A DNA stretch of 64,000 bases. It comes from an uncultured Porphyromonadaceae bacterium. Lineage in GTDB: Bacteria; Bacteroidota; Bacteroidia; Bacteroidales; Muribaculaceae. Both the position numbers and the translations under genes were made by a program. Shown here in pieces: positions 1 through 64,000 of the stretch; positions within the stretch are counted from its first letter, which is position 1; each line of letters opens with the position of its first letter. Below the pieces are notes generated by a model. It was given only the letters and a program-made list of their open reading frames with translations. It had not been told where the DNA came from and searched no databases. The stretch is from positions 1-64,000 of the forward strand of contig CAMCDS010000006.1 of assembly GCA_945873625.1 (NCBI GenBank), written 5' to 3'.

Positions 1-40
1 ATTTTCCACCTTGAGGAAAAGATTTACGAGTAACCCGGAG

Positions 41-72
41 CTTGCACGGAACGACATTTATTTGTAATTTTG
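41..72 (+). promoter_or_regulatory. Bacteroidota promoter of umuC
   Basis: CTTG (41-44), a 20-nt spacer and TAATTTTG (65-72) match the Bacteroidota housekeeping promoter with one change in the -33 box. It lies 70 bp before the umuC start. I cannot recognise a LexA/SOS operator here. Confidence 0.6.
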
Positions 73-141
73 CATTGCCGGGTCCGTCCGGCCCGATTCC
101 GGATGCGGACATCGGCTCAACCACACAACTCTTCCTGACAA

Positions 142-1413
142 ATGACCGGACTGGCCGACTGCAACAACTTCTTCGTCTCGTGCGAACGATCGCTCGACCC
201 TTCGCTCGAAGGGATACCCGTCGTGGTGCTCAGCAACAACGACGGATGTGCCATCGCGCGAAGCAACGAGGCAAAGCGTCTCGGCATAAAAATGGGTCAG
301 CCGGCTTTCGAACTGCGAAGCCTCATAGCGTCGGGAAAGCTCACCGCCCTGTCGGGAAACCATCTGCTATACCGCGACATAAGCCTGAAAGTGCACTCCA
401 TCTTCCGACGCTTCGTGCCGGCGGCCATCGACTATTCGGTCGACGAATCGTTTCTCGACTTTTCCGGAATACCCGACGACGTGCTCCCCTCCATTGCAGA
501 AGGGATACGGCGCACGTGCCTCGAAGAGCTGAGGATACCCGTAACCATCGGCATTGCCGCCACCAAGACCCTCGCCAAGATATGCACCCACTCATGCAAG
601 CACCGGGGCGAGGGAGTCGGTGTGCTCACCGACCGCAAGGAGATTGAATCGGAACTCAATGGACTCGCCATCAACGAACTCTGGGGAATAGGTCGCCGCC
701 TCACCCGCCGCCTTACGTCGGAGGGCGTATATTCGATCGGCGACTTCTACCGGCGGCCTCTGATATGGGTAAGAAGCACACTCGGAGTCAACGGCGAGCG
801 CTCATGGCGCGAGCTCCACGGAGAGAGCTGCATTGAGCTCAACCACGTAGACCGGGCCATCCAGAACTCTGTAAGCGAGAGCCGCACGTTCCCGTTCGAC
901 ACCGACAGCTACGACTACATACGCGCACGCATAGCCATCTACACAGCCGATTGCGCGCGCAAGCTCCGCGCGATGAACGGGCTGACGCGACAGCTGACCG
1001 TCTATCTCGCCTCCAACCGCTTCCATACTGAAAACGGCTACTACGCCCCCTCGGCCGGCATGCGATTCGAGCGACCCACATCCGACACCACCCTGCTCGT
1101 CAGCACCGCCATCGAGTGTCTGCGGGGAATCATCACCCCCGGCCTGGGCTACAAGCGTGCCGGCGTGATACTTTCCGACATAATTCCGGCCGGTCCCGTC
1201 ACCCCGTCGCTTTTCGACGAGCTTCCCGACCCGGCCGACATCAGGCGCGCCGGCACCGACCGCAAGCGCGCCGAAGCGCTCGACAAGGCCATAGACCGCA
1301 TCAACCGCGACATAGGCGCCCCCCGCCTGAGACTGGCCTCACAGCTCACCCCGGGCCACCCCGGACACAACGACGGCTACAGCTCGTCGTTTCAGGCACC
1401 TTCACGCCGCTGA
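142..1413 (+). CDS. umuC: Y-family DNA polymerase, UmuC type
   Basis: Error-prone translesion polymerase subunit (catalytic part of Pol V). The 423 residues match the usual UmuC length. The start gives the family N-terminus LADCNNFF with catalytic Asp6. Asp101-Glu102 in SVDESFLDF supply the second carboxylate cluster, and SNNDGCAIARSNEAK near residue 31 is the family signature. A helix-hairpin-helix segment (LWGIGRRL, about residue 180) and the DUF4113-like C-terminal tail are present. The gene starts about 70 bp after a good promoter and has no umuD beside it in the visible sequence, although UmuD normally precedes UmuC. The activating UmuD is therefore elsewhere or missing. The family call is firm; SOS control is assumed from the family only. 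Confidence 0.93.
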   Translation: MTGLADCNNFFVSCERSLDPSLEGIPVVVLSNNDGCAIARSNEAKRLGIKMGQPAFELRSLIASGKLTALSGNHLLYRDISLKVHSIFRRFVPAAIDYSVDESFLDFSGIPDDVLPSIAEGIRRTCLEELRIPVTIGIAATKTLAKICTHSCKHRGEGVGVLTDRKEIESELNGLAINELWGIGRRLTRRLTSEGVYSIGDFYRRPLIWVRSTLGVNGERSWRELHGESCIELNHVDRAIQNSVSESRTFPFDTDSYDYIRARIAIYTADCARKLRAMNGLTRQLTVYLASNRFHTENGYYAPSAGMRFERPTSDTTLLVSTAIECLRGIITPGLGYKRAGVILSDIIPAGPVTPSLFDELPDPADIRRAGTDRKRAEALDKAIDRINRDIGAPRLRLASQLTPGHPGHNDGYSSSFQAPSRR

Positions 1414-1455
1414 AACCATTTTACGCCCCACATCGTTAAAAATTTGAGGCGACAT

Positions 1456-1487
1456 CTTGCCTCGCTCGTAAATTTATATTAACTTTG
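1456..1487 (+). promoter_or_regulatory. Bacteroidota promoter of dapA
   Basis: CTTG (1456-1459), a 20-nt spacer and TAACTTTG (1480-1487). The -7 box is a perfect match. It sits about 40 bp before the dapA ATG. Confidence 0.7.
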
Positions 1488-1527
1488 TGCTGACGTAACC
1501 CCGAAAGGGGCAAATCAAAAATTTTTT

Positions 1528-2436
1528 ATGGCAACATTCAATCTCAAAGGCCTCGGTGTGGCTCTTGTAACACCCTTCAAGGAAGACAAGACAATCGACA
1601 TCGACGCCCTCGACAAGCTGCTCGACTCGTTTGTGGACGCGAAAGTCGACTTCATCGTCGTGCTCGGCACCACAGGCGAGACCCCCACGCTCTATCCCGA
1701 AGAGAAAAAGCTTATCAAAGATCGTGTGCGCGCACGCATAGCCGGACGCATACCCCTCGTGGTCGGCGTCGGCGGCAACCATACCATGGCAGTGGTAGAC
1801 GAACTGATGAACGGCGACTTCGACGGCTTCGACGCCGTGCTGTCGGTGGTGCCCTACTACAACAAACCATCGCAGGAAGGCCTCTACCAGCACTATAAGA
1901 CAATCGCCGAGGCTTCGCCGCTCCCGGTGATTCTCTACAACGTGCCCGGACGCACGGGCGTCAACCTCACGGCCGACACCACCCTGCGGCTCGCACGCGA
2001 CTGCGACAACATAATCGGCATCAAGGAGGCATCGGGCAATTTCGTGCAGATCGAGGAAATCATCAAGCGCAAGCCCGAGAGCTTCCAGGTGATATCGGGC
2101 GACGACGGAATCACCTATCCCCTCATGACGCTGGGCGCCGTAGGCGTGATTTCAGTAATCGGCAACGCCTTCCCCAAGGAGTTCGGCCGGATGGTGCGTC
2201 TCTGCCTTGCCCACAAGTTTGACGAAGCCCTGAAGATCCACTTCAAGTTCACCGAGCTTTTCAACCTCATGTTTGTCGACGGCAACCCCGCCGGAGTGAA
2301 GTGCGCACTCAAGGAGCTCGGCATGATATCCAACGAACTCCGTCTCCCTCTCGTGCCCACACGCCTCTCGACTAACGAGAAGATACATACCGTGATGGAG
2401 GCCATCCTCTCCGACCGCACGGGGCTTCATGACTGA
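1528..2436 (+). CDS. dapA: 4-hydroxy-tetrahydrodipicolinate synthase
   Basis: Condenses pyruvate with aspartate semialdehyde in the lysine and diaminopimelate pathway; cytosolic TIM barrel. The 302 residues are near the usual 290-300. Visible residues are GTTGE (47-51, pyruvate-binding Thr pair), YNVPGRTG (Tyr137, proton relay) and the Schiff-base Lys166 in GIKEASGN. It has its own promoter and lies 45 bp upstream of dnaG on the same strand, so the two may be co-transcribed. No lysine riboswitch is visible in the short leader. Confidence 0.96.
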   Translation: MATFNLKGLGVALVTPFKEDKTIDIDALDKLLDSFVDAKVDFIVVLGTTGETPTLYPEEKKLIKDRVRARIAGRIPLVVGVGGNHTMAVVDELMNGDFDGFDAVLSVVPYYNKPSQEGLYQHYKTIAEASPLPVILYNVPGRTGVNLTADTTLRLARDCDNIIGIKEASGNFVQIEEIIKRKPESFQVISGDDGITYPLMTLGAVGVISVIGNAFPKEFGRMVRLCLAHKFDEALKIHFKFTELFNLMFVDGNPAGVKCALKELGMISNELRLPLVPTRLSTNEKIHTVMEAILSDRTGLHD

Positions 2437-2481
2437 CAGACTGCTCCCCCCGGACCGACGACAAGATAACACCGACGCGCC

Positions 2482-4686
2482 GTGATAGACCGTAACACTG
2501 CCGAACGGATTAAAGACGCCGCAAACATAGTGGAGGTGGTGAGCGACTACGTCCACCTCGTAAGGCGCGGCTCCAACTTCATGGGTCTGTGCCCGTTTCA
2601 CAACGAGCGCACGCCCTCTTTTTCCGTAAGCCCGCGCCGCAACATGTGTTACTGCTTCTCGTGCCACAAGGGAGGCTCGCCGGTCAACTTCATAATGGAG
2701 AAGGAGGGGATAAACTATCACGACGCCCTCCTTCATCTCGCAAAGAAATACGGCATCCCGGTAGAGGAACGCCAGCTCACCGACGAGGAGCGCCGGCAGC
2801 AGAGCCGACGCGAAGGGATGCTCGTGGCCAACGAATGGGCCATGAACGAGATGCAGCGCAATCTCACCGAGACCGACGAGGGCCGCGACGTAGGTCTGCA
2901 ATATTTCTCACAGCGCGGCCTCACCGACGAGGCCATCAAGGCATTCCGCCTCGGTTACGCCCTCGACCGTCCGGGCGCGCTGCAGGAGGCCGCCCGAAAG
3001 GCCGGCATCGACCTCGAGACCCTCAAAAGCGTGGGGCTCGTCGGAACATCGCAGCAGGGCCACCCTTACGACCGCTTCCGCGGACGCGTAATCTTCCCGG
3101 TGCTCAATCCGGCCGGCAAGGTGGTGGCATTCGGCGGACGCGACCTCAAAGGAGGCCCGGCAAAATATGTCAACTCCCCCGAGTCGGACATCTACAAGAA
3201 GAGCCGCGAGCTCTACGGCATATATCAGGCCAAGGGGGAGATAGTGAGGCAAGACAAGTGCTTCCTCGTGGAGGGATACATGGACGTGATCGGGATGTGG
3301 CAGTCGGGGATGCGAAATGTGATCGCATCCTCTGGCACGGCCCTCACCGACGGACAGATAGCCCTCATCCACCGTTTCACCGACAACATCACGCTCCTCT
3401 ACGACGGCGACGCTGCCGGAATCAAGGCCTCGCTCCGAGGCATCGACATGCTGCTCAGCCACAAGATGAAGGTGAAGGTGCTCCTTCTGCCCGACGGACA
3501 TGACCCCGACTCTTTCGCGCGCGTCAACACCCCCGAGGAGTTCAGGGAATACGTGGAGAAGCATGAGACCGACATCATCCGCTTCAAGGCGGAAGTGCTG
3601 ATGAAAGACGCCGCCTCCGACCCTCTCCGCCGGTCAGAGGCCGTAAAAAGCGTCGTGCAGTCCCTCGCATGCATTCCCGACCCCATCACGGCCAACATCT
3701 ATATCCAGGAATGTGCCGCGCTCATGGGCGTAGACGAGACTCTCATATCACGCGAGACTGCCCGCTATCGGTCGATACGCCTCGAGCAGCTGCGCACCGA
3801 GCGCCGCCAGGAGCAGGACCGCCGCCGCATAGGCACCGACATCGACCGCACGCAGCCCGCCCGGCAGCCGTCGGCAGGCAGACAGGAGGCTCCTGCGGCA
3901 CAGACAGTTCAATCCGAAGAGACAAAGGCTCCGTCGGTCAATCCGCTCACCCCGCTCGAGAGGCAGGTGATAAGATACTGCGTGCGCTACGGCATGATGG
4001 ATTTTTGCGAGGGGAACGATGCCGAAGGCAATCCCTGCTGGCTCAACCTTGCGGAATATGTCGACGCAGAGCTCAGGGCCGACTATATGGACTTCTCGAC
4101 ACCCTTGTTCCGCAAGATTCTCGACGAGGTGATGACCCTCAAAGAGCGTTTCTACGCGGAGTTTGACCAGATGGTCGAGAATCAGGCTCCCGTGGTGGAG
4201 CAGCGCCGGCGCGAGAAGATAGCGGAGCTGGCAGCGCGCGACCTCGACATGGACACCCTGGCACGCGAGGAGCAGAAGATGGAAGACGCCCTTAGCGAGG
4301 AAGCCCACCGCGAGCAGCTGCTCTTCGCCGCCGATTTCACCGGGCGTGTGCTTTCGAGCCACGAGGACGACGACGTGCGCCGGTTTGCCATAGAGTGCAT
4401 GAACGATATCCAGCCCCTCAGCCGCCGGTTCGAGCAGATGGCCTCGTCGGTGCCCGAGTACGAGAGGCTCATCGACCTGATTCCCCGGGCCATGACAGAA
4501 TGGAGGCAGGGGATTATCCGCGGACGCATAGAGGAGCTTATGGTCTCGCTCAGACAGGCCCAGAGCGATGGCGACACCGAGCGCCTCGAAACCATCATGA
4601 AAGAAATAAGCGGCCTGCACCGGAAGCAGGCGAAGATAGCCAAAGGGATCGGGGAAAGGGTGATTTCACCCCGGGGACTGGGATGA
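2482..4686 (+). CDS. dnaG: DNA primase
   Basis: Makes RNA primers at the replication fork. The 734-residue protein begins with the CHC2 zinc ribbon: CPFH (Cys37, His40) and CFSC (Cys58, Cys61). The catalytic core and Toprim domain follow (GYMDVIGMWQ, then the LLYDGDAAG acidic motif at about residue 305-315). After a low-complexity linker near residues 445-480 (RTQPARQPSAGRQEAPAAQ) comes a helical C-terminal region that would contact the DnaB helicase. The start is GTG; MIDRNTAERIKD is a typical primase N-terminus, so the start is secure. It is probably transcribed with dapA. Confidence 0.96.
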   Translation: MIDRNTAERIKDAANIVEVVSDYVHLVRRGSNFMGLCPFHNERTPSFSVSPRRNMCYCFSCHKGGSPVNFIMEKEGINYHDALLHLAKKYGIPVEERQLTDEERRQQSRREGMLVANEWAMNEMQRNLTETDEGRDVGLQYFSQRGLTDEAIKAFRLGYALDRPGALQEAARKAGIDLETLKSVGLVGTSQQGHPYDRFRGRVIFPVLNPAGKVVAFGGRDLKGGPAKYVNSPESDIYKKSRELYGIYQAKGEIVRQDKCFLVEGYMDVIGMWQSGMRNVIASSGTALTDGQIALIHRFTDNITLLYDGDAAGIKASLRGIDMLLSHKMKVKVLLLPDGHDPDSFARVNTPEEFREYVEKHETDIIRFKAEVLMKDAASDPLRRSEAVKSVVQSLACIPDPITANIYIQECAALMGVDETLISRETARYRSIRLEQLRTERRQEQDRRRIGTDIDRTQPARQPSAGRQEAPAAQTVQSEETKAPSVNPLTPLERQVIRYCVRYGMMDFCEGNDAEGNPCWLNLAEYVDAELRADYMDFSTPLFRKILDEVMTLKERFYAEFDQMVENQAPVVEQRRREKIAELAARDLDMDTLAREEQKMEDALSEEAHREQLLFAADFTGRVLSSHEDDDVRRFAIECMNDIQPLSRRFEQMASSVPEYERLIDLIPRAMTEWRQGIIRGRIEELMVSLRQAQSDGDTERLETIMKEISGLHRKQAKIAKGIGERVISPRGLG

Positions 4687-4724
4687 CGCCGTCCCGACTT
4701 CCTCTCCCGATAAACAGATGATAT

Positions 4725-5681
4725 ATGAACATTCTTGAAATCAACGGACTGACAAAGCATTATGCCGACAAGACGGCTCTCGACAACGTGAGCTTCAACG
4801 TTGAGGCCGGTTCGATATGCGGGCTGCTCGGTCCCAACGGAGCCGGAAAGACCACACTGCTCCGAATCATAAACTCCATACTCGTGAGCGACTCCGGCAC
4901 GGTAACCGTCAACGGTGAGCCTGCCTCGCGCCACGCCAACCGTCTGATCGGGTATATGCCCGAAGAACGCGGACTCTACGACAAGATGCGCGTCGAGGAC
5001 CAGATAATGTATTTCGGACTTCTCAAGGGGGGCGACCCCGCCCGGCTGAGAGAGGTGATGAACGAATACATGGAGCTTTTCAACCTCACCGCCGACCGCC
5101 GCCGAAGGGTGAAGGAGCTGTCGAAGGGCAACCAGCAGAAGGTACAGATCATCGCCACGCTGGTGCATGAGCCGGAACTCGTCATACTCGACGAGCCTTT
5201 CAGCGGATTCGACCCCATCAACGGCGCCCTGCTTCAGAAGCTGATCGAGCGGCTTCATGAGAAGGGGGCCACGGTGATGCTCTCGTCGCACAACATGCCG
5301 GCCATCGAGGAGATTTGCTCTGACATCGCCCTCATCAACCACGGACGCCTGCTGCTCAACGGACACATTGCCGACATAAAGCAGGCCCACCAGACGCAGA
5401 ACCTGCTTCTCACCACGCGCAATCCAATCTCGATACCGATGATGATGGACACGGGTCTGCTCGACGCAATAGAGCCGACCGATACGCTCAACTGGCGAAA
5501 AGGAAACGCCTACCGCCTTAAAAAACGCGACGGAGCTACCAACACGCAGATTCTCGACGCCGTGGCCATGCAGGGCGATGTGGTCCATTTCGAGGAGGAA
5601 CTCCCCACACTCAACGATATTTTCATCTCCTACACCCTTCCGCAGGAGCAACAACAGTCGCAAACCGTCAACAACCGATAA
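4725..5681 (+). CDS. ABC transporter ATP-binding protein, NatA-like
   Basis: Nucleotide-binding subunit of an ABC-2 type exporter (318 residues). Walker A is GPNGAGKT (36-43). The signature LSKGNQQK, Walker B ILDEPFSGFDP and the H-loop SSHNM are all present. About 90 C-terminal residues lie beyond the ATPase core, as in NatA/CcmA-type exporters of Bacteroidota. It ends 3 bp before the permease gene, so the two form a pair. The substrate cannot be told from sequence; sodium, drugs or lipids are all possible for this family. Confidence 0.9.
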   Translation: MNILEINGLTKHYADKTALDNVSFNVEAGSICGLLGPNGAGKTTLLRIINSILVSDSGTVTVNGEPASRHANRLIGYMPEERGLYDKMRVEDQIMYFGLLKGGDPARLREVMNEYMELFNLTADRRRRVKELSKGNQQKVQIIATLVHEPELVILDEPFSGFDPINGALLQKLIERLHEKGATVMLSSHNMPAIEEICSDIALINHGRLLLNGHIADIKQAHQTQNLLLTTRNPISIPMMMDTGLLDAIEPTDTLNWRKGNAYRLKKRDGATNTQILDAVAMQGDVVHFEEELPTLNDIFISYTLPQEQQQSQTVNNR

Positions 5682-5684
5682 GCA

Positions 5685-6584
5685 ATGTCGCAACTATCAC
5701 TCATAATCAAGAACGAATATCTCACCGACATCCGGGCAAAGTCGTTCTGGATATCCACTCTCGTATTTCCCCTCGTGATGATAGCGTTCGGCGTCTTCAT
5801 CGCCTTTCTGGCCGAAGACTCCGACTCGCTGACCAAAGCCGCCAACTTCGCGGCGCCTGAAGAAGACTCCATGACTCCGGCCAAAGCCCTCGGCATGATG
5901 CTCGGTATGTTGCTCACGCTTTTCATAATGATGTATGGAGCCTCGATATTCAACAAGGTAAAGACCGAGAAATGCAACCGCATAGTAGAGATTCTGGCCA
6001 CTTGCGTCGACGGACGCACGATGATGCTCGCCAAGATAGTGAGCGTCGGCCTCGTCGGTCTCACCCAGCTGCTGCTCTGGTTTGCGATTACCGGTATCCT
6101 CGTGGCCGGACTCTTCATCGTGTTCTCACCCTCGATACCGCTCGACTTCCTCGCAGGCGCCATGTTCTGGAACAGCCTTGTGTGGAGCCTCTTCTTCTTC
6201 ATTGGCGGCTATATATTCTACGGCTCGCTCTTCGCTGCTGTCGGCGCAATGACCGACAAGAACAATGAGAATCAGGAATATATGTCGATACTGACATTCG
6301 TGCTTCTGGCTGCCTTCTATATCGGAGAATATGCCGTCGACAACGGCGACGGACTCTTCGCCACAATCTGCATGTACATCCCCTTCGTGTCGCCGACTGT
6401 AGGCACGGTCAATGCCATCGGAGGCACCAGCCCTCTCTGGATGTGCATCCTTTCGGTGGCGGTGCTTTATCTCTGCGCTCTGGGCTCTATCGCCTTCGCC
6501 GGCAAAATCTATACCTCTTCACTTCTGCTTAAGGGAAAAAAGTTCTCTCCCCGCGACATCATAACCTTCCTCCGCTCGAAATGA
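5685..6584 (+). CDS. ABC-2 type permease, compact NatB-like
   Basis: Membrane subunit paired with the preceding ATPase. It starts with the family N-terminus (IIKNEYLTDIRAKSFWIS), followed by a first membrane helix (about 20-45). The next helix starts only about 45 residues later (MMLGMLLTLFIMMYGASI). NVKTEKCNRIVEI-type sequence then leads into the usual cytoplasmic motif (KVKTEKCNRIVEILA) and four more helices. Relatives of this family are usually about 400-450 residues with a large extracytoplasmic domain between helices 1 and 2; here (299 residues) that domain is almost gone. The reading frame is intact. Confidence 0.85.
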   Translation: MSQLSLIIKNEYLTDIRAKSFWISTLVFPLVMIAFGVFIAFLAEDSDSLTKAANFAAPEEDSMTPAKALGMMLGMLLTLFIMMYGASIFNKVKTEKCNRIVEILATCVDGRTMMLAKIVSVGLVGLTQLLLWFAITGILVAGLFIVFSPSIPLDFLAGAMFWNSLVWSLFFFIGGYIFYGSLFAAVGAMTDKNNENQEYMSILTFVLLAAFYIGEYAVDNGDGLFATICMYIPFVSPTVGTVNAIGGTSPLWMCILSVAVLYLCALGSIAFAGKIYTSSLLLKGKKFSPRDIITFLRSK

Positions 6585-6586
6585 CG

Positions 6587-6618
6587 GTTGGCCGGGTCGC
6601 GAAAATTTGCTAATTTTG
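6587..6618 (+). promoter_or_regulatory. Bacteroidota promoter of tgt
   Basis: GTTG (6587-6590), a 20-nt spacer and TAATTTTG (6611-6618). It begins just after the permease stop codon. It shows that an upstream TTG at 6588 cannot be the tgt start and supports the ATG at 6639. Confidence 0.65.
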
Positions 6619-6638
6619 CAGGCTTAAATCAAGAAGGA

Positions 6639-7763
6639 ATGAAATTCAGAATAGAAGCCACAAGCGGACACGCGCGTGCCGGCGTCTTCACTACCGACCA
6701 CGGAGACGTAGCCACACCGGTATTCATGCCGGTAGGCACGGTGGCCTCGGTGAAGGCCGTGCACCAGCGCGAGCTCCGCGACGACATAAAGGCCCGCATA
6801 ATTCTGGGCAACACGTATCACCTTTACCTGCGCCCGGGAACCGAAATCCTCCGCAAGGCCGGAGGACTGCATAAGTTCATGGGCTGGGAACGCCCGATAC
6901 TCACCGACTCGGGTGGCTTCCAGGTGTTCTCCCTCTCCTCGCAGCGCAAGCTGCGCGAGGAAGGCGCACTCTTCAGAAGCCACATCGACGGCAGCAAGCA
7001 TCTATTCACGCCCGAGAACGTGGTCGACATACAGCGCACCATCGGTTCCGACATAATGATGGCGCTCGACGAATGTGCGCCGGGCACCGCCGACTACGAC
7101 TATGCCGCCCGGTCGCTGCAACTCACCCACCGCTGGCTGCGCCGGGGATGGGACCACTATAAGCAGACCGAACCCGTATACGGACACTATCAGTCGTTCT
7201 TCCCGATAGTGCAGGGATGCGTCTACCCCGACCTGCGGCGCGAATCGGCCGAGTTTGTGGCTTCGCTCGGAGCGGACGGCAACGCCATCGGCGGGCTGGC
7301 CGTAGGCGAACCGACCGAAAAGATGTATGAGATGATCGAGGTGGTCAACGAGATTCTTCCGTCTGACCGTCCCCGCTACCTGATGGGAGTAGGGACACCG
7401 GCCAACATACTCGAAGCCATCGACAGGGGCGTTGACATGATGGACTGCGTGATGCCGACCCGCAACGGACGCAACGGCATGATATTTACCCGCAACGGCA
7501 TCATGAACATGCGCAACCGTAAATGGGCCGACGATTTCGCGCCCCTCGACGAAGGCGGACCAGCATGGATCGACGAGGCTTATTCAAGGGCTTACGTCCG
7601 CCACCTCGTTACCACCGGCGAGATTCTCGGATTGCAGATATGCTCTATCCACAACCTCGCCTTCTATCTATGGCTTGTCGACGAGGCGCGACGCCACATC
7701 GTGGCCGGCGACTTCCCCGAATGGAAGGCCGACATGGTGGAACGCGTATGCAGACGTCTTTGA
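6639..7763 (+). CDS. tgt: tRNA-guanine transglycosylase
   Basis: Exchanges guanine-34 for the queuosine precursor in GUN tRNAs. The 374 residues match the family length from MKFRIEATSGHARAG. The start at 6639 is chosen because the promoter lies just before it and AAGAAGGA directly precedes it. Active-site elements are present: DSGGFQVFSL, GGLAVGEP and the nucleophile region DCVMPTRNGRNG. Oddly, the zinc site is gone. Where the family has a Cys-x-Cys-x-x-Cys cluster before YSRAY, this protein reads EGGPAWIDEA with no cysteine; only the later His in SIHNLAFY remains. The call is firm; the missing metal site is discussed as a finding. Confidence 0.95.
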   Translation: MKFRIEATSGHARAGVFTTDHGDVATPVFMPVGTVASVKAVHQRELRDDIKARIILGNTYHLYLRPGTEILRKAGGLHKFMGWERPILTDSGGFQVFSLSSQRKLREEGALFRSHIDGSKHLFTPENVVDIQRTIGSDIMMALDECAPGTADYDYAARSLQLTHRWLRRGWDHYKQTEPVYGHYQSFFPIVQGCVYPDLRRESAEFVASLGADGNAIGGLAVGEPTEKMYEMIEVVNEILPSDRPRYLMGVGTPANILEAIDRGVDMMDCVMPTRNGRNGMIFTRNGIMNMRNRKWADDFAPLDEGGPAWIDEAYSRAYVRHLVTTGEILGLQICSIHNLAFYLWLVDEARRHIVAGDFPEWKADMVERVCRRL

Positions 7764-7795
7764 CCACTGACAAGCATTCCTAAGTAATCCTTATC

Positions 7796-9061
7796 ATGCG
7801 TTTTTCATTCTTCAAGCGGAAAAAGGAGGCAAAGCCGGCTGAGGCAGCAGGCTATGACGTCGTCGACGCCGAAAGTGCCGGAGAGGCTGATGCCGGCGGC
7901 ACCATGGTGTCGGAAGAGCTGACGGTGGATGCTCCGCAGCCGCAGGAGAGGCCTCGCCGCCGCTTCTCGCTCTCATGGCTCAAACCGAAGACTCTCGACC
8001 GGTATATCCTCGGAAAGTTTCTCGGAACATACTTTATGGCCACCGTCCTGTTTCTTGCCGTCATCGCGATGTTTGACGTTACAGAGAAGCTCGACGCTTT
8101 CCTCACCGCCCCGCTGAAAGAGACGCTTTTCGACTATTTCCTCTCTTTTCTCCCCTACTTCGCCAATCAGCTCTCCCCGCTCTTTGTCTTCATTTCCGTG
8201 ATATTCTTCACATCGAAGATGGCCGGCAATTCGGAGATAATCGCCATTCTCTCGAGCGGAGTCAGTTTCCGGAGGCTTCTGCTGCCCTACATGGCCGGAG
8301 CGGCATTCATCGCCGCCCTGACATTCGTGCTCAGCAACTATCTGATACCCCCGACCAACGAGAAACGCATCGACTACACCAACAAGTATGTGCGCAACAA
8401 ACGCGTCGACACCGGCATCAACATCCAGCTTCAGGTGAAGCCCGGAGTAGTAGCTTATTTCGGGCGGTTTGACAATACAACAAAGACCGGATACCGCTTC
8501 TCGCTCGACAAGTTTGAAGGCAAACAGCTCGTGTCGAGAATGACAGCCGCCACTGTAACCTACGACACCACGAAGACCTACCAGTGGCAGGTGCATGAAT
8601 ACATGATACGCGATTTCAACGGGATGCGCGAAAAAATCAGACGGGGGTCGGTGCTCGACACGATTCTGACCATCGAGCCGCAGGATTTCCTGATTTCGTC
8701 CAACGACCAGGAGAAACTCACCACGCCTGAAATCGACGAATACGTAGAGAAGCAGAAGATGCGCGGCGTTGCCAACATACAGGCCTTCGAAATCGAACGC
8801 GAGAAGCGCTATGCCTCCACAGCCGCCGCCTTCATCCTCACGCTAATCGGCATGTCGCTCTCATCGCGCAAGGTGAAGGGAGGCATGGGACTCAATATAG
8901 GAATAGGTCTCGCCCTGAGCTTCAGCTATATCCTGTTCTCGACGGTAACCAGCTCGTTTGCCGTGTCGGGGCTCACCACCCCCTTCATCGCCATGGAAAT
9001 TCCCAACGTGGTCTACCTCGCCATAGGCCTGTACCTCTACCGCCGCGCCTCAAGATACTGA
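7796..9061 (+). CDS. LptF/LptG family permease with N-terminal extension
   Basis: Inner-membrane subunit of the lipopolysaccharide exporter (YjgP/YjgQ family). The core starts near residue 65 (LDRYILGKFLGTYF) with three membrane helices (about 75-95, 120-150, 165-185). A periplasmic beta-jellyroll region (about 195-325) and three C-terminal helices follow. It is longer than the usual ~360 residues because of a ~64-residue N-terminal stretch: MRFSFFKRKK, then an acidic Ala/Glu-rich segment. A downstream Met36 could be the start, but most of the extension would still precede the core. It follows tgt by 32 bp. Whether it is LptF or LptG is not resolved. Confidence 0.88.
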   Translation: MRFSFFKRKKEAKPAEAAGYDVVDAESAGEADAGGTMVSEELTVDAPQPQERPRRRFSLSWLKPKTLDRYILGKFLGTYFMATVLFLAVIAMFDVTEKLDAFLTAPLKETLFDYFLSFLPYFANQLSPLFVFISVIFFTSKMAGNSEIIAILSSGVSFRRLLLPYMAGAAFIAALTFVLSNYLIPPTNEKRIDYTNKYVRNKRVDTGINIQLQVKPGVVAYFGRFDNTTKTGYRFSLDKFEGKQLVSRMTAATVTYDTTKTYQWQVHEYMIRDFNGMREKIRRGSVLDTILTIEPQDFLISSNDQEKLTTPEIDEYVEKQKMRGVANIQAFEIEREKRYASTAAAFILTLIGMSLSSRKVKGGMGLNIGIGLALSFSYILFSTVTSSFAVSGLTTPFIAMEIPNVVYLAIGLYLYRRASRY

Positions 9062-9086
9062 AGATAATTCAGAAACTTGATACATT

Positions 9087-9124
9087 ACAAAATGAGACAC
9101 GTATCAAGCGTGTCTCATTTTTGT
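9087..9124. terminator. Bidirectional terminator between the LptF/G gene and the SPFH gene
   Basis: Perfect inverted repeat ATGAGACACG / CGTGTCTCAT with a 7-nt loop, flanked by A-runs on the left and T-runs on the right, between two convergent genes. Confidence 0.85.
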
Positions 9125-9189
9125 AATACTACGTGCTGAATGAACATCCCTGCAAACACGGCCTGCAATGCCGAAACAGGTGTTGCGGA

Positions 9190-10161
9190 TTATTTTTCGA
9201 AGAGAGTGCGGATGGAGCCGAGCGAGGAGATTACGGAGCTTGCTTCGTAGGGCACGAAGACAGTCTTGTTGTCCTTGCCGGACGTCATCTGACTGAGCGT
9301 CTCGATGTATTTCATGGCGAGCATATAAGAGGCGGGATCGGTTCTACCCGAGACGACAGCCTCGGCTACCCGGCGGATTGCGTCGGCCTCGGCCTGGGCG
9401 TTGAGTATGATTGCCTCGGCCTCACCCTGGGCGCGAAGTATCTGCGACTGCTTGTGGGCCTCGGCCTCGTTGATGCGCGATGCCTTCTCACCTTCCGAAC
9501 GAAGTATCAGCGACTGCTTCTCACCCTCGGCATTGAGGATTTCAGCACGACGGTTGCGCTCTGCCTGCATCTGCTTCTCCATGGCTACACGCACGCTCTC
9601 GGGGGGAGTGATGTCTTGCAGCTCTACGCGATTCACCTTCACGCCCCACTTGTTGGTGGCGTCGTCGAGAATGGCCTGAAGCTTGGTATTGATTGTGTCG
9701 CGCGAGGTCAGCGTCTCGTCCAGCTCGAGTTCACCGATCACGTTTCGGAGCGATGTCTGCGTCAGCTTCTCGATGGCGTTGGGGAGGTTCTCGATTTCAT
9801 AGACGGCCTTCTTCGGGTCGGTAATCTGGAAATAGAGAAGGGCGTTGATTTCGGTAGTTACATTGTCGCGGGTAATCACCTGCTGCGAAGGGAAATCATA
9901 CACCTGCTCGCGGAGGTCGATTACGGTAGTGGCCACATTGCGCACATAGTATCGTCCGCCCGACGAATCCACCCTGCGGGTATAGATTGTCTTGGGCTTG
10001 TCCACGAACGGAATGATGAAGTTGAGACCGGGAGCGAGCACGCTGTGGAAGCGTCCGAGGCGTTCCACCACTCGCGTTTCAGACTGAGGCACGACCTTTA
10101 CGCCGGCCGAGATGATCACGATGGCAAGCACTACGACTATGCCGAGAATAATGTATGTCAT
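9190..10161 (-). CDS. SPFH/band 7 membrane protein, stomatin/QmcA-like
   Basis: Membrane scaffold of the prohibitin/stomatin superfamily, thought to form large cages in membrane microdomains. The start at 10161 (MTYIILGIVVVLAIVI) begins with a single membrane anchor; the longer open frame upstream has no such feature and overlaps nfeD. The SPFH domain spans about 25-200 (RVVERLGRFHSVLAPGLNFIIPF). A long alanine/glutamate coiled coil follows (RAEILNAEGEKQ repeats, about 200-270). The gene is 2 bp downstream of an NfeD gene; this pairing is a known functional unit. 323 residues. Confidence 0.92.
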   Translation of the reverse strand: MTYIILGIVVVLAIVIISAGVKVVPQSETRVVERLGRFHSVLAPGLNFIIPFVDKPKTIYTRRVDSSGGRYYVRNVATTVIDLREQVYDFPSQQVITRDNVTTEINALLYFQITDPKKAVYEIENLPNAIEKLTQTSLRNVIGELELDETLTSRDTINTKLQAILDDATNKWGVKVNRVELQDITPPESVRVAMEKQMQAERNRRAEILNAEGEKQSLILRSEGEKASRINEAEAHKQSQILRAQGEAEAIILNAQAEADAIRRVAEAVVSGRTDPASYMLAMKYIETLSQMTSGKDNKTVFVPYEASSVISSLGSIRTLFEK

Positions 10162-10163
10162 AA

Positions 10164-10610
10164 CTATTTGTTTTGGTTTCTTTCCACATTCAGGATTATG
10201 CTGTCGTATGCGGTTACCGTTACCTCCTCGCCTGCGTGCACTACTGCGCTGCATCCGGGAGCGCGCACCTGCCAGCTGTCGCCGTCGATACGGGCACGGC
10301 CGAGGCCGCCGGGCTTGATTTCATGGGTTACGACCGCACGGCGCCCTATAAGCGCATCCATACCTGTACGCGCCGCATGAGCCGAACGCCTGTCGTTCCT
10401 GCGCCGGAACCACGGGAGGAAAACCATATATGCCGCAGCCGAGAGGACGATAAACACGGCCGACTGCCACACTATGTCTCCTCCGCAGGCAGCCGCCACT
10501 GTAGCTCCGGCGGCTCCGACAGCCAGACACAGTGCCCACATCATCTGAGTCAACACCTCAACCACCGTCAAAGCGGCAGCTATCACAAGCCATACAATCC
10601 AGATTTCCAT
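10164..10610 (-). CDS. nfeD: NfeD-like membrane protein
   Basis: Short NfeD protein (148 residues) that pairs with the downstream SPFH protein. Two or three N-terminal membrane helices (about 3-22, 27-43, 48-68) lead to a C-terminal OB-fold (about 85-145: ALIGRRAVVTHEIKPGGLGRARIDG). This is the short truncated class without the ClpP-like protease domain. It is the promoter-proximal gene of the pair and has a good promoter 18 bp upstream. Confidence 0.88.
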   Translation of the reverse strand: MEIWIVWLVIAAALTVVEVLTQMMWALCLAVGAAGATVAAACGGDIVWQSAVFIVLSAAAYMVFLPWFRRRNDRRSAHAARTGMDALIGRRAVVTHEIKPGGLGRARIDGDSWQVRAPGCSAVVHAGEEVTVTAYDSIILNVERNQNK

Positions 10611-10627
10611 ATAACACTACTTTTGCA

Positions 10628-10659
10628 CAAATATATAAAATTATTTTCGATTGTGCAAG
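10628..10659 (-). promoter_or_regulatory. Bacteroidota promoter of the nfeD-SPFH pair
   Basis: On the minus strand: CTTG (10659-10656), 20 nt, TATATTTG (10635-10628), ending 18 bp before the nfeD start. Confidence 0.7.
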
Positions 10660-10797
10660 CCTGTTGACCAAAATGATGGCGTAACTTAATGCCGACGTCG
10701 CAAACCTCCTCCGGAAGTTGCCTCTTCCAACCGCGCTGATTATTTGCTGACGGATGCAACCCACCTCCGGGGGTTGTTGGTGAGAGTATATGAGTAT

Positions 10798-10833
10798 CCC
10801 CACGTAGACTCGCTATCGCTCGTCAACGTGGGG
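10798..10833. repeat. Hairpin element, copy A
   Basis: CCCCACGT and ACGTGGGG pair around a 20-nt loop (AGACTCGCTATCGCTCGTCA). Its reverse complement is similar to copy B at 11059-11092. Confidence 0.65.
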
Positions 10834-11058
10834 TTATTGAAGATGTAACCCCCTCCGGAGGTATCGCCTGCGTCCACCCACCCCCCTCCGAAGGTATCGC
10901 CTGCGTCAACGCGGCCTCGGGACGTATTTCCTGTGTATGCACAACCTCTGAAGGAGCTCCTGCGTCCGCTAAACCTCTATAGGTATCGTCTGCACTGTCA
11001 ACCCCGGACGTAGACAGTACGTACGCCCAACCTCCGGAGGAGGTTACCTTTTCGATTT

Positions 11059-11092
11059 CCCCATGTTAACGAACGCAGTGAGGTACATGGGG
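11059..11092. repeat. Hairpin element, copy B (inverted relative to copy A)
   Basis: CCCCATGT and ACATGGGG pair around an 18-nt loop (TAACGAACGCAGTGAGGT). Read on the other strand, the loop resembles that of copy A, so the two look like opposite-facing members of one family. Confidence 0.65.
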
Positions 11093-11158
11093 TATACCCC
11101 CCCGCGTCAAAACAACCCCCGGAGGGCGGTTGCCACTACCCGCCATCGCCCGATTACC

Positions 11159-11745
11159 CTCTCGGATAAGGATTGGTTTTAAGCACACAGATGGTTTTTG
11201 TCTGCTTGCGCAGCCCTCTCGGATGGGTACGGATCATCACTGATTTTGGTCGGAGTGATGTCTTACCGATGTTTTGAAAGACATTGTAAATCCGTGCAGA
11301 TCCGTCGCATCCGTGTGATTCCGGCAGGAATCTAAAAAATCGGTGTGCCTATAAATTCCTTTCCAATCCTCCTCGGATTAGGATTGATTTTAAGCACACG
11401 GATGGCTTTTGGCTGCTTGAGCAGCCTCCACGGATAGGGACGGATCATCACTGATTTTGGTCGGAGTGATGTCTTACCGATGTTTTGAAAGACATTGTAA
11501 ATCCGTGCAGATCCGTCGCATCCGTGTGATTCCGGCAGGAATCTAAAAAATCGGTGTGCCTATAAATTCCTTTCCAATCCTCCTCAGATAAGGATCGATT
11601 TTAAGCACACGGATGGTTTTTGGCTGCTTGAGCAGCCTCCACGGATGGGTACGGATCATCACGGATTTTGGTCGGAGTGATGCCTTACCGATGTTTTGAA
11701 AGACATTGTAAATCCGCGAAAATACGACTCATACACGTGTGATTT
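11159..11745. repeat. 211-bp tandem repeat, about 2.8 copies
   Basis: AAGCACAC recurs at 11181, 11392 and 11603, exactly 211 bp apart. The sequence between is almost identical (for example ATCATCACTGATTTTGGTCG in copies 1 and 2). Copy 3 breaks off after the GACATTGTAAATCCG block. Parts of the unit (ATCCGTGTG-type motifs) repeat inside it. It contains no open frame and lies between nfeD and the glnS terminator. Confidence 0.9.
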
Positions 11746-11756
11746 AGGAAAATAGC

Positions 11757-11802
11757 AAAACAGGCCAAAATGGAGAATTGCATCTCCATCCGGCCTGTTT
11801 TT
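11757..11802 (-). terminator. Terminator of glnS
   Basis: AAAACAGGCC (11757-11766) pairs with GGCCTGTTTT (11792-11801); an inner TGGAG/CTCCA arm extends the stem. It is located 100 bp after the glnS stop codon. Confidence 0.75.
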
Positions 11803-11901
11803 ATGCTTGTTCAAGATTATACGCTATGAGAATCGATGCTGCTGAAGTTTCCGCTTCGACTTTATCGGGTTCTCATGCGGCTTCGGTTCTCTGCGCGTCA
11901 G

Positions 11902-13605
11902 TCAGAGTTTCTTCATCTCCTTTGCCCACGTGTCTTTGAGACCGATAGTCTTGTTGAAGACTATGTGGTCAGGAGTAGTGTCAGGGTCTACTGTGTAGTA
12001 GCCGAGGCGCTGGAACTGATAGTGGTCGCCGGCTTTGACGCGCTCTGCAAGCCACGGCTCGATCATCACATTTTTGCTGACGATGAGCGAATCGGGATTG
12101 AGCAGGTCGCGGAAATCACCCTCTTCGGCCGAAGGGTTTTCCACAGCGAAGAGACGGTCGTAGTCGCGCACCTCTACCTGAACCGCTGTCGGTACAGACA
12201 CCCAGTGGAGCGTGCCCTTCACCTTGCGGTCGGCTCCGGGGAGGCCACTGCGGCTTTCAGGGTCGTAAGTGGCATATATCTCCACAATATTACCCTCCTC
12301 GTCTTTCTTTAGGCCGGTGCACTTCACGATGTAGGCACCTTTGAGACGCACCTCTTTGTCGGGGCTCATGCGGAAGAACTTTTTGGGAGGATTCTCCATG
12401 AAGTCTTCACGCTCTATCCAGAGCTCGCGGCTGAAAGGCATCTGATGCTTTCCTTCGGCGAGATTTTCGGGGTTGTTATCCATCTCCATCATCTCGGTCT
12501 GCCCCTCGGGGTAGTTGGTGAGGATGAGTTTCACCGGATTGCGCACGGCGCTGACACGTGTTGCAGTCTTGTTGAGGTCTTCGCGCACCGAGTGCTCAAG
12601 CAGTTCGATATGGTTGAGAGCCTCATATTTGGTGTAACCGATGCGGTTGATGAAATCCTTTATCGACGAGGGGGTGTAGCCTCGGCGGCGCAGTCCGCAG
12701 ATAGTCGGCATGCGGGGGTCGTCCCAACCGGCCACAAGCCCCTCTTTCACAAGCTGGAGCAGTTTGCGCTTGCTCATCACTGTGTAGGTGAGGTTGAGGC
12801 GGTTGAACTCTATCTGACGGGGGCAATAGCTCTCATCGGCAAGCTCCTTGACGAAGTACTCGTAGAGGGGACGGTGGGGCACGAACTCGAGCGTGCATAT
12901 CGAATGGGTAACTCCCTCGAAGTAGTCGCTCTGTCCGTGGGCGAAGTCATACATGGGATAGACCTTCCACGTGTCGCCGGTGCGCCAGTGGGGCGTCTTG
13001 ATGATGCGATACATGATGGGGTCGCGGAAATGCATGTTGGAGTTGGCCATGTCGATTTTGGCACGAAGCACCATGGCTCCCTCCTCAAACTCACCCTTGT
13101 TCATGCGCTCGAAGAGGTCGAGGTTCTCCTCCACCGGACGGTCGCGGTATGGTGAATTTATACCCGGCTCGGTCGGAGTGCCCTTCTGCGCGGCTATCTC
13201 CTCGCTTGTCTGCTCGTCGATATAGGCCTTTCCCTCGCGGATCATACGCTTAGCAAGCTCGAAGAGCTGGGGGAAATAGTCGGAAGCATAGTAAAGGCGG
13301 TCGCCCCAGTCGTAGCCGAGCCAGTGGATATCGCGCTTGATGGCTTCCACATACTCGGTATCCTCCTTCTGGGGGTTGGTGTCGTCGAAACGGAGATTGC
13401 AGGTGCCACCGAACTTTTCAGCCGCACCGAAATCCATGATAAAGGCTTTGGCATGTCCGATGTGGAGATAACCGTTGGGTTCGGGCGGGAAACGGGTATT
13501 GAGGCGTCCGCCGTTCTTGCCGGCCTCGAGGTCGGCTTTGATCTCCTGTTCTATAAAGTTGAGGCCATTTTCATTGACAATGGCTTCTTCCTGAATTTCT
13601 GCCAT
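11902..13605 (-). CDS. glnS: Glutaminyl-tRNA synthetase
   Basis: Class I synthetase charging tRNA-Gln; cytosolic. The HIGH motif (48-51, in NGYLHIGHAK) and the KMSKS equivalent (VMSKRK, about residue 268) are present, and the C-terminal beta-barrel anticodon domain is complete. MAEIQEEAIVN at 13605 is chosen as start because it gives the usual 567-residue protein; a longer frame adds 13 residues with no similarity I recognise. It is downstream of carAB on the same strand, separated by 80 bp containing a hairpin. A direct GlnRS implies that the cell need not form Gln-tRNA by the amidotransferase route. Confidence 0.96.
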   Translation of the reverse strand: MAEIQEEAIVNENGLNFIEQEIKADLEAGKNGGRLNTRFPPEPNGYLHIGHAKAFIMDFGAAEKFGGTCNLRFDDTNPQKEDTEYVEAIKRDIHWLGYDWGDRLYYASDYFPQLFELAKRMIREGKAYIDEQTSEEIAAQKGTPTEPGINSPYRDRPVEENLDLFERMNKGEFEEGAMVLRAKIDMANSNMHFRDPIMYRIIKTPHWRTGDTWKVYPMYDFAHGQSDYFEGVTHSICTLEFVPHRPLYEYFVKELADESYCPRQIEFNRLNLTYTVMSKRKLLQLVKEGLVAGWDDPRMPTICGLRRRGYTPSSIKDFINRIGYTKYEALNHIELLEHSVREDLNKTATRVSAVRNPVKLILTNYPEGQTEMMEMDNNPENLAEGKHQMPFSRELWIEREDFMENPPKKFFRMSPDKEVRLKGAYIVKCTGLKKDEEGNIVEIYATYDPESRSGLPGADRKVKGTLHWVSVPTAVQVEVRDYDRLFAVENPSAEEGDFRDLLNPDSLIVSKNVMIEPWLAERVKAGDHYQFQRLGYYTVDPDTTPDHIVFNKTIGLKDTWAKEMKKL

Positions 13606-13628
13606 AATTAATACTGTTTTCAATCGGG

Positions 13629-13661
13629 CAGACGAGACCCGCAAAATGGAGGCCTCGTCTG
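13629..13661 (-). terminator. Hairpin between carB and glnS
   Basis: CAGACGAG (13629-13636) pairs with CTCGTCTG (13654-13661) around a 17-nt loop. No long T-run follows, so it could be a weak terminator or a processing/stability element. Confidence 0.5.
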
Positions 13662-13685
13662 TCAGACTGTCGGTTGGTTACTTAA

Positions 13686-16600
13686 TTAATACTCGTCCCA
13701 CGCCTTTATGCCTATCTCGTCGATCGAGAGCTCGCAGAAGGCATTGATGAAGGCCGAGGCAAGGCGGGCGTTGGTGATAAGCGGAATGTTGAGGTCCACG
13801 GCCGCGCGGCGCACCTTGTAGCCGTTGCTTATCTCCTTGTCCGATAGGTTTTTCGGGATGTTGACCACCATATCTATCTTGTGTGCCCTGATCATGTCGA
13901 GAAGCTGCGGCGAGTCCTCTTCATTGGGCCAGTAGACACGGATGGCCGGCACGCCGTTCTCACTGAGGAAGCGGTGGGTGCCTTCGGTGGCGCAGATGGT
14001 GTAGCCCTTGCGATGAAGCTTGCGCGCGGGTTCGAGAAGCGCCACTTTCTGACGGGCGCCTCCGGAGCTGATGAGCACCGATTTTTTCGGAATGGTGTAG
14101 CCTACGGAGAGCATTGCCTTGAGAATAGCTTCGTTGGTGTCGTCGCCTATACAGCCTACCTCGCCTGTGGAGCTCATGTCTACGCCGAGCACCGGGTCGG
14201 CGCCCTGCAGGCGCGAGAAGGAGAACTGCGAGGCCTTGATACCCACGTAATCGAGGTCGAATGCCGATTTGCCGGGCTTCTCTACCTGCGTTCCGAGCAT
14301 CACGCGCGTGGCGGCGTCGATGAAGTTCTGCTTCGACACCTTGCTGACAAACGGGAACGAGCGCGAGGCACGGAGGTTACACTCTATCACCTTGATGTCG
14401 TTGTCTTTGGCAAGGAACTGGATGTTGAAGGGTCCGGAGATATGAAGAGCCTTGGCTATCTTCCCGGAAATCTTCTTGATGCGGCGCATCGTCTCCACAT
14501 AGAGCTTCTGCGGGGGGAACTGGATTGTGGCGTCGCCCGAATGGACACCGGCAAACTCGATATGCTCCGAGATGGCGTAAAGTTTGATTTCTCCGTCCTG
14601 CGCCACTGCGTCCATCTCAATCTCCTTTGCCTGTTGAATGAACTCGCTGACCACCACCGGGTGTTTCTTCGACACGTTGGCCGCCAGACGGAGGAAGCGC
14701 GTAAGCTCCTCCTCGTTGGAGCAGACATTCATGGCGGCGCCCGAAAGCACGTAGGAGGGACGCACAAGAACTGGGAATCCTACCTCGGCCACGAACTCGT
14801 CGATGGCTTCGAGCGACGTAAGCTCACGCCAGCGCGGCTGGTCTACCCCGATTGAGTCGCAGAGCGACGAGAACTTGTTGCGGTCTTCGGCGCGGTCGAT
14901 GTCCTCGGCCTGAGTGCCGAGTATGTTCTGACCCGAAGCGTCGAGGCGCACGGCAAGGTTGTTGGGAATCTGACCGCCCGTCGAGAGGATGACGCCGTGG
15001 GGCGTCTCAAGCTCAAGTATATCCATCACGCGCTCATAAGTGAGCTCGTCGAAATAGAGGCGGTCGCACATATCATAGTCGGTCGATACGGTCTCCGGGT
15101 TGTAGTTGATCATCACCGGACGGTATCCCTCTTTTGCCACTGTGAGGAGGGCGTTGACGCCACACCAGTCAAACTCTACGGAGCTTCCGATGCGGTAGGC
15201 GCCCGAACCGAGCACCACCACCGAACGACCGTCGCGCTCATAGTCGATGTCGTTCTGGTCGCCGTTGTATGTGAGGTAAAGGTAATTGGTCTGAGCCGGA
15301 TACTCTGCGGCGAGCGTATCAATCTGCTTCACCACGGGCACGAGCCCCAGCTGCTTGCGGTGTGCGCGAACCTTGTCGGAGAGCTCCTCGCTGCGGTCGT
15401 TCATCTGATTGCCGTAGAGGGCTCTGCCTATCTGGAAATCGCTGAATCCCTGACGTTTTGCCGTGCGGAGAAGGTCGAAGGGCACGTCGGCGATGTCATC
15501 GTAGCCGGCGAGTTCTCTGCCGGTTTCTACTATATGGCGGAGCTTTTCGAGGAACCAGCGGTCGATTTTGGTAAGCTGATGTATGGTCTCCACGTCGTAG
15601 CCGTGGCGCAGGGCGGTAGCAATGGCGAATACGCGCATATCGGTCGGCTCCTTAAGTGCCTTCTCGATATCGTCTTTGCTAACCTCCTTGTTCTCCACAA
15701 AGCCGTGCATTCCGCGTCCGGTCATTCGCAGACCTTTCTGAATTGCCTCCTCGAATGTGCGGCCGATTGCCATCACCTCGCCCACAGATTTCATCGACGA
15801 GCCGATCTCGCGGCGCACACCGTGGAACTTACCCATGTCCCAACGGGGAATCTTGCATACGATATAGTCGAGGGCAGGCTCGAAGAAGGCTGATGTAGAC
15901 TTGGTAACCGAGTTTTTAAGCTGATGCAGTCCGTAGCCGAGGCCGAGCTTTGCGGCCACAAATGCCAGCGGATAACCGGTGGCTTTCGACGCGAGAGCCG
16001 AGCTTCGCGAGAGGCGTGCATTGACCTCGATTACGCGATAGTCCATCGAGTCGGGGTCGAAAGCATACTGCACGTTGCACTCGCCCACGATGCCGATATG
16101 GCGGATTATGCGGATAGCGAGTTTGCGGAGGTAATGGTAATCCTCGTTAGAGAGGGTCTGCGAAGGAGCCACTACGATGCTCTCGCCGGTATGGATACCG
16201 AGGGGATCGAAGTTCTCCATGTTGCAGACGGTGATACAGTTGTCGAAACGGTCGCGCACCACTTCGTACTCCACCTCTTTCCATCCCTTGAGCGACTTCT
16301 CGACAAGCACCTGAGGCGAAAATGAAAGCGCCTTTTCCACAAGGGCCACAAGCTGCTCGCGGTCGTCGCAGAATCCGCTGCCGAGGCCGCCGAGGGCGTA
16401 TGCGGCACGTACAATCACAGGATAGCCGAGACGGTCGGCCGCCGCAACGGCTCCTTCCACGTCGGCCACGGCCTCACTCTTGATGGTCTTCACGTCGATC
16501 TCATCGAGCTTCTCTACGAAGAGCTCGCGGTCTTCCGTGTCCATGATGGCCTGCACGGGAGTACCGAGCACTTCGACGTCAAACTCCTCAAGCACGCCGT

Positions 16601-16937
16601 CTTCATAGAGGCGCACTCCGCAGTTGAGCGCTGTCTGTCCGCCAAACGAGAGGAGGATGCCGTCGGGGCGCTCCTTCTCTATCACCTTGCGGACGAAGTA
16701 GGGTGTTACGGGGAGAAAGTAGATTTTGTCGGCGAAACCTTCGGAGGTCTGCACCGTGGCGATGTTCGGATTTATGAGCACCGTCTCAATATTCTCCTCT
16801 TTCAGTGCCTTGAGGGCCTGCGAGCCGCTATAGTCAAACTCGCCGGCCTCGCCTATCTTGAGGGCTCCCGATCCGAGGAGCAGCACTTTCTTTATCTCTT
16901 TGCGCGGCGCCCGGGCGCCGTTATCTGTCTCTTTCAT
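13686..16937 (-). CDS. carB: Carbamoyl-phosphate synthase large subunit
   Basis: Makes carbamoyl phosphate from glutamine-derived ammonia, bicarbonate and two ATP for arginine and pyrimidine synthesis. At 1083 residues it has the normal length. Two homologous ATP-grasp halves are visible: the first starts with KVLLLGSGALKIGEAGEFDY and the second with VVVLGSGAYRIGSSVEFDW, close to residue 575. A C-terminal MGS-like allosteric domain ends the protein (VLISSGGARQKVALLEPARK onward). It lies 26 bp downstream of carA, the expected partner, under the same promoter. Confidence 0.97.
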   Translation of the reverse strand: MKETDNGARAPRKEIKKVLLLGSGALKIGEAGEFDYSGSQALKALKEENIETVLINPNIATVQTSEGFADKIYFLPVTPYFVRKVIEKERPDGILLSFGGQTALNCGVRLYEDGVLEEFDVEVLGTPVQAIMDTEDRELFVEKLDEIDVKTIKSEAVADVEGAVAAADRLGYPVIVRAAYALGGLGSGFCDDREQLVALVEKALSFSPQVLVEKSLKGWKEVEYEVVRDRFDNCITVCNMENFDPLGIHTGESIVVAPSQTLSNEDYHYLRKLAIRIIRHIGIVGECNVQYAFDPDSMDYRVIEVNARLSRSSALASKATGYPLAFVAAKLGLGYGLHQLKNSVTKSTSAFFEPALDYIVCKIPRWDMGKFHGVRREIGSSMKSVGEVMAIGRTFEEAIQKGLRMTGRGMHGFVENKEVSKDDIEKALKEPTDMRVFAIATALRHGYDVETIHQLTKIDRWFLEKLRHIVETGRELAGYDDIADVPFDLLRTAKRQGFSDFQIGRALYGNQMNDRSEELSDKVRAHRKQLGLVPVVKQIDTLAAEYPAQTNYLYLTYNGDQNDIDYERDGRSVVVLGSGAYRIGSSVEFDWCGVNALLTVAKEGYRPVMINYNPETVSTDYDMCDRLYFDELTYERVMDILELETPHGVILSTGGQIPNNLAVRLDASGQNILGTQAEDIDRAEDRNKFSSLCDSIGVDQPRWRELTSLEAIDEFVAEVGFPVLVRPSYVLSGAAMNVCSNEEELTRFLRLAANVSKKHPVVVSEFIQQAKEIEMDAVAQDGEIKLYAISEHIEFAGVHSGDATIQFPPQKLYVETMRRIKKISGKIAKALHISGPFNIQFLAKDNDIKVIECNLRASRSFPFVSKVSKQNFIDAATRVMLGTQVEKPGKSAFDLDYVGIKASQFSFSRLQGADPVLGVDMSSTGEVGCIGDDTNEAILKAMLSVGYTIPKKSVLISSGGARQKVALLEPARKLHRKGYTICATEGTHRFLSENGVPAIRVYWPNEEDSPQLLDMIRAHKIDMVVNIPKNLSDKEISNGYKVRRAAVDLNIPLITNARLASAFINAFCELSIDEIGIKAWDEY

Positions 16938-16963
16938 AGGAAAATGATATGGACTTTGCCCGG

Positions 16964-18040
16964 TCAGAGCATTGAAATGAACTTATCGAAGATGAACTCG
17001 GTGTCTTTCGGGCCGCTGCTTGCCTCGGGATGGAACTGCGCCGAGAAGAAAGGCTTGGTCTTGTGGCGCAGACCCTCGTTGGAGCCATCATTGAGGTTGA
17101 TGAACAGCGGTTCCCAGTCGGCCGGAATGGTATCGTTGTCGACGGCGAAACCGTGGTTCTGCGAAGTAACGAAACATTTGTCGGTTCCGGCCATCAGCAC
17201 GGGCTGGTTGTGGCCGCGGTGGCCGTATTTGAGCTTATAGATTCCGGCACCGGCGGCGCGTCCGAGCAGCTGATTGCCCATGCAGATGCCGCAGATGGGC
17301 TTGTCGCCCTTCATCGCCTCCCTGATATGCTCGACGGCGGCTTCGGCAAATTCGGGCGAACCCGGGCCGTTGCTGATGAACAGGCCATCCCATTCAAGTG
17401 TGTTGAAATCGAAATCCCAGGGCACAAGCGTTACTTTCACGCCCCGGCGCGTCAGGCAGCGGATGATGTTGTATTTTGTTCCGCAGTCGACGAGCACCAC
17501 GTGCTTGTCGCCCTCGCCGAACTCCCGCACCTCTTTGGTCGACACCTTGTCGATAAGATTCTCGCGGTTAGGGTCATAGAAATCTATCTCGTCGTCGCTG
17601 CCGAAGACTATCTTTCCGAGCATGCTGCCCTTTTCGCGCAGCAGCTTGGTGAGCTTGCGGGTGTCGATTCCTGAAAGGCCGATGCGTTTCTCCTCCTTGA
17701 GCCATTCGCTCAGCGGGCGCTCCGACTGCCAGTGGGAGGGCTCGTCGCTGTATTCCTGACAGATTATTGCCTCGCAATGAATCCGCTCCGATTCAAAATA
17801 TTCACTCACGCCGTCGGTGTCTTTCACGTCCGGCGAAGGAACGCCGTAGTTTCCCAGAATGGGATAGGTCGTTACCAATATCTGACCCTCGTAGCTGGGG
17901 TCGGTCAGACTTTCGGGGTAGCCGGTCATAGCAGTGTTGAAAACTACTTCTCCCGCGCAGGGTTGCTCATATCCAAACGAAACTCCCTCAAATCGGGAGC
18001 CGTCTTCGAGCACTAATGTGGCCTTTTTCTTCTCGGTCAT
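16964..18040 (-). CDS. carA: Carbamoyl-phosphate synthase small subunit
   Basis: Glutamine amidotransferase subunit that feeds ammonia to CarB. The start at 18040 (MTEKKKATLVLEDGSRFEG) gives 358 residues, the usual size. The 70 extra upstream codons in the open frame contain the promoter and are not coding. The class I glutaminase triad is present: Cys253 in GICMGNQLLG, His337 and Glu339 in HPEA. The N-terminal CPSase_sm_chain domain occupies about 5-140. It is the first gene of carA-carB(-glnS), divergent from tpx. Confidence 0.97.
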   Translation of the reverse strand: MTEKKKATLVLEDGSRFEGVSFGYEQPCAGEVVFNTAMTGYPESLTDPSYEGQILVTTYPILGNYGVPSPDVKDTDGVSEYFESERIHCEAIICQEYSDEPSHWQSERPLSEWLKEEKRIGLSGIDTRKLTKLLREKGSMLGKIVFGSDDEIDFYDPNRENLIDKVSTKEVREFGEGDKHVVLVDCGTKYNIIRCLTRRGVKVTLVPWDFDFNTLEWDGLFISNGPGSPEFAEAAVEHIREAMKGDKPICGICMGNQLLGRAAGAGIYKLKYGHRGHNQPVLMAGTDKCFVTSQNHGFAVDNDTIPADWEPLFINLNDGSNEGLRHKTKPFFSAQFHPEASSGPKDTEFIFDKFISML

Positions 18041-18063
18041 GTTGCTCTTCTGTATTGGTCGTG

Positions 18064-18095
18064 CAAAGTTAGCGGTTTTCGCGCTTATACGCAAA
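18064..18095 (-). promoter_or_regulatory. Bacteroidota promoter of carAB
   Basis: On the minus strand: TTTG (18095-18092), 20 nt, TAACTTTG (18071-18064); a perfect match to both boxes, 23 bp before the carA ATG. No PyrR-type leader is visible. Confidence 0.8.
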
Positions 18096-18234
18096 TTAAG
18101 TCGACCATTTTCGGCATCTGATGCCTCAGATTTGTTAAACTTTTCGCCTCGCCGCTTGTTATATCTTAATCGGGACGGAACCGTCAGGAGCCTGCCGATA
18201 CGACAATAAAATAACCCAAACCATAAAGACACAG

Positions 18235-18741
18235 ATGGAAACAGTAACACTTCAGGGCAATCCCATGCACATCATCGGAACCCTGCCTCATGCCGGAAGC
18301 GTAGCTCCCGACTTCGCACTCACAGCCCGCGACCTCTCGGATATCAGCCTCAACGACTACAAGGGAAAACGTCTGGTGCTCAATATCTTCCCGAGCCTCG
18401 ATACTGACGTATGCGCCGCCTCCGTGCGCCATTTCAATCAGGACATCTCCGAATTTCCCGACACAGTGGTGCTCTGCGTCAGCATGGACCTCCCCTTCGC
18501 TGCCGCCCGCTTCTGCACCATCAACGGCATCAAGAACGTCGAGACAGCTTCGGCATTCCGCTCCGACTTCGGAAAGAGCTACGGCGTTGAGCTCGTCGAC
18601 GGTCCTCTCCGCGGACTCCTCGCCCGCGCTCTCGTAGTCATCGACCGCGACGGACGCGTGCTCGGCACTTCGCTCTGCAACGAAATCACCGAGGAGCCGG
18701 ACTACGATTTCGCGAAAAACCTCCTCAAGGAGAACGCCTGA
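18235..18741 (+). CDS. tpx: Thiol peroxidase
   Basis: Atypical 2-Cys peroxiredoxin that reduces hydroperoxides with thioredoxin. 168 residues, the normal size. The peroxidatic Cys60 is in SLDTDVCAASVRHFN and the resolving Cys94 in ARFC, matching the Tpx disulfide pair. The N-terminal beta-hairpin (TVTLQGNPMHIIGTLP) is typical. It is transcribed divergently from carA. No clear promoter could be placed in the 190 bp between them. A strong terminator follows. Confidence 0.95.
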   Translation: METVTLQGNPMHIIGTLPHAGSVAPDFALTARDLSDISLNDYKGKRLVLNIFPSLDTDVCAASVRHFNQDISEFPDTVVLCVSMDLPFAAARFCTINGIKNVETASAFRSDFGKSYGVELVDGPLRGLLARALVVIDRDGRVLGTSLCNEITEEPDYDFAKNLLKENA

Positions 18742-18769
18742 CCTCCCGGCAGGACACACATCAAAATCA

Positions 18770-18803
18770 AGGCGCGACCGGAACTGTTCCGGCCGCGCCT
18801 CTT
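18770..18803. terminator. Bidirectional terminator between tpx and icd
   Basis: AGGCGCGACCGGAAC pairs with GTTCCGGCCGCGCCT-type sequence, a 14-15 bp stem with one mismatch, followed by CTTTATTT. It lies between convergent genes. Confidence 0.85.
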
Positions 18804-18833
18804 TATTTGCGTGGAAATGTGTGGTTTCCCCGA

Positions 18834-20048
18834 TTATTTGGCCAGACGCTCCTCGAGACGGGTGCGGATAGCCTTCATGAACTCAGCCGAGGTAACAGCC
18901 TTGGGCTCGATGCCTTCCATGAGGTTTACGAGGTCCTTGGTAACGATACCTGCGTTGAGGGTGTCGAAGCAGGCTGCCTCGAGTTCGTCGGCGAAGAATA
19001 CGAGCTTCTCGTTGCCGTCCATCTCGCCACGCTTGCGCATTGCGCCGCTCCATGCGAAGATAGTTGCCATCGGGTTGGTCGAAGTCTCCTCACCCTTGAG
19101 GTATTTGTAGTAGTGGCGGGTTACGGTGCCGTGAGCAGCCTCATACTCGAACTTGCCGTCGGGGCTTACGAGCACGCTGGTCATCATGGCGAGCGAACCG
19201 AATGCGGTCGAAACCATGTCGCTCATCACGTCGCCGTCGTAGTTCTTGCAGGCCCAGATGAAGCCACCCTTGCTGCGGATCACGCGAGCTACGGCGTCGT
19301 CGATGAGAGTGTAGAAGTATTCAAGACCGAGAGCCTCGAACTGCTCCTTGTAGTTCTTCTCATACTCCTCGTTGAAGATTTCGCGGAAACGTGCGTCATA
19401 CTTCTTCGAGATAGTGTCTTTGGTCGAGAACCAGAGGTCTTTCTTCTGGTCGATGGCGAACTTGAAGCAGCTGTTGGCGAACGAGCGGATCGACTTGTCG
19501 GTGTTGTGCATTCCCTGAAGCACGCCGGGGCCCTTGAACTCGTGGATCACCACTTCTTCCTTCTGGCCGTTTTCGCCTTCAAACACCATCTTGGCTACGC
19601 CGGGCTCGTTGGCGCGGATTTCTACGCTCTTGTAGACGTCGCCGTATGCATGACGGGCGATGGTGATGGGCTCCTGCCAGTTGCGCACTGCGGGCTTGAT
19701 GGAGGGGATAGTGATGGGGGTGCGGAATACGGTGCCGTCGAGAATGGAGCGGATAGTGCCGTTGGGGCTCTTCCACATCTCGTGCAGGTCGTATTCAGTC
19801 ATGCGCTGGGCATTGGGAGTGATGGTGGCGCACTTCACGGCTACGCCATATTTCTTTGTGGCCTCGGCAGCGTCGTGGGTGATCTGGTCGCGGGTTTTGT
19901 CGCGCTCGGGCAGCCCGAGGTCATAGTACTCAGTCTTGAGGTCGACGAAGGGAAGGATGAGCTCGTCTTTGATCATCTTCCAGAGGATGCGGGTCATTTC
20001 GTCGCCGTCCATCTCCACAATGGGAGTGGTCATTTTAATCTTTTCCAT
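18834..20048 (-). CDS. icd: NADP-dependent isocitrate dehydrogenase, eukaryote-like type
   Basis: Interconverts isocitrate and 2-oxoglutarate plus CO2 with NADP(H). The 404-residue protein belongs to the dimeric class related to mammalian IDH1/2, not the E. coli Icd class: MDGDEMTRILWKMIKD, SPNGTIRSILDGTVFR, and YDGDVMSDMVSTAFGS with metal-binding aspartates. AAHGTVTRHYYKYLKG is the NADP-binding region. It is the last gene of a run starting with citD and follows aconitase by 97 bp. The neighbourhood could serve oxidative 2-oxoglutarate synthesis or the reverse reaction. Confidence 0.94.
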   Translation of the reverse strand: MEKIKMTTPIVEMDGDEMTRILWKMIKDELILPFVDLKTEYYDLGLPERDKTRDQITHDAAEATKKYGVAVKCATITPNAQRMTEYDLHEMWKSPNGTIRSILDGTVFRTPITIPSIKPAVRNWQEPITIARHAYGDVYKSVEIRANEPGVAKMVFEGENGQKEEVVIHEFKGPGVLQGMHNTDKSIRSFANSCFKFAIDQKKDLWFSTKDTISKKYDARFREIFNEEYEKNYKEQFEALGLEYFYTLIDDAVARVIRSKGGFIWACKNYDGDVMSDMVSTAFGSLAMMTSVLVSPDGKFEYEAAHGTVTRHYYKYLKGEETSTNPMATIFAWSGAMRKRGEMDGNEKLVFFADELEAACFDTLNAGIVTKDLVNLMEGIEPKAVTSAEFMKAIRTRLEERLAK

Positions 20049-20145
20049 GGTGGTAAGTCTATTTTGATTTATTAGGTTGTCGGTTGAATGGGCGTCTGCG
20101 GCATGGTTATCCGCAGACGCCCGGATTGATTTCTGTGAGGCTGAA

Positions 20146-22392
20146 TTACTTGCGCTGAGCAGCGTAGTAGTTCATCAGGCAGCCGTCGGCCAGAATCTGA
20201 CGCTCGGTCGGAGTCAGGTTCGAGAAGTGGAGCTTGATGTCGGTTACATCGCCCTTCTTGGTGATGACCTTGGCCATTACCTCCTCGGCGCCGTTGAGGA
20301 TGAGCTCGCGGATGCCGGGAACGAATACGTAGTCGCCCGACTCATAGTCGAACTTCGTTTCCTTGTCGATGGTGAAGGGAACGATACCCCAGTTTATACA
20401 GTTGCTGCGGTAACGCTTGGTAGCATACTCGTAGCAGATGTTGGCGTCGCCGCCGAGCACTTTCTGGCAGCTTGCGGCCTGCTCGCGGGCGGAGCCGTCG
20501 CCGGGGCGGTTGGCGAATACGCAGGAGCCGAACGAAGTGTTGCAGCAGCATGCGCCTACTTTCTCAAGCACTTTCTCGACCTCGGCGGGGCACTTGCCGT
20601 CGCGACGCTCGAGGTCTTCCTTCTGGATGCGCTTGCTGAGGCCTACATACTCGGGCACGCGGCGCGAGAGGGCAAACTCAGAGAGCTTCAGCGGGTTGGA
20701 ACGGTAAGACGAAGTTTCGCCCGAGGGGATGAGCTCGTCGGTAGTGGTAACGGGGTCGTGGATCACGGCTGCGAGCTCGAGAAGCATGTTCTCCTCCATG
20801 GGATACATCTTGGGCCAGTCCTTGATGTTGGGACCGTAACGAAGCTCTTCGCCGGCATTCTCCTTCTCGAAGCCGTTGAACACGCGACGCTCGTAAATCT
20901 TGGCGTCGAACTCGTAGGGCTTGTGGTCGTCGTTGAAGTCAACGTCGGTAGCCGCCGTGATGACACCGCCGTTGGCAGCAGTGGCAGCGATCGAACGGGC
21001 GTCCATGAGGGCTACGAGCGAGAGCTGGCCGTTGCCGGGCTTGGAACCTTCGCGGTTGGGGAAGTTACGGGTGGTGTGGCGGATCGAGAGGCCGTTGTTG
21101 GCAGGCACGTCGCCGGCACCGAAGCAGGGGCCGCAGAAGGCGGGCTTGATGACTACGCCGGCCTCGAGGAGCTCCTCGGCGATACCGTTGCGGGTAGTGG
21201 CCATGTAGACGGGAACCGACTGGGGATAAGCCGAGATGGTGAAGTAGTCGTTGCCTACCGACTTGTTGCGGAGGATGGAAGCAGCCTGGCTGAGGTTGTC
21301 GTAAGTACCGCCGGAGCAGCCTGCGATGATGCCCTGGTCGGCCATCACCTTGCCGTCTTTGATCTTGCCTACGAGGTCAACGCAAACCTTGTCGCCGAAA
21401 CGCTTCTTGGTGTCCTCTTCCACTTCGCGGAGGATGCGCTCCGGATCAGCCTGAAGCTCGTGGATGGTGTAAGCGTTGGAGGGGTGGAAGGGAAGAGCGA
21501 TCATCGACTCCTGCTTGTCGAGGTCGATGCGGATCATGCCGTCGTAGTAGGCGGTTCCCTTGGGCTGCAGCTCCTTGTAGTTTTCGGGCATGCGGTGAGT
21601 GTCGTAGTGCTTCTTCACCTCTTCGTCGGTTACCCAGATCGAGCTGAGACAAGTGGTCTCGGTGGTCATGATGTCGATGCCGTTGCGGAAGTCGATGGGG
21701 AGGTTCTTCACGCCGGGACCAGCGAACTCGAGCACTTTGTTCTTAACGAAACCGTTGTCGAACACAGCCTTGACGAGCGAGATGGCTACGTCGTGGGGGC
21801 CGATACCCTTGCGGGGAGTGCCTTCCAGCCATACGAGCACCACTTCGGGGGCGTTGATGTCCCAGGTGTTCTCGAGGAGCTGCTTCACGAGCTCACCGCC
21901 ACCTTCGCCTACACCCATTGTGCCGAGCGAGCCGTAGCGGGTGTGGGAGTCGGAACCGAGGATCATATTGCCGCACTTCACCATTGCCTCGCGGGCATAC
22001 TGGTGGATTACAGCCTGGTTGGCGGGCACGTAGATGCCGCCGTATTTCTTAGCTGCGGAAAGACCGAACACGTGGTCGTCTTCGTTGATGGTGCCACCTA
22101 CGGCGCAGAGCGAGTTGTGGCAGTTGGTCATGGCGTAGGGAAGGGGGAACTTCTCGAGGCCGCTGGCACGTGCCGTCTGGATGATGCCGACATAAGTGAT
22201 GTCGTGGCTCATCATTGCATCGAATTTGATGCGCATCTTGTCGCCTTTGGAGCCGTCTACATCGTGGCTGCGGAGAATCTGATACGCGATTGTGTTTTCA
22301 CGTCCCTCCTCCGGGGTAGGAAGATTGGCTGCGCCCTTCGCTACCGGTTTTCCATCTTGGAGATAAACTCCTTCTTTAATGAGTTCTACCAT
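20146..22392 (-). CDS. Aconitate hydratase
   Basis: Iron-sulfur isomerase between citrate and isocitrate. 748 residues, the size of the mitochondrial/Bacteroides type. The 4Fe-4S ligands are Cys359 (GCSGG) plus Cys420 and Cys423 (CGPCFG); SDSHTRYGS (147-155) is a conserved substrate-site segment. The C-terminal swivel domain is intact. It sits between the citC/citG fusion (45 bp upstream) and icd, so the operon joins citrate lyase to both enzymes that link citrate to 2-oxoglutarate. Specificity for citrate is inferred from this context and overall similarity. Confidence 0.92.
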   Translation of the reverse strand: MVELIKEGVYLQDGKPVAKGAANLPTPEEGRENTIAYQILRSHDVDGSKGDKMRIKFDAMMSHDITYVGIIQTARASGLEKFPLPYAMTNCHNSLCAVGGTINEDDHVFGLSAAKKYGGIYVPANQAVIHQYAREAMVKCGNMILGSDSHTRYGSLGTMGVGEGGGELVKQLLENTWDINAPEVVLVWLEGTPRKGIGPHDVAISLVKAVFDNGFVKNKVLEFAGPGVKNLPIDFRNGIDIMTTETTCLSSIWVTDEEVKKHYDTHRMPENYKELQPKGTAYYDGMIRIDLDKQESMIALPFHPSNAYTIHELQADPERILREVEEDTKKRFGDKVCVDLVGKIKDGKVMADQGIIAGCSGGTYDNLSQAASILRNKSVGNDYFTISAYPQSVPVYMATTRNGIAEELLEAGVVIKPAFCGPCFGAGDVPANNGLSIRHTTRNFPNREGSKPGNGQLSLVALMDARSIAATAANGGVITAATDVDFNDDHKPYEFDAKIYERRVFNGFEKENAGEELRYGPNIKDWPKMYPMEENMLLELAAVIHDPVTTTDELIPSGETSSYRSNPLKLSEFALSRRVPEYVGLSKRIQKEDLERRDGKCPAEVEKVLEKVGACCCNTSFGSCVFANRPGDGSAREQAASCQKVLGGDANICYEYATKRYRSNCINWGIVPFTIDKETKFDYESGDYVFVPGIRELILNGAEEVMAKVITKKGDVTDIKLHFSNLTPTERQILADGCLMNYYAAQRK

Positions 22393-22437
22393 TGGTGGTT
22401 GATTTTAAGTTAGTTATTGTTGTAAATGAAATTGTGT

Positions 22438-24189
22438 CTATATATTGCCGCAAAGCGAGTCGACCAGCAGCGTCAGGGCGAGCATGTCGGCCGCCCCGCC
22501 GGGCGACAGATTTCTTTCGATAAACTTGCGGTTGGCGTCGGCCATTCCGGCCTCGGTCCATCCGTCGAGAAGCTTCCGTGCCTCTTCCTTCACATAAGCC
22601 GCTCCTTCGGCTCCACCGCGGTGATAGACGTTGGTGTCGTCAATCTCCGACATTATGCGGAGCAGAAGCAGATGGCGCGCCTCCGACAGGTGGCGCTTCG
22701 AGCGATAGAAGGGGAGCCAGTCGGCGAAAAGGGTGTCATAACCCTCCCGCGCGAGATCGGAAGCTCCTTTGAGGCCATACTTGCGGCGGGCCTCCGAGCC
22801 GTGTGAGTCTGAGTCGCTGCCGAATCCTTCGGCGAGCGCTGAAATTGAACTTTGCAACGCCGACGCTTCAATGCGCCCCTCTTTCATGAAGAGACGCGAG
22901 GCGGCTATCAGCGTGAGTCCGAGCGAGAAAAGTGCGCCACGATGCGTGTTGACGCCACCGGTAGCGGCGAGCATGGCTTTTTCAGCCTCGATTCCGAGAC
23001 GCACTATGTCATCATGCGAAGGAAGGCTGCCTGTTCCGAGCGACGCAAGACGCGCGAAGTACGGCGTCAGCGAACGGATGCTGCTCTGCATCAGTTCAAA
23101 GTCCATGTCGGTATGCGACCCGCTGTCGGCCATATCCACAAGGCCGGGCTTGGGAGTGAGGGCAAGTTCCGCCTCAAGGGAGCGGGCTGCGGCATGAGCG
23201 AGAACCCAGGGCACGGAAACGGGAGATACCAGCGGGAGCGCTTCGCCCGCGCGGAATCCATCGGTCAGCTTCCTGACCCTCGACGCACTTACCGGAGCAT
23301 CAGACTGGCAGAGGCGGTCTACCTCTACAATCTCTATCCCTCTCTCCGGTAGCGACCGCTTCATCCGGGCGTTATACTCTTCCGTGAGCGCATCGGTCGG
23401 CTCTGTGCCTACGAAACGCACAGAGGCTCCGAGAGCCGGGGCGACGTGGGTGGAGAAGATGTCGAGGTCGAGATCGATGTGGGTTTTCGACGCGTCGTTA
23501 AGGTCTTTAAGGAAATAGGTGGGGAATGTAGCTTTAGAAACGCTATAAGCGCTTCCCGGGCAGACGGTTACGTTGGCAATACCGACTGTGGCCGCCTCAA
23601 TCATGGCGACACGTTCGTCGTAGCTGTACTCACTGTCGCCCTCCATCACCGGGATTATGAAGAGATGGTCTACCTGCGAGGCTGCCGTCTCGATAAGGTA
23701 TCGGTGCCCCTTGGTAAGCGGATTGCAGTTCATCACTATCACTCCGCGTTTCTCGCCGCCTACCGAGGCCGCAATCTTTCTTAGCCTGTCGGTGTAGGAG
23801 CTAATGCCGCGCGGATTGTTTTCCATCAGAATGGCCTTCGCGGCCCTTCCTACGGTTCGGAAGGCAAGGCTTCCGAATATCCCCTCGTTTTCGGGTTTGG
23901 TAAAGATGAACAGGAAATCATGACCCTCCTCGCGTGCAGCCTCCGCTATGCGGCTCACGAGCGAATTGCTAACCGACTCGCCTCTGGTGGCTTCGGAAAG
24001 CGCTATGCATTTCACCACATTGCCTTGCAGACCGCCGCCACCGATAAGGTTGCCGTCGGGGTCTGAGATTCCGAAATAGCGGTCGAGCGGCTCCGGGCGG
24101 AGACCTTGGCTAATCAGGAAATTCTCCACTTTGCGTCGGGTGAACGAAAGTGAGAGCGGAAGTTCGTTGATGGTGAGCGGTCCAAACAT
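22438..24189 (-). CDS. citC: CitC-CitG fusion: citrate lyase ligase plus triphosphoribosyl-dephospho-CoA synthase
   Basis: One uninterrupted 583-residue frame joins two maturation enzymes of citrate lyase. Residues 1-325 are CitC, which acetylates the lyase prosthetic group: a GNAT-like domain (about 15-130), then a nucleotidyltransferase domain with the NPLTKGH motif (156-162) and SASRVRKL (301-308). Residues about 328-583 are CitG, which makes the prosthetic-group precursor from ATP and dephospho-CoA: TPKPGLVDMADSGSHTDMD (345-363) and GGVNTHRGALF (411-421). The better-known fusion partner of CitG is CitX. Here CitX is a separate gene 63 bp upstream. Confidence 0.9.
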   Translation of the reverse strand: MFGPLTINELPLSLSFTRRKVENFLISQGLRPEPLDRYFGISDPDGNLIGGGGLQGNVVKCIALSEATRGESVSNSLVSRIAEAAREEGHDFLFIFTKPENEGIFGSLAFRTVGRAAKAILMENNPRGISSYTDRLRKIAASVGGEKRGVIVMNCNPLTKGHRYLIETAASQVDHLFIIPVMEGDSEYSYDERVAMIEAATVGIANVTVCPGSAYSVSKATFPTYFLKDLNDASKTHIDLDLDIFSTHVAPALGASVRFVGTEPTDALTEEYNARMKRSLPERGIEIVEVDRLCQSDAPVSASRVRKLTDGFRAGEALPLVSPVSVPWVLAHAAARSLEAELALTPKPGLVDMADSGSHTDMDFELMQSSIRSLTPYFARLASLGTGSLPSHDDIVRLGIEAEKAMLAATGGVNTHRGALFSLGLTLIAASRLFMKEGRIEASALQSSISALAEGFGSDSDSHGSEARRKYGLKGASDLAREGYDTLFADWLPFYRSKRHLSEARHLLLLRIMSEIDDTNVYHRGGAEGAAYVKEEARKLLDGWTEAGMADANRKFIERNLSPGGAADMLALTLLVDSLCGNI

Positions 24190-24252
24190 TTCCCGTTGAT
24201 TCGGTTTCTGGGTTATAGCTTTGAGGGTATGGTCAAAGTCTGTGTTTTTCTT

Positions 24253-24786
24253 CTATGGTATCGGACACGGCACGTTCTTCTCCCAAAGCACTACCCGCCT
24301 GTGGATTTCTGCGAGGAGTTCGGCCTGCGTATGGGTGAACGCCCTCATGCAGATCCTCGCATCGTTGCCGCAGAGCAGGCATCGTCGGGATGGCTGCCCC
24401 GAATCGGTGCGCGACACGGCTTTTCCGTCGCGTCCGAAAACGTCGATGTCCATAAGCCGTCCGAGGGGATGCGAGTCTTCCACTGCAGTGGTAAGACGTT
24501 TGGTGGCTTCCGCATCGAGGTCTGATAACCAGTAAGCCTCGAAACCAGTGGCCAGGTCATGACATTCCGCCTCGCGACCGTCAGCCCCGAATGCCTCGGC
24601 AAGCGCCTTTCGACCGGCTGCGGCTATCGCCAGTGAGTCGGCATTGCGCTTTACGCTTCCGGGTACAATCACCGTAAGCACGGCAAGCGTCTTCCCCGGA
24701 TTCGCATCCAGCAGCCTCAGCTGGTTCTCGCGTCTTCTGTCGCGCGAGTCAAGCAGCTGTTCAAGTGTTATGGCCTCGGTGTTCAT
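24253..24786 (-). CDS. citX: Apo-citrate lyase phosphoribosyl-dephospho-CoA transferase
   Basis: Transfers the prosthetic-group precursor onto the serine of CitD. 177 residues, the usual size. Family features are PGSVKRNADS near residue 42, GRLMDIDVFG (about 107-116) and a cysteine-rich tail (RRCLLCGNDARICMRAFTH). It follows citF after a 129-bp gap with a strong hairpin and precedes the citC/citG fusion, which supplies its substrate. Confidence 0.9.
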   Translation of the reverse strand: MNTEAITLEQLLDSRDRRRENQLRLLDANPGKTLAVLTVIVPGSVKRNADSLAIAAAGRKALAEAFGADGREAECHDLATGFEAYWLSDLDAEATKRLTTAVEDSHPLGRLMDIDVFGRDGKAVSRTDSGQPSRRCLLCGNDARICMRAFTHTQAELLAEIHRRVVLWEKNVPCPIP

Positions 24787-24825
24787 GGTATGTCCGGAAG
24801 GTATCGGATCCGTAAATCTATGAAT

Positions 24826-24864
24826 CCGGGCGCGGAGATTAGGTTGCGGAGTCTCCGCGCCCGG
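24826..24864 (-). other. Strong hairpin between citF and citX
   Basis: CCGGGCGCGGAGA (24826-24838) pairs perfectly with TCTCCGCGCCCGG (24852-24864). There is no T-run on either side, so an mRNA stability or processing element that sets a higher level for citDEF than for the maturation genes is more likely than a full terminator. Confidence 0.6.
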
Positions 24865-24915
24865 GGGTTAGTCTTCACATATAGTGTCAGTCGGCAATCA
24901 GAGCCGGGGTGCGTA

Positions 24916-26454
24916 TCAGGCCTTGATGTTGCGGATCACGTCCTGAACGGAGCCGTCGCGGTTCATGACAACGCCTACCACCTTGTCGCCGAAGGGAAGC
25001 GCGTCGGCGTCGCCGATGATGCTGTTGGCCTTCTCCTTGAGCGAGTTGATGTCTACAATCTTCAGGCCGGCCTTCTTAAGACGCTCTGCGAGCTCGGGAC
25101 GGCGGGGGTTGACTGCGATTCCGTATTCGGTAACGATGACGTCGACAGTCGAACCCGGAGTGATGAGTGTAGTAACCTCGTCGACCACGCAGGGGATGCG
25201 GCCGCGGAGCAGCGGGCAAACGATGATCGAGAGGGCCGAGTTGGCTGCTGTGTCGGGGTGTCCGCCGATAGCGCCGCGGATGATGCCGTCGGAGCCAACG
25301 AGCACGTTGACATTGAAGTTGACGTCAACCTCAAGAGCCGAAAGAATCACGATGTCGAGGTAGTGGACGGCGGAGCCGAGGTCGTCGGCAGCTGCATATT
25401 CCACAGAGGTAACCTCCTTGTGCATCGGGTTGCATTTGAGTGATTCGGCAGCGACCTTGTCAAACGACTGCACGTCGATGAGGCGCTCGATAAGACCCTC
25501 CTCGTGCATCTTCACCATGTGGGCGGTGATGCCTCCGAGAGCGAACGAAGCCTTGATGCCGTCTTCGATCATCTTGTTGCGGATATACTTCACGGCTGCG
25601 AGCGATGCACCGCCGGAACCGGTCTGAATCGAGAAACCCTCCTTGAAGTAGCCGCTGTTGATGATCACCTTTGCAGCCTGCTGGGCGAGAAGGATGTCGC
25701 GGGGGTTCTTGGTGTCGCGGATAGCGCCGGAAGAAATCTTCGAGCTGTCGCCTACACTGTCGACCTCAACCACGAAGTCAACGTTGCGCTCCGAGATTGA
25801 ATTGGGAGTGTTGGGATAGGCCACGAGGTCGTCGGTGAGAATCACAACCTTGTCGGCGTACTCGGCGTCGGGAAGAGCGTAGCCGAGCGAACCGCATATC
25901 GACTTGGCGTTTTCCGAACGGGAGTAGCCGCATGCGTTGCCCAGAGCGTCGGACGACGAAGCGCCGAGGAAAGCCACGTCGATGTGGAGGTCGCCCGATG
26001 CGATTGCGCTGCCGCGGCCGCCGTGGCTGCGGAAGATGACGGGATTCTCCATCAGGCCTTCCGAGATGGCCTTGGCGAGGTCGCCGCGGAGGCCGGAAGT
26101 CGAGATTTTGGTGATAACGCCGTTCTTGATGTGTTCGATGAGGGGTTTGTGAACGTCAGAGAGGCTGGAAGCGGCGAGATGAAGGTTCTTGAATCCCATC
26201 TCGGCGAGCTTCTCCACCACCATGTTGACCACCTTGTCGCCGCCACGGAAGTGATGGTGGAAGGAGATGGTCATTCCGTCCTTGAGACCCGACTTGCGGA
26301 TGGCCTCCTCGAGAGTAGCCAGCTTGGGGCTCTTCTCCTGACGGAGGATGTTTTCGGTGGGATCTTTCTGCTGCTTGGAGTCGTCGTATACCTCTTTGCC
26401 GAGGGCCTTGGCCTCTTTCTCCACGAGGCTCATGCGTTCCTTATATGTGTTCAT
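24916..26454 (-). CDS. citF: Citrate lyase alpha subunit
   Basis: Citrate:acetyl-ACP transferase subunit of citrate lyase; 512 residues as in the family. It shows the CoA-transferase family I fold motifs: TISFHHHFRGGDKVVNMV near residue 60, SHGGRGSAIASGDLHIDVAFLG near 165 (split here as GGRGSAIASG and DLHIDVAFLG), and a second half with TGSGGASLA and EVTTLITPGSTVDVIVTEYG-like sequence. Its start codon overlaps the citE stop by 4 bp, so the two are translationally coupled. Confidence 0.95.
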   Translation of the reverse strand: MNTYKERMSLVEKEAKALGKEVYDDSKQQKDPTENILRQEKSPKLATLEEAIRKSGLKDGMTISFHHHFRGGDKVVNMVVEKLAEMGFKNLHLAASSLSDVHKPLIEHIKNGVITKISTSGLRGDLAKAISEGLMENPVIFRSHGGRGSAIASGDLHIDVAFLGASSSDALGNACGYSRSENAKSICGSLGYALPDAEYADKVVILTDDLVAYPNTPNSISERNVDFVVEVDSVGDSSKISSGAIRDTKNPRDILLAQQAAKVIINSGYFKEGFSIQTGSGGASLAAVKYIRNKMIEDGIKASFALGGITAHMVKMHEEGLIERLIDVQSFDKVAAESLKCNPMHKEVTSVEYAAADDLGSAVHYLDIVILSALEVDVNFNVNVLVGSDGIIRGAIGGHPDTAANSALSIIVCPLLRGRIPCVVDEVTTLITPGSTVDVIVTEYGIAVNPRRPELAERLKKAGLKIVDINSLKEKANSIIGDADALPFGDKVVGVVMNRDGSVQDVIRNIKA

Positions 26455-27341
26455 TTCAAATCCTCTTCTGTTATGATACCTGATGCAAGAGCTAAGTCGA
26501 TGGTGCGCTGTGCGCGGATTACTACGGGACGGTCAACCATCTTGCCGTTGACTGCGATTACGCCCGAGCCTTTCTTCTCTGCCTCCTTGATGGCGGCGAT
26601 GATGGTGCGGGCCTTCTCGATGGCCTTCTCCGAGGGAGCGAACACCTCGTTGACCACTTCGATCTGACGCGGGTTGATGATCGACTTGCCGTCGAAGCCG
26701 AGAGTCTTGATGAATTCCACCTCTTTGCGGAATGTCTCCATGTCGTTGAGGTTGGAATAGACGGTGTCGAGGGCGTCGATGCCGGCAGCGCGGGCAGCCA
26801 CTACGATGGTCTCGCGGGCGAGGCGGAGCTCTTCGCCGCCGGGGGTGCGCTGAGTCTTGAGGTTGGCGCTATAGTCTTCGGCGCCGAGGGCGATACCCAT
26901 CATGCGTTTCGAGGCGGTGGCGATAGCGTAAGCGTTGACCACGCCGAGAGTCGATTCGATGGCGGCCATGATCTTGGTGCGGCCGAGGCAGCCGATTTCC
27001 TTCTCTACGCGCTCGATCTCGCGCTCCACCTCAACCACCTCTTCGGCAGTCTCGGTCTTGGGCATACGAATCACGTGGACACCGGCCTTAACCACAGCCT
27101 CGATGTCTTTCTTGCCGTAAGGAGTGTTGAGGGGATTGATGCGGACCACCATTTCGGTGTCGCCGTAATCGATGCTCTTGAGAGCGTTGTAGACAAGCAG
27201 GCGTGCTGTGTCTTTCTCGGCCATTGTAACAGAATCTTCCAGGTCGAGCATTATAGAGTCGGGACCGTAGATGTGAGCGTCGGCCATCATACCCGGGTTG
27301 TTGCCGGGCACGAACATCATAGTTCTTCTGAGTCTTTCCAT
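26451..27341 (-). CDS. citE: Citrate lyase beta subunit
   Basis: Citryl-ACP lyase subunit that splits citryl-ACP to oxaloacetate and acetyl-ACP. 296 residues; HpcH/HpaI aldolase-like TIM barrel. Characteristic segments are MFVPGNNPGMM at the start, DLEDSV with the metal-site acidic residues, VRINP, and AIESTLGVVNAYAIA. The gene lies between citD (74 bp upstream) and citF (4-bp overlap). Full-length and intact, and unlike stand-alone CitE-like proteins it is accompanied by CitD and CitF. Confidence 0.95.
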   Translation of the reverse strand: MERLRRTMMFVPGNNPGMMADAHIYGPDSIMLDLEDSVTMAEKDTARLLVYNALKSIDYGDTEMVVRINPLNTPYGKKDIEAVVKAGVHVIRMPKTETAEEVVEVEREIERVEKEIGCLGRTKIMAAIESTLGVVNAYAIATASKRMMGIALGAEDYSANLKTQRTPGGEELRLARETIVVAARAAGIDALDTVYSNLNDMETFRKEVEFIKTLGFDGKSIINPRQIEVVNEVFAPSEKAIEKARTIIAAIKEAEKKGSGVIAVNGKMVDRPVVIRAQRTIDLALASGIITEEDLK

Positions 27342-27415
27342 TGTCTTAAGGTTGAGTTAAGCCCTGTATGGGCCGGGGAGAGGCCGGAGCTGAGCCGGCG
27401 GGTTGAGATGAGTTA

Positions 27416-27697
27416 TCAGTCTTGCCAGACGTCTTTGCCTGTGGCGCGGACAGCGGCAGCGGTGGTGCGTGCACGGATTGTGCAGTCGAGGGCACCCTTG
27501 TCGGTAGCGTCGACCACGGCGTCATCAATTCCGAGACCGGTGAGGGTCTCACGTATCACTTGCTCGATTTGACGGCCAAACTGAAAAGCTACGGTGCTGT
27601 CCAGGTTGATTTCAAGGCCCTTTCCGTTGCCCGGGGCAAGGCGAACCACGATGTCGCCCGATTCGAGGGTTCCGGCTTGTGAATTGGTCAGATTCAT
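27416..27697 (-). CDS. citD: Citrate lyase acyl carrier subunit
   Basis: Small acyl carrier protein (93 residues) bearing the phosphoribosyl-dephospho-CoA group. The attachment serine is Ser13 in AGTLESGD, aligned with the known site in the family. DKGALDCTIRARTTAA is the conserved C-terminal motif. It is the first gene of the cluster. A promoter lies about 140 bp upstream and the leader contains a 7-bp hairpin. Confidence 0.94.
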   Translation of the reverse strand: MNLTNSQAGTLESGDIVVRLAPGNGKGLEINLDSTVAFQFGRQIEQVIRETLTGLGIDDAVVDATDKGALDCTIRARTTAAAVRATGKDVWQD

Positions 27698-27718
27698 GGT
27701 AATTTGTCAGTTTTTCGC

Positions 27719-27752
27719 ATCGGCCGGCAAGGTTTCCCTCGCTTCGGGCCGA
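27719..27752 (-). promoter_or_regulatory. Leader hairpin of the cit operon
   Basis: ATCGGCC (27719-27725) and GGCCGAT (27746-27752) pair in the citD leader, 22 bp before the ATG. No T-run follows in the direction of transcription, so it is not an obvious attenuator. Role unknown. Confidence 0.4.
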
Positions 27753-27835
27753 TACTTTTGTAGTCGTAAAAGGTTAATGCAGGTTTTTGTAGCAATTTGT
27801 TAGTATCAAAGTACTGCACCTGCGTTTTTCTTCGA

Positions 27836-27866
27836 CAAAATTATAGACTTTTTCTCTATTGGCAAA
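27836..27866 (-). promoter_or_regulatory. Bacteroidota promoter of the cit operon
   Basis: On the minus strand: TTTG (27866-27863), 19 nt, TAATTTTG (27843-27836). It would give a leader of about 130 nt before citD. Confidence 0.7.
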
Positions 27867-27913
27867 ATAAAAACCACTTTTTTTTGCCATTTTTTCGTCC
27901 GGACGTTCCGCTT

Positions 27914-27929
27914 CATGTTTTAGAACATG
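27914..27929. promoter_or_regulatory. Candidate operator upstream of the cit promoter
   Basis: Perfect palindrome CATGTT-TTAG-AACATG, centred about 57 bp upstream of the -33 box of the cit promoter. The half-site form and the position fit an activator such as a CRP/FNR-family protein, but no regulator gene is adjacent. The rest of 27698-28045 shows nothing else. Confidence 0.4.
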
Positions 27930-28045
27930 TTTCACGACGCTTCCGGTAAATGTCAAAGACGGTCAGCGACGGCATAATAGACTGCTAATCAAATCTCTTA
28001 TGTCGTCGCTGCCAATATCTGGGTCTTGATGACTCTCAAAATTAC

Positions 28046-28639
28046 TTAATCCTGAATAATTCCCGACGCCCGAAACATCCGCGCGTAATACTCCGCCTTC
28101 TTCTCAAGCCTGAGAGGATAGGCCCGGCTCGTGGAGGGCATGCGCCATATCGAGAGATCGTCGGGGCCGCTCACCATCTCCCCCATCCGGGGCAGCGGAG
28201 TCTGCGTGAGCGCGGCTACCACACCTGCCGCCTTCTCGCCGGTGGTGGCCACGGCATGGCAGCCGGGCATACTCCCGAGAAGGTCGAAGAGGGGCACGGG
28301 CTCAACTATCTCAAGATATTTGTCGGAAGCGTTCCCTTTGAGCCGGCGCACTTTCCGGCCCGTGTCGTTGAGCGCTATGCCGGTCTCGTCGAGCAGGCGC
28401 TTGATTGCCTCAAGGTCAAACCGGCCGGCCGAGCGGTCGAAAAGCGCGTCTTTGTCGCCCTTGAATATAAGCCCCATCATGAACCAGAAGTCGTTGGTGC
28501 GGTTGGGATAATAGAAATCCATCGACCACCGTTTCGGCTGGGGAGGGAAAGTGCCCATTATCAGCACCTTCGGATGAGGCGGAATATAAGGGGGCCACGG
28601 GTGCGACTCAAGTGGCGGAAGCATTTCGTCGGTCAGCAT
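28046..28639 (-). CDS. Uracil-DNA glycosylase family protein
   Basis: Probable DNA base-excision enzyme of the UDG superfamily (197 residues). KVLIMGTFPPQP (about 24-35) corresponds to superfamily motif 1, here in the GTFPP form instead of GQDPY, followed by the NDFWFMMG aromatic pocket segment. MPSTSRAYPL near residue 168 is the equivalent of the C-terminal His/Asn-Pro-Ser loop, as in mismatch-specific members. It lies 5 bp upstream of the flavoprotein gene and is probably co-transcribed with it or reads into the cit regulatory region. Substrate not known. Confidence 0.75.
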   Translation of the reverse strand: MLTDEMLPPLESHPWPPYIPPHPKVLIMGTFPPQPKRWSMDFYYPNRTNDFWFMMGLIFKGDKDALFDRSAGRFDLEAIKRLLDETGIALNDTGRKVRRLKGNASDKYLEIVEPVPLFDLLGSMPGCHAVATTGEKAAGVVAALTQTPLPRMGEMVSGPDDLSIWRMPSTSRAYPLRLEKKAEYYARMFRASGIIQD

Positions 28640-28644
28640 CGTGT

Positions 28645-29850
28645 CTACTTCTGCTCGCGCGATTTGCGAAGCGCCAAGATGAAAGCATCGGCGAAATCTT
28701 CAATTGCCTTCGCTGTATCGTCGTTCATCGACTGCTTCATCTCAAGCGCAGCAGCCACCGGAAGATTCATCTGCTCGGCATAAGCGGCCAGCTCCTTGCC
28801 CGCAGCAGCACTCCACGTGAACGAACTGAACAGGCCAAGGGTCTTTCCGCTCACCTCTCGCGTCTTCATAGCCTTCATGAATGTGTCGACAGGCGGGAAG
28901 AGCGTCATCGAATAGGTGGGCGAGCCAACTATGAGCCCGTCGTATCTGAAGGCCTCGGATATGATGAAGCTCATCTCGTCTTTTCCGGCGTTGAAGAGAC
29001 GTATATGCTTCTCCCCTCTCGCGGCCAGAGCGGAAGCAAGAGCCTCGGCCACAGCCTCGGTGTTGCCGTACATCGAGCCGTAGACGATGGTTACGCCCGC
29101 GTCAGAACGATAGTTGGCAAGCTGGTCGTAGATAGCGGCGATGCGGTCGATATGCTCATGCCACACCGGACCGTGGGTAGGGCATATATACTTCGGGGCG
29201 AGGGGAAGCACCTTATTCATGGCCCTGACAACGAATTTACCGTATTTACCGACGATGTTGCTGTAATAGCGGTATGCTTCGCTCAGATAGAGCTCGATGT
29301 CGGTCTCGAAATCCACCACTCCCCCGTTCAAGGCTCCGAAAGTGCCGAAAGCGTCGCCCGTAAAGAGCGTGGACGAACTCTCCTCGAAGGTCATCATGGT
29401 CTCGGGCCAGTGCACCATAGGGGTGAGTAAGAAACGGAGCGTGCGGTCGCCGAGGGGCAGGGTGTCGCCGTCAGCAACAATAATGAAGCGGTCGGGGTCA
29501 TCGATATGATAAAATCCCCCTATCATGGCTACCGTCTGCCGGTTGCCGACGATCTTCATCTGCGGATAGCGGGCTGCGAGCAGGGGTATTGAACCGCTGT
29601 GGTCAGGCTCCATGTGGTTGACTACGAGATAGTCGACCGGCGTGTCGCCGAGAAGGTCGTCGAGATGGCCGAAGAGAGCGTAGGCCTCGCCAAGCTCTAC
29701 GGTGTCGATGAGGGCTGTCTTCTTATCCTTAACTATGTATGAATTGTAACTCACTCCGGCCGGCAGAGGCCAGAGCGACTCGAAGCGGACGGTGGTACGG
29801 TCGTTCACCCCGACATAAAAGATCTGTGGAGTAATCTCTCTTATATTCAT
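28645..29850 (-). CDS. A-type flavoprotein (flavodiiron oxygen/NO reductase)
   Basis: Soluble enzyme that reduces O2 to water (or NO to N2O) in anaerobes. The N-terminal metallo-beta-lactamase-like domain has the di-iron motif HMEPDHSG (His79, Glu81, Asp83, His84), followed by GDAFGTFG and THGPVWH for the remaining ligands. The C-terminal flavodoxin domain (from about residue 255, VYGSMYGNTEAVAEALA) binds FMN. The start at 29850 (MNIREITPQIFYVGVND) is chosen because the family begins here; 401 residues. A possible promoter (GTTG, 22 nt, TAATTTTTG) lies just upstream but both the spacer and -7 box are off consensus. No rubredoxin is fused. Confidence 0.94.
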   Translation of the reverse strand: MNIREITPQIFYVGVNDRTTVRFESLWPLPAGVSYNSYIVKDKKTALIDTVELGEAYALFGHLDDLLGDTPVDYLVVNHMEPDHSGSIPLLAARYPQMKIVGNRQTVAMIGGFYHIDDPDRFIIVADGDTLPLGDRTLRFLLTPMVHWPETMMTFEESSSTLFTGDAFGTFGALNGGVVDFETDIELYLSEAYRYYSNIVGKYGKFVVRAMNKVLPLAPKYICPTHGPVWHEHIDRIAAIYDQLANYRSDAGVTIVYGSMYGNTEAVAEALASALAARGEKHIRLFNAGKDEMSFIISEAFRYDGLIVGSPTYSMTLFPPVDTFMKAMKTREVSGKTLGLFSSFTWSAAAGKELAAYAEQMNLPVAAALEMKQSMNDDTAKAIEDFADAFILALRKSREQK

Positions 29851-30052
29851 AAATGTGTCGCGACAAAAATTAATGACGTCGCATGCCGCCGGATCAACCT
29901 GCGGCACACCTTAAATTACAACGTATGAACGCACGAATATTATTTCAGAAAAGGAAAAAATCGACACAACCCAAAAACAAATCGGCATATCACGAATGTT
30001 TTACAATAAATATCTCTCCATCCACTTACAACTAACAAAACCCTTAATCGCT

Positions 30053-30796
30053 ATGAGAAAGTATTTAGCTGAGTTTTTCGGCACAATGTTTCTGGTGCTC
30101 CTCGCTTGCGGAAGCGCCGTGTTGGCCGGCCCGAAGATCGGAGTCCTCGGCATCGGTCTCTGTTTCGGCCTCGTGCTTCTTGGCCTTTGTTATGCCATAG
30201 GCGGCATATCGGGCTGCCACGTCAACCCGGCAGTGTCGCTGGGTGTCTATCTCACCGACAGGAATTTCAGTGCCAAAGACCTCTGCGGATATGTGATTGC
30301 CCAGCTTCTCGGCGCAGCTGTCGGCGCCGCGTTCCTCTGGTGGCTGATGAATTTCGGTCTCTTCGGGCAGGACGGCACTTTTGAGTTCGGCGGCATCACG
30401 CAGCAGATCGGCTTCACCGACAGGTCGTCGTATCTGGCCACCAACGTGCTTCAGGCAGGGGCCACATGGCAGATGGCGCTTCTCTCGGAATGTCTGCTGA
30501 CGTTCTTCTTCGTGTTCGTCGTGCTCGGCGCCACATCTAAATTCGGCACTCCGTCGGCCGCCGGCGTGGCCATCGGCCTTGCTCTCGGACTGGTGAACAT
30601 CGTCGGAATCCCCGTCGACAACTGTTCGGTCAATCCCGCCCGCTCGTTCGGACCCGCCCTTTTCGCCCCCAACGCATGGCCCGACTTCTGGATCATGGTG
30701 GCAGGCCCCGTCATCGGTGCCGTGCTCGCCGCAGTGGTCTGGAAAGGCGTCAGCGCATGGCGCAAGAACGACGCCCCTGACGACCGTAGATGCTGA
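30053..30796 (+). CDS. aqpZ: Aquaporin Z-like water channel
   Basis: Six-helix MIP channel, 247 residues from MRKYLAEFFGTMFLVLLACG. The start at 30053 fits the family; 19 extra upstream codons are not needed. Both pore motifs are present: HVNPAVS and VNPARSFGPAL. Aligned with E. coli AqpZ, the selectivity filter reads Phe (kept), Asn in place of His174 (LVNIVGIPV), Cys in place of Thr183 (VDNCSVNPAR) and Arg (kept). The Cys is also seen in AQP1, but losing the His is unusual. It is divergent from the flavodiiron gene. No clear promoter seen. Confidence 0.93.
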   Translation: MRKYLAEFFGTMFLVLLACGSAVLAGPKIGVLGIGLCFGLVLLGLCYAIGGISGCHVNPAVSLGVYLTDRNFSAKDLCGYVIAQLLGAAVGAAFLWWLMNFGLFGQDGTFEFGGITQQIGFTDRSSYLATNVLQAGATWQMALLSECLLTFFFVFVVLGATSKFGTPSAAGVAIGLALGLVNIVGIPVDNCSVNPARSFGPALFAPNAWPDFWIMVAGPVIGAVLAAVVWKGVSAWRKNDAPDDRRC

Positions 30797-30819
30797 CACA
30801 TACCCCATTCGGCAATCTT

Positions 30820-30855
30820 TCTCCGGTCTGAAGAGCGATCTCAGGCCGGAGATTT
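30820..30855 (+). terminator. Hairpin after aqpZ
   Basis: TCTCCGGTCTGA (30820-30831) pairs with TCAGGCCGGAGA (30841-30852), one mismatch, followed by TTT. It overlaps the approach to the pgk promoter. Weak as a terminator because the T-run is short. Confidence 0.5.
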
Positions 30856-30865
30856 GCAATGCCGG

Positions 30866-30897
30866 GTTGCGGATGTCCGATATTATTACTAAATTTG
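30866..30897 (+). promoter_or_regulatory. Bacteroidota promoter of pgk
   Basis: GTTG (30866-30869), 20 nt, TAAATTTG (30890-30897); 65 bp before the pgk ATG. Confidence 0.65.
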
Positions 30898-30962
30898 CAT
30901 CATCTATAGGTAAAAGGTAAATTTTTAAAGAACCAAAATTTAGAATTAGAATCAAATAAGAA

Positions 30963-32213
30963 ATGGCTAAAATCGAAGATTTCAATTTTGCCGGCAAGAA
31001 AGCTATCGTGAGGGTTGACTTCAACGTGCCCCTCGATGAAAACGGCAACATTACCGACGATACCCGCATCCGCGGCGCACTCCCGACGCTCAAGAAGATA
31101 CTCGACGACGGCGGAAGCCTCATCCTCATGTCGCACATGGGCAAACCCAAGGGTAAGGTGAATCCGAAACTCTCGCTGCTCCAGATTCGCGACGCCGTGG
31201 CCAAGGCCCTCGGCCGCGACGTGAAGTTCGCTCCCGACTGCATGAAGGCTCAGGAAGACGCCAAGGAACTGAAGCCCGGAGAGGTGCTTCTGCTTGAAAA
31301 CCTCCGCTTCTATCCCGAGGAGGAAGGAAAGCCCACAGGCATCGACAAAGCCGACCCCGCCTATCCCGAGGCCGCCAAGGAGATGAAGGCCCGCCAGAAG
31401 GAATTTGCGAAGACTCTCGCCTCATACGCCGACGTCTACGTCAACGACGCGTTCGGCACAGCCCACCGCAAACATGCGTCGACGGCCGTAATCGCCGACT
31501 ATTTCGACAAGGACCACAAGATGCTCGGCTTCCTCATGGAGAAGGAGGTGAAGGCAGTAGACAGCATCCTCAAAGACATAAAGCGCCCCTTCACGGCCAT
31601 CATGGGCGGCTCGAAAGTATCGACCAAAATCGGCATCATCGAGAACCTCATGGACAAAGTAGACAATCTCATCCTCTGCGGAGGCATGACCTACACCTTT
31701 GCCAAAGCCCAGGGCGGCAAGATCGGCAACTCCATCTGTGAGGAAGACAAGCTCGATCTGGCCCTCGACATCATCCGCAAGGCAAAGGAGAAAGGCGTGA
31801 ACCTCGTGCTGGGCAGCGACTGCGTGGCAGCCGACGCGTTCAGCAACGACGCCAAGACCCAGGTATGCTCAGCAATGGACATCCCCGACGGCTGGATGGG
31901 ACTGGATGCCGGACCCGAATCCGTGCGTCAGTTCAGGGAGGTGATTCTCCCGGCCAAGACCATCCTCTGGAACGGTCCCGCCGGAGTGTTTGAGTTCCCC
32001 AACTTCGAGAAGGGTTCGCGCGAGATAGCCGAAGCCATCGTGGAGGCCACCGAAAACGGCGCCTTCTCGCTCGTAGGCGGCGGCGACAGCGTGGCTTGCG
32101 TCAACAAGTTCGGTCTGGCCGACAGCGTAAGCTACGTCAGCACCGGCGGCGGCGCGCTGCTCGAAGCCATCGAGGGCAAGGTGCTTCCCGGCATCGCAGC
32201 CATAGAGGAATAA
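30963..32213 (+). CDS. pgk: Phosphoglycerate kinase
   Basis: Glycolytic enzyme making ATP from 1,3-bisphosphoglycerate; cytosolic. 416 residues, slightly longer than the common 390-400 because of an insertion around residues 120-140 ([18 protein letters not shown] region). Substrate-binding [13 protein letters not shown] (about 16-28), SHMGKPKG and [11 protein letters not shown] are conserved. The C-terminal nucleotide-binding [13 protein letters not shown] and [14 protein letters not shown] are intact. A single-gene unit with its own promoter and terminator. Confidence 0.97.
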
Positions 32214-32247
32214 ACGCCGGCATAAGCCAACGCCCGATATAATTTAA

Positions 32248-32290
32248 CCGGAGTCGCATCAGTCGATGCGGCTCCGGCTTATTATTTCGT
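32248..32290. terminator. Terminator between pgk and mlaF
   Basis: CCGGAGTCGCATC (32248-32260) pairs with GATGCGGCTCCGG (32265-32277), 13 bp with one mismatch, tetraloop AGTC, followed by CTTATTATTT. It lies between convergent genes. Confidence 0.85.
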
Positions 32291-32344
32291 TTCGGACTGT
32301 CTCCGGGTCTTACGGGCGAAGCGTCATGACGGCGCCGGCACCGT

Positions 32345-33115
32345 TCATTTGTCGTATTCCTTCTCGAGGTATTTCTTCACCTCGCGGAAGAGCTTCGAGG
32401 CAAAGACGAAGTCGTTGAGCGCCTGGCTGTCGCTTCGGAAGATGGTCTGGTCGTTGCCCGTCCAGTCGCAGCGCCCCTTGTTGATGAAGACGATGTTCTC
32501 GCCTATGCCGAGCACCGAGTTCATGTCGTGGGTGTTGATGATTGTGGTGATGCCGTATTCGTGGGTGATGTCGCTGAGCAGGTTGTCGACGCGTATCGAC
32601 GTCTGCGGGTCAAGGCCTGAGTTAGGCTCGTCGCAGAAGAGATAGCGGGGATTGAGGGCGATGGCTCGCGCGATGGCCACACGCTTCTGCATACCGCCCG
32701 AAATCTCGGAGGGATACTTGTCGTCGGCCTTGTCGAGCCCCACGCGGCTGATGCAGAAATGGGCGCGGTCGAGCTGCTCCTTCTTTGTCATTCCCGAAAA
32801 CATCTTAAGGGGAAACATCACGTTGCCGAGCACCGTCTCGTTGTCGAAGAGCGCCGACCCCTGGAAGAGCATGCCTATCTCTGTGCGCAGGTCCTTGCGC
32901 TGCTTTGAGTCCATGTTGCGGAACGAGCGTCCGTCGTAGAATATCTCGCCCTTCTCGGGGGTAAGCAGGCCGATGAGGCATTTCATGAACACCGTCTTGC
33001 CCGAACCGCTCTGGCCGATAATGAGATTCGTCTTTCCGCTCTCGAAACGCGCCGAGATGTCGTGGAGCACCTGCTGGCCGTCAAACCATTTGCTTATATT
33101 CTTAGCCTCAATCAT
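32345..33115 (-). CDS. mlaF: MlaF-like ABC transporter ATP-binding protein
   Basis: ATPase of an MCE/Mla-type lipid transporter that moves phospholipids between the two membranes. The true start is 33115 (MIEAKNISKWFDGQQVL); the open frame upstream is a shadow of mlaE. Walker A GQSGSGKT, signature EISGGMQKRVAIARA (the SGGM form typical of MlaF) and Walker B YLFCDEPNSGLDP are present. 256 residues. Its start overlaps the mlaE stop by 4 bp. The MCE-domain partner (MlaD) is not in this window, unlike operons where it follows directly. Confidence 0.9.
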   Translation of the reverse strand: MIEAKNISKWFDGQQVLHDISARFESGKTNLIIGQSGSGKTVFMKCLIGLLTPEKGEIFYDGRSFRNMDSKQRKDLRTEIGMLFQGSALFDNETVLGNVMFPLKMFSGMTKKEQLDRAHFCISRVGLDKADDKYPSEISGGMQKRVAIARAIALNPRYLFCDEPNSGLDPQTSIRVDNLLSDITHEYGITTIINTHDMNSVLGIGENIVFINKGRCDWTGNDQTIFRSDSQALNDFVFASKLFREVKKYLEKEYDK

Positions 33116-33858
33116 TGCAGCAGAAGTTTGGTTAATATCACGTCGGCGAGAAGTATCAGTATCGAGCTCGACACCACGGCGTTGGTGCTGGCCTTGCCCA
33201 CCTCGAGCGCGCCGCCGCTCACGTAGTAGCCGTAGTAGGCCGCCACGCTCGTGATGATGAACGCGAAGAAGTAGGTCTTGATTATTCCGTACCACACGTA
33301 CCATTCGTTGAAGAACGACTGAATGCCGTAGGTGTAGTTCTCCACCGAAATCATGGTGGTGAACTCGGCTATGAACCAGCCTCCGAGCAGACCCATGAAC
33401 ATCGAGAGCACGCATAGCACCGGCACAAAGAGCACGAAACCCACTATCTTGGGCAGCACGATGAAGTTGGCCGAGTTGATGCCCATGATGTCGAGGGCGT
33501 CGATCTGCTCGGTAACGCGCATGGTGCCTATCTCCGAAGCGATGTTACTGCCTACCTTGCCGGCCAGAATCAGCGACATTATCGATGATGAAAACTCCAG
33601 AAGCAGAATCTCGCGGGTGGCGAGGCCAGTGGAGTAGGAAGGTATCAGCGGCGACACGATGTTGATGGTCATCTGAATCGTGATTACCGCTCCGATGAAG
33701 ATAGAGATTATTATCACGAGGGGGATGGAATCTACCCCGAGCTTGCTTATCTCGTTGAGCATATTACGGCCGAAAACGCTCCACTTGTCGGGAAAGCGGA
33801 ACACCTGGGTCATGAATGTGCAGTATCGGCCGAACGACCGTATGGATGATATGATCAT
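33112..33858 (-). CDS. mlaE: MlaE-like ABC transporter permease
   Basis: Integral membrane subunit (MlaE/YrbE family, 248 residues) of the lipid transporter with MlaF. It has five or six predicted helices. The family core runs from LLLEFSSSIMSLILAGKVGSN through IASEIGTMRVTEQIDALD, which contains the cytoplasmic coupling segment. It is the first gene of a two-gene unit with a promoter 34 bp upstream, divergent from udk. Confidence 0.9.
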   Translation of the reverse strand: MIISSIRSFGRYCTFMTQVFRFPDKWSVFGRNMLNEISKLGVDSIPLVIIISIFIGAVITIQMTINIVSPLIPSYSTGLATREILLLEFSSSIMSLILAGKVGSNIASEIGTMRVTEQIDALDIMGINSANFIVLPKIVGFVLFVPVLCVLSMFMGLLGGWFIAEFTTMISVENYTYGIQSFFNEWYVWYGIIKTYFFAFIITSVAAYYGYYVSGGALEVGKASTNAVVSSSILILLADVILTKLLLQ

Positions 33859-33891
33859 ATATGGAAAGATTCACTTTCTGTATTCAACCTG

Positions 33892-33923
33892 CAAAATTAC
33901 AAAAAAGTTCGTCAACTGCCAAC
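33892..33923 (-). promoter_or_regulatory. Bacteroidota promoter of mlaEF
   Basis: On the minus strand: GTTG (33923-33920), 20 nt, TAATTTTG (33899-33892), 34 bp before the mlaE ATG. Confidence 0.65.
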
Positions 33924-33958
33924 TCTCTGAGCGGGAGCTGCACTCGAAGAAAAAAAGA

Positions 33959-33990
33959 TTTGCGCCTCTAAACGCTTTTTAGTAACTTTG
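33959..33990 (+). promoter_or_regulatory. Bacteroidota promoter of the udk-lptB operon
   Basis: TTTG (33959-33962), 20 nt, TAACTTTG (33983-33990); a perfect match to both boxes, 86 bp before udk. Confidence 0.8.
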
Positions 33991-34076
33991 TCGGTTGAAA
34001 CCGCCTCGCCGCGATGCCCGGCTACGTTTCATCCTCATCAATCTGAATCTCCGTAATAATTCAAATATACTCAGAA

Positions 34077-34712
34077 ATGCTTGTTATCGGAATAGCAGGA
34101 GGCACCGGATCAGGAAAGACCACCGTGGTGCGCCGCATCATAGAGTCTCTGCCCAAAGACGAGGTAGCAGTGATGCCTCAGGACTGCTACTATAAGGACA
34201 ACGCCCATATCCCTCTGGAAACGAGGCTGAAAATGAACTACGACGAGCCGGCCTCGATAGAATGGAGCCTGCTCTGCCGGCAGCTGCGCGAGCTTCGCGA
34301 GGGGAAGAGCATCGAGATGCCCACCTACGATTTCCTGACTTGCTCGCGCATGAAGGAGACTATCACCGTTCAACCCCGCGAGGTGGTGGTGGTGGAGGGT
34401 ATTTTAGTGCTTACCGACAAGGAGTTGCGCGACATGATGGACGTGCGCGTCTTTGTCGATGCCGATGCCGACGACCGCCTTATCCGCGTCATCAGCCGCG
34501 ACTGCATAGAGCGCGGCCGCACGCCCCAGATGGTAATCGACCGATACCAGGAGACGCTCAAGCCCATGCACGAGCTTCACATCGAGCCGTCGAAGCGCTA
34601 TGCCGACCTCATCGTGCCCCAGGGGGGACACAACCGTGTGGCCGTGAAGCTGCTCACCGACTATATCCGCTCGCTCCTCCCCTCCTCCCATAAGCAGACA
34701 TCCAATCCATGA
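34077..34712 (+). CDS. udk: Uridine kinase
   Basis: Phosphorylates uridine and cytidine in pyrimidine salvage. 211 residues. P-loop GGTGSGKTT (8-16); [16 protein letters not shown] and [10 protein letters not shown] for nucleoside binding; the lid arginines in RDCIERGRT. It is the first gene of a tightly packed run: its stop codon overlaps the lptB start (ATGA), and the CPBP and holA genes follow with gaps of 6 and 3 bp. Confidence 0.95.
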
Positions 34713-35626
34713 GAATATTCTCTATTTTTGAAAATAAAAAAAACGACGTAAGGGAGAAGGATTCCGACTTTAAGGACAACGCTCCAGACGCTGAGGCCCC
34801 GGTGCCCGACATGCAGGAAAAAATTGACGTCAGCGTGTCGGAAGCCGACGGGCAGGAGACCATAGAGGCGGAGATTACCCCCGAGAAAGGGATACTCCGC
34901 ACCGACAACCTCGTGAAACGCTATGGCAGCCGCACGGTGGTGAACCACGTCTCGATCAACGTGACGCAGGGCGAAATCGTCGGCCTGCTCGGGCCTAACG
35001 GCGCCGGCAAGACCACGACGTTCTACATGACCACCGGACTCATCACCCCCAACGAGGGGAAGATATACCTCGACAACCGCGACATAACGGGCTATCCGGT
35101 CTATAAACGCGCCAAGCTCGGAATCGGCTACCTCGCGCAGGAGGCCTCCGTATTCCGCAAACTATCGGTGGAGAACAACATCCGGGCGGTGCTCGAGATG
35201 ACCGGCACCTCGCGCGAATACCAGCGTGAGAAACTCGAGAGCCTCATACGCGAGTTCGACCTCGAGAAGGTGCGCCACAACCTCGGAGACCGCCTTTCGG
35301 GCGGCGAGCGCCGACGCACGGAGATTGCCCGGTGTCTGGCCATCAGCCCCAAGTTCGTGATGCTCGACGAGCCTTTCGCTGGCGTCGACCCCATCGCCGT
35401 GGAAGACATACAGTCGGTCGTGTTCAAGCTAAAAGAGAAGAACATCGGCATCCTTATCACCGACCACAACGCCCAGGAGACACTGCGCATCACCGACCGC
35501 GCCTACCTCCTCTTCGAAGGCAAGATTCTCTTTCAGGGTACGAGCGAGGAGCTGGCCGCCAACCCGACGGTGCGCGAGAAATACCTCGGACGCAGTTTTG
35601 TATTTACACGAAAGGAATTTCACTGA
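34709..35626 (+). CDS. lptB: LptB-type lipopolysaccharide export ATPase with N-terminal extension
   Basis: Cytosolic ATPase that powers LPS extraction by LptFG. Walker A GPNGAGKT (95-102), signature [16 protein letters not shown] and Walker [17 protein letters not shown] are those of LptB, including the family-typical DPIAV after Walker B. The family core begins only at about residue 61, so this 305-residue protein carries a ~60-residue N-terminal extension: [11 protein letters not shown], then a strongly acidic stretch. Coupling to udk by an ATGA overlap supports this start. The extension resembles that of the LptF/G protein at 7796. Confidence 0.92.
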
Positions 35627-35632
35627 CCCGCC

Positions 35633-36526
35633 ATGGCTGACTTCAACCAAGACCACACCCGAACGCTGATTCCGGGCCTAAGACCCACAAGGGCCGTGAT
35701 GCTCTTAACGCTCGGCATACTGCTCCTTCTCGGACTCATCTTCACGGCCTCGGCGGCACCGCTGGCCGACACTGTCTTCGGTGCCGGCTCGCGCGACGCG
35801 CTGCTGGCCCAGTCGGTGCTGCAGGCGGTATGCTCCTTCATCCTCCCGGCGTGGATATGCGTAAAGATATTCAGCAAGGATGCCGGAAAGGCGCTCGGCC
35901 TCACCACTCCCCCGCGTGCGGCCGCCCTGCTGGCGACGCTCGTCTGCATGATGGTGGCTGTGCCCCTCCTCAACGAAATCATTTCTCTTAATGCGTCGAT
36001 GAAGCTCCCTGAAGCCACCGACGCGCTTTTCCGCCAATGGGAAAAGACCTCTGCCGAAATCACGGCCCGGATGCTTGCCACCGACAGCGTCGGCGGACTC
36101 ATTTCCGGCATCCTCGTGGTCGGCGTGCTCACAGGTTTCGCCGAGGAGCTCTTTTTCCGCGGCGCGCTCCAGCCGATGCTCCGGGGCGAGGGCATGGGGG
36201 CGCAGGGCGCGATATGGCTGGCGGCAGTAGTGTTCAGCATCATGCACTTCCAGCCTTTCGGATTCTTCCCGCGCCTGCTGCTCGGCGCCTTCTTCGGCTA
36301 CCTCTACGCATGGAGCGGTTCGATATGGCTTTCGGCAGCGGCCCACGCGCTCAACAACAGCCTCGTGGTGCTCGTAACGTGGCTTTCCCGCAGGGGCGCC
36401 GACACATCGTTCTATGAAACCGCCGGCACTCCCGAAAGCGGCACCCTCTGGCTCGCTGCCGTCTCGGCCGTGGCCACAGCCGCCGCTGTCTACTACTCTT
36501 CGCGCATAATAAAGCAACGACACTGA
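35633..36526 (+). CDS. CPBP family intramembrane metalloprotease
   Basis: Membrane protease of the CAAX/bacteriocin-processing family (Abi/CPBP). 297 residues with about eight predicted helices. The catalytic signature is EELFFRG (171-177); the two later histidines are in MHFQPFGFFPRLLLGAFFGY (about 205) and SAAAHALNN (about 240). It sits between lptB and holA in a tight operon. The substrate is unknown for almost all bacterial members. Confidence 0.88.
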   Translation: MADFNQDHTRTLIPGLRPTRAVMLLTLGILLLLGLIFTASAAPLADTVFGAGSRDALLAQSVLQAVCSFILPAWICVKIFSKDAGKALGLTTPPRAAALLATLVCMMVAVPLLNEIISLNASMKLPEATDALFRQWEKTSAEITARMLATDSVGGLISGILVVGVLTGFAEELFFRGALQPMLRGEGMGAQGAIWLAAVVFSIMHFQPFGFFPRLLLGAFFGYLYAWSGSIWLSAAAHALNNSLVVLVTWLSRRGADTSFYETAGTPESGTLWLAAVSAVATAAAVYYSSRIIKQRH

Positions 36527-36529
36527 CCG

Positions 36530-37567
36530 ATGGCAAAGACAGCCTCCACCACCTTTAAAGACATAATGGCGTCGCTCCGCAACCGCCAGTTCGCCCGCGT
36601 CTATCTCCTCTCGGGCGAAGAGGAGTATTTCATCGACGCCATAGTGAAGATGCTGGAAGAGAACGTGGTCGACCCGGCCGACCGCGATTTCAACCAGACG
36701 GTGTTCTACGGCGCCGACGCCGTCATCGAGGAGGTGGCGGCGGCAGCCCGGCAGTTTCCCATGATGGCGCCCCGCCGCCTTGTCATCCTCAAGGAGGCCC
36801 AGGCACTCGACAGGGCCAAGAGTCAGCTTGAGAAACTTGCGCCCTTCATGGAGCGCCCGGTCGACACCACCGTCTTCGTGGTCGCCTACAAGGGCGAGGC
36901 GCTCTCCGGCACATCGAAACTCGTGAAAAGCGCTGTCAAAAACGATGCCGTAGTGTTTCGTTCAGACCGCGTCAAAGACTATCAGATAGCCCCTTATATC
37001 CGCGACTACTGCGAAGCGCGCCGTCTCCGCATCGATGAGAAAGCCATACGCATGCTCACCGAGATGCAGGGCACCGAGCTTAAGAAGATTTTTTCGGAAA
37101 TCGACAAGATAGTGGTGGCCGAGGCCGGAAAGGTCAGCGTCATCAATGATGACCTCGTGGCCCGGCACACAGGCTTCAACAAGGATTTCAACAACTTCGA
37201 GCTTTCGGCCGCCCTCGCCGACAAAAACTACCCGAAGGCGATGCAGATAGTCGACTATTTCTCTCGAAGCCCGAAGCAGCATCCCGGCATCGTTACCGCC
37301 TCGCTCCTATTCTCGTTCTATTCGCGGCTGGCCATCGCACTATGCCTCAAAGACAGGAGCGACGCCTCGATAATGGCGGCTCTCAAGGCTAAGTCGCCTT
37401 ACGCCATAAAGGAGATAAAGACCGGCATGACGCGCTATTCGCTACGCCAGGCAGCCCTCTGCGTCTCCGCTATCCGCGACTACGACACCCAGGCCAAGGG
37501 AATAGGCTCCACTAAGGACGAATACGACCTTCTGCGTGAGCTTGTGTTCCGCCTCGTTACGGTCTGA
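36530..37567 (+). CDS. holA: DNA polymerase III delta subunit
   Basis: Clamp-loader subunit that opens the beta sliding clamp. 345 residues, the usual size. The N-terminal ATPase-like domain begins with ARVYLLSGEEEYFIDAIV (about 22-39), a standard delta-subunit start. The linker and C-terminal collar domain follow (KQHPGIVTASLLFSFYSRLA, about 248-268). As normal for delta there is no working Walker A. Last gene of the udk-lptB-CPBP-holA run. Confidence 0.93.
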   Translation: MAKTASTTFKDIMASLRNRQFARVYLLSGEEEYFIDAIVKMLEENVVDPADRDFNQTVFYGADAVIEEVAAAARQFPMMAPRRLVILKEAQALDRAKSQLEKLAPFMERPVDTTVFVVAYKGEALSGTSKLVKSAVKNDAVVFRSDRVKDYQIAPYIRDYCEARRLRIDEKAIRMLTEMQGTELKKIFSEIDKIVVAEAGKVSVINDDLVARHTGFNKDFNNFELSAALADKNYPKAMQIVDYFSRSPKQHPGIVTASLLFSFYSRLAIALCLKDRSDASIMAALKAKSPYAIKEIKTGMTRYSLRQAALCVSAIRDYDTQAKGIGSTKDEYDLLRELVFRLVTV

Positions 37568-37612
37568 CTCTCTTTTCTTGAACTTCATTCTACATATACT
37601 TTCTACAGGCTT

Positions 37613-38380
37613 ATGGTATTTTTCTTTTCAGGCACCGGCAATTCCCGGTTTGCCGCCGGGCGTCTTTCCGAAGCTCTCGGCGAAGACCTCCGTTTCATCC
37701 CGGAGACACATCCGGAGCATACTGTTTTCAGCGGCCGCCATCTCGGATTCGTCTTTCCCGTCTATTCATGGGGCGTGCCCCCGCTGGTGCTCGACTTCAT
37801 AGCCTCGCTTCCCGAAGCCTTCTTCGAGGATGCAAAACGTTGCGCAGCAAAGGTATGGATGGTGTGTACCTGTGGCGACGAGACAGCTCTGTCTCCGGAG
37901 ATGCTTGCGCGTGCTCTCGAATCGAGGGGCGTGAGGCTCGAAGGGGCGTGGAGCGTGATAATGCCCAACAACTACGTGATTCTTCCGGGGTTCAACACCG
38001 ACCCGAAAGATGTGGAGGAGCGCAAACTGAGGGAAGCTCCGGCGCGCATCGACTCGATAGCCGCAGAAATAGCCCGTGGCGAGATGAAGACCGACGTTAC
38101 GGTAGGCAGTCTCGCCCGGCTCAAAAGTCGCCTGATCTATCCCCTTTTCCGCCGCTTCGGCATTTTCCCGAGCAAATGGCGCTGGAATGACGCGTGCTTG
38201 CGCTGCGAACGGTGCAGCCTCGTCTGCCCTACCCGCAATGTCAGAATCGCGGGCGGCCATCCGGTATGGGGCAAACGGTGCGTGTCGTGTCTGGCATGCT
38301 ACCACAACTGCCCGGTCCACAGCGTGGAATACGGAAATGCCACCCATTTCAAGGGGCAGTATGTCTGTCCGCTGAAATAG
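37613..38380 (+). CDS. EFR1-type flavodoxin/ferredoxin protein
   Basis: Electron-transfer protein (255 residues) with an N-terminal flavodoxin-like domain (FFFSGTGNSRFAA at 3-15 for FMN phosphate; PVYSWGVPPLVLDF) and a C-terminal domain with two 4Fe-4S clusters. The cluster ligands are in CLRCERCSLVCP and CVSCLACYHNCP (about 194-234). The architecture is the EFR1 family of anaerobes; its redox partners are not established. 45 bp downstream of holA, so it may belong to that operon, and convergent with htpG. Confidence 0.88.
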   Translation: MVFFFSGTGNSRFAAGRLSEALGEDLRFIPETHPEHTVFSGRHLGFVFPVYSWGVPPLVLDFIASLPEAFFEDAKRCAAKVWMVCTCGDETALSPEMLARALESRGVRLEGAWSVIMPNNYVILPGFNTDPKDVEERKLREAPARIDSIAAEIARGEMKTDVTVGSLARLKSRLIYPLFRRFGIFPSKWRWNDACLRCERCSLVCPTRNVRIAGGHPVWGKRCVSCLACYHNCPVHSVEYGNATHFKGQYVCPLK

Positions 38381-38411
38381 GTGGCACTGTATTGACCTGT
38401 AGGCCGTTCGG

Positions 38412-40469
38412 TCAGAGAAGCTCTATCGAACGCGAGATAAACGCTTTCATGGCCTCGCCTTTAAGCAGGTTGGCGCGTAAAAGCGCGAGGTCGATTATCT
38501 GACCTACACGGGGAGCCGATGCGGCATATTCAGCCACGGCCTTCTCATTCTCAGCCCGTGTGTCGGCTATCTTCTTCTCGATGTCGGCCGCCTCGTCTTC
38601 GAGACGCTTCTTCTCGTCGGCCTGAATCTCCTTGTCCGAAATACGGCTTCTTGTCTCGCCGAGCTTACTGTCGAGCTCCGCAATGCTGTCGAGTCCGGGT
38701 TTCACCTTGTCGGTGAGGGCAGCCACAGCCTTGTCGATTTCCTCCTTCACCACAGCCTGGTCGGTATTGACCACGAGCGAGTAGGAGTCGGGCATGCTGG
38801 CGAAGAAAGCTCCGGCGCCGGGCTGCATGGCGGCCATGTCCTTCATTCGCCTCATGTACTCGTTCTGAGTTACTGTGGCGGGAGCGGCTGCGGCCGACAC
38901 GGCCTCGAAGCTGACCACAAACTGCGAGTCGCCTACTGCCGGAAGGGCGCTGCGGAAGAGATTGGTGGCTATGTCGAGCTGCAGGGCGTCGAGTCCGGCA
39001 TTCTTCAGGTCTTCCTTCGGGATAAGGCGTTCGGGTATATCGGAATCCACACGCACGAAGCGCGTCTTCTCGAGCTTGCTCTCGAACATAGCGAGCAGAT
39101 GGTTGTCGAGCTGTCCGGTCATCTCAAGCACGGAATACCCCTTGTCGCGTGCGCCCTCGATATATGAGTATTGGGCGGCAGGATCGGTCGAATAGAGATA
39201 TACGACGCTACCCTCGCGGTCGGTCTGCTCCGCCTCCACCAGCGCACGGTATTCGTCGAGAGTATAGTATTTGCCGTCGGTGGTCTTGAAGAGGAAGAAC
39301 TTTTTGGCAGCCTCATAAAACTTCTCGTCGGTGAGCATGCCGTAGATGATGAAGATTGAGATGCTGTCCCATTTCTCCTCGAATCCCTTGCGGTCGGCGG
39401 CAAACATCTTGTCGAGTTTCTCGGCCACCTTCTTCGATATATAGGAAGATATTTTCTTCACCTGCGAGTCGGCCTGCAGATAGCTTCGGCTCACGTTGAG
39501 CGGGATGTCGGGCGAATCGATGACGCCCTGCATGAGGGTCATGAACTCGGGCACCACACCCTCCACCTGGTCGGTAACATACACCTGGTTGCAATAGAGC
39601 TGTATGCGGTTGCGCTGAAGCTCGATTTCGTTCTTCACCTTCGGGAAATAGAGGATTCCGGTGAGCGTGAAAGGATAGTCGACGTTGAGGTGAATCCAGA
39701 ACATCGGGTCTTCCTGTCCGGGCATCAGCTCGCGGTAGAAGCGCAGATAATCCTCGTCGGTGAGGTCGGAGGGCTTGCGTGTCCAGAGCGGCTCGGTGGC
39801 ATTGACCACGAGGTCGCGGTCGGTGTCGGTCATCTTGCCGTCTTTCCATTCCTGCTCCTTGCCGCAGACTACGGGGAGCGGCAGGAAACGGCAGTATTTC
39901 TTCAGCAGGGCTACAATGCGTTCGTTCTCGAGAAACTCTTTGCTGTCGTCGTCGATATAGAGAATCACGTCGGTGCCGCGGTCGCTCTTCTCGATCTCCT
40001 TCATCTCGTATTCGGGCGAGCCGTCGCAGCTCCATTCAACACCCTTGACGCCCTCCTTATACGACAGGGAGCGGATCACCACTTTCTTCGAAACCATGAA
40101 GGCCGAATAGAAGCCGAGGCCGAAGTGGCCGATGATGCTGTTGGCTGTGTCTTTGTATTTTGCCAGAAACTCCTCGGCACCCGAGAAAGCTATCTGGTTG
40201 ATGTAGCGGTCGATGTCGGCGCTGTCCATGCCGATGCCGCGGTCGCTGACGGTGAGCGTGCCGGCCTCCTTGTCGACCTTCACCTCCACCTGCAGCTTGC
40301 CGAGCTCACCCTTGAAGTCGCCGAAGGTGGCGAGGGTGCGCAGCTTCTGACTCGCGTCGATGGCGTTGCTCACCAGCTCGCGCAGGAAAATCTCATGGTC
40401 GCTGTAAAGAAATTTCTTGATTACGGGGAAGATATTTTCGGTTGTAACCCCGATTTTACCTGTTGCCAT
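38412..40469 (-). CDS. htpG: Chaperone HtpG (Hsp90)
   Basis: ATP-dependent Hsp90 chaperone, cytosolic, 685 residues. The N-terminal GHKL ATPase has ELVSNAIDASQKL (Bergerat box N), VSDRGIGMD and GHFGLGFYSAFMV. The middle and C-terminal domains are complete. It diverges from clpC. A near-consensus sigma-54 promoter lies 45-60 bp before the start codon. Confidence 0.96.
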   Translation of the reverse strand: MATGKIGVTTENIFPVIKKFLYSDHEIFLRELVSNAIDASQKLRTLATFGDFKGELGKLQVEVKVDKEAGTLTVSDRGIGMDSADIDRYINQIAFSGAEEFLAKYKDTANSIIGHFGLGFYSAFMVSKKVVIRSLSYKEGVKGVEWSCDGSPEYEMKEIEKSDRGTDVILYIDDDSKEFLENERIVALLKKYCRFLPLPVVCGKEQEWKDGKMTDTDRDLVVNATEPLWTRKPSDLTDEDYLRFYRELMPGQEDPMFWIHLNVDYPFTLTGILYFPKVKNEIELQRNRIQLYCNQVYVTDQVEGVVPEFMTLMQGVIDSPDIPLNVSRSYLQADSQVKKISSYISKKVAEKLDKMFAADRKGFEEKWDSISIFIIYGMLTDEKFYEAAKKFFLFKTTDGKYYTLDEYRALVEAEQTDREGSVVYLYSTDPAAQYSYIEGARDKGYSVLEMTGQLDNHLLAMFESKLEKTRFVRVDSDIPERLIPKEDLKNAGLDALQLDIATNLFRSALPAVGDSQFVVSFEAVSAAAAPATVTQNEYMRRMKDMAAMQPGAGAFFASMPDSYSLVVNTDQAVVKEEIDKAVAALTDKVKPGLDSIAELDSKLGETRSRISDKEIQADEKKRLEDEAADIEKKIADTRAENEKAVAEYAASAPRVGQIIDLALLRANLLKGEAMKAFISRSIELL

Positions 40470-40513
40470 ATCTATATGTAGTTTTTGTTGATTTTTCTAT
40501 TCAACCGTCTTTC

Positions 40514-40529
40514 TACAAACGGCGTGCCA
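40514..40529 (-). promoter_or_regulatory. Sigma-54-like promoter of htpG
   Basis: On the minus strand TGGCACG (40529-40523), 4 nt (CCGT), TTGTA (40518-40514). The -24 element is perfect; the -12 element has GT where consensus has GC. Predicted start of transcription near 40503, giving a leader of about 34 nt. No TAnnTTTG box is seen upstream of htpG. Confidence 0.6.
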
Positions 40530-40636
40530 ATTCACTCGGATAAACAATTTCGGGCATGATTGTGTCGACTCATTATTCTTAAAAGTGCTGAATATTAATG
40601 TAAAATATTTAACACCCGGGGCGCGACGGCACAATT

Positions 40637-40652
40637 TGGCACGGTAATTGCA
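40637..40652 (+). promoter_or_regulatory. Sigma-54 promoter of clpC
   Basis: TGGCACG (40637-40643), GTAA, TTGCA (40648-40652): a perfect match to the -24/-12 consensus with correct spacing, 90 bp before the clpC start codon. The predicted transcription start is near 40663. No TAnnTTTG promoter was found in the same gap. Confidence 0.85.
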
Positions 40653-40742
40653 TTGAACCCGACTGAACATCGGCGTGTCTGCACACATTTATATATTGTA
40701 GACTATACGCTTACTGACACGAAAAAAACATATACACGATAA

Positions 40743-43298
40743 ATGAGAAACGAATTTTCAAAGCAATTCAGCGGCGTGCTCGAAGGGGCGCAGGCCGAGG
40801 TGAAGCGGTTTGGCTCCCCGATGATAGTGTCGGAGCACTTCCTGCTCAGCTCGCTTCGCGACTCCGGAAGCACGGTGATGAAGATACTCGACAAAATCAA
40901 CGTCGACGTAGCCGCCCTCGTCAGCGATCTCGAGCACTATCTCGAAAGCGCCGAAATCAACGAGGAGGCCACCACCCTTTTCGAGCAGCGCTACCGGATT
41001 GCCCTCTCGGCCATTCGCCATCTGCAGCTGGCAACCTCCGAGGCCCGGCAGCTCAACGCTTCGGCCATCCTCGGCGAACATCTGCTCCTGGCGCTCATCC
41101 ACGACAGCCGCTCGATGGACAGGCCGTTCCTTAAGCAGATAAAAGACAAATATCTCAACTTCGACATATCGATACAGATGCTCGGCAGCGAGCGTCCCGA
41201 AAGCCGCGGATTCTCAACGGGCGACAATGACGACGATGATGACGACGACTACGACATGCCGCCCGGAGCTCCCGGTCGCCAGTCGGGCCGAGGAGCTTCG
41301 TCGCAGAAACCGGGCGCTCAGAAACAGAGTTCCGACACTCCGGCCCTCGACAAGTTCGGCTACGACATGACCCGCGCCGCCCTCGAAGGGAAGCTCGACC
41401 CCGTGGTCGGGCGTGAGAACGAGATCGAGCGTCTCGCCCAGATACTCTCGCGCCGCAAGAAGAACAACCCCGTGCTCATCGGCGAACCGGGCGTCGGCAA
41501 GTCGGCCATCGTGGAGGGCCTGGCCCTGCGCATCATCCAGCGCAAGGTGAGCCGTCTGCTCTTCGACAAGCGGGTGGTGAGCCTCGACATGGCCGGACTC
41601 GTGGCCGGCACGAAGTACCGCGGCCAGTTTGAGGAGCGCATCAAGGCCGTGCTCGACGAACTGAGCAAAAGCCCCGACGTGATTCTCTTCATCGACGAGA
41701 TTCATACCATCGTCGGCGCGGGTGGAGCACCCGGCTCGATGGATGCCGCCAACCTGCTGAAACCCGCCCTCGCACGCGGAGAGATACAGTGCATCGGTGC
41801 CACGACGCTCGACGAATACCGGCAGAACATCGAGAAAGACGGTGCCCTCGAACGCCGCTTCCAGAAGGTGATAGTGGAGCCTACCTCCCCTGAGGAGACC
41901 CTCGAGATTCTCCGCAACGTGAAGGAGAAATACGAGCAGCACCACAACGTTACCTACACCGACGAGGCGCTCAAGGCTTGCGTGGCCCTCACGGAGCGAT
42001 ACGTCAGCGACCGCAATTTCCCCGACAAGGCCCTCGACGCCCTCGACGAGGCCGGCTCGCGCGCCCATATCAACAACATCATCGTGCCCGAGGAGATCGA
42101 GAAGCTCGAGAAGCAGCTCGACGAGACCAATCAGGCGAAGCTCGAGGCCGTCAAGGCACAGAACTTCGAGCTGGCCATCCACCTGCGCAATCAGGGCGAG
42201 GAGGAGAAGCAGCGCCTCGAGACGATGAAGAAGGAATGGGAGGAGCGGCTCGACAACGACCGTCAGGAGGTCGACGACGAGAAGGTGGCCGAAGTGGTGG
42301 CCATGATGACCGGCGTCCCCACCCAGCGCATAGCTCAGGCCGAAGGATCGCGCCTCCTGCTCATGGGCGAGTCGCTTAAAGGCTCGGTAATCGGACAGGA
42401 CGACGCGATCAAGAAGACCGTCAAGGCCATTCAGCGCAACCGCATCGGCCTCAAAGACCCCAACAAGCCGATAGGCACCTTCATGTTTCTCGGCCCGACT
42501 GGTGTCGGAAAGACTCTGCTCGCCAAGAAGCTCGCCGAATACCTCTTCGACTCGGCCGACGCACTCGTGCGCGTCGACATGAGCGAGTTCATGGAGAAGT
42601 TCACCGTCAGCCGCCTCGTGGGTGCCCCTCCGGGATACGTGGGCTACGAGGAGGGAGGACAGCTCACCGAAAAGGTGCGCCGCCACCCTTACAGCGTGGT
42701 GCTCCTCGACGAGATCGAGAAGGCTCATCCCGACGTGTTCAACCTCCTGCTACAGGTGATGGACGAAGGCCGGCTCACCGACTCTTTCGGACGCAAGATC
42801 GACTTCAAGAACACTATCCTCATCATGACGAGCAACATCGGCTCGCGCCAGCTCAAGGAGTTCGGTTCGGGCGTCGGCTTCAACACCGGCGGCAACCAGA
42901 AGGACATGGCCCACGGCGTCATCTCGAAGGCACTTAACAAGGCGTTCTCTCCGGAGTTCCTCAACCGCGTAGACGACATAATAATGTTCGACCAGCTCGA
43001 GCGTGAGGATATCTTCAAGATCATCGACATCGAGCTCAAAGACTTCTTTCTGAGAATCAAGAAGCTCGGCTACAACCTCGAACTGACTCCCGAGGCCAAG
43101 GACTTCATCGCCGGCAAGGGCTACGACCGCAACTTCGGTGCCCGACCGCTTAAACGCGCCATCCAGAAATATCTGGAAGACGAGCTGGCCGAACTGATGC
43201 TCCGCCTCAACGCCGAGGGTAAGATCGGAGGCACCATCAAGGCAGCCTACTCCGAAGGCGACGACAAGCTGACCATCAGCTATGCCGACGTAATCTGA
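40743..43298 (+). CDS. clpC: ClpC-type AAA+ unfoldase
   Basis: Hexameric unfoldase feeding ClpP (851 residues). Clp_N double repeat (about 1-150); an Asp-rich/Gly linker ([16 protein letters not shown] region, about 160-200); first AAA+ with GEPGVGKSA (about 246). A middle region with a UVR-like segment follows ([18 protein letters not shown], about 465-485), which supports ClpC over ClpA/ClpB. The second AAA+ has GPTGVGKT (about 582) and the C-terminal domain is complete. SGVGFNT near 710 carries the VGF tripeptide that docks on ClpP. clpP is not adjacent. A perfect sigma-54 promoter is upstream and a strong terminator downstream. Confidence 0.94.
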
Positions 43299-43337
43299 AA
43301 TTCCATTCCCCAATCGGATTTCATTGAATAGTAGTTT

Positions 43338-43375
43338 AAAAACAGAGCCGACACATCCACGTCGGCTCTGTTTTT
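43338..43375. terminator. Bidirectional terminator between clpC and doxX
   Basis: AAAAACAGAGCCGAC (43338-43352) pairs perfectly with GTCGGCTCTGTTTTT (43361-43375). It lies between convergent genes. Confidence 0.9.
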
Positions 43376-43413
43376 CGTCACTACCGCTTTACCTGTTGGA
43401 TTGGTGCCGATAC

Positions 43414-43833
43414 TTAAATCAGGGCGTCGAGCGAGAAGAGTCCCGGACCCGTGATGAAAAGGAGCAGAAGCACAAGCAGATAGCTTATCGGCAGCTCGCG
43501 CTGCACCCACGGCGCCCCTTTCAGGGCCACGAAACCGGCCACACACATGGTTACCATCGGAGGTATGAGCGCCAGCCTGAAAAGCAGTCCGGAAATAACT
43601 GCGAGTGAACATAGCAGTTCGGCAAAGATGGCAAGCTGAAGCGAGCGGCGCCGGCCAAGCCCTATCGGGTCTGGAAACGTCGCCGACAGCGTCTTATACG
43701 TCATCACTTTCTGAATGCCATGCACGAGGAGCAACGTGCCGAAAACCGCCCTCAGCGCAAGCAGTATCCAGTCGACGCCATATCCGCCGGGCGACTGAAA
43801 GGGGAAAAAGATTTCTCTTATAGCGTTTTCCAT
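43414..43833 (-). CDS. DoxX family membrane protein
   Basis: Small four-helix membrane protein (139 residues from ATG 43833; a TTG two codons upstream is less likely). The typical DoxX pattern is present: LALRAVFGTLLLVHGIQKV (helix 1), then FPDPIGLGRRRSLQLAIFAELLCSLAVISG, and helices 3-4 near 80-100 and 117-135. The family is linked to quinone/thiol oxidative stress systems in other bacteria; its job here is unknown. Single gene, divergent from the phosphodiesterase. Confidence 0.85.
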   Translation of the reverse strand: MENAIREIFFPFQSPGGYGVDWILLALRAVFGTLLLVHGIQKVMTYKTLSATFPDPIGLGRRRSLQLAIFAELLCSLAVISGLLFRLALIPPMVTMCVAGFVALKGAPWVQRELPISYLLVLLLLFITGPGLFSLDALI

Positions 43834-43898
43834 AATCAATTAATGTTTTCAATCAATTTTTTAACCTTCCGGAGGGTGGAATTGTTGACATTATTGCT

Positions 43899-43906
43899 TA
43901 ACTTTG
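43899..43906 (+). promoter_or_regulatory. -7 box of the phosphodiesterase gene
   Basis: TAACTTTG ends only 8 bp before the ATG at 43915. The matching -33 position reads GGTG, a poor match. If used, the mRNA would have almost no leader. Confidence 0.45.
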
Positions 43907-43914
43907 CCTCTAAA

Positions 43915-44448
43915 ATGAAAAGAATAGGGATACTGAGCGACACCCACGGCTTCTGGGACGACCGCTTTGCGGCTCATTTCGCCGACTGCGACGAGATATG
44001 GCACGCTGGCGACGTGGGCGACTATGCCATCATCGAACGCCTCGCCGAGATATGCCCGGTGAGGGGCGTGAGCGGCAACATCGACCACGGCACGGTGAGA
44101 CGTCGCCTGCCGGAACTCGACATCTTCAGATGCGAGGACGTGAAGGTGCTGCTCACCCACATAGGGGGCTACCCGGGCAAATGGGCGCCGGGAATGAAGC
44201 GGCTGCTCGCCGACGAGGGGATAAACCTCGCCGTAGACGGACATTCGCATATCCTCAAAGTGATATACGACCGACAGCTCGATCTGCTCCACATAAACCC
44301 GGGAGCGGCCGGACAGCAGGGCTGGCATAAGGTGAGGACACTGGTGAAGCTCACCATCGACGGAGCCGACATGCGCGACTGCGAGGTGATAGAGCTGGCC
44401 CGGCCCCGACTTTCAACCGAATCATATTTTGAAAACCATGAATACTGA
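43915..44448 (+). CDS. YfcE-like metallophosphoesterase
   Basis: Calcineurin-like phosphodiesterase (177 residues). Metal-binding motifs in order: SDTHG (8-12), GDVGD, GNIDHG, THIGG and DGHSH. The start MKRIGILSDTHG at 43915 is fixed by the motif at residue 8 and the promoter box just before it; a longer frame upstream is not coding. Relatives such as YfcE hydrolyse phosphodiesters in vitro; the natural substrate is not known. Its last 11 bases overlap the next gene. Confidence 0.9.
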   Translation: MKRIGILSDTHGFWDDRFAAHFADCDEIWHAGDVGDYAIIERLAEICPVRGVSGNIDHGTVRRRLPELDIFRCEDVKVLLTHIGGYPGKWAPGMKRLLADEGINLAVDGHSHILKVIYDRQLDLLHINPGAAGQQGWHKVRTLVKLTIDGADMRDCEVIELARPRLSTESYFENHEY

Positions 44449-44689
44449 ACTGAGAAACGCAATTTGCGAGGCAGTGGCCGATTTCGCCTCTGCCGACGGT
44501 GCTTACTCCGACACGGCCATGCTTGTGATTAATCCCGAAACGCTTGAGGTGGACATTGCCGACGAGGAGGAGAATCCGGAACTCGACTATTACGACATGA
44601 TGGACTTCGTGGACGCCGACCCGGAGAATCCGGGCAACTGGCTTCCGCTCGACGAGGCTATCGACGAAGTGGCAGAATCATATTCCTGA
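44438..44689 (+). CDS. Small acidic protein of unknown function
   Basis: 83 residues from ATG 44438, overlapping the phosphodiesterase stop by 11 bp, which suggests coupled translation. It contains no lysine and a single arginine but many Asp/Glu, mainly in the second half (DIADEEENPELDYYDMMDF, VDADPENPGNW). No cysteine cluster, membrane helix or signal peptide. I do not recognise a family. The stop codon is 4 bp from the stop of the convergent rluD gene. It could be a small partner or regulator of the phosphodiesterase; this is inference from position only. Confidence 0.65.
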   Translation: MNTELRNAICEAVADFASADGAYSDTAMLVINPETLEVDIADEEENPELDYYDMMDFVDADPENPGNWLPLDEAIDEVAESYS

Positions 44690-44693
44690 TTGC

Positions 44694-45845
44694 TCACCCT
44701 TTGTCGGCGCGGTAACGGCGCCAACGCTCGAACAGCTCCGTCATATCGGCGGGGAGAGGGCTCTCGAAGTCCATCTCCTCGCCTGTGCGCGGATGCACGA
44801 AGCCGAGCGTACGGGCATGGAGAGCCTGGCGGGGACAAACCTCAAAACAATTGGCAATAAACTGTTTATAGCTGCCGGAGGTGTTCCCTTTGAGCATGCG
44901 GTCGCCGCCATAGCGGGCATCGTTGAAGAGCGGATGCCCCTGATGCTGGAAATGCACGCGGATCTGATGCGTGCGACCCGTCTCGAGGATGCACTTCACA
45001 ACCGAGACATATCCGAACGATTCAAGCACCTCATAGTGGGTTACGGCATGCTTGCCAATCGTAGGATCGTCAAACACTGCCATCTGCAGCTTGTTGCGCG
45101 GATTGCGGGCTATGTTGCCCACAATGGTGCCGGTAGATGAGGGCATCTCGCCCCAGACAAGAGCCACATACTGGCGGCGCGTGGTCTTATGGAAAAACTG
45201 GTTGCCGAGATGCGTCTTTGCCTCAGGGGTCTTGGCCACCACGAGCAGACCGGAGGTGTCTTTGTCGATGCGGTGCACGAGCCCGAGACGCGGGTCAGAC
45301 ACATCATAGTTCGGATTGTCGCGGAAATGCCATGCAAGGGCGTTGACAAGGGTGCCGTGATAGTTGCCGTGGCCCGGATGCACCACCAGACCGGCCGGCT
45401 TGTCGACCACAAGAAGGTCGTCGTCCTCATACACTATCGTGAGCGGTATGTCTTCGGCTATAATTTCGTTCTCATAGCGCGGACGGTCCATGACGATGCT
45501 TACCGTGTCGAAAGGCTTGACCTTGTATGACGACTTCACGGCCTTGCCGTTGACGAGAATGCAACCGGCGTCGGCGGCCTGCTGAATGCGGTTGCGCGAG
45601 GTGCGCTGCATCCTCTCTACGAGGAACTTGTCCACACGAAGAAGTTGCTGTCCCTTGTCGGCCTGAAAGCGGAAATGCTCAAACAGCTCGCGACCGTCGT
45701 CGGTTACGATTCCGGCGTCTTCCGGCAGCTCATCGTCGTCGGCTCCCTCCATCCCGCTGACCGGGTCGCAGAGGGGAGCGTCTTCGGCATCGGGGCATCC
45801 GGCCGCATCGACGTGCTCCTCCTCGGAATTATTCGAGATACTCAT
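44694..45845 (-). CDS. rluD: 23S rRNA pseudouridine synthase, RluD type
   Basis: Modifies uridines of 23S rRNA helix 69. The start is taken at 45845 (MSISNNSEEEHVDA); 383 residues. An acidic N-terminal tail (about 1-55) precedes the S4 RNA-binding domain (LLRVDKFLVERMQRTSRNRIQQA). The catalytic domain follows with HRIDKDTSGLLVVAK, whose second Asp is the nucleophile. The acidic tail is longer than in E. coli RluD. It overlaps the PASTA gene upstream by 17 bp, so the two are coupled. Confidence 0.92.
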   Translation of the reverse strand: MSISNNSEEEHVDAAGCPDAEDAPLCDPVSGMEGADDDELPEDAGIVTDDGRELFEHFRFQADKGQQLLRVDKFLVERMQRTSRNRIQQAADAGCILVNGKAVKSSYKVKPFDTVSIVMDRPRYENEIIAEDIPLTIVYEDDDLLVVDKPAGLVVHPGHGNYHGTLVNALAWHFRDNPNYDVSDPRLGLVHRIDKDTSGLLVVAKTPEAKTHLGNQFFHKTTRRQYVALVWGEMPSSTGTIVGNIARNPRNKLQMAVFDDPTIGKHAVTHYEVLESFGYVSVVKCILETGRTHQIRVHFQHQGHPLFNDARYGGDRMLKGNTSGSYKQFIANCFEVCPRQALHARTLGFVHPRTGEEMDFESPLPADMTELFERWRRYRADKG

Positions 45846-46587
45846 TGTTTTCTTCGGACTGTTCGGGTTCGAGATAGGCCGGCGACGGCTCCTCGCCGCC
45901 ATTGGCAGGGGCATAGCCCTCTTCGCCTTCATATTCAGGCTGCACGGGGGCTTCATGGCCCGGAAGCATCATGCTTTCAAGATTGGTGAGCGAGTCGCGG
46001 AGCGCCTCCATGCGTCCGTCGGACACCTCAACCACAATCGAGGCCGTAACGGGCACCTTCTGGGTCTTGCGCACAGCTGTGCCATTGGCAAGAATACGCA
46101 CCACCATGTCGTTGTCGCCGAGCACGCGCACCACCCTCACCTTCTTGAAGCCGAGCTCTTCGAGGCGCGCGAGCACGCTTCGCTCCGAGTTGCCGGCGAG
46201 GGCATGCTCGTAGGGGCGGTTGTCGTCGTCGATCACCACCTTCTTGGGATTGACGGCATTGATATAGAGGAATACCTTTCTTCCCGGCTTGACCACCGAG
46301 TTGCGCTTCGGAAACTGCTCAATGACGAAGCCCGGGGGCACGTCGTCGCGGAAGAGCGAGTCGCGTATCTCATAGCGCAGTCCGGCGTCGTGGAGCATCC
46401 GGAGGGCCTCGGTGTACGACTTGTTTTCCACTCCGGGCACCGTGCGCGTCTGTCCGTGGTGGGTGAAGATCGCTATCGAGAAATAGACTATCATGATGCC
46501 TATCACCGCCACAGCGGCGATGATTACGACATTTGTCAGCACCGGATGGCGCCGCAGAAAGCTGTTTGATCGGTTCGACTTTTCCAA
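45829..46587 (-). CDS. PASTA domain membrane protein
   Basis: 252 residues. A single membrane helix (about 17-41, LTNVVIIAAVAVIGIMIVYF) is followed by PASTA repeats outside the membrane: VPGVENKSYTEALRMLHDAG, then VIEQFPKRNSVVKPGRKVFLYIN, and a further unit around RLEELGFKKVRVVRV. The C-terminal tail is Glu/Pro-rich. PASTA domains bind peptidoglycan fragments. No kinase or penicillin-binding domain is fused, as is common for the Bacteroidota member next to rluD. It overlaps rluD by 17 bp. Confidence 0.88.
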   Translation of the reverse strand: MEKSNRSNSFLRRHPVLTNVVIIAAVAVIGIMIVYFSIAIFTHHGQTRTVPGVENKSYTEALRMLHDAGLRYEIRDSLFRDDVPPGFVIEQFPKRNSVVKPGRKVFLYINAVNPKKVVIDDDNRPYEHALAGNSERSVLARLEELGFKKVRVVRVLGDNDMVVRILANGTAVRKTQKVPVTASIVVEVSDGRMEALRDSLTNLESMMLPGHEAPVQPEYEGEEGYAPANGGEEPSPAYLEPEQSEENNEYLE

Positions 46588-46637
46588 ATCGTTCAGGTTT
46601 TTGGTGGTTTTCGGGGTCCAGCCCCGGTTTCAGACTT

Positions 46638-46669
46638 CAAAGTTACGCAGAATTTGCGACATATCCGAG
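46638..46669 (-). promoter_or_regulatory. Possible promoter of the PASTA-rluD unit
   Basis: On the minus strand TAACTTTG (46645-46638) is a perfect -7 box about 50 bp upstream of the gene. The -33 position (46669-46666) reads CTCG, only a partial match. Confidence 0.45.
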
Positions 46670-46685
46670 TTTTGACGCCCTGAAT

Positions 46686-46716
46686 TTTGAGATACCGAAT
46701 TTTTCAGCTATTTTTG
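46686..46716 (+). promoter_or_regulatory. Bacteroidota promoter of the alpha-amylase gene
   Basis: TTTG (46686-46689), 19 nt, TATTTTTG (46709-46716); 36 bp before the ATG. Confidence 0.7.
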
Positions 46717-46752
46717 TGCCTGATTTTTACTAAATAAATTCTTATCCGATAT

Positions 46753-48192
46753 ATGTCGAAAAAATTTTTCACCATCATGATGGCGCTGTCGCTGCTGCCG
46801 GCCCTCCCGGCCTCCGCCAAAGACCGCACCGTCCACAATCCCAAGACAACCAACACCGAGACCATCCTCCACGCATGGAGCTGGAACTTCCCGACCATGG
46901 CCGCCAACATGAAGCGCATTGCCGATGCCGGCTTCACCATGGTGCAGACCTCGCCCGTGCAGCAGTGCTATTCCCCTGAAGGAAGCGGCAAAAAGATATT
47001 CGACGAAAATGTAACGGAAGGCAACTGGTATTACTACTACCAGCCCACCGACTGGAAAATCGGCAACTCAATCCTCGGCACAAAGGAGCAGATGCAGGCC
47101 ATGATGGACTCGGCCGCACGCTACGGCGTGAAGGTGATAGTCGACGTGCTGCCCAACCATACGGCGTTTGACATCGATGCCGTCAGCGACGACTTCTACA
47201 AGGCTGTCGGCGGACGCGACAAGATGTATCACTCCGACGGTCTCCGCCCCGTGGAAGACTACAACGACCGCCTGCAGTGCACCCTGTGGGGCTCGGGAGG
47301 CCTTCCCGACGTGAATACCGAAAACCCTGACTTCCAGAAATACTACATGCAGTTCGTCAACGAGCTGCTTGCCATGGGAGTCAAAGGTTTCAGATATGAC
47401 ACTGCCAAACATATAGGCGTGCATTCCGACCCTGTCGACAAAGCAAAGGGAGTGAAGGAAAATGATTTCTGGGACGTCGCTACCGGACGCAAGAGCGTGA
47501 AGGGGGTGCGTCTGGCTGTGCCCTACGACTCGCTGTTCGTCTACGGAGAAGTGCTCCAGGACCGCAATGTGCCCGAAAAGGAATATGCCGACTATTTCGG
47601 CCAGACCGCCTCGGGCTACGGCCACATCCTGCGCGAGATGCTCGACAAAGGTAGTGCCAACGGCCTCGACATAGTGAGCTTCCACCATCAGTCGGCTCCC
47701 GAACACCTCACCACATGGGTGGAGAGCCACGACACATACGCCAACGCTCACGAATCGGCCCACCTCACCGACGACCAGATACGCGCAGCATGGGTGTTCC
47801 TCACCGCCCGGCAGAACGGCACACCCCTCTTCTTCAGCCGTCCGATGGGCTCGACGCGCACCAACTATTACGGCGACAACGTGCTCGGAGCGCGTGGCAA
47901 CGACGAATTTTTCCACCCCGAAGTGGTGGCTGCCAACCGATTCCGCACTGCCATGAAGGGAGCCGCCGAGAAAGTGGAGGTGTCGCCCAACGGCCAGGTG
48001 CTGCTCGTGAACCGCGGAAAGAAAGGTGCAGCCGTGGTCAACATCAACAAGTCGGCCAACTTCGTCGACCTGCCTACCGGACTGCCCGACGGCACATATC
48101 ATGACACTGTCTATGGCAAGGAATTCAAGGTGAAGAAAGGTCGCCTCACCGGAGTGCTCGCGCCAATGCGCAGCTACATCATCACAAAATAA
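46753..48192 (+). CDS. Secreted GH13 alpha-amylase
   Basis: Hydrolyses alpha-1,4-glucans; probably periplasmic. Signal peptide 1-22 (FFTIMMALSLLPALPASA, cleavage after ASA). The four GH13 regions are DVLPNHT (131-137), GFRYDTAKH (212-220, nucleophile Asp216), YGEVLQ (acid Glu266) and ESHD (transition-state Asp327). A short C-terminal beta domain ends at residue 479. No SusC/SusD or carbohydrate-binding module is nearby, so it is not part of a polysaccharide-utilisation locus here. It has its own promoter and terminator. Confidence 0.93.
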   Translation: MSKKFFTIMMALSLLPALPASAKDRTVHNPKTTNTETILHAWSWNFPTMAANMKRIADAGFTMVQTSPVQQCYSPEGSGKKIFDENVTEGNWYYYYQPTDWKIGNSILGTKEQMQAMMDSAARYGVKVIVDVLPNHTAFDIDAVSDDFYKAVGGRDKMYHSDGLRPVEDYNDRLQCTLWGSGGLPDVNTENPDFQKYYMQFVNELLAMGVKGFRYDTAKHIGVHSDPVDKAKGVKENDFWDVATGRKSVKGVRLAVPYDSLFVYGEVLQDRNVPEKEYADYFGQTASGYGHILREMLDKGSANGLDIVSFHHQSAPEHLTTWVESHDTYANAHESAHLTDDQIRAAWVFLTARQNGTPLFFSRPMGSTRTNYYGDNVLGARGNDEFFHPEVVAANRFRTAMKGAAEKVEVSPNGQVLLVNRGKKGAAVVNINKSANFVDLPTGLPDGTYHDTVYGKEFKVKKGRLTGVLAPMRSYIITK

Positions 48193-48216
48193 GCATCTGA
48201 TAGTCAACCATCATCT

Positions 48217-48252
48217 CGGTCGGCAGGAGAAGTCCCGCCGACTGAACTTTTT
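48217..48252 (+). terminator. Terminator of the alpha-amylase gene
   Basis: CGGTCGGC (48217-48224) pairs with GCCGACTG (48237-48244), with extra GG/CC pairing inside, followed by AACTTTTTTA. Confidence 0.75.
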
Positions 48253-48323
48253 TATAGCCCCGGATGTTCTAAGCCAATAGAAAACGGGAGACGGAACGCA
48301 ATGCCGGCTCCGGAGGCAGGAAT

Positions 48324-48339
48324 TGGCACGCTATTTGCT
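48324..48339 (+). promoter_or_regulatory. Sigma-54 promoter of groES-groEL
   Basis: TGGCACG (48324-48330), CTAT, TTGCT (48335-48339): perfect -24/-12 consensus and spacing. The predicted transcription start is near 48350, about 70 nt before groES. The gap 48253-48419 contains no CIRCE repeat (TTAGCACTC/GAGTGCTAA) and no TAnnTTTG box. Confidence 0.85.
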
Positions 48340-48419
48340 AAGAATGTGAAGCGGACGGCGGTCTGACATTTTCCGCCCTCCGACAAATACGAAATAAAAA
48401 AACCTTAAATATAAAAGTT

Positions 48420-48692
48420 ATGAAGATTCAGCCACTGGCCGATCGCGTCCTGATCGAGCCCACCGCCGCAGAGGAAGTTACCATGGGCGGCATCATCATC
48501 CCCGACTCCGCCAAGGAGAAACCCCTCAAAGGCAAAGTGCTGGCCGTAGGCGGAGGCACCAAAGACGAGGAGATGGTACTCAAACCCGGCGACGAGGTGC
48601 TCTATGGCAAATATGCCGGCACCGAAATCGAGTTTGAGGGCACAAAATACCTGATGATGCGTCAGGCCGACGTGCTCGCCGTAATCAAATAA
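48420..48692 (+). CDS. groES: Co-chaperonin GroES
   Basis: Heptameric lid of the GroEL chamber; 90 residues, normal length. It begins [13 protein letters not shown] and has the mobile loop [16 protein letters not shown] (about 16-31) that docks on GroEL. It is followed by groEL after 45 bp. Confidence 0.97.
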
Positions 48693-48734
48693 ACCCCTTA
48701 TTTCCTCTCAATCATTTCAGAATCATCATTTTGA

Positions 48735-50369
<1,635 letters not shown>

Positions 50370-50397
50370 TCTGAATTACTTTGTAACTCTCATATAC

Positions 50398-50429
50398 AAT
50401 CACCTCCGCTCGCCGGAGGTGATTTTTTT
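50398..50429 (+). terminator. Terminator of groESL
   Basis: AATCACCTCCG pairs with CGGAGGTGATT (11 bp) around a short loop, followed by TTTTTA. Confidence 0.9.
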
Positions 50430-50452
50430 ATTGACGGTCTTTTTTTATTGAC

Positions 50453-50866
50453 ATGGAAAACTATTCTCATCTCAGGTTCACGCCTGAACATATCACCAGC
50501 CTCGCCCCCGACGAGATTTTCGTATTCGGAAGCAACCTCGACGGCATCCATGCCGGAGGAGCCGCTCGCGTGGCGTACGAACGGTTCGGGGCAGTTTGGG
50601 GACAGGGCGTAGGTCTGCAAGGCCAGTCGTATGCCATACCGACAATGCAGGGAGGCGTGGAAACCATCCGCCCTTACGTGGAGCAATTCTTCGACCTCGC
50701 CCGCGAATGGGACCAGACCACTTTTCTCGTAACCCGCATCGGCTGCGGCATCGCAGGCTTCACCGACGAGGAAATCGCACCTCTGTTTGCCGAAGCCCTC
50801 GACCTCTACAACGTGGTGCTTCCGCGTTCATTTGTCGAGGTGCTTGCCAGACGCAAAAATATATAA
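50453..50866 (+). CDS. Macro-like/A1S_2505 family protein
   Basis: Hypothetical protein of 137 residues. The region EIFVFGSNLDGIHAGGAARVAYERFGA (about 20-46; quoted in part as FVFGSNLDGIHAGGAA) and GQSYAIPTMQGGV (about 59-71) match a macrodomain-like family also found in phages (A1S_2505 type). VTRIGCGIAGFTDEEIAPLF follows. ADP-ribose or a related nucleotide is a likely ligand, but this is inference. No membrane segment. It starts 24 bp after the groEL terminator and has no clear promoter of its own, so it may depend on readthrough from groESL. Confidence 0.7.
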   Translation: MENYSHLRFTPEHITSLAPDEIFVFGSNLDGIHAGGAARVAYERFGAVWGQGVGLQGQSYAIPTMQGGVETIRPYVEQFFDLAREWDQTTFLVTRIGCGIAGFTDEEIAPLFAEALDLYNVVLPRSFVEVLARRKNI

Positions 50867-50869
50867 CCG

Positions 50870-50904
50870 AAAAAAGCCGGAGAGCGCAAAAAGCGTTCTC
50901 CGGC
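50870..50904 (-). terminator. Terminator of the rpmB-rpmG-DUF4295 operon
   Basis: GCCGGAGAGCGC (50876-50887) pairs with GCGTTCTCCGGC (50893-50904) around an AAAAA loop. On the minus strand it is followed by TTTTTT. It can also stop transcripts from the plus-strand gene. Confidence 0.85.
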
Positions 50905-50964
50905 ATATTGTATAGTCTTGATTCCTTGTCGGAATCTGCCAGTGTTCAGTTGAAGCGTGCGGAT

Positions 50965-51114
50965 TTACTTCAGGGCAGCCTGAACTGCGTCGTTGGGCAC
51001 CATTTCCTCTTTGAAGATATAAGCGCCGGTTTTAGGAGATTTCTCCATCTTGATGACCTTGCTGTAGGTGCGTCCTTCACCTTTCTGAAGCGACGCGACG
51101 GTTTTCTTTGCCAT
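50965..51114 (-). CDS. DUF4295 family small protein
   Basis: 49-residue basic protein starting MAKKTVASLQKGEGRTYSKV and ending NDAVQAALK. This family is characteristic of Bacteroidota and regularly follows rpmG, as here (10 bp downstream). The position suggests a ribosome-associated role, but no function is established. Translated directly from the minus strand; the frame is complete with start and stop. Confidence 0.88.
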   Translation of the reverse strand: MAKKTVASLQKGEGRTYSKVIKMEKSPKTGAYIFKEEMVPNDAVQAALK

Positions 51115-51124
51115 TGTTCAGTGC

Positions 51125-51313
51125 TTATTTAATTTCTTTGTGGACGGTAACTTTCTTGAGGATGGGGTTGTATTTCTTCAACTCCAGACGCTCGGTGGTG
51201 TTCTTGCGGTTTTTGGTAGTGATGTATCTCGACATACCGGGCATGCCGCTTGCCTTATGTTCGGTGCATTCGAGGATTACCTGAACGCGGTTACCTTTTG
51301 CTTTTTTTGCCAT
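51125..51313 (-). CDS. rpmG: Ribosomal protein L33
   Basis: 62 residues, large-subunit protein: [20 protein letters not shown] and [19 protein letters not shown] are typical. It is the zinc-free type, with only one cysteine. Middle gene of rpmB-rpmG-DUF4295. Confidence 0.95.
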
Positions 51314-51331
51314 AACGAAGAAGTCTCAGAA

Positions 51332-51595
51332 TTAGAGAGAGAGAATGGTGATGTCTTTGAAATCCAGATGACCGGCTGCCTCCGCTTTCTTGAGGGCGGC
51401 GTTGAGGCCGATCTTGTTGATAGTGCGGAGTGCGTGGGCGCTTACGAGAAGCTCGATCCACATATCCTGCTCTACCCAGTAGAATTTTTTACGGTGCAGG
51501 TTGACGTTGAATTTGCGTTTGGTGCGACGCTTAGAGTGCGAAACGTTGTTACCGACGCTCGCCTTCTTGCCCGTTAGCTGACAAACTTTTGACAT
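51332..51595 (-). CDS. rpmB: Ribosomal protein L28
   Basis: 87 residues from [20 protein letters not shown] at 51595; the extra 42 codons of the open frame upstream overlap the promoter and are not coding. The basic middle segment [20 protein letters not shown] is the family core. It is the zinc-free type. First gene of the rpmB-rpmG-DUF4295 operon, with a perfect promoter 124 bp upstream. Confidence 0.95.
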
Positions 51596-51718
51596 GGCTG
51601 TTGTTTGATTTTTCTTTGTTGTTAGTCTTCTGTGGATTATGGCCGCCATCTCACTCTCATATCGCCCTCGGACGCATCTTTTCCAAAGGCTTTCTATGGA
51701 TGTGCCACAAATCAGGCG

Positions 51719-51750
51719 CAAAATTAATAATAATCCGCGAACCCACCAAA
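51719..51750 (-). promoter_or_regulatory. Bacteroidota promoter of rpmB
   Basis: On the minus strand: TTTG (51750-51747), 20 nt, TAATTTTG (51726-51719); perfect in both boxes. It gives a leader of roughly 115 nt, in which I see no known L28 autoregulatory structure. Confidence 0.8.
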
Positions 51751-51812
51751 TATCCGGCGCTGTTTTTGCCGTTTTTTATTCATTTTCATCCCTTTCCGCC
51801 TTTTATCTACAC

Positions 51813-51841
51813 CCCTGCCGCCGATTCGGGACGCGGCAGGG
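51813..51841 (-). terminator. Terminator-like hairpin after cinA
   Basis: CCCTGCCGC (51813-51821) pairs perfectly with GCGGCAGGG (51833-51841), directly after the cinA stop codon. The T-run on the minus strand is weak. Confidence 0.55.
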
Positions 51842-51842
51842 C

Positions 51843-52625
51843 TTATTCGTCGCTGAAATCCTCCTGCGCCTCGTAGCTGTTGCGCAGGAGCTGGATGAGC
51901 ATCACCATCGCATGGTTGGTGGCGCTTTCGATCACGCTGTCGCGGTCGCCCTTGAAGTGGAGACACTCGCTGACCACCGTGTCGAGGTATTTGACGGCTA
52001 TCCACACCGTGCCGACGGGCTTATACTTAGTGCCTCCGCCGGGACCGGCGATGCCGGTGGTGGCTATCGCGCAGTCGGTGCGCATCAGCCGGGCGGCTCC
52101 CTTCGCCATCGACTCGGCCACGCTGCGGCTCACGGCGCCGTCGCGGTCTATGTCGCGGCGGTCCACGCCGAGCACGTTGGCCTTGACGTCGTTGCTGTAG
52201 CTCACCACACTTCCCTGAAAATATGCCGACGACCCGGCATTCTGCACTATGCGGTGGGCTATGTTGCCGCCGGTGCAGCTCTCGGCGCAGCTCACGGTGA
52301 GCTCGCGTTCGGTCAGCAGCTCGCCGAGCACCTGCGCCACGCTCTTGTCGGCCATCGCCACCACTTCGTGGGAGAAGATGTCGCTCAGATTCTGCTGATA
52401 CTTGTTCATCTTGAAGCGCAGAAGCTCCACGCCGGAGTTGATGCCGGTGAGCGTAATCTTGGTTACGAGGTTCGACGAATCGATCGATATGCGCACATAT
52501 TCGGGAAGCACCGACTCGAAGTGCTTCATCACCTTGGCCAGTTCCTGCTTCGTATATCCGTAAATCACCACGTGGCGCGTTTCCTTATGGTCGGCGGCCG
52601 CTTTTGTCTCGGGAGTCTCACTCAT
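51843..52625 (-). CDS. Shortened CinA protein (KH linker plus CinA/PncC amidase domain)
   Basis: 260 residues. Residues about 95-255 form the CinA C-terminal domain, the nicotinamide-nucleotide amidase fold: LTVSCAESCTGGNIAHRIV, GSVVSYSNDVKANVLGV and TTGIAGPGGGTKYKPVGTV. Residues about 17-90 (RHVVIYGYTKQELAKVMKHF) resemble the KH linker that precedes it in full-length CinA. The N-terminal MoCF-like domain (about 170 residues) of ordinary ~415-residue CinA is missing, and only 57 bp separate the start from tsaD, so it is not encoded upstream. NMN recycling is the probable role. Confidence 0.85.
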   Translation of the reverse strand: MSETPETKAAADHKETRHVVIYGYTKQELAKVMKHFESVLPEYVRISIDSSNLVTKITLTGINSGVELLRFKMNKYQQNLSDIFSHEVVAMADKSVAQVLGELLTERELTVSCAESCTGGNIAHRIVQNAGSSAYFQGSVVSYSNDVKANVLGVDRRDIDRDGAVSRSVAESMAKGAARLMRTDCAIATTGIAGPGGGTKYKPVGTVWIAVKYLDTVVSECLHFKGDRDSVIESATNHAMVMLIQLLRNSYEAQEDFSDE

Positions 52626-52682
52626 GTTGGTTCTCTGTTTGGGGGTGGGCTATTTATATAATGTGCGAATAGGGCTTAAGGT

Positions 52683-53699
<1,017 letters not shown>

Positions 53700-53800
53700 T
53701 CTGTCTGAACGAATTTTACCACAAAAGTACGAAAAAATTTCCGTATTCTCTCATTTTTGACTACCTTTATATCCTCAAAACTCGCTTTTGACCCCGATTC

Positions 53801-54607
53801 ATGACCAAAACATCTTATGACTCACATATTTCGCCCCCGTGCTTCCCTCCTCTGTCGAAAGCGCGCACCCAGCTCTACGCCCGCCTCGACAGCCGCAAGA
53901 CGCGCCTGCGCGAGGGGCTTTTCATAGCCCAGGGCGAGAAATGCGTCGGCGAGTGTCTCAAAGCCTTCAGCCCTGTGGCCCTCTTCGCCACCCCGGCGCG
54001 GATGGCCTCGCGCCCCCTGCCCGACGGAGTCGGCCGCGAAGTCATATTCGAAGCCTCGCCCGAACAGATGCGAAAGATCTCTACCCTCACCAACGCCCCC
54101 GACATAGCCGCGGTGTTTCCCCTGCCGCCGCGCCCGCAGGGCATTCCGCGCCTCGACGCCGGCGGCCTTTACCTACTGCTCGACGGTATCCAGGACCCGG
54201 GCAACCTCGGCTCGATGCTGCGCACGGCCGACTGGTTCGGTGTGGACGCGGTGTTCGCCTCCCCCGACACGGTAGACCTCTTCAACCCCAAGGCGCTCAT
54301 GGCCGCCATGGGATCGATAGCCCGTCTCGGCATCACCTATCTGCCGCTCCCCGACCTGGTGGCTGCCAACCCCGAGCTTCCCCTCTACGGCACGCTGCTC
54401 GACGGAGACGACATCTACAGTGCTCCCCTCTCGAAGGCCGGAATGATTGTGTTCGGCAACGAAGGGAGCGGACTGAGCGAAGAGATGCGAAGGCTGGTCA
54501 ATAAGCCGCTCCTCATCCCGCCGTTTGCAGCCGACAGCCATGCCGAGTCGCTCAACGTAGGCGCGGCAGCCGCCATAGTGATGGCTGAGTTCAGACGAAA
54601 ACGATAA
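53801..54607 (+). CDS. SPOUT (TrmH family) RNA 2'-O-methyltransferase
   Basis: 268 residues. The N-terminal substrate-binding domain (about 20-110; LRDS-type SRKTRLREGLFIAQGEKCV) precedes the knotted SPOUT domain with its three motifs: LLDGIQDPGNLGSMLRTADWFG (quoted in part: DPGNLGSMLRTA), GNEGSGLSEE and LNVGAAAAIVMAEF. AdoMet is the donor; whether the target is tRNA or rRNA is not decided by sequence. A possible promoter (TTTC, 20 nt, TACCTTTA at 53762-53769) has one mismatch in each box. 13 bp upstream of radA. Confidence 0.9.
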   Translation: MTKTSYDSHISPPCFPPLSKARTQLYARLDSRKTRLREGLFIAQGEKCVGECLKAFSPVALFATPARMASRPLPDGVGREVIFEASPEQMRKISTLTNAPDIAAVFPLPPRPQGIPRLDAGGLYLLLDGIQDPGNLGSMLRTADWFGVDAVFASPDTVDLFNPKALMAAMGSIARLGITYLPLPDLVAANPELPLYGTLLDGDDIYSAPLSKAGMIVFGNEGSGLSEEMRRLVNKPLLIPPFAADSHAESLNVGAAAAIVMAEFRRKR

Positions 54608-54620
54608 ACCTGCGATTCCA

Positions 54621-55991
54621 ATGGCTAAGACAAAAACAGCTTACTTCTGCAACTCATGCGGCTACGAGTCGCCCAAATGGGTGGGCCGCTGCCCCGGATG
54701 CGGCGAATGGAACACGATGGTCGAGGAGACCGTAAGCGTGGCCAAAGGGTCGTCGAAGAGCAAACGCGGACTCCTCGACTCCGACGCACGCCCCCTCGCC
54801 CTCTCGGCCATCGAGGCGCTCGAAGAGCCGCGCGTACACATGCCTTCAGAGGAGCTCAACAGGGTGCTTGGAGGCGGACTCGTGGCCGGAAGCCTCACCC
54901 TGCTCGGCGGCGAGCCGGGCATCGGAAAGTCGACCCTGCTACTGCAGAACATTCTCTCCATTCGCGGAAAGAAGATACTCTACATCTCGGGCGAGGAATC
55001 GGCCACACAGCTCAAGCTGCGCGCCGACCGCATAGGCAAGGTGGCCGACAACACGTTCATCCTATGCGAGACAGACCTCGACCGCATATTCGCGCAGATA
55101 AAGAACGTGGCTCCGGCAATGCTCGTGGTCGACTCGATACAGACCATCTATTCGCCCGACATCGAGTCGGCGCCGGGCTCGGTAAGCCAGGTGCGCGAAT
55201 GTGCCGCCCGGCTTCTGCGCTACGCCAAGCAGAGCGGAGTGCCCGTGATACTCGTAGGCCATATCAACAAAGACGGAGCCATTGCCGGTCCGAAAGTGCT
55301 CGAACACATCGTAGACACCGTGCTCCAGTTCGAGGGCGACCGCCAGTACCTCTACCGCCTGCTCCGAGCCATTAAAAACCGATTCGGATCCACTTCGGAG
55401 ATAGGCATCTACGAGATGGCCGACCGGGGTCTGCGCGAAGTGAAAAACCCCTCGGAGATGCTTCTTTCGCAAAACCGCGAGGAGGAGATGTCGGGCATCG
55501 CAATCGGCGTTACGATGGAGGGCGTGCGCCCGTTCCTCGTAGAGGTGCAGGCACTCGTATCGTCGGCAGCCTACGGCACACCCCAACGCTCCGTAACCGG
55601 CTTCGACCAGCGCCGCCTCAACATGCTGCTCGCCGTGCTCGAAAAGCGCGCCCGCTTCAAGCTCGCGCAGAAAGACGTATTCCTCAACATAGCCGGCGGA
55701 CTGAAAGTGGCCGATCCGGCGCTCGACATGGCTGTAGTGGCCGCCATCATGTCGTCAAACTTTGACGTTACCCTTCCCCCGCGCGTAGTCATGGCCGGCG
55801 AGGTGGGCCTCTCGGGCGAGATACGCACCGCCGCCCGCATCGACCGCCGCGTGGCCGAAGCGCAGAAGCTCGGATTCGAGACCATCTTCATCCCCAAAGG
55901 CAACCTCAAGGGAGCCGGCCAGAGCGACTTCGACATCCGCATCGTCGAAGTCTCGAAAGTAGACGAACTCTTCCGCCACCTCTTCGCCTGA
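54621..55991 (+). CDS. radA: DNA repair protein RadA
   Basis: RecA-related helicase for branch migration in recombination. 456 residues. N-terminal zinc finger CNSC/CPGC (Cys10, 13, 24, 27); RecA-like ATPase with GGEPGIGKST (about 94-103) and the RadA-specific KNRFG motif (about 253). A C-terminal Lon-like domain follows (NIAGGLKVADPALDMAVVAA). Probably co-transcribed with the methyltransferase upstream. Confidence 0.96.
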   Translation: MAKTKTAYFCNSCGYESPKWVGRCPGCGEWNTMVEETVSVAKGSSKSKRGLLDSDARPLALSAIEALEEPRVHMPSEELNRVLGGGLVAGSLTLLGGEPGIGKSTLLLQNILSIRGKKILYISGEESATQLKLRADRIGKVADNTFILCETDLDRIFAQIKNVAPAMLVVDSIQTIYSPDIESAPGSVSQVRECAARLLRYAKQSGVPVILVGHINKDGAIAGPKVLEHIVDTVLQFEGDRQYLYRLLRAIKNRFGSTSEIGIYEMADRGLREVKNPSEMLLSQNREEEMSGIAIGVTMEGVRPFLVEVQALVSSAAYGTPQRSVTGFDQRRLNMLLAVLEKRARFKLAQKDVFLNIAGGLKVADPALDMAVVAAIMSSNFDVTLPPRVVMAGEVGLSGEIRTAARIDRRVAEAQKLGFETIFIPKGNLKGAGQSDFDIRIVEVSKVDELFRHLFA

Positions 55992-56039
55992 CCCTCCCCC
56001 TCCCTGCTGTTGCAATCATCCACTCCCCCTCCAACCCAC

Positions 56040-56065
56040 AAAAAGGCCCCGGAATCTCTCCGGGG
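56040..56065 (-). terminator. Terminator after the BspA-like remnant
   Basis: CCCCGGA (56047-56053) and TCCGGGG (56059-56065) form a short stem with a 5-nt loop, followed on the minus strand by CCTTTTT. It is also about 55 bp after the convergent radA stop. Confidence 0.7.
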
Positions 56066-56096
56066 ACTTCCCTTTCACTGCTTCACTATTTCACCT

Positions 56097-56496
56097 TTAC
56101 TTCACCATCACCTTATAACTCTTTCCTCCGGCACGCACTATATATGCGCCTCCGTTGCCTACAGTAATTGTGTTGGCAGAACCGCTATAAACTGTCTGTC
56201 GCGACATTGTCAGCACGCGTACAGTCCCTTCGAAGCCGTCTATATGAATTTCGTTTCTACGTACGGTTACAGAGACATCATCAGCAAGCGTACCGTTCAC
56301 GCCGTCGAAATCATGCTCGATTGTCTTGATGTTGATAAACCGGTTCCAATACGGAGCCTCCTTGTAGTCGTCCACCGATGCCTCCGGCACATAAAGCGTA
56401 GCCTTCTCATATACCTCAGCCGGCACAAGACCTTTCTGTTCATAGATTTCGATATCTGACGACACTACGGGCGGAGTTGCGGCACGGCATACTATT
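56097..56496 (-). pseudogene. C-terminal remnant of a BspA-like secreted protein
   Basis: Only the end of the gene remains. Read from about 56496 the frame gives LIVCRAATPPV, then KATLYVPEASVDDYKEAPYWNRF, the usual closing part of BspA-type leucine-rich-repeat surface proteins. A C-terminal secretion/sorting-like domain follows (EGTVRVLTMSRQTVYSGSAN and the GGAYIVRAGGKSYKVMVK ending). A GTG at 56465 could act as a start, but the family match begins upstream of it and the repeats are missing. The frame is cut near 56496, where the left edge of an IS982-type element begins. Confidence 0.75.
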
Positions 56497-57013
56497 AACG
56501 CGAATTCGGGATAAGAAATACCCTGAAAAAGTTAAATCGGCAGCTTGAGAAAAGTTGCCGATTCTTTTGATAATATCGCTGATATTTAGTAATTTAGAGG
56601 TGCTAAACTTTAAAATACATATCATGATTACCGAGAGTAAAGTTACTGAAATTTTCTGTATTGCGGATGATTTTTGCAAAGAATTTGAAGTCGAGATGGC
56701 ATAAAACGCCCTTCCGTCCTCTCCTGACGCCCCGAAACGCCGCCGGAAGCGCATGATGTCAGACGCGGAGGTCATCACGATTCTGATCTGCTTCCAATTC
56801 AACACCTACCGTAACTTCAACCATTATTATCTTTCATGCGTGTGCGGACAATGGAAACATCTGTTCCCGCGCCGCTTCTCGTATAATCGTTTTGTGGAAG
56901 TCATGCCGCGTTGCTTCGTGGCGCTGACAATGTGCCTCCGCCTTGCCTGTTTCGGGGAATGCACCGGCGTCAGTTTTGTTGACAGCACCTGTATCCCGGT
57001 GATCCACAATAAT
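56497..57013 (+). mobile_element. Truncated IS982-family element
   Basis: The left edge is taken near 56497, where the BspA-like frame stops and CGAATTCGGGATAAG begins. A leader of about 125 bp with a small hairpin (AATCGGCAGCTTG / AAGTTGCCGATT) precedes the transposase start. The right half of the element, including the right end, is missing: similarity stops near 57013. Boundaries are approximate. Confidence 0.65.
56624..57013 (+). pseudogene. IS982-type transposase, stop codon and 3' truncation
   Basis: From ATG 56624 the frame reads MITESKVTEIFCIADDFCKE, the start of IS982 transposases. It hits TAA at 56702-56704 and resumes in the same frame with MSDAEVITILICFQF, HLFPRRFSYNRFVEV and GECTGVSFVDSTCIPV. 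This covers the N-terminal domain and the first catalytic Asp region (FVDST). After VIHNN (57013) the match ends and a foreign tail leads to a stop, so the rest of the catalytic domain is lost. Not functional. Confidence 0.8.
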
Positions 57014-57485
57014 CTGAGTTTTCCGGCAAAATGTACCTAAATTTCCTGAGCTTCGGTTTTTGGTTTGGCCGGAGAGAATATCGTAAAAATGTTGACCTCA
57101 CGGAGGCTGAAATTTTCTGATAGCACAATCGTCCGAGAAATGGTAACAGCGGATAACAGAAACGTTAAAACTGCTGTTATCCGCTGATATAAAACAATTT
57201 GCGGCATTTCAGATGTTCGCGATTTGTAGTGGCTTGCAATTTACAGCGAGCTGAAATTCAAGACATTGGGGGGTACGGGGGCTTGCCCCCGTTGTGTCTT
57301 CAGACACCCCCCACCGCCCTCGTAAAGATTTTCGCCCGATGTCCGATTTTCGGTGCGGAATATGCAAATATGCAGAGGCACCCAACCATTGCGCGGTAAA
57401 ATCACTGCCGTGAAGGTCAAATTTCCGCTTGATTTGGTTATTTCTATGAATTCAACCAGCTTCGACCACTTATTCACTCCGTAAA
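57014..57485. other. Non-coding stretch with hairpins
   Basis: No supported gene. It contains a perfect 13-bp inverted repeat, CAGCGGATAACAG (57147-57159) with CTGTTATCCGCTG (57174-57186). A cluster of two small hairpins lies at 57267-57313: GGGGGCTTGCCCCC, then GTGTCTTCAGACAC, inside flanking G- and C-runs. These may be ends of decayed mobile elements. Confidence 0.55.
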
Positions 57486-57517
57486 TTAAAAGGTAGGCTA
57501 ATTGGCCGACCTTTTAA
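57486..57517 (-). terminator. Terminator of the C10 peptidase gene
   Basis: TTAAAAGGTAGGC pairs with GCCGACCTTTTAA (one mismatch), 20 bp after the stop codon on the minus strand. Confidence 0.75.
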
Positions 57518-57537
57518 AGTGTATTGGTTATATTTTA

Positions 57538-60471
57538 TCAAATTCTTACCTTGAAAGAATGGTTCTTGACTCTCACGATGTAGATTCCATTTTCTATGCC
57601 GGAAATCACTTTTGATTTGGTGGACACAATCTTGGATCCGTCTACGGCAAAAATCTCCACACTATCAGAATCGGATGCCCCCTCTATAAAGAGCGTTCCG
57701 CTCAGTGCAATTATGTGGATGTCAGACTTGTCTGCGTTACAGTTGCTTATGCCGGAACCTTTCCCCAAACGGTAATGAGCTACAGAACCATCTGTCTTTG
57801 TAGCAAAAGTATAATCCGTGTTGACAGATCTCGTATCTGAAGCCTTTGAAAGTATATAAGCTTCACAGGCAAGCTCGTCAGAAACAGACATCTCAACACT
57901 TAAAGCTTTTTGCTCTCCGGGTGTCAGGATAACATTCTCCACTATTGATTCAGAGATTTTACCGTTTTCAGGAGTGCATGTCCTTACAACCATATTACCG
58001 AGAAAGTTCGCAGTTCCTATGTTCTTTATCTTGAATGAGAACAAAATTCCGTTATAATTGGTTTCTGAGACCTCAAGCATCTGTAAGCCTGAGGAAAGAT
58101 TGGCAGTTATATTGTGGCGAGTCGGCAATGTCATCATGCCATATTTTTCAATCCAATCGTTGGTCTGCATGTGGATACCTGATGGCAATGGCGTTTTCTC
58201 CCCATCAGGGGTGAGATAACGCAAATAGAACATATATTCACCCTCCAGAGGATAAAGATTGCCCGGTATTTCGAAATCATTGCTTCCAAAACCATTAGTC
58301 GGATTGAACTCAAATGTCGATACAAGAATTTCTTTTGAAATATCCTCTCCCGGTCTGCGGCCATACGCATTGATAGTGACCGGTGCATAGCAATTGTTGG
58401 AGGAAACTATCCCTTTGTAGTTTGCATTTTTTCTGAATTGAAGCTTATCGCCCCATTTCTTGAGATAGTAGCTGTCATTCCAAGAATCGAGCATAAGGGT
58501 ACCTGTTATGTCATATATAAGCACAGGATAATCAACCTCGGAGCATACGTCAATGTATATTGGTTCCGGGAATACAATCCCCGGATTTTCAGTTTCGTCA
58601 ACAATCAACTCATAGCGACCGTTAGGCATCGTAAATCCATTGTCTTTGTTTGTGGGAGGGTCAATGATTGCATAGCCCTCGTAATGTAAGCCTGAATATT
58701 CAAGATTGTAAACATCTATTCTCTTATCCGACCAATAGGTTTTCCCTGTCTCGATATTCTTAAAACCGATATAACATCTCTTTATATCGTGAGAATCAAT
58801 GGATGTAATCAGTGAATTAGACTTGATTTTGACTACAAACGGAGCTTTTGCCATGACATCGGTCTGTGGTTCAAAAGCATTGATGGATAACCTATTATCC
58901 AATTCATCTCTCCATTCTGTTTTACCCTCAGGATAATCCTTATAACCTTTTTCAGTAAATACTCCGTCTGAAATGATGAAGAACGGTCTCATAGGAAGCG
59001 GATGATATGAAACCATCTCATCCGTGTCATATTCATAAGTGGCAATCATCAATTCCCATTCTCCGTTATCCAAAGGAACGGTGGCGTGTGGTTTACCGTT
59101 TGATTCGGCATTCCATCCAATGTATCCCCAATTGGGAAATTGCTTAAGATAATAATGGTCCGCTGCTCCAAGAACCTTGACTTCTGAGCCCTTCACAGCA
59201 ACAATCTTTGCATTATAGTCGGCCAACGATTCATACGAATTGGTGGTATAGCCGGTAAAACGACCTTCGATGTAATCATTCTGGTCGTTGAGATTTGTCA
59301 TTGGAGAGCCGGATGTACATACGAATCTTTCTGAATACATTTCTCCTTTGGCTCGTGGAGATATATCGCATATCATTTTCTGATCGGAGTAATAGCCATC
59401 TTCATCAGCCTCAAAAAAACTTGGGTGACAGAATGTGATGTCATAATAGCCATCGGCTTCACCTGCCCATCCCCAATTGACATGAACATAATTGTTCTCA
59501 TCTATTCCGTCCAAAACAAATATATGTTGTGACCACTTTGAGCTACTTACTCCGGCTCCGGTATATAGAATTGGTTTCCCCGCAGTCAGGTTTTCCTGGA
59601 TTTTCTTCATCCAATAACCGGTCGGTAATGATTTACGGATAAGGAATGTGGCGTTGAAATTGAAATATTTGTCAAGAGATACCAATGGCCATTGGCCGGA
59701 AGATTTCTCGTCCGACCATTTCATCAAAGCCGACGCTCCAGTTACATACATCATTTCAGCCACCGCGTCAGCTTGCTCCTGAGTATAGTTACCCTCTGTA
59801 TACACATCAAGCATCTTGTCATACTTGAAATGCTGCTGGCCGAAGTTTACACTGACCTCTGCAAGCGACCTTTCATCCTTGTACTCAATCGTATAAGGAT
59901 TGAAATTGTCGGCCTTGAAATGATAGAGAACCTGACTAAGCGCCACTGCATCGCATCCTGTTACAGATGGTTTGCCCTGATATTTAGGGCATTTGGCGTT
60001 GAAAGGAGCACCCTGTCCCCATTTGGCTTTGATGAAAGGTTCCACGTGTGCAACTGTAGGATTCGGATAAGTTCCGCTTCCCTGCGATGTACTCTGCGAC
60101 GCCTTAATCACCGCTTTATTGTAATTTGAAATAAATTCCTCAGCCATAGGAGGAATGTTCTGGATGTGTATGGTATCATTCAGACCATAGCCTATCATTT
60201 GAGCGTCTGCTCCGTTGCCCGCAAACATGACAAAGCCAAGTCTTCCGTCGCTTTCCACATTGACTACCTGTGCGGAGTTGGCTATCTGACTGACTGTTGT
60301 CCGGGTTACTCTGTTGGCAGGATTCACGCCTATATGTATGGCTTTGCCATGCCATTTTGAGGAAAGTGTTTCGAGCGCCTTCTCACTCAAAACATTTGAG
60401 TCGGCTCCGAATGCTATTGCTGAAGGACCAACAATAATCGATAGGAGCAATAAGATATGATACCTATTCAT
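57538..60471 (-). CDS. Large secreted C10 family cysteine peptidase
   Basis: Streptopain/interpain-like protease, 977 residues from ATG 60471 (a GTG five codons upstream is possible). Signal peptide about 1-22 (HILLLLSIIVGPSAIAFG), propeptide about 25-125. The catalytic domain starts at KAKWGQGAPFN, with Cys173 in VTGCDAVALSQVLYH, His316 in WSQHIFVLDG and the NWGWAGEADGYYD segment that supplies Asn/Trp. About 600 residues of beta-rich domains follow. The C-terminus (VEIFAVDGSKIV, NGIYIVRVKNHSFKVRI) looks like a type IX-type sorting domain. The gene is visibly more AT-rich than its neighbours. It is intact and has its own promoter and terminator. Confidence 0.9.
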   Translation of the reverse strand: MNRYHILLLLSIIVGPSAIAFGADSNVLSEKALETLSSKWHGKAIHIGVNPANRVTRTTVSQIANSAQVVNVESDGRLGFVMFAGNGADAQMIGYGLNDTIHIQNIPPMAEEFISNYNKAVIKASQSTSQGSGTYPNPTVAHVEPFIKAKWGQGAPFNAKCPKYQGKPSVTGCDAVALSQVLYHFKADNFNPYTIEYKDERSLAEVSVNFGQQHFKYDKMLDVYTEGNYTQEQADAVAEMMYVTGASALMKWSDEKSSGQWPLVSLDKYFNFNATFLIRKSLPTGYWMKKIQENLTAGKPILYTGAGVSSSKWSQHIFVLDGIDENNYVHVNWGWAGEADGYYDITFCHPSFFEADEDGYYSDQKMICDISPRAKGEMYSERFVCTSGSPMTNLNDQNDYIEGRFTGYTTNSYESLADYNAKIVAVKGSEVKVLGAADHYYLKQFPNWGYIGWNAESNGKPHATVPLDNGEWELMIATYEYDTDEMVSYHPLPMRPFFIISDGVFTEKGYKDYPEGKTEWRDELDNRLSINAFEPQTDVMAKAPFVVKIKSNSLITSIDSHDIKRCYIGFKNIETGKTYWSDKRIDVYNLEYSGLHYEGYAIIDPPTNKDNGFTMPNGRYELIVDETENPGIVFPEPIYIDVCSEVDYPVLIYDITGTLMLDSWNDSYYLKKWGDKLQFRKNANYKGIVSSNNCYAPVTINAYGRRPGEDISKEILVSTFEFNPTNGFGSNDFEIPGNLYPLEGEYMFYLRYLTPDGEKTPLPSGIHMQTNDWIEKYGMMTLPTRHNITANLSSGLQMLEVSETNYNGILFSFKIKNIGTANFLGNMVVRTCTPENGKISESIVENVILTPGEQKALSVEMSVSDELACEAYILSKASDTRSVNTDYTFATKTDGSVAHYRLGKGSGISNCNADKSDIHIIALSGTLFIEGASDSDSVEIFAVDGSKIVSTKSKVISGIENGIYIVRVKNHSFKVRI

Positions 60472-60599
60472 AATGTCGAGGTTCACGTTATTAAAAAATA
60501 TGACACTGATTTAGGCTCCAATGTGCAAAAGCTTATAAAGAGCCCTGTTCGTTGTCTATAAGTTGTTTATATTTTCAAATCGTCTTATTGAATAATTTG

Positions 60600-60631
60600 C
60601 AAATATAATAAATTTAATTCATTCCCCCAAG
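60600..60631 (-). promoter_or_regulatory. Bacteroidota promoter of the C10 peptidase gene
   Basis: On the minus strand: CTTG (60631-60628), 20 nt, TATATTTG (60607-60600). It leaves a leader of about 120 nt. Confidence 0.65.
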
Positions 60632-60670
60632 GAAAAAGTGAAATCAGGCGGTAGGGCTGTATCAGGCTCC

Positions 60671-60776
60671 TTGTCTCCGCCAGAATGGCTGTTTGTCTCC
60701 GCCGAAGGGCAGTTTGTCCCCGCCCGAAGGATGTTTGTCCCTGCCCGAAGGATGTTTGTCTCGGCCCGAGGCTTCA
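60671..60776. repeat. 21-bp tandem repeat, five units
   Basis: TTGTC recurs at 60671, 60693, 60714, 60735 and 60756 (steps of 22, 21, 21, 21). The unit is roughly GTTTGTCCCCGCCCGAAGGAT. Because 21 is a multiple of three, reading frames stay open on both strands, but none has a family match or plausible gene context, so I do not call a gene. Confidence 0.75.
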
Positions 60777-60795
60777 GCCGAAGGGGGAAATGACA

Positions 60796-60829
60796 ATTGA
60801 GGCGCCATCCCCGGGGATGACGCCTCAAT
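60796..60829 (-). terminator. Terminator of the nuo operon
   Basis: Near-perfect 34-bp palindrome: ATTGAGGCG with CGCCTCAAT outside, CATCCCC with GGGGATG inside, about 30 bp after the nuoN stop codon. Confidence 0.75.
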
Positions 60830-60859
60830 CTTATCTGAGTCAATCTATTAGTTCATTTT

Positions 60860-62335
60860 TCAGCCAAGCCAGGCGAAGAGCTGGGCAGCGTCGGCTACCG
60901 ATGCGTCGGTGAGCAGCTGGTAGATCGGGCTGAGAAGACCGATGAACACAATGCCTGCCACGCAGATCCAGAGACCTACACGCTCGGAAAGGGCGCTTCT
61001 GAACTGGGGAACTACCGGCTCCTCGGGGCTAATCCACATCGCTTTGACTACGAGCAGATAATAGTAGAGCGAGATGATGGTGTTGATAAGGGCTATCAAC
61101 ACCAGCATGTAGAGAGCCATCGAGTTGCTTGCGGTTACGGAGGTGAAGATCAGAATCTTGGAGAAGAATCCTGCGAAGGGCGGGATACCGGCGAGCGAGA
61201 ACATCGCGAGCGTCATGGCGAAGGCAAGCCAGGGATTGCTCTTATGCAGTCCGCGGTAGTCGCCCATGCTGAGCTTGCCGCTCTGATTCTCGATGGCCTG
61301 GATAACGCCGAAGGCTCCGAGGTTGCTGAAGATATAGACGAGGATGTAGAAAAGCATCGATGCCATACCGATCGAGTTGGCGGCAATCACGCCGAGCATT
61401 ATGTAACCGGCCTGGCTCACCGACGAGAAGGCCATAAAGCGCTTCATGTTCTTCTGACGGATTGCGAAGAGGTTGCCGACAGTGATCGTGATGATGATGA
61501 TGCCGTAGAGCATCCACTCCCATGCCTCGGGATAAGCTGCGCCAAACGCCTGAACGAAAATCACAAAGAAAGCGAAGGCTGCAGATCCTTTGGAAATTAC
61601 CGAAAGATAGCTGGTAACGGAAGTGGGAGCACCCTGATATACGTCGGCAGTCCAGAGATGGAACGGAACGAGCGAGAGCTTGAAACCGATACCGGCAAGC
61701 ACGAACGTGAGGGCAACGATCAGCATTCCGCTCATCTCGCCGCCTGCTACAGCGGCAGCCACGTCATTGTAGTAGAGCGAACCGCCGGAGAGACCGTAGA
61801 CGAACGACAGACCCATCATGAGCACGGCCGACGAGAAGACGGCGGTCATGATATATTTGGCGGCTGCCTCGGTGCTCTCGTAGTGCTTCTTGTTGAAGGC
61901 GATGAGGGCAGCGAGGGGGAGCGATGCGGTCTCAAGGCCGATGACGAAGAGCAGGAAGTGGCGAGCGGAAATCATCAGATACATTCCGAAGAGCGTGGCG
62001 AGCAGCAGCTCGTAGAACTCTCCGCGGCGGAGTGTCATGTCGTCGGAGTCGGTCCATTTGAGCGACTGGATGAGGACGATGAAGACGCCGATGTTGAGTA
62101 TCGATTTAAGCGCGAGCGTTATGCTGTTGCTGACATACATGCCGCCGAAACATTCCTGAGGCACCGTGCCGGCGAAGAATATGGCCACTGTGCCGAGTCC
62201 GAAGAGCACGGTGGTGAGGATGCCGTCGGCCTTGCGGGCACCTGAGCCTGCGAAGGTATCGTATAGGAATACGAGTATGAAGATTCCGAGAACGATAAGC
62301 TCGGGAATCATTGCCGAAAACTGTGAGTAATCCAT
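60860..62335 (-). CDS. nuoN: NADH-quinone oxidoreductase subunit N
   Basis: Antiporter-like proton-pumping subunit of complex I; 491 residues, about 14 helices. The central conserved segment is ASLPLAALIAFNKKHYESTEAAAKYIMTA (quoted in part: STEAAAKYIMTA), followed by GFKLSLVPFHLWTADVYQGA with the functional Lys/His, and KNMKRFMAFSSVSQAGYIMLG. Last gene of nuoL-nuoM-nuoN, followed by a terminator. Confidence 0.95.
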   Translation of the reverse strand: MDYSQFSAMIPELIVLGIFILVFLYDTFAGSGARKADGILTTVLFGLGTVAIFFAGTVPQECFGGMYVSNSITLALKSILNIGVFIVLIQSLKWTDSDDMTLRRGEFYELLLATLFGMYLMISARHFLLFVIGLETASLPLAALIAFNKKHYESTEAAAKYIMTAVFSSAVLMMGLSFVYGLSGGSLYYNDVAAAVAGGEMSGMLIVALTFVLAGIGFKLSLVPFHLWTADVYQGAPTSVTSYLSVISKGSAAFAFFVIFVQAFGAAYPEAWEWMLYGIIIITITVGNLFAIRQKNMKRFMAFSSVSQAGYIMLGVIAANSIGMASMLFYILVYIFSNLGAFGVIQAIENQSGKLSMGDYRGLHKSNPWLAFAMTLAMFSLAGIPPFAGFFSKILIFTSVTASNSMALYMLVLIALINTIISLYYYLLVVKAMWISPEEPVVPQFRSALSERVGLWICVAGIVFIGLLSPIYQLLTDASVADAAQLFAWLG

Positions 62336-62362
62336 TTTCTTTTGTCGTATTTAAGGGCAGGT

Positions 62363-63877
62363 TCAGATGGCAGCCTGCGTGAGCGATTCAATGATGGGCA
62401 CGAAACTGTGCTGGATAGTTTCGTTGATCCAGTTGGGAAAGCAACCGATTCCGGCGATGGCCAGGATGAGCGTAACGGTCGAGAAACGCTCGTACCACGA
62501 AGCGTCGGTAAGTTGCAGGTGGTGTTCGTCCTGCACGGGGCCGAGAAGCAGCTTGCCTACGACGCGGAGGATGTAGACGGCTGTGATCACGATCGAGCAG
62601 GTGCCTGCGATTACGAAGCTGCGGTGGAAGAGGTCGGTGTGCTCAAACGAACCAAAGAAGATTGTCATCTCGGCTACGAAGCCCGAGAGGCCGGGGAGAC
62701 CGAGCGATGCGAAACCGGCAATCATGTAGCAGACGCCAAGGTAGGGCATTATCTTCATGAGGCCGCCCATCTGACGGATGTCGCGGGTGTGGGTGCGTCC
62801 GTAGATCATACCGATGAGGGCGAAGAAGAGGGCCGTCATCAGACCGTGGGAGAGCATCTGAAGGATAGCGCCGGTCATTGCGGTCTGCGTCAGCATCAGG
62901 ATTGCGAAGAGCACCATGCCGCAGTGCGACACTGAAGAATAAGCGTTGATATACTTAAGGTCAGTCTGTACGCATGCCGAGAGGGCGCCGTAGACCACGC
63001 TGATACCCGTAAGGATGATGAAAATCCAGGCAAGTTCGTTGGCAGCCTGCGGAAGCAGATAGATGGCGATGCGGAAGCAACCATAGCCACCGAGCTTCAT
63101 GAGCACGCCTGCGTGAAGCATCGACACAGCAGTCGGAGCGGAAGCGTGGCCGTCGGGGCTCCATGTGTGGAAGGGGAACATTGCACCGAGAACGCCGAAG
63201 CCTACGAAGGTGAGGCAGAAGAGGAGACGCTGCCAGCTGGGATCGATGCATCCGTTCTTGGAGATTTCAAGGATATTCCAGGTGAGATGTCCTTCCGGAC
63301 CGGAGTGCCAGTAGATGCCGAGGAGACCGAGCATCAGGAAAGCCGAGCCGCCCATGAGCATGAGCGTGAGCTTCATGGCCGAATACTCCTTACGGCCTGT
63401 GCCCCATACGCCGATGAGAAGATACATCGGGATAAGAGCCACCTCGTAGAACATGAACATCGTGAAGATGTCGATCGAGATGAAGAAGCCGAACACGCCG
63501 GTGGAGAGAAGGGCGAACCAGAGGAAGAAGTTTTTGGGGAGGGGGTTGATTTTCCAGGAGGCAAACACGCCGGCGAAGACGATTATAGCCGAAAGGAGAA
63601 TCATGAGCACCGAGATGCCGTCGACACCGACAGCCAGCTCGATGTTGAGGGGCGCATACCACATCCAGCTGCCCGTGTAGAGCATTTCGGCGGTTTCGCC
63701 TGCCGCACGCAGACCGAGGAAGTCTACGCACAGCCAGATAGCAAGACCGAGAAGTGCGGTCGAGCATACCGTCATCACGGTGCGGATGGCATTCATACTG
63801 CTATTGCGGCAGACGCCCAGTCCGGCCATCATGATGATGGGGATGATTACAAACCAGATTAAGATATTTCCAAACAT
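62363..63877 (-). CDS. nuoM: NADH-quinone oxidoreductase subunit M
   Basis: Proton-pumping membrane subunit of complex I; 504 residues. It shows VDGISVLMILLSAIIVF, the pump glutamate in MFYEVALIPMYLLIGVWG, GAMFPFHTWSPDGHASAPTA and KYINAYSSVSHCGMVLF. It lies 27 bp upstream of nuoN. The electron donor in Bacteroidota complex I lacking NuoEFG is debated; those genes are outside this window. Confidence 0.96.
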   Translation of the reverse strand: MFGNILIWFVIIPIIMMAGLGVCRNSSMNAIRTVMTVCSTALLGLAIWLCVDFLGLRAAGETAEMLYTGSWMWYAPLNIELAVGVDGISVLMILLSAIIVFAGVFASWKINPLPKNFFLWFALLSTGVFGFFISIDIFTMFMFYEVALIPMYLLIGVWGTGRKEYSAMKLTLMLMGGSAFLMLGLLGIYWHSGPEGHLTWNILEISKNGCIDPSWQRLLFCLTFVGFGVLGAMFPFHTWSPDGHASAPTAVSMLHAGVLMKLGGYGCFRIAIYLLPQAANELAWIFIILTGISVVYGALSACVQTDLKYINAYSSVSHCGMVLFAILMLTQTAMTGAILQMLSHGLMTALFFALIGMIYGRTHTRDIRQMGGLMKIMPYLGVCYMIAGFASLGLPGLSGFVAEMTIFFGSFEHTDLFHRSFVIAGTCSIVITAVYILRVVGKLLLGPVQDEHHLQLTDASWYERFSTVTLILAIAGIGCFPNWINETIQHSFVPIIESLTQAAI

Positions 63878-63919
63878 AATCTAATAGTTTTTTCTGCAGT
63901 TAAAGAAGTATGAATGAGG

Positions 63920-64000
63920 TTAGAGCAGACAAATCCATGTGATGGCTGCCACAGCGACTGCACCGAGGAAATACCAGACAACGTATGCCTGGATGCTTCC
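63920..64000 (-). CDS. nuoL: NADH-quinone oxidoreductase subunit L (C-terminal end only)
   Basis: The last 26 codons and stop of a gene that continues past the window edge. GSIQAYVVWYFLGAV followed by a hydrophobic helix and WICLL is the usual end of NuoL, and it lies just upstream of nuoM, as expected for the nuoLMN order. Partial because of the window boundary. Confidence 0.85.
   Translation of the reverse strand, partial: GSIQAYVVWYFLGAVAVAAITWICLL

Follow-up and report, generated by a model that had tools for sequence, protein, structure and literature searches.

The window, by which we mean the whole 64,000-nucleotide stretch of DNA that was analyzed, carries htpG and clpC as a divergent pair. 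The htpG gene (38412–40469, minus strand, ATG at 40469) encodes an Hsp90 of 685 aa that scores 613.6 bits against the NCBIfam model NF003555 (cut-off 371). The clpC gene (40743–43298, plus strand, ATG at 40743) encodes a ClpC-like Clp/Hsp100 unfoldase of 851 aa, in which Pfam identifies a Clp_N domain and two AAA modules. Also present in the window are groES (48420–48692, plus strand, 90 aa) and groEL (48738–50369, plus strand, 543 aa), and the products of htpG, groES and groEL all pass curated NCBIfam family models. The clpC product reaches neither the ClpA nor the ClpB equivalog cut-off, and its UVR motif is below the Pfam cut-off. With every NCBIfam equivalog below its cut-off, the designation ClpC depends on the earlier note, on the weak UVR motif and on similarity. 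The closest relatives named ClpC, at 74–75% identity, come from uncultured Muribaculaceae and Porphyromonadaceae records, and the genome is accordingly Muribaculaceae-like.

Both divergent genes are preceded by a sigma-54-type −24/−12 element. That of clpC (TGGCACGGTAATTGCA, TGGCACG-N4-TTGCA, 40637–40652, plus strand) has 12 of 12 letters of the consensus TGGCAC-N5-TTGCW, in which GG and GC are 12 bp apart. That of htpG (TGGCACGCCGTTTGTA, TGGCACG-N4-TTGTA, 40529–40514, minus strand) has 11 of 12, with GT at −12, where TTGT replaces the consensus TTGC; TTGT is found in the sites of relatives too. The earlier note had given these letters and coordinates correctly, the non-consensus −12 of htpG included, and its spacing of about 107 bp between the two −24 boxes agrees with the 107 bp that we measured (40530–40636). 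This interval is AT-rich (38% GC) and contains a GTCGAC palindrome. A comparable element lies upstream of groES (TGGCACGCTATTTGCT, 48324–48339, plus strand).

Chance and conservation in the −24/−12 elements

Raw counts of the motif do not exceed chance; placement and conservation do. With up to two mismatches, 10 matches occur in the window compared with 9.5 expected, and with up to one mismatch the genome has 22, versus 29 for a reversed control pattern. The perfect matches in the genome number three, and each is located 46–90 bp before an ATG, namely those of clpC, groES and an unnamed ORF of 139 aa. The element of this ORF (L008:1501–1516, G000:C1:121130) is found about 4 kb from rpoN, and the protein could not be assigned to any Pfam or NCBIfam family.

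Conservation was evaluated in 30 Muribaculaceae genomes, five of them from the genus of the window (g1). We scored the best −24/−12 match within 300 bp of each start, with GG and TG fixed, and took at least 11 of 12 letters as the criterion. At clpC, 29 of 30 family genomes reach this level (dinucleotide shuffles 3/600), and in the remaining one a contig end cuts off the upstream region; at htpG, 24 of 28 do, and three of the misses score 10 (dinucleotide shuffles 1/560). Corresponding values are 24 of 30 for groES (one miss scores 10; shuffles 8/600), 25 of 30 for dnaK, whose misses are exactly the five g1 genomes (shuffles 6/600), and 14 of 29 for grpE (shuffles 4/580). None of 161 control ORFs of at least 200 aa in the same loci reaches it, and these were taken in all six frames, so some of them are not genes. 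More broadly, 8 of 9 Bacteroidales-labelled clpC loci have an element with at least 11 of 12 letters (12 of 80 named loci were scored), as do 6 of 29 dnaK loci from outside class Bacteroidia in a phylum-wide set (loci from 30 of 61 genomes). The earlier note had made its proposal depend on conservation of the two dinucleotides among relatives, and this held in part: the GG of −24 is kept, whereas the C of −12 is often T.

In the genome of the window, sigma-54 elements occur before clpC, htpG, groES, clpP and a degP/HtrA-like gene, with a weaker one at grpE; clpB lacks such an element and that of dnaK is degenerate. The proposal that clpC, htpG and groESL belong to one sigma-54 chaperone regulon is consistent with these results, given where the two elements lie and how well they are conserved. 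One-mismatch elements were observed 36–112 bp before clpP, a DegP/HtrA-like protease gene, a C10 peptidase gene and an unnamed ORF of 488 aa or more (L025, L011, L018 and L021).

HrcA/CIRCE and RpoH systems govern groESL and dnaK elsewhere. CIRCE/HrcA control was rejected here, as the window has no CIRCE inverted repeats at up to three mismatches. Also rejected were a sigma-70-type promoter as the cause (two found, compared with 0.8 expected) and an Rfam element (no matches).

A receiver-less activator and TGNCA arrays

The genome encodes one copy of rpoN and has six matches to PF00158, of which one is strong (216.1–218.7 bits, the single match at E ≤ 1e-30). This protein of 399 aa has 24 residues before its AAA+ domain, lacks a receiver, and combines a GSFTGA loop with a Fis-type HTH (HTH_8, 53.3 bits), and thus has the features of a sigma-54 activator (bEBP). 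A gene for LptE (PF04390) is found downstream. At least one PF00158 protein at E ≤ 1e-30 occurs in 79 of 79 family genomes and, by our count, exactly one in 40 of the 79; the extra activators that we inspected in the remaining half or so are receiver-AAA+-HTH response regulators (L060–L082). In 8 of 11 Bacteroidia genomes (14 sampled, 11 fetched), the activator gene shares its strand with groES and is located 1,754–2,902 bp upstream of it (L420, L422–L425 and L427–L429). Among the best 25 NCBIfam models, no equivalog cut-off for a named activator (NifA, NtrC, PspF, ZraR and others) is reached. PspF is among the closest solved relatives and, like the LptE-linked protein, is an AAA+ sigma-54 activator with an HTH and no receiver domain. 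However, the latter scores 277.9 bits against the NCBIfam PspF cut-off of 443.55, starts with 24 residues ahead of its AAA+ domain, has a linker of variable sequence, and differs from PspF in its targets.

A blind dyad search upstream of 129 elements recovered GACA-N3-TGTC in 15 sequences and in none of the shuffles, and EM refinement of the dyad gave cTGmCAwwwTGkCAg (in-sample). In 122 upstream regions from genomes outside g1, TGNCA half-sites number 610 versus 146 expected, −24 boxes included. Mean numbers of half-sites upstream of the −24 box are 3.96 for groES, 4.40 for dnaK, 3.50 for grpE and 3.96 for htpG, compared with about 0.7, and 0.84 for clpC, compared with 0.62. We defined an array as at least three TGNCA half-sites in 50 bp and counted those within 350 bp of the gene. 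Outside g1, arrays occur at dnaK in 23 of 25 genomes, groES in 22 of 25, grpE in 17 of 24, htpG in 13 of 23 and clpC in 1 of 25, compared with 11 of 161 control ORFs; across the family, clpC is array-free in 29 of 30 genomes. Of 12 genomes from outside g1 that have a single activator, 11 carry arrays at dnaK and 10 at groES.

Outside the discovery genomes, 14 dnaK loci have on average 3.71 half-sites compared with 0.64 after shuffling, and eight groES loci, selected by a looser core rule, have 4.12 compared with 0.61. The core has at least 10 of 12 letters in 13 of the same dnaK loci and at least 11 of 12 in just three, because −12 is mostly TTGA. Half-sites are phased near 10.5 bp (pooled p = 0.0015; htpG p = 0.01), without significance for dnaK, groES or grpE individually. 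Exact TGNCA-N3-TGNCA occurs 17 times in the genome of the window versus 11 for the control, and no well-placed sigma-54 element was found at the six of these sites that were read. Cores without arrays are closer to consensus than those with arrays (10.59 versus 10.00), a trend that comes mostly from differences among the genes (p = 0.11 once clpC is left out); for single genes, it is seen in htpG only (p = 0.026) and is reversed in grpE. We propose TGNCA arrays as the likely sites of the receiver-less, LptE-linked activator.

A Bacteroidota sigma-54 chaperone regulon that includes Hsp90 and Clp ATPases has already been published, as the available portions of two papers indicate (PMC9723704, PMC12316311). 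The sigma-54 (SM4) protein-quality regulon of Flavobacterium psychrophilum is described there with mapped start sites that have −24/−12 motifs, and SM4 motifs precede groES-groEL, dnaK, grpE-dnaJ, lon, htpG and clpB; Table 2 of the paper includes a sigma-54 regulator with LptE, at a locus number near groES (PMC9723704). This organism has three PF00158 proteins, and the available text neither assigns the activator nor names an enhancer (PMC9723704). The window differs from the system described there in the divergent orientation of clpC and htpG and in their lack of arrays. The predicted Bacteroidota regulon is enriched in GroEL, GroES, GrpE, DnaK, HSP90 (COG0326) and COG0542 in a motif census, in the available parts of which no chaperone activator or enhancer was seen (PMC12316311). 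Bacteroidota are not mentioned in the available parts of PMC3162934, nor RpoN in those of PMC7366714. In the open-access literature, with subscription journals outside the scope of the search, we found nothing that names the LptE-linked activator or its enhancer.

Divergence in the genus of the window

Within g1, arrays at up to 350 bp are found at dnaK in five of five genomes and at groES in one of five, and are absent from all five at clpC, htpG and grpE. Upstream of g1 dnaK, a conserved block (AACTTTTAGCACGCTATTTGTTTATA) corresponds to the −24/−12 element, with GG changed to AG (TAGCACG; TCG in G057) and the TGNCA array kept (L137, G000:C33 and the four other members). Given that dnaK arrays remain in five of five members, the ability to read TGNCA has probably been kept in the genus.

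The activator itself differs in g1. Glu386 of the recognition helix is present in 29 of 29 family relatives outside the genus, and the five g1 members have I, I, V, E and L; among 42 others, 41 have E at this position and one has Q. The HTH has an identity of 0.58 within g1 versus 0.80 within the others, and the AAA+ domain 0.88 versus 0.86. On these identities, divergence of the g1 activator is confined to the HTH and the AAA+ domain has not diverged. The member G057 keeps both the Glu and the groES array, and its arrays at htpG and grpE are absent.

We hypothesize that the LptE-linked activator, whose gene lies elsewhere in the genome of the window, opens the conserved sigma-54 core promoters of both htpG and clpC, likely without a local enhancer, and we put the probability of this reading at roughly 0.45. 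Activators without a working DNA-binding domain act from solution in other phyla. Under the proposed mechanism, stress would switch the activator on and TGNCA arrays would be bound by it, but in g1 it would reach most core promoters from solution. A joint rise of htpG and clpC would then be due to their common use of sigma-54 and of one activator, not to a bound enhancer. For the genus, the best reading is that its sigma-54 chaperone regulon may have turned largely enhancer-independent. Only tentatively, and with some doubt, do we extend this to a wider account. In that account, the folding-stress response of Bacteroidia would operate via one receiver-less, LptE-linked activator that reads TGNCA-N3-TGNCA; in one Muribaculaceae genus this protein would have drifted off the code (Glu lost, HTH diverging), with htpG, clpC and groESL fired enhancer-free in a regulon that is becoming enhancer-independent.

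Chaperone induction in Bacteroidota is poorly settled, and a candidate activator and a candidate enhancer code can now be named. A genus that keeps the core promoters but loses most of the arrays is a natural experiment, which bears on how far a sigma-54 promoter needs its enhancer. If our reading is true, the array-free htpG-clpC pair would represent an uncommon form of a stress circuit that is already known.

Alternatives to the proposed enhancer-free activation

The earlier note had instead suggested that one activator bound between the −24 boxes could serve both genes, and this we could not support. TGNCA half-sites are absent from 40530–40636, as is TGNCA-N3-TGNCA even at one mismatch, so we rejected a common enhancer of the type defined by the family motif, and clpC is array-free almost throughout the family. 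A search for shared motifs covered 21 upstream sequences from the genus and the genome of the window, and no other motif stood out, albeit at low power. A single activator between the promoters might still drive both through a genus-specific enhancer, which would escape recognition because the recognition helix of the activator has changed. The divergence of the HTH in the genus would fit this, as would the AT-richness and the GTCGAC palindrome of the interval, but no dyad or word in the 21 upstream sequences is clearly above shuffles (again at low power), and the TGNCA arrays at dnaK are kept in all five members. The gene layout also argues against it. Among 28 genomes with htpG, clpC is followed in tandem by htpG in 12, the genes are apart in 13 (counting G009, where a contig end cuts the clpC upstream region) and, in two more, they share a strand and are no more than 3 kb apart; the divergent layout was seen in the genome of the window alone. 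With this layout in 1 of 28 genomes, the htpG-clpC pair is no conserved bidirectional unit, and we regard a genus-specific shared enhancer as unlikely.

The arrays might belong to another regulator, the LptE-linked activator working array-free everywhere. One candidate is a second PF00158 match (67 bits; L002:1111–2196, G000:C1), which has a receiver-like start and an AAA+ domain without GAFTGA. Among the best 120 of 2,565 matches, its relatives mostly have HTH_8, and the copy in the genome of the window stops before this domain. The match is activator-like and not an unrelated AAA+ protein; it could be a partner, a competitor or the array reader in relatives. The presence of HTH_8 in relatives and its absence from the genome of the window would suit the array-reader role, but throughout class Bacteroidia arrays are found in company with the LptE-linked gene, and we consider a different reader quite unlikely.

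Looping offers another route, in which the core promoters work and the activator, or a partner, is brought in from a distant array. TGNCA clusters do occur 370–510 bp before groES in two genus members, but in the genus as a whole clusters at more than 350 bp are about as frequent as the background of 0.217 per kb, by our estimate, and in the genome of the window neither htpG nor clpC has a cluster within 1,500 bp, which makes looping improbable. That the elements are chance matches or relics, with a housekeeping promoter driving htpG and clpC, is very improbable: the genome-wide motif count is indeed not above that of the reversed control, but conservation in 29/30 and 24/28 genomes versus 0/161 controls speaks against it, as does the lack of an exact TAnnTTTG housekeeping box in 40470–40742.

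A further match, TGGCACGTTATTTGTA, is located at L016:1501–1516 (G000:C7:46100) with no clear gene behind it. The sequence CGGCACAATTT stands before this match, and likewise before the clpC element.
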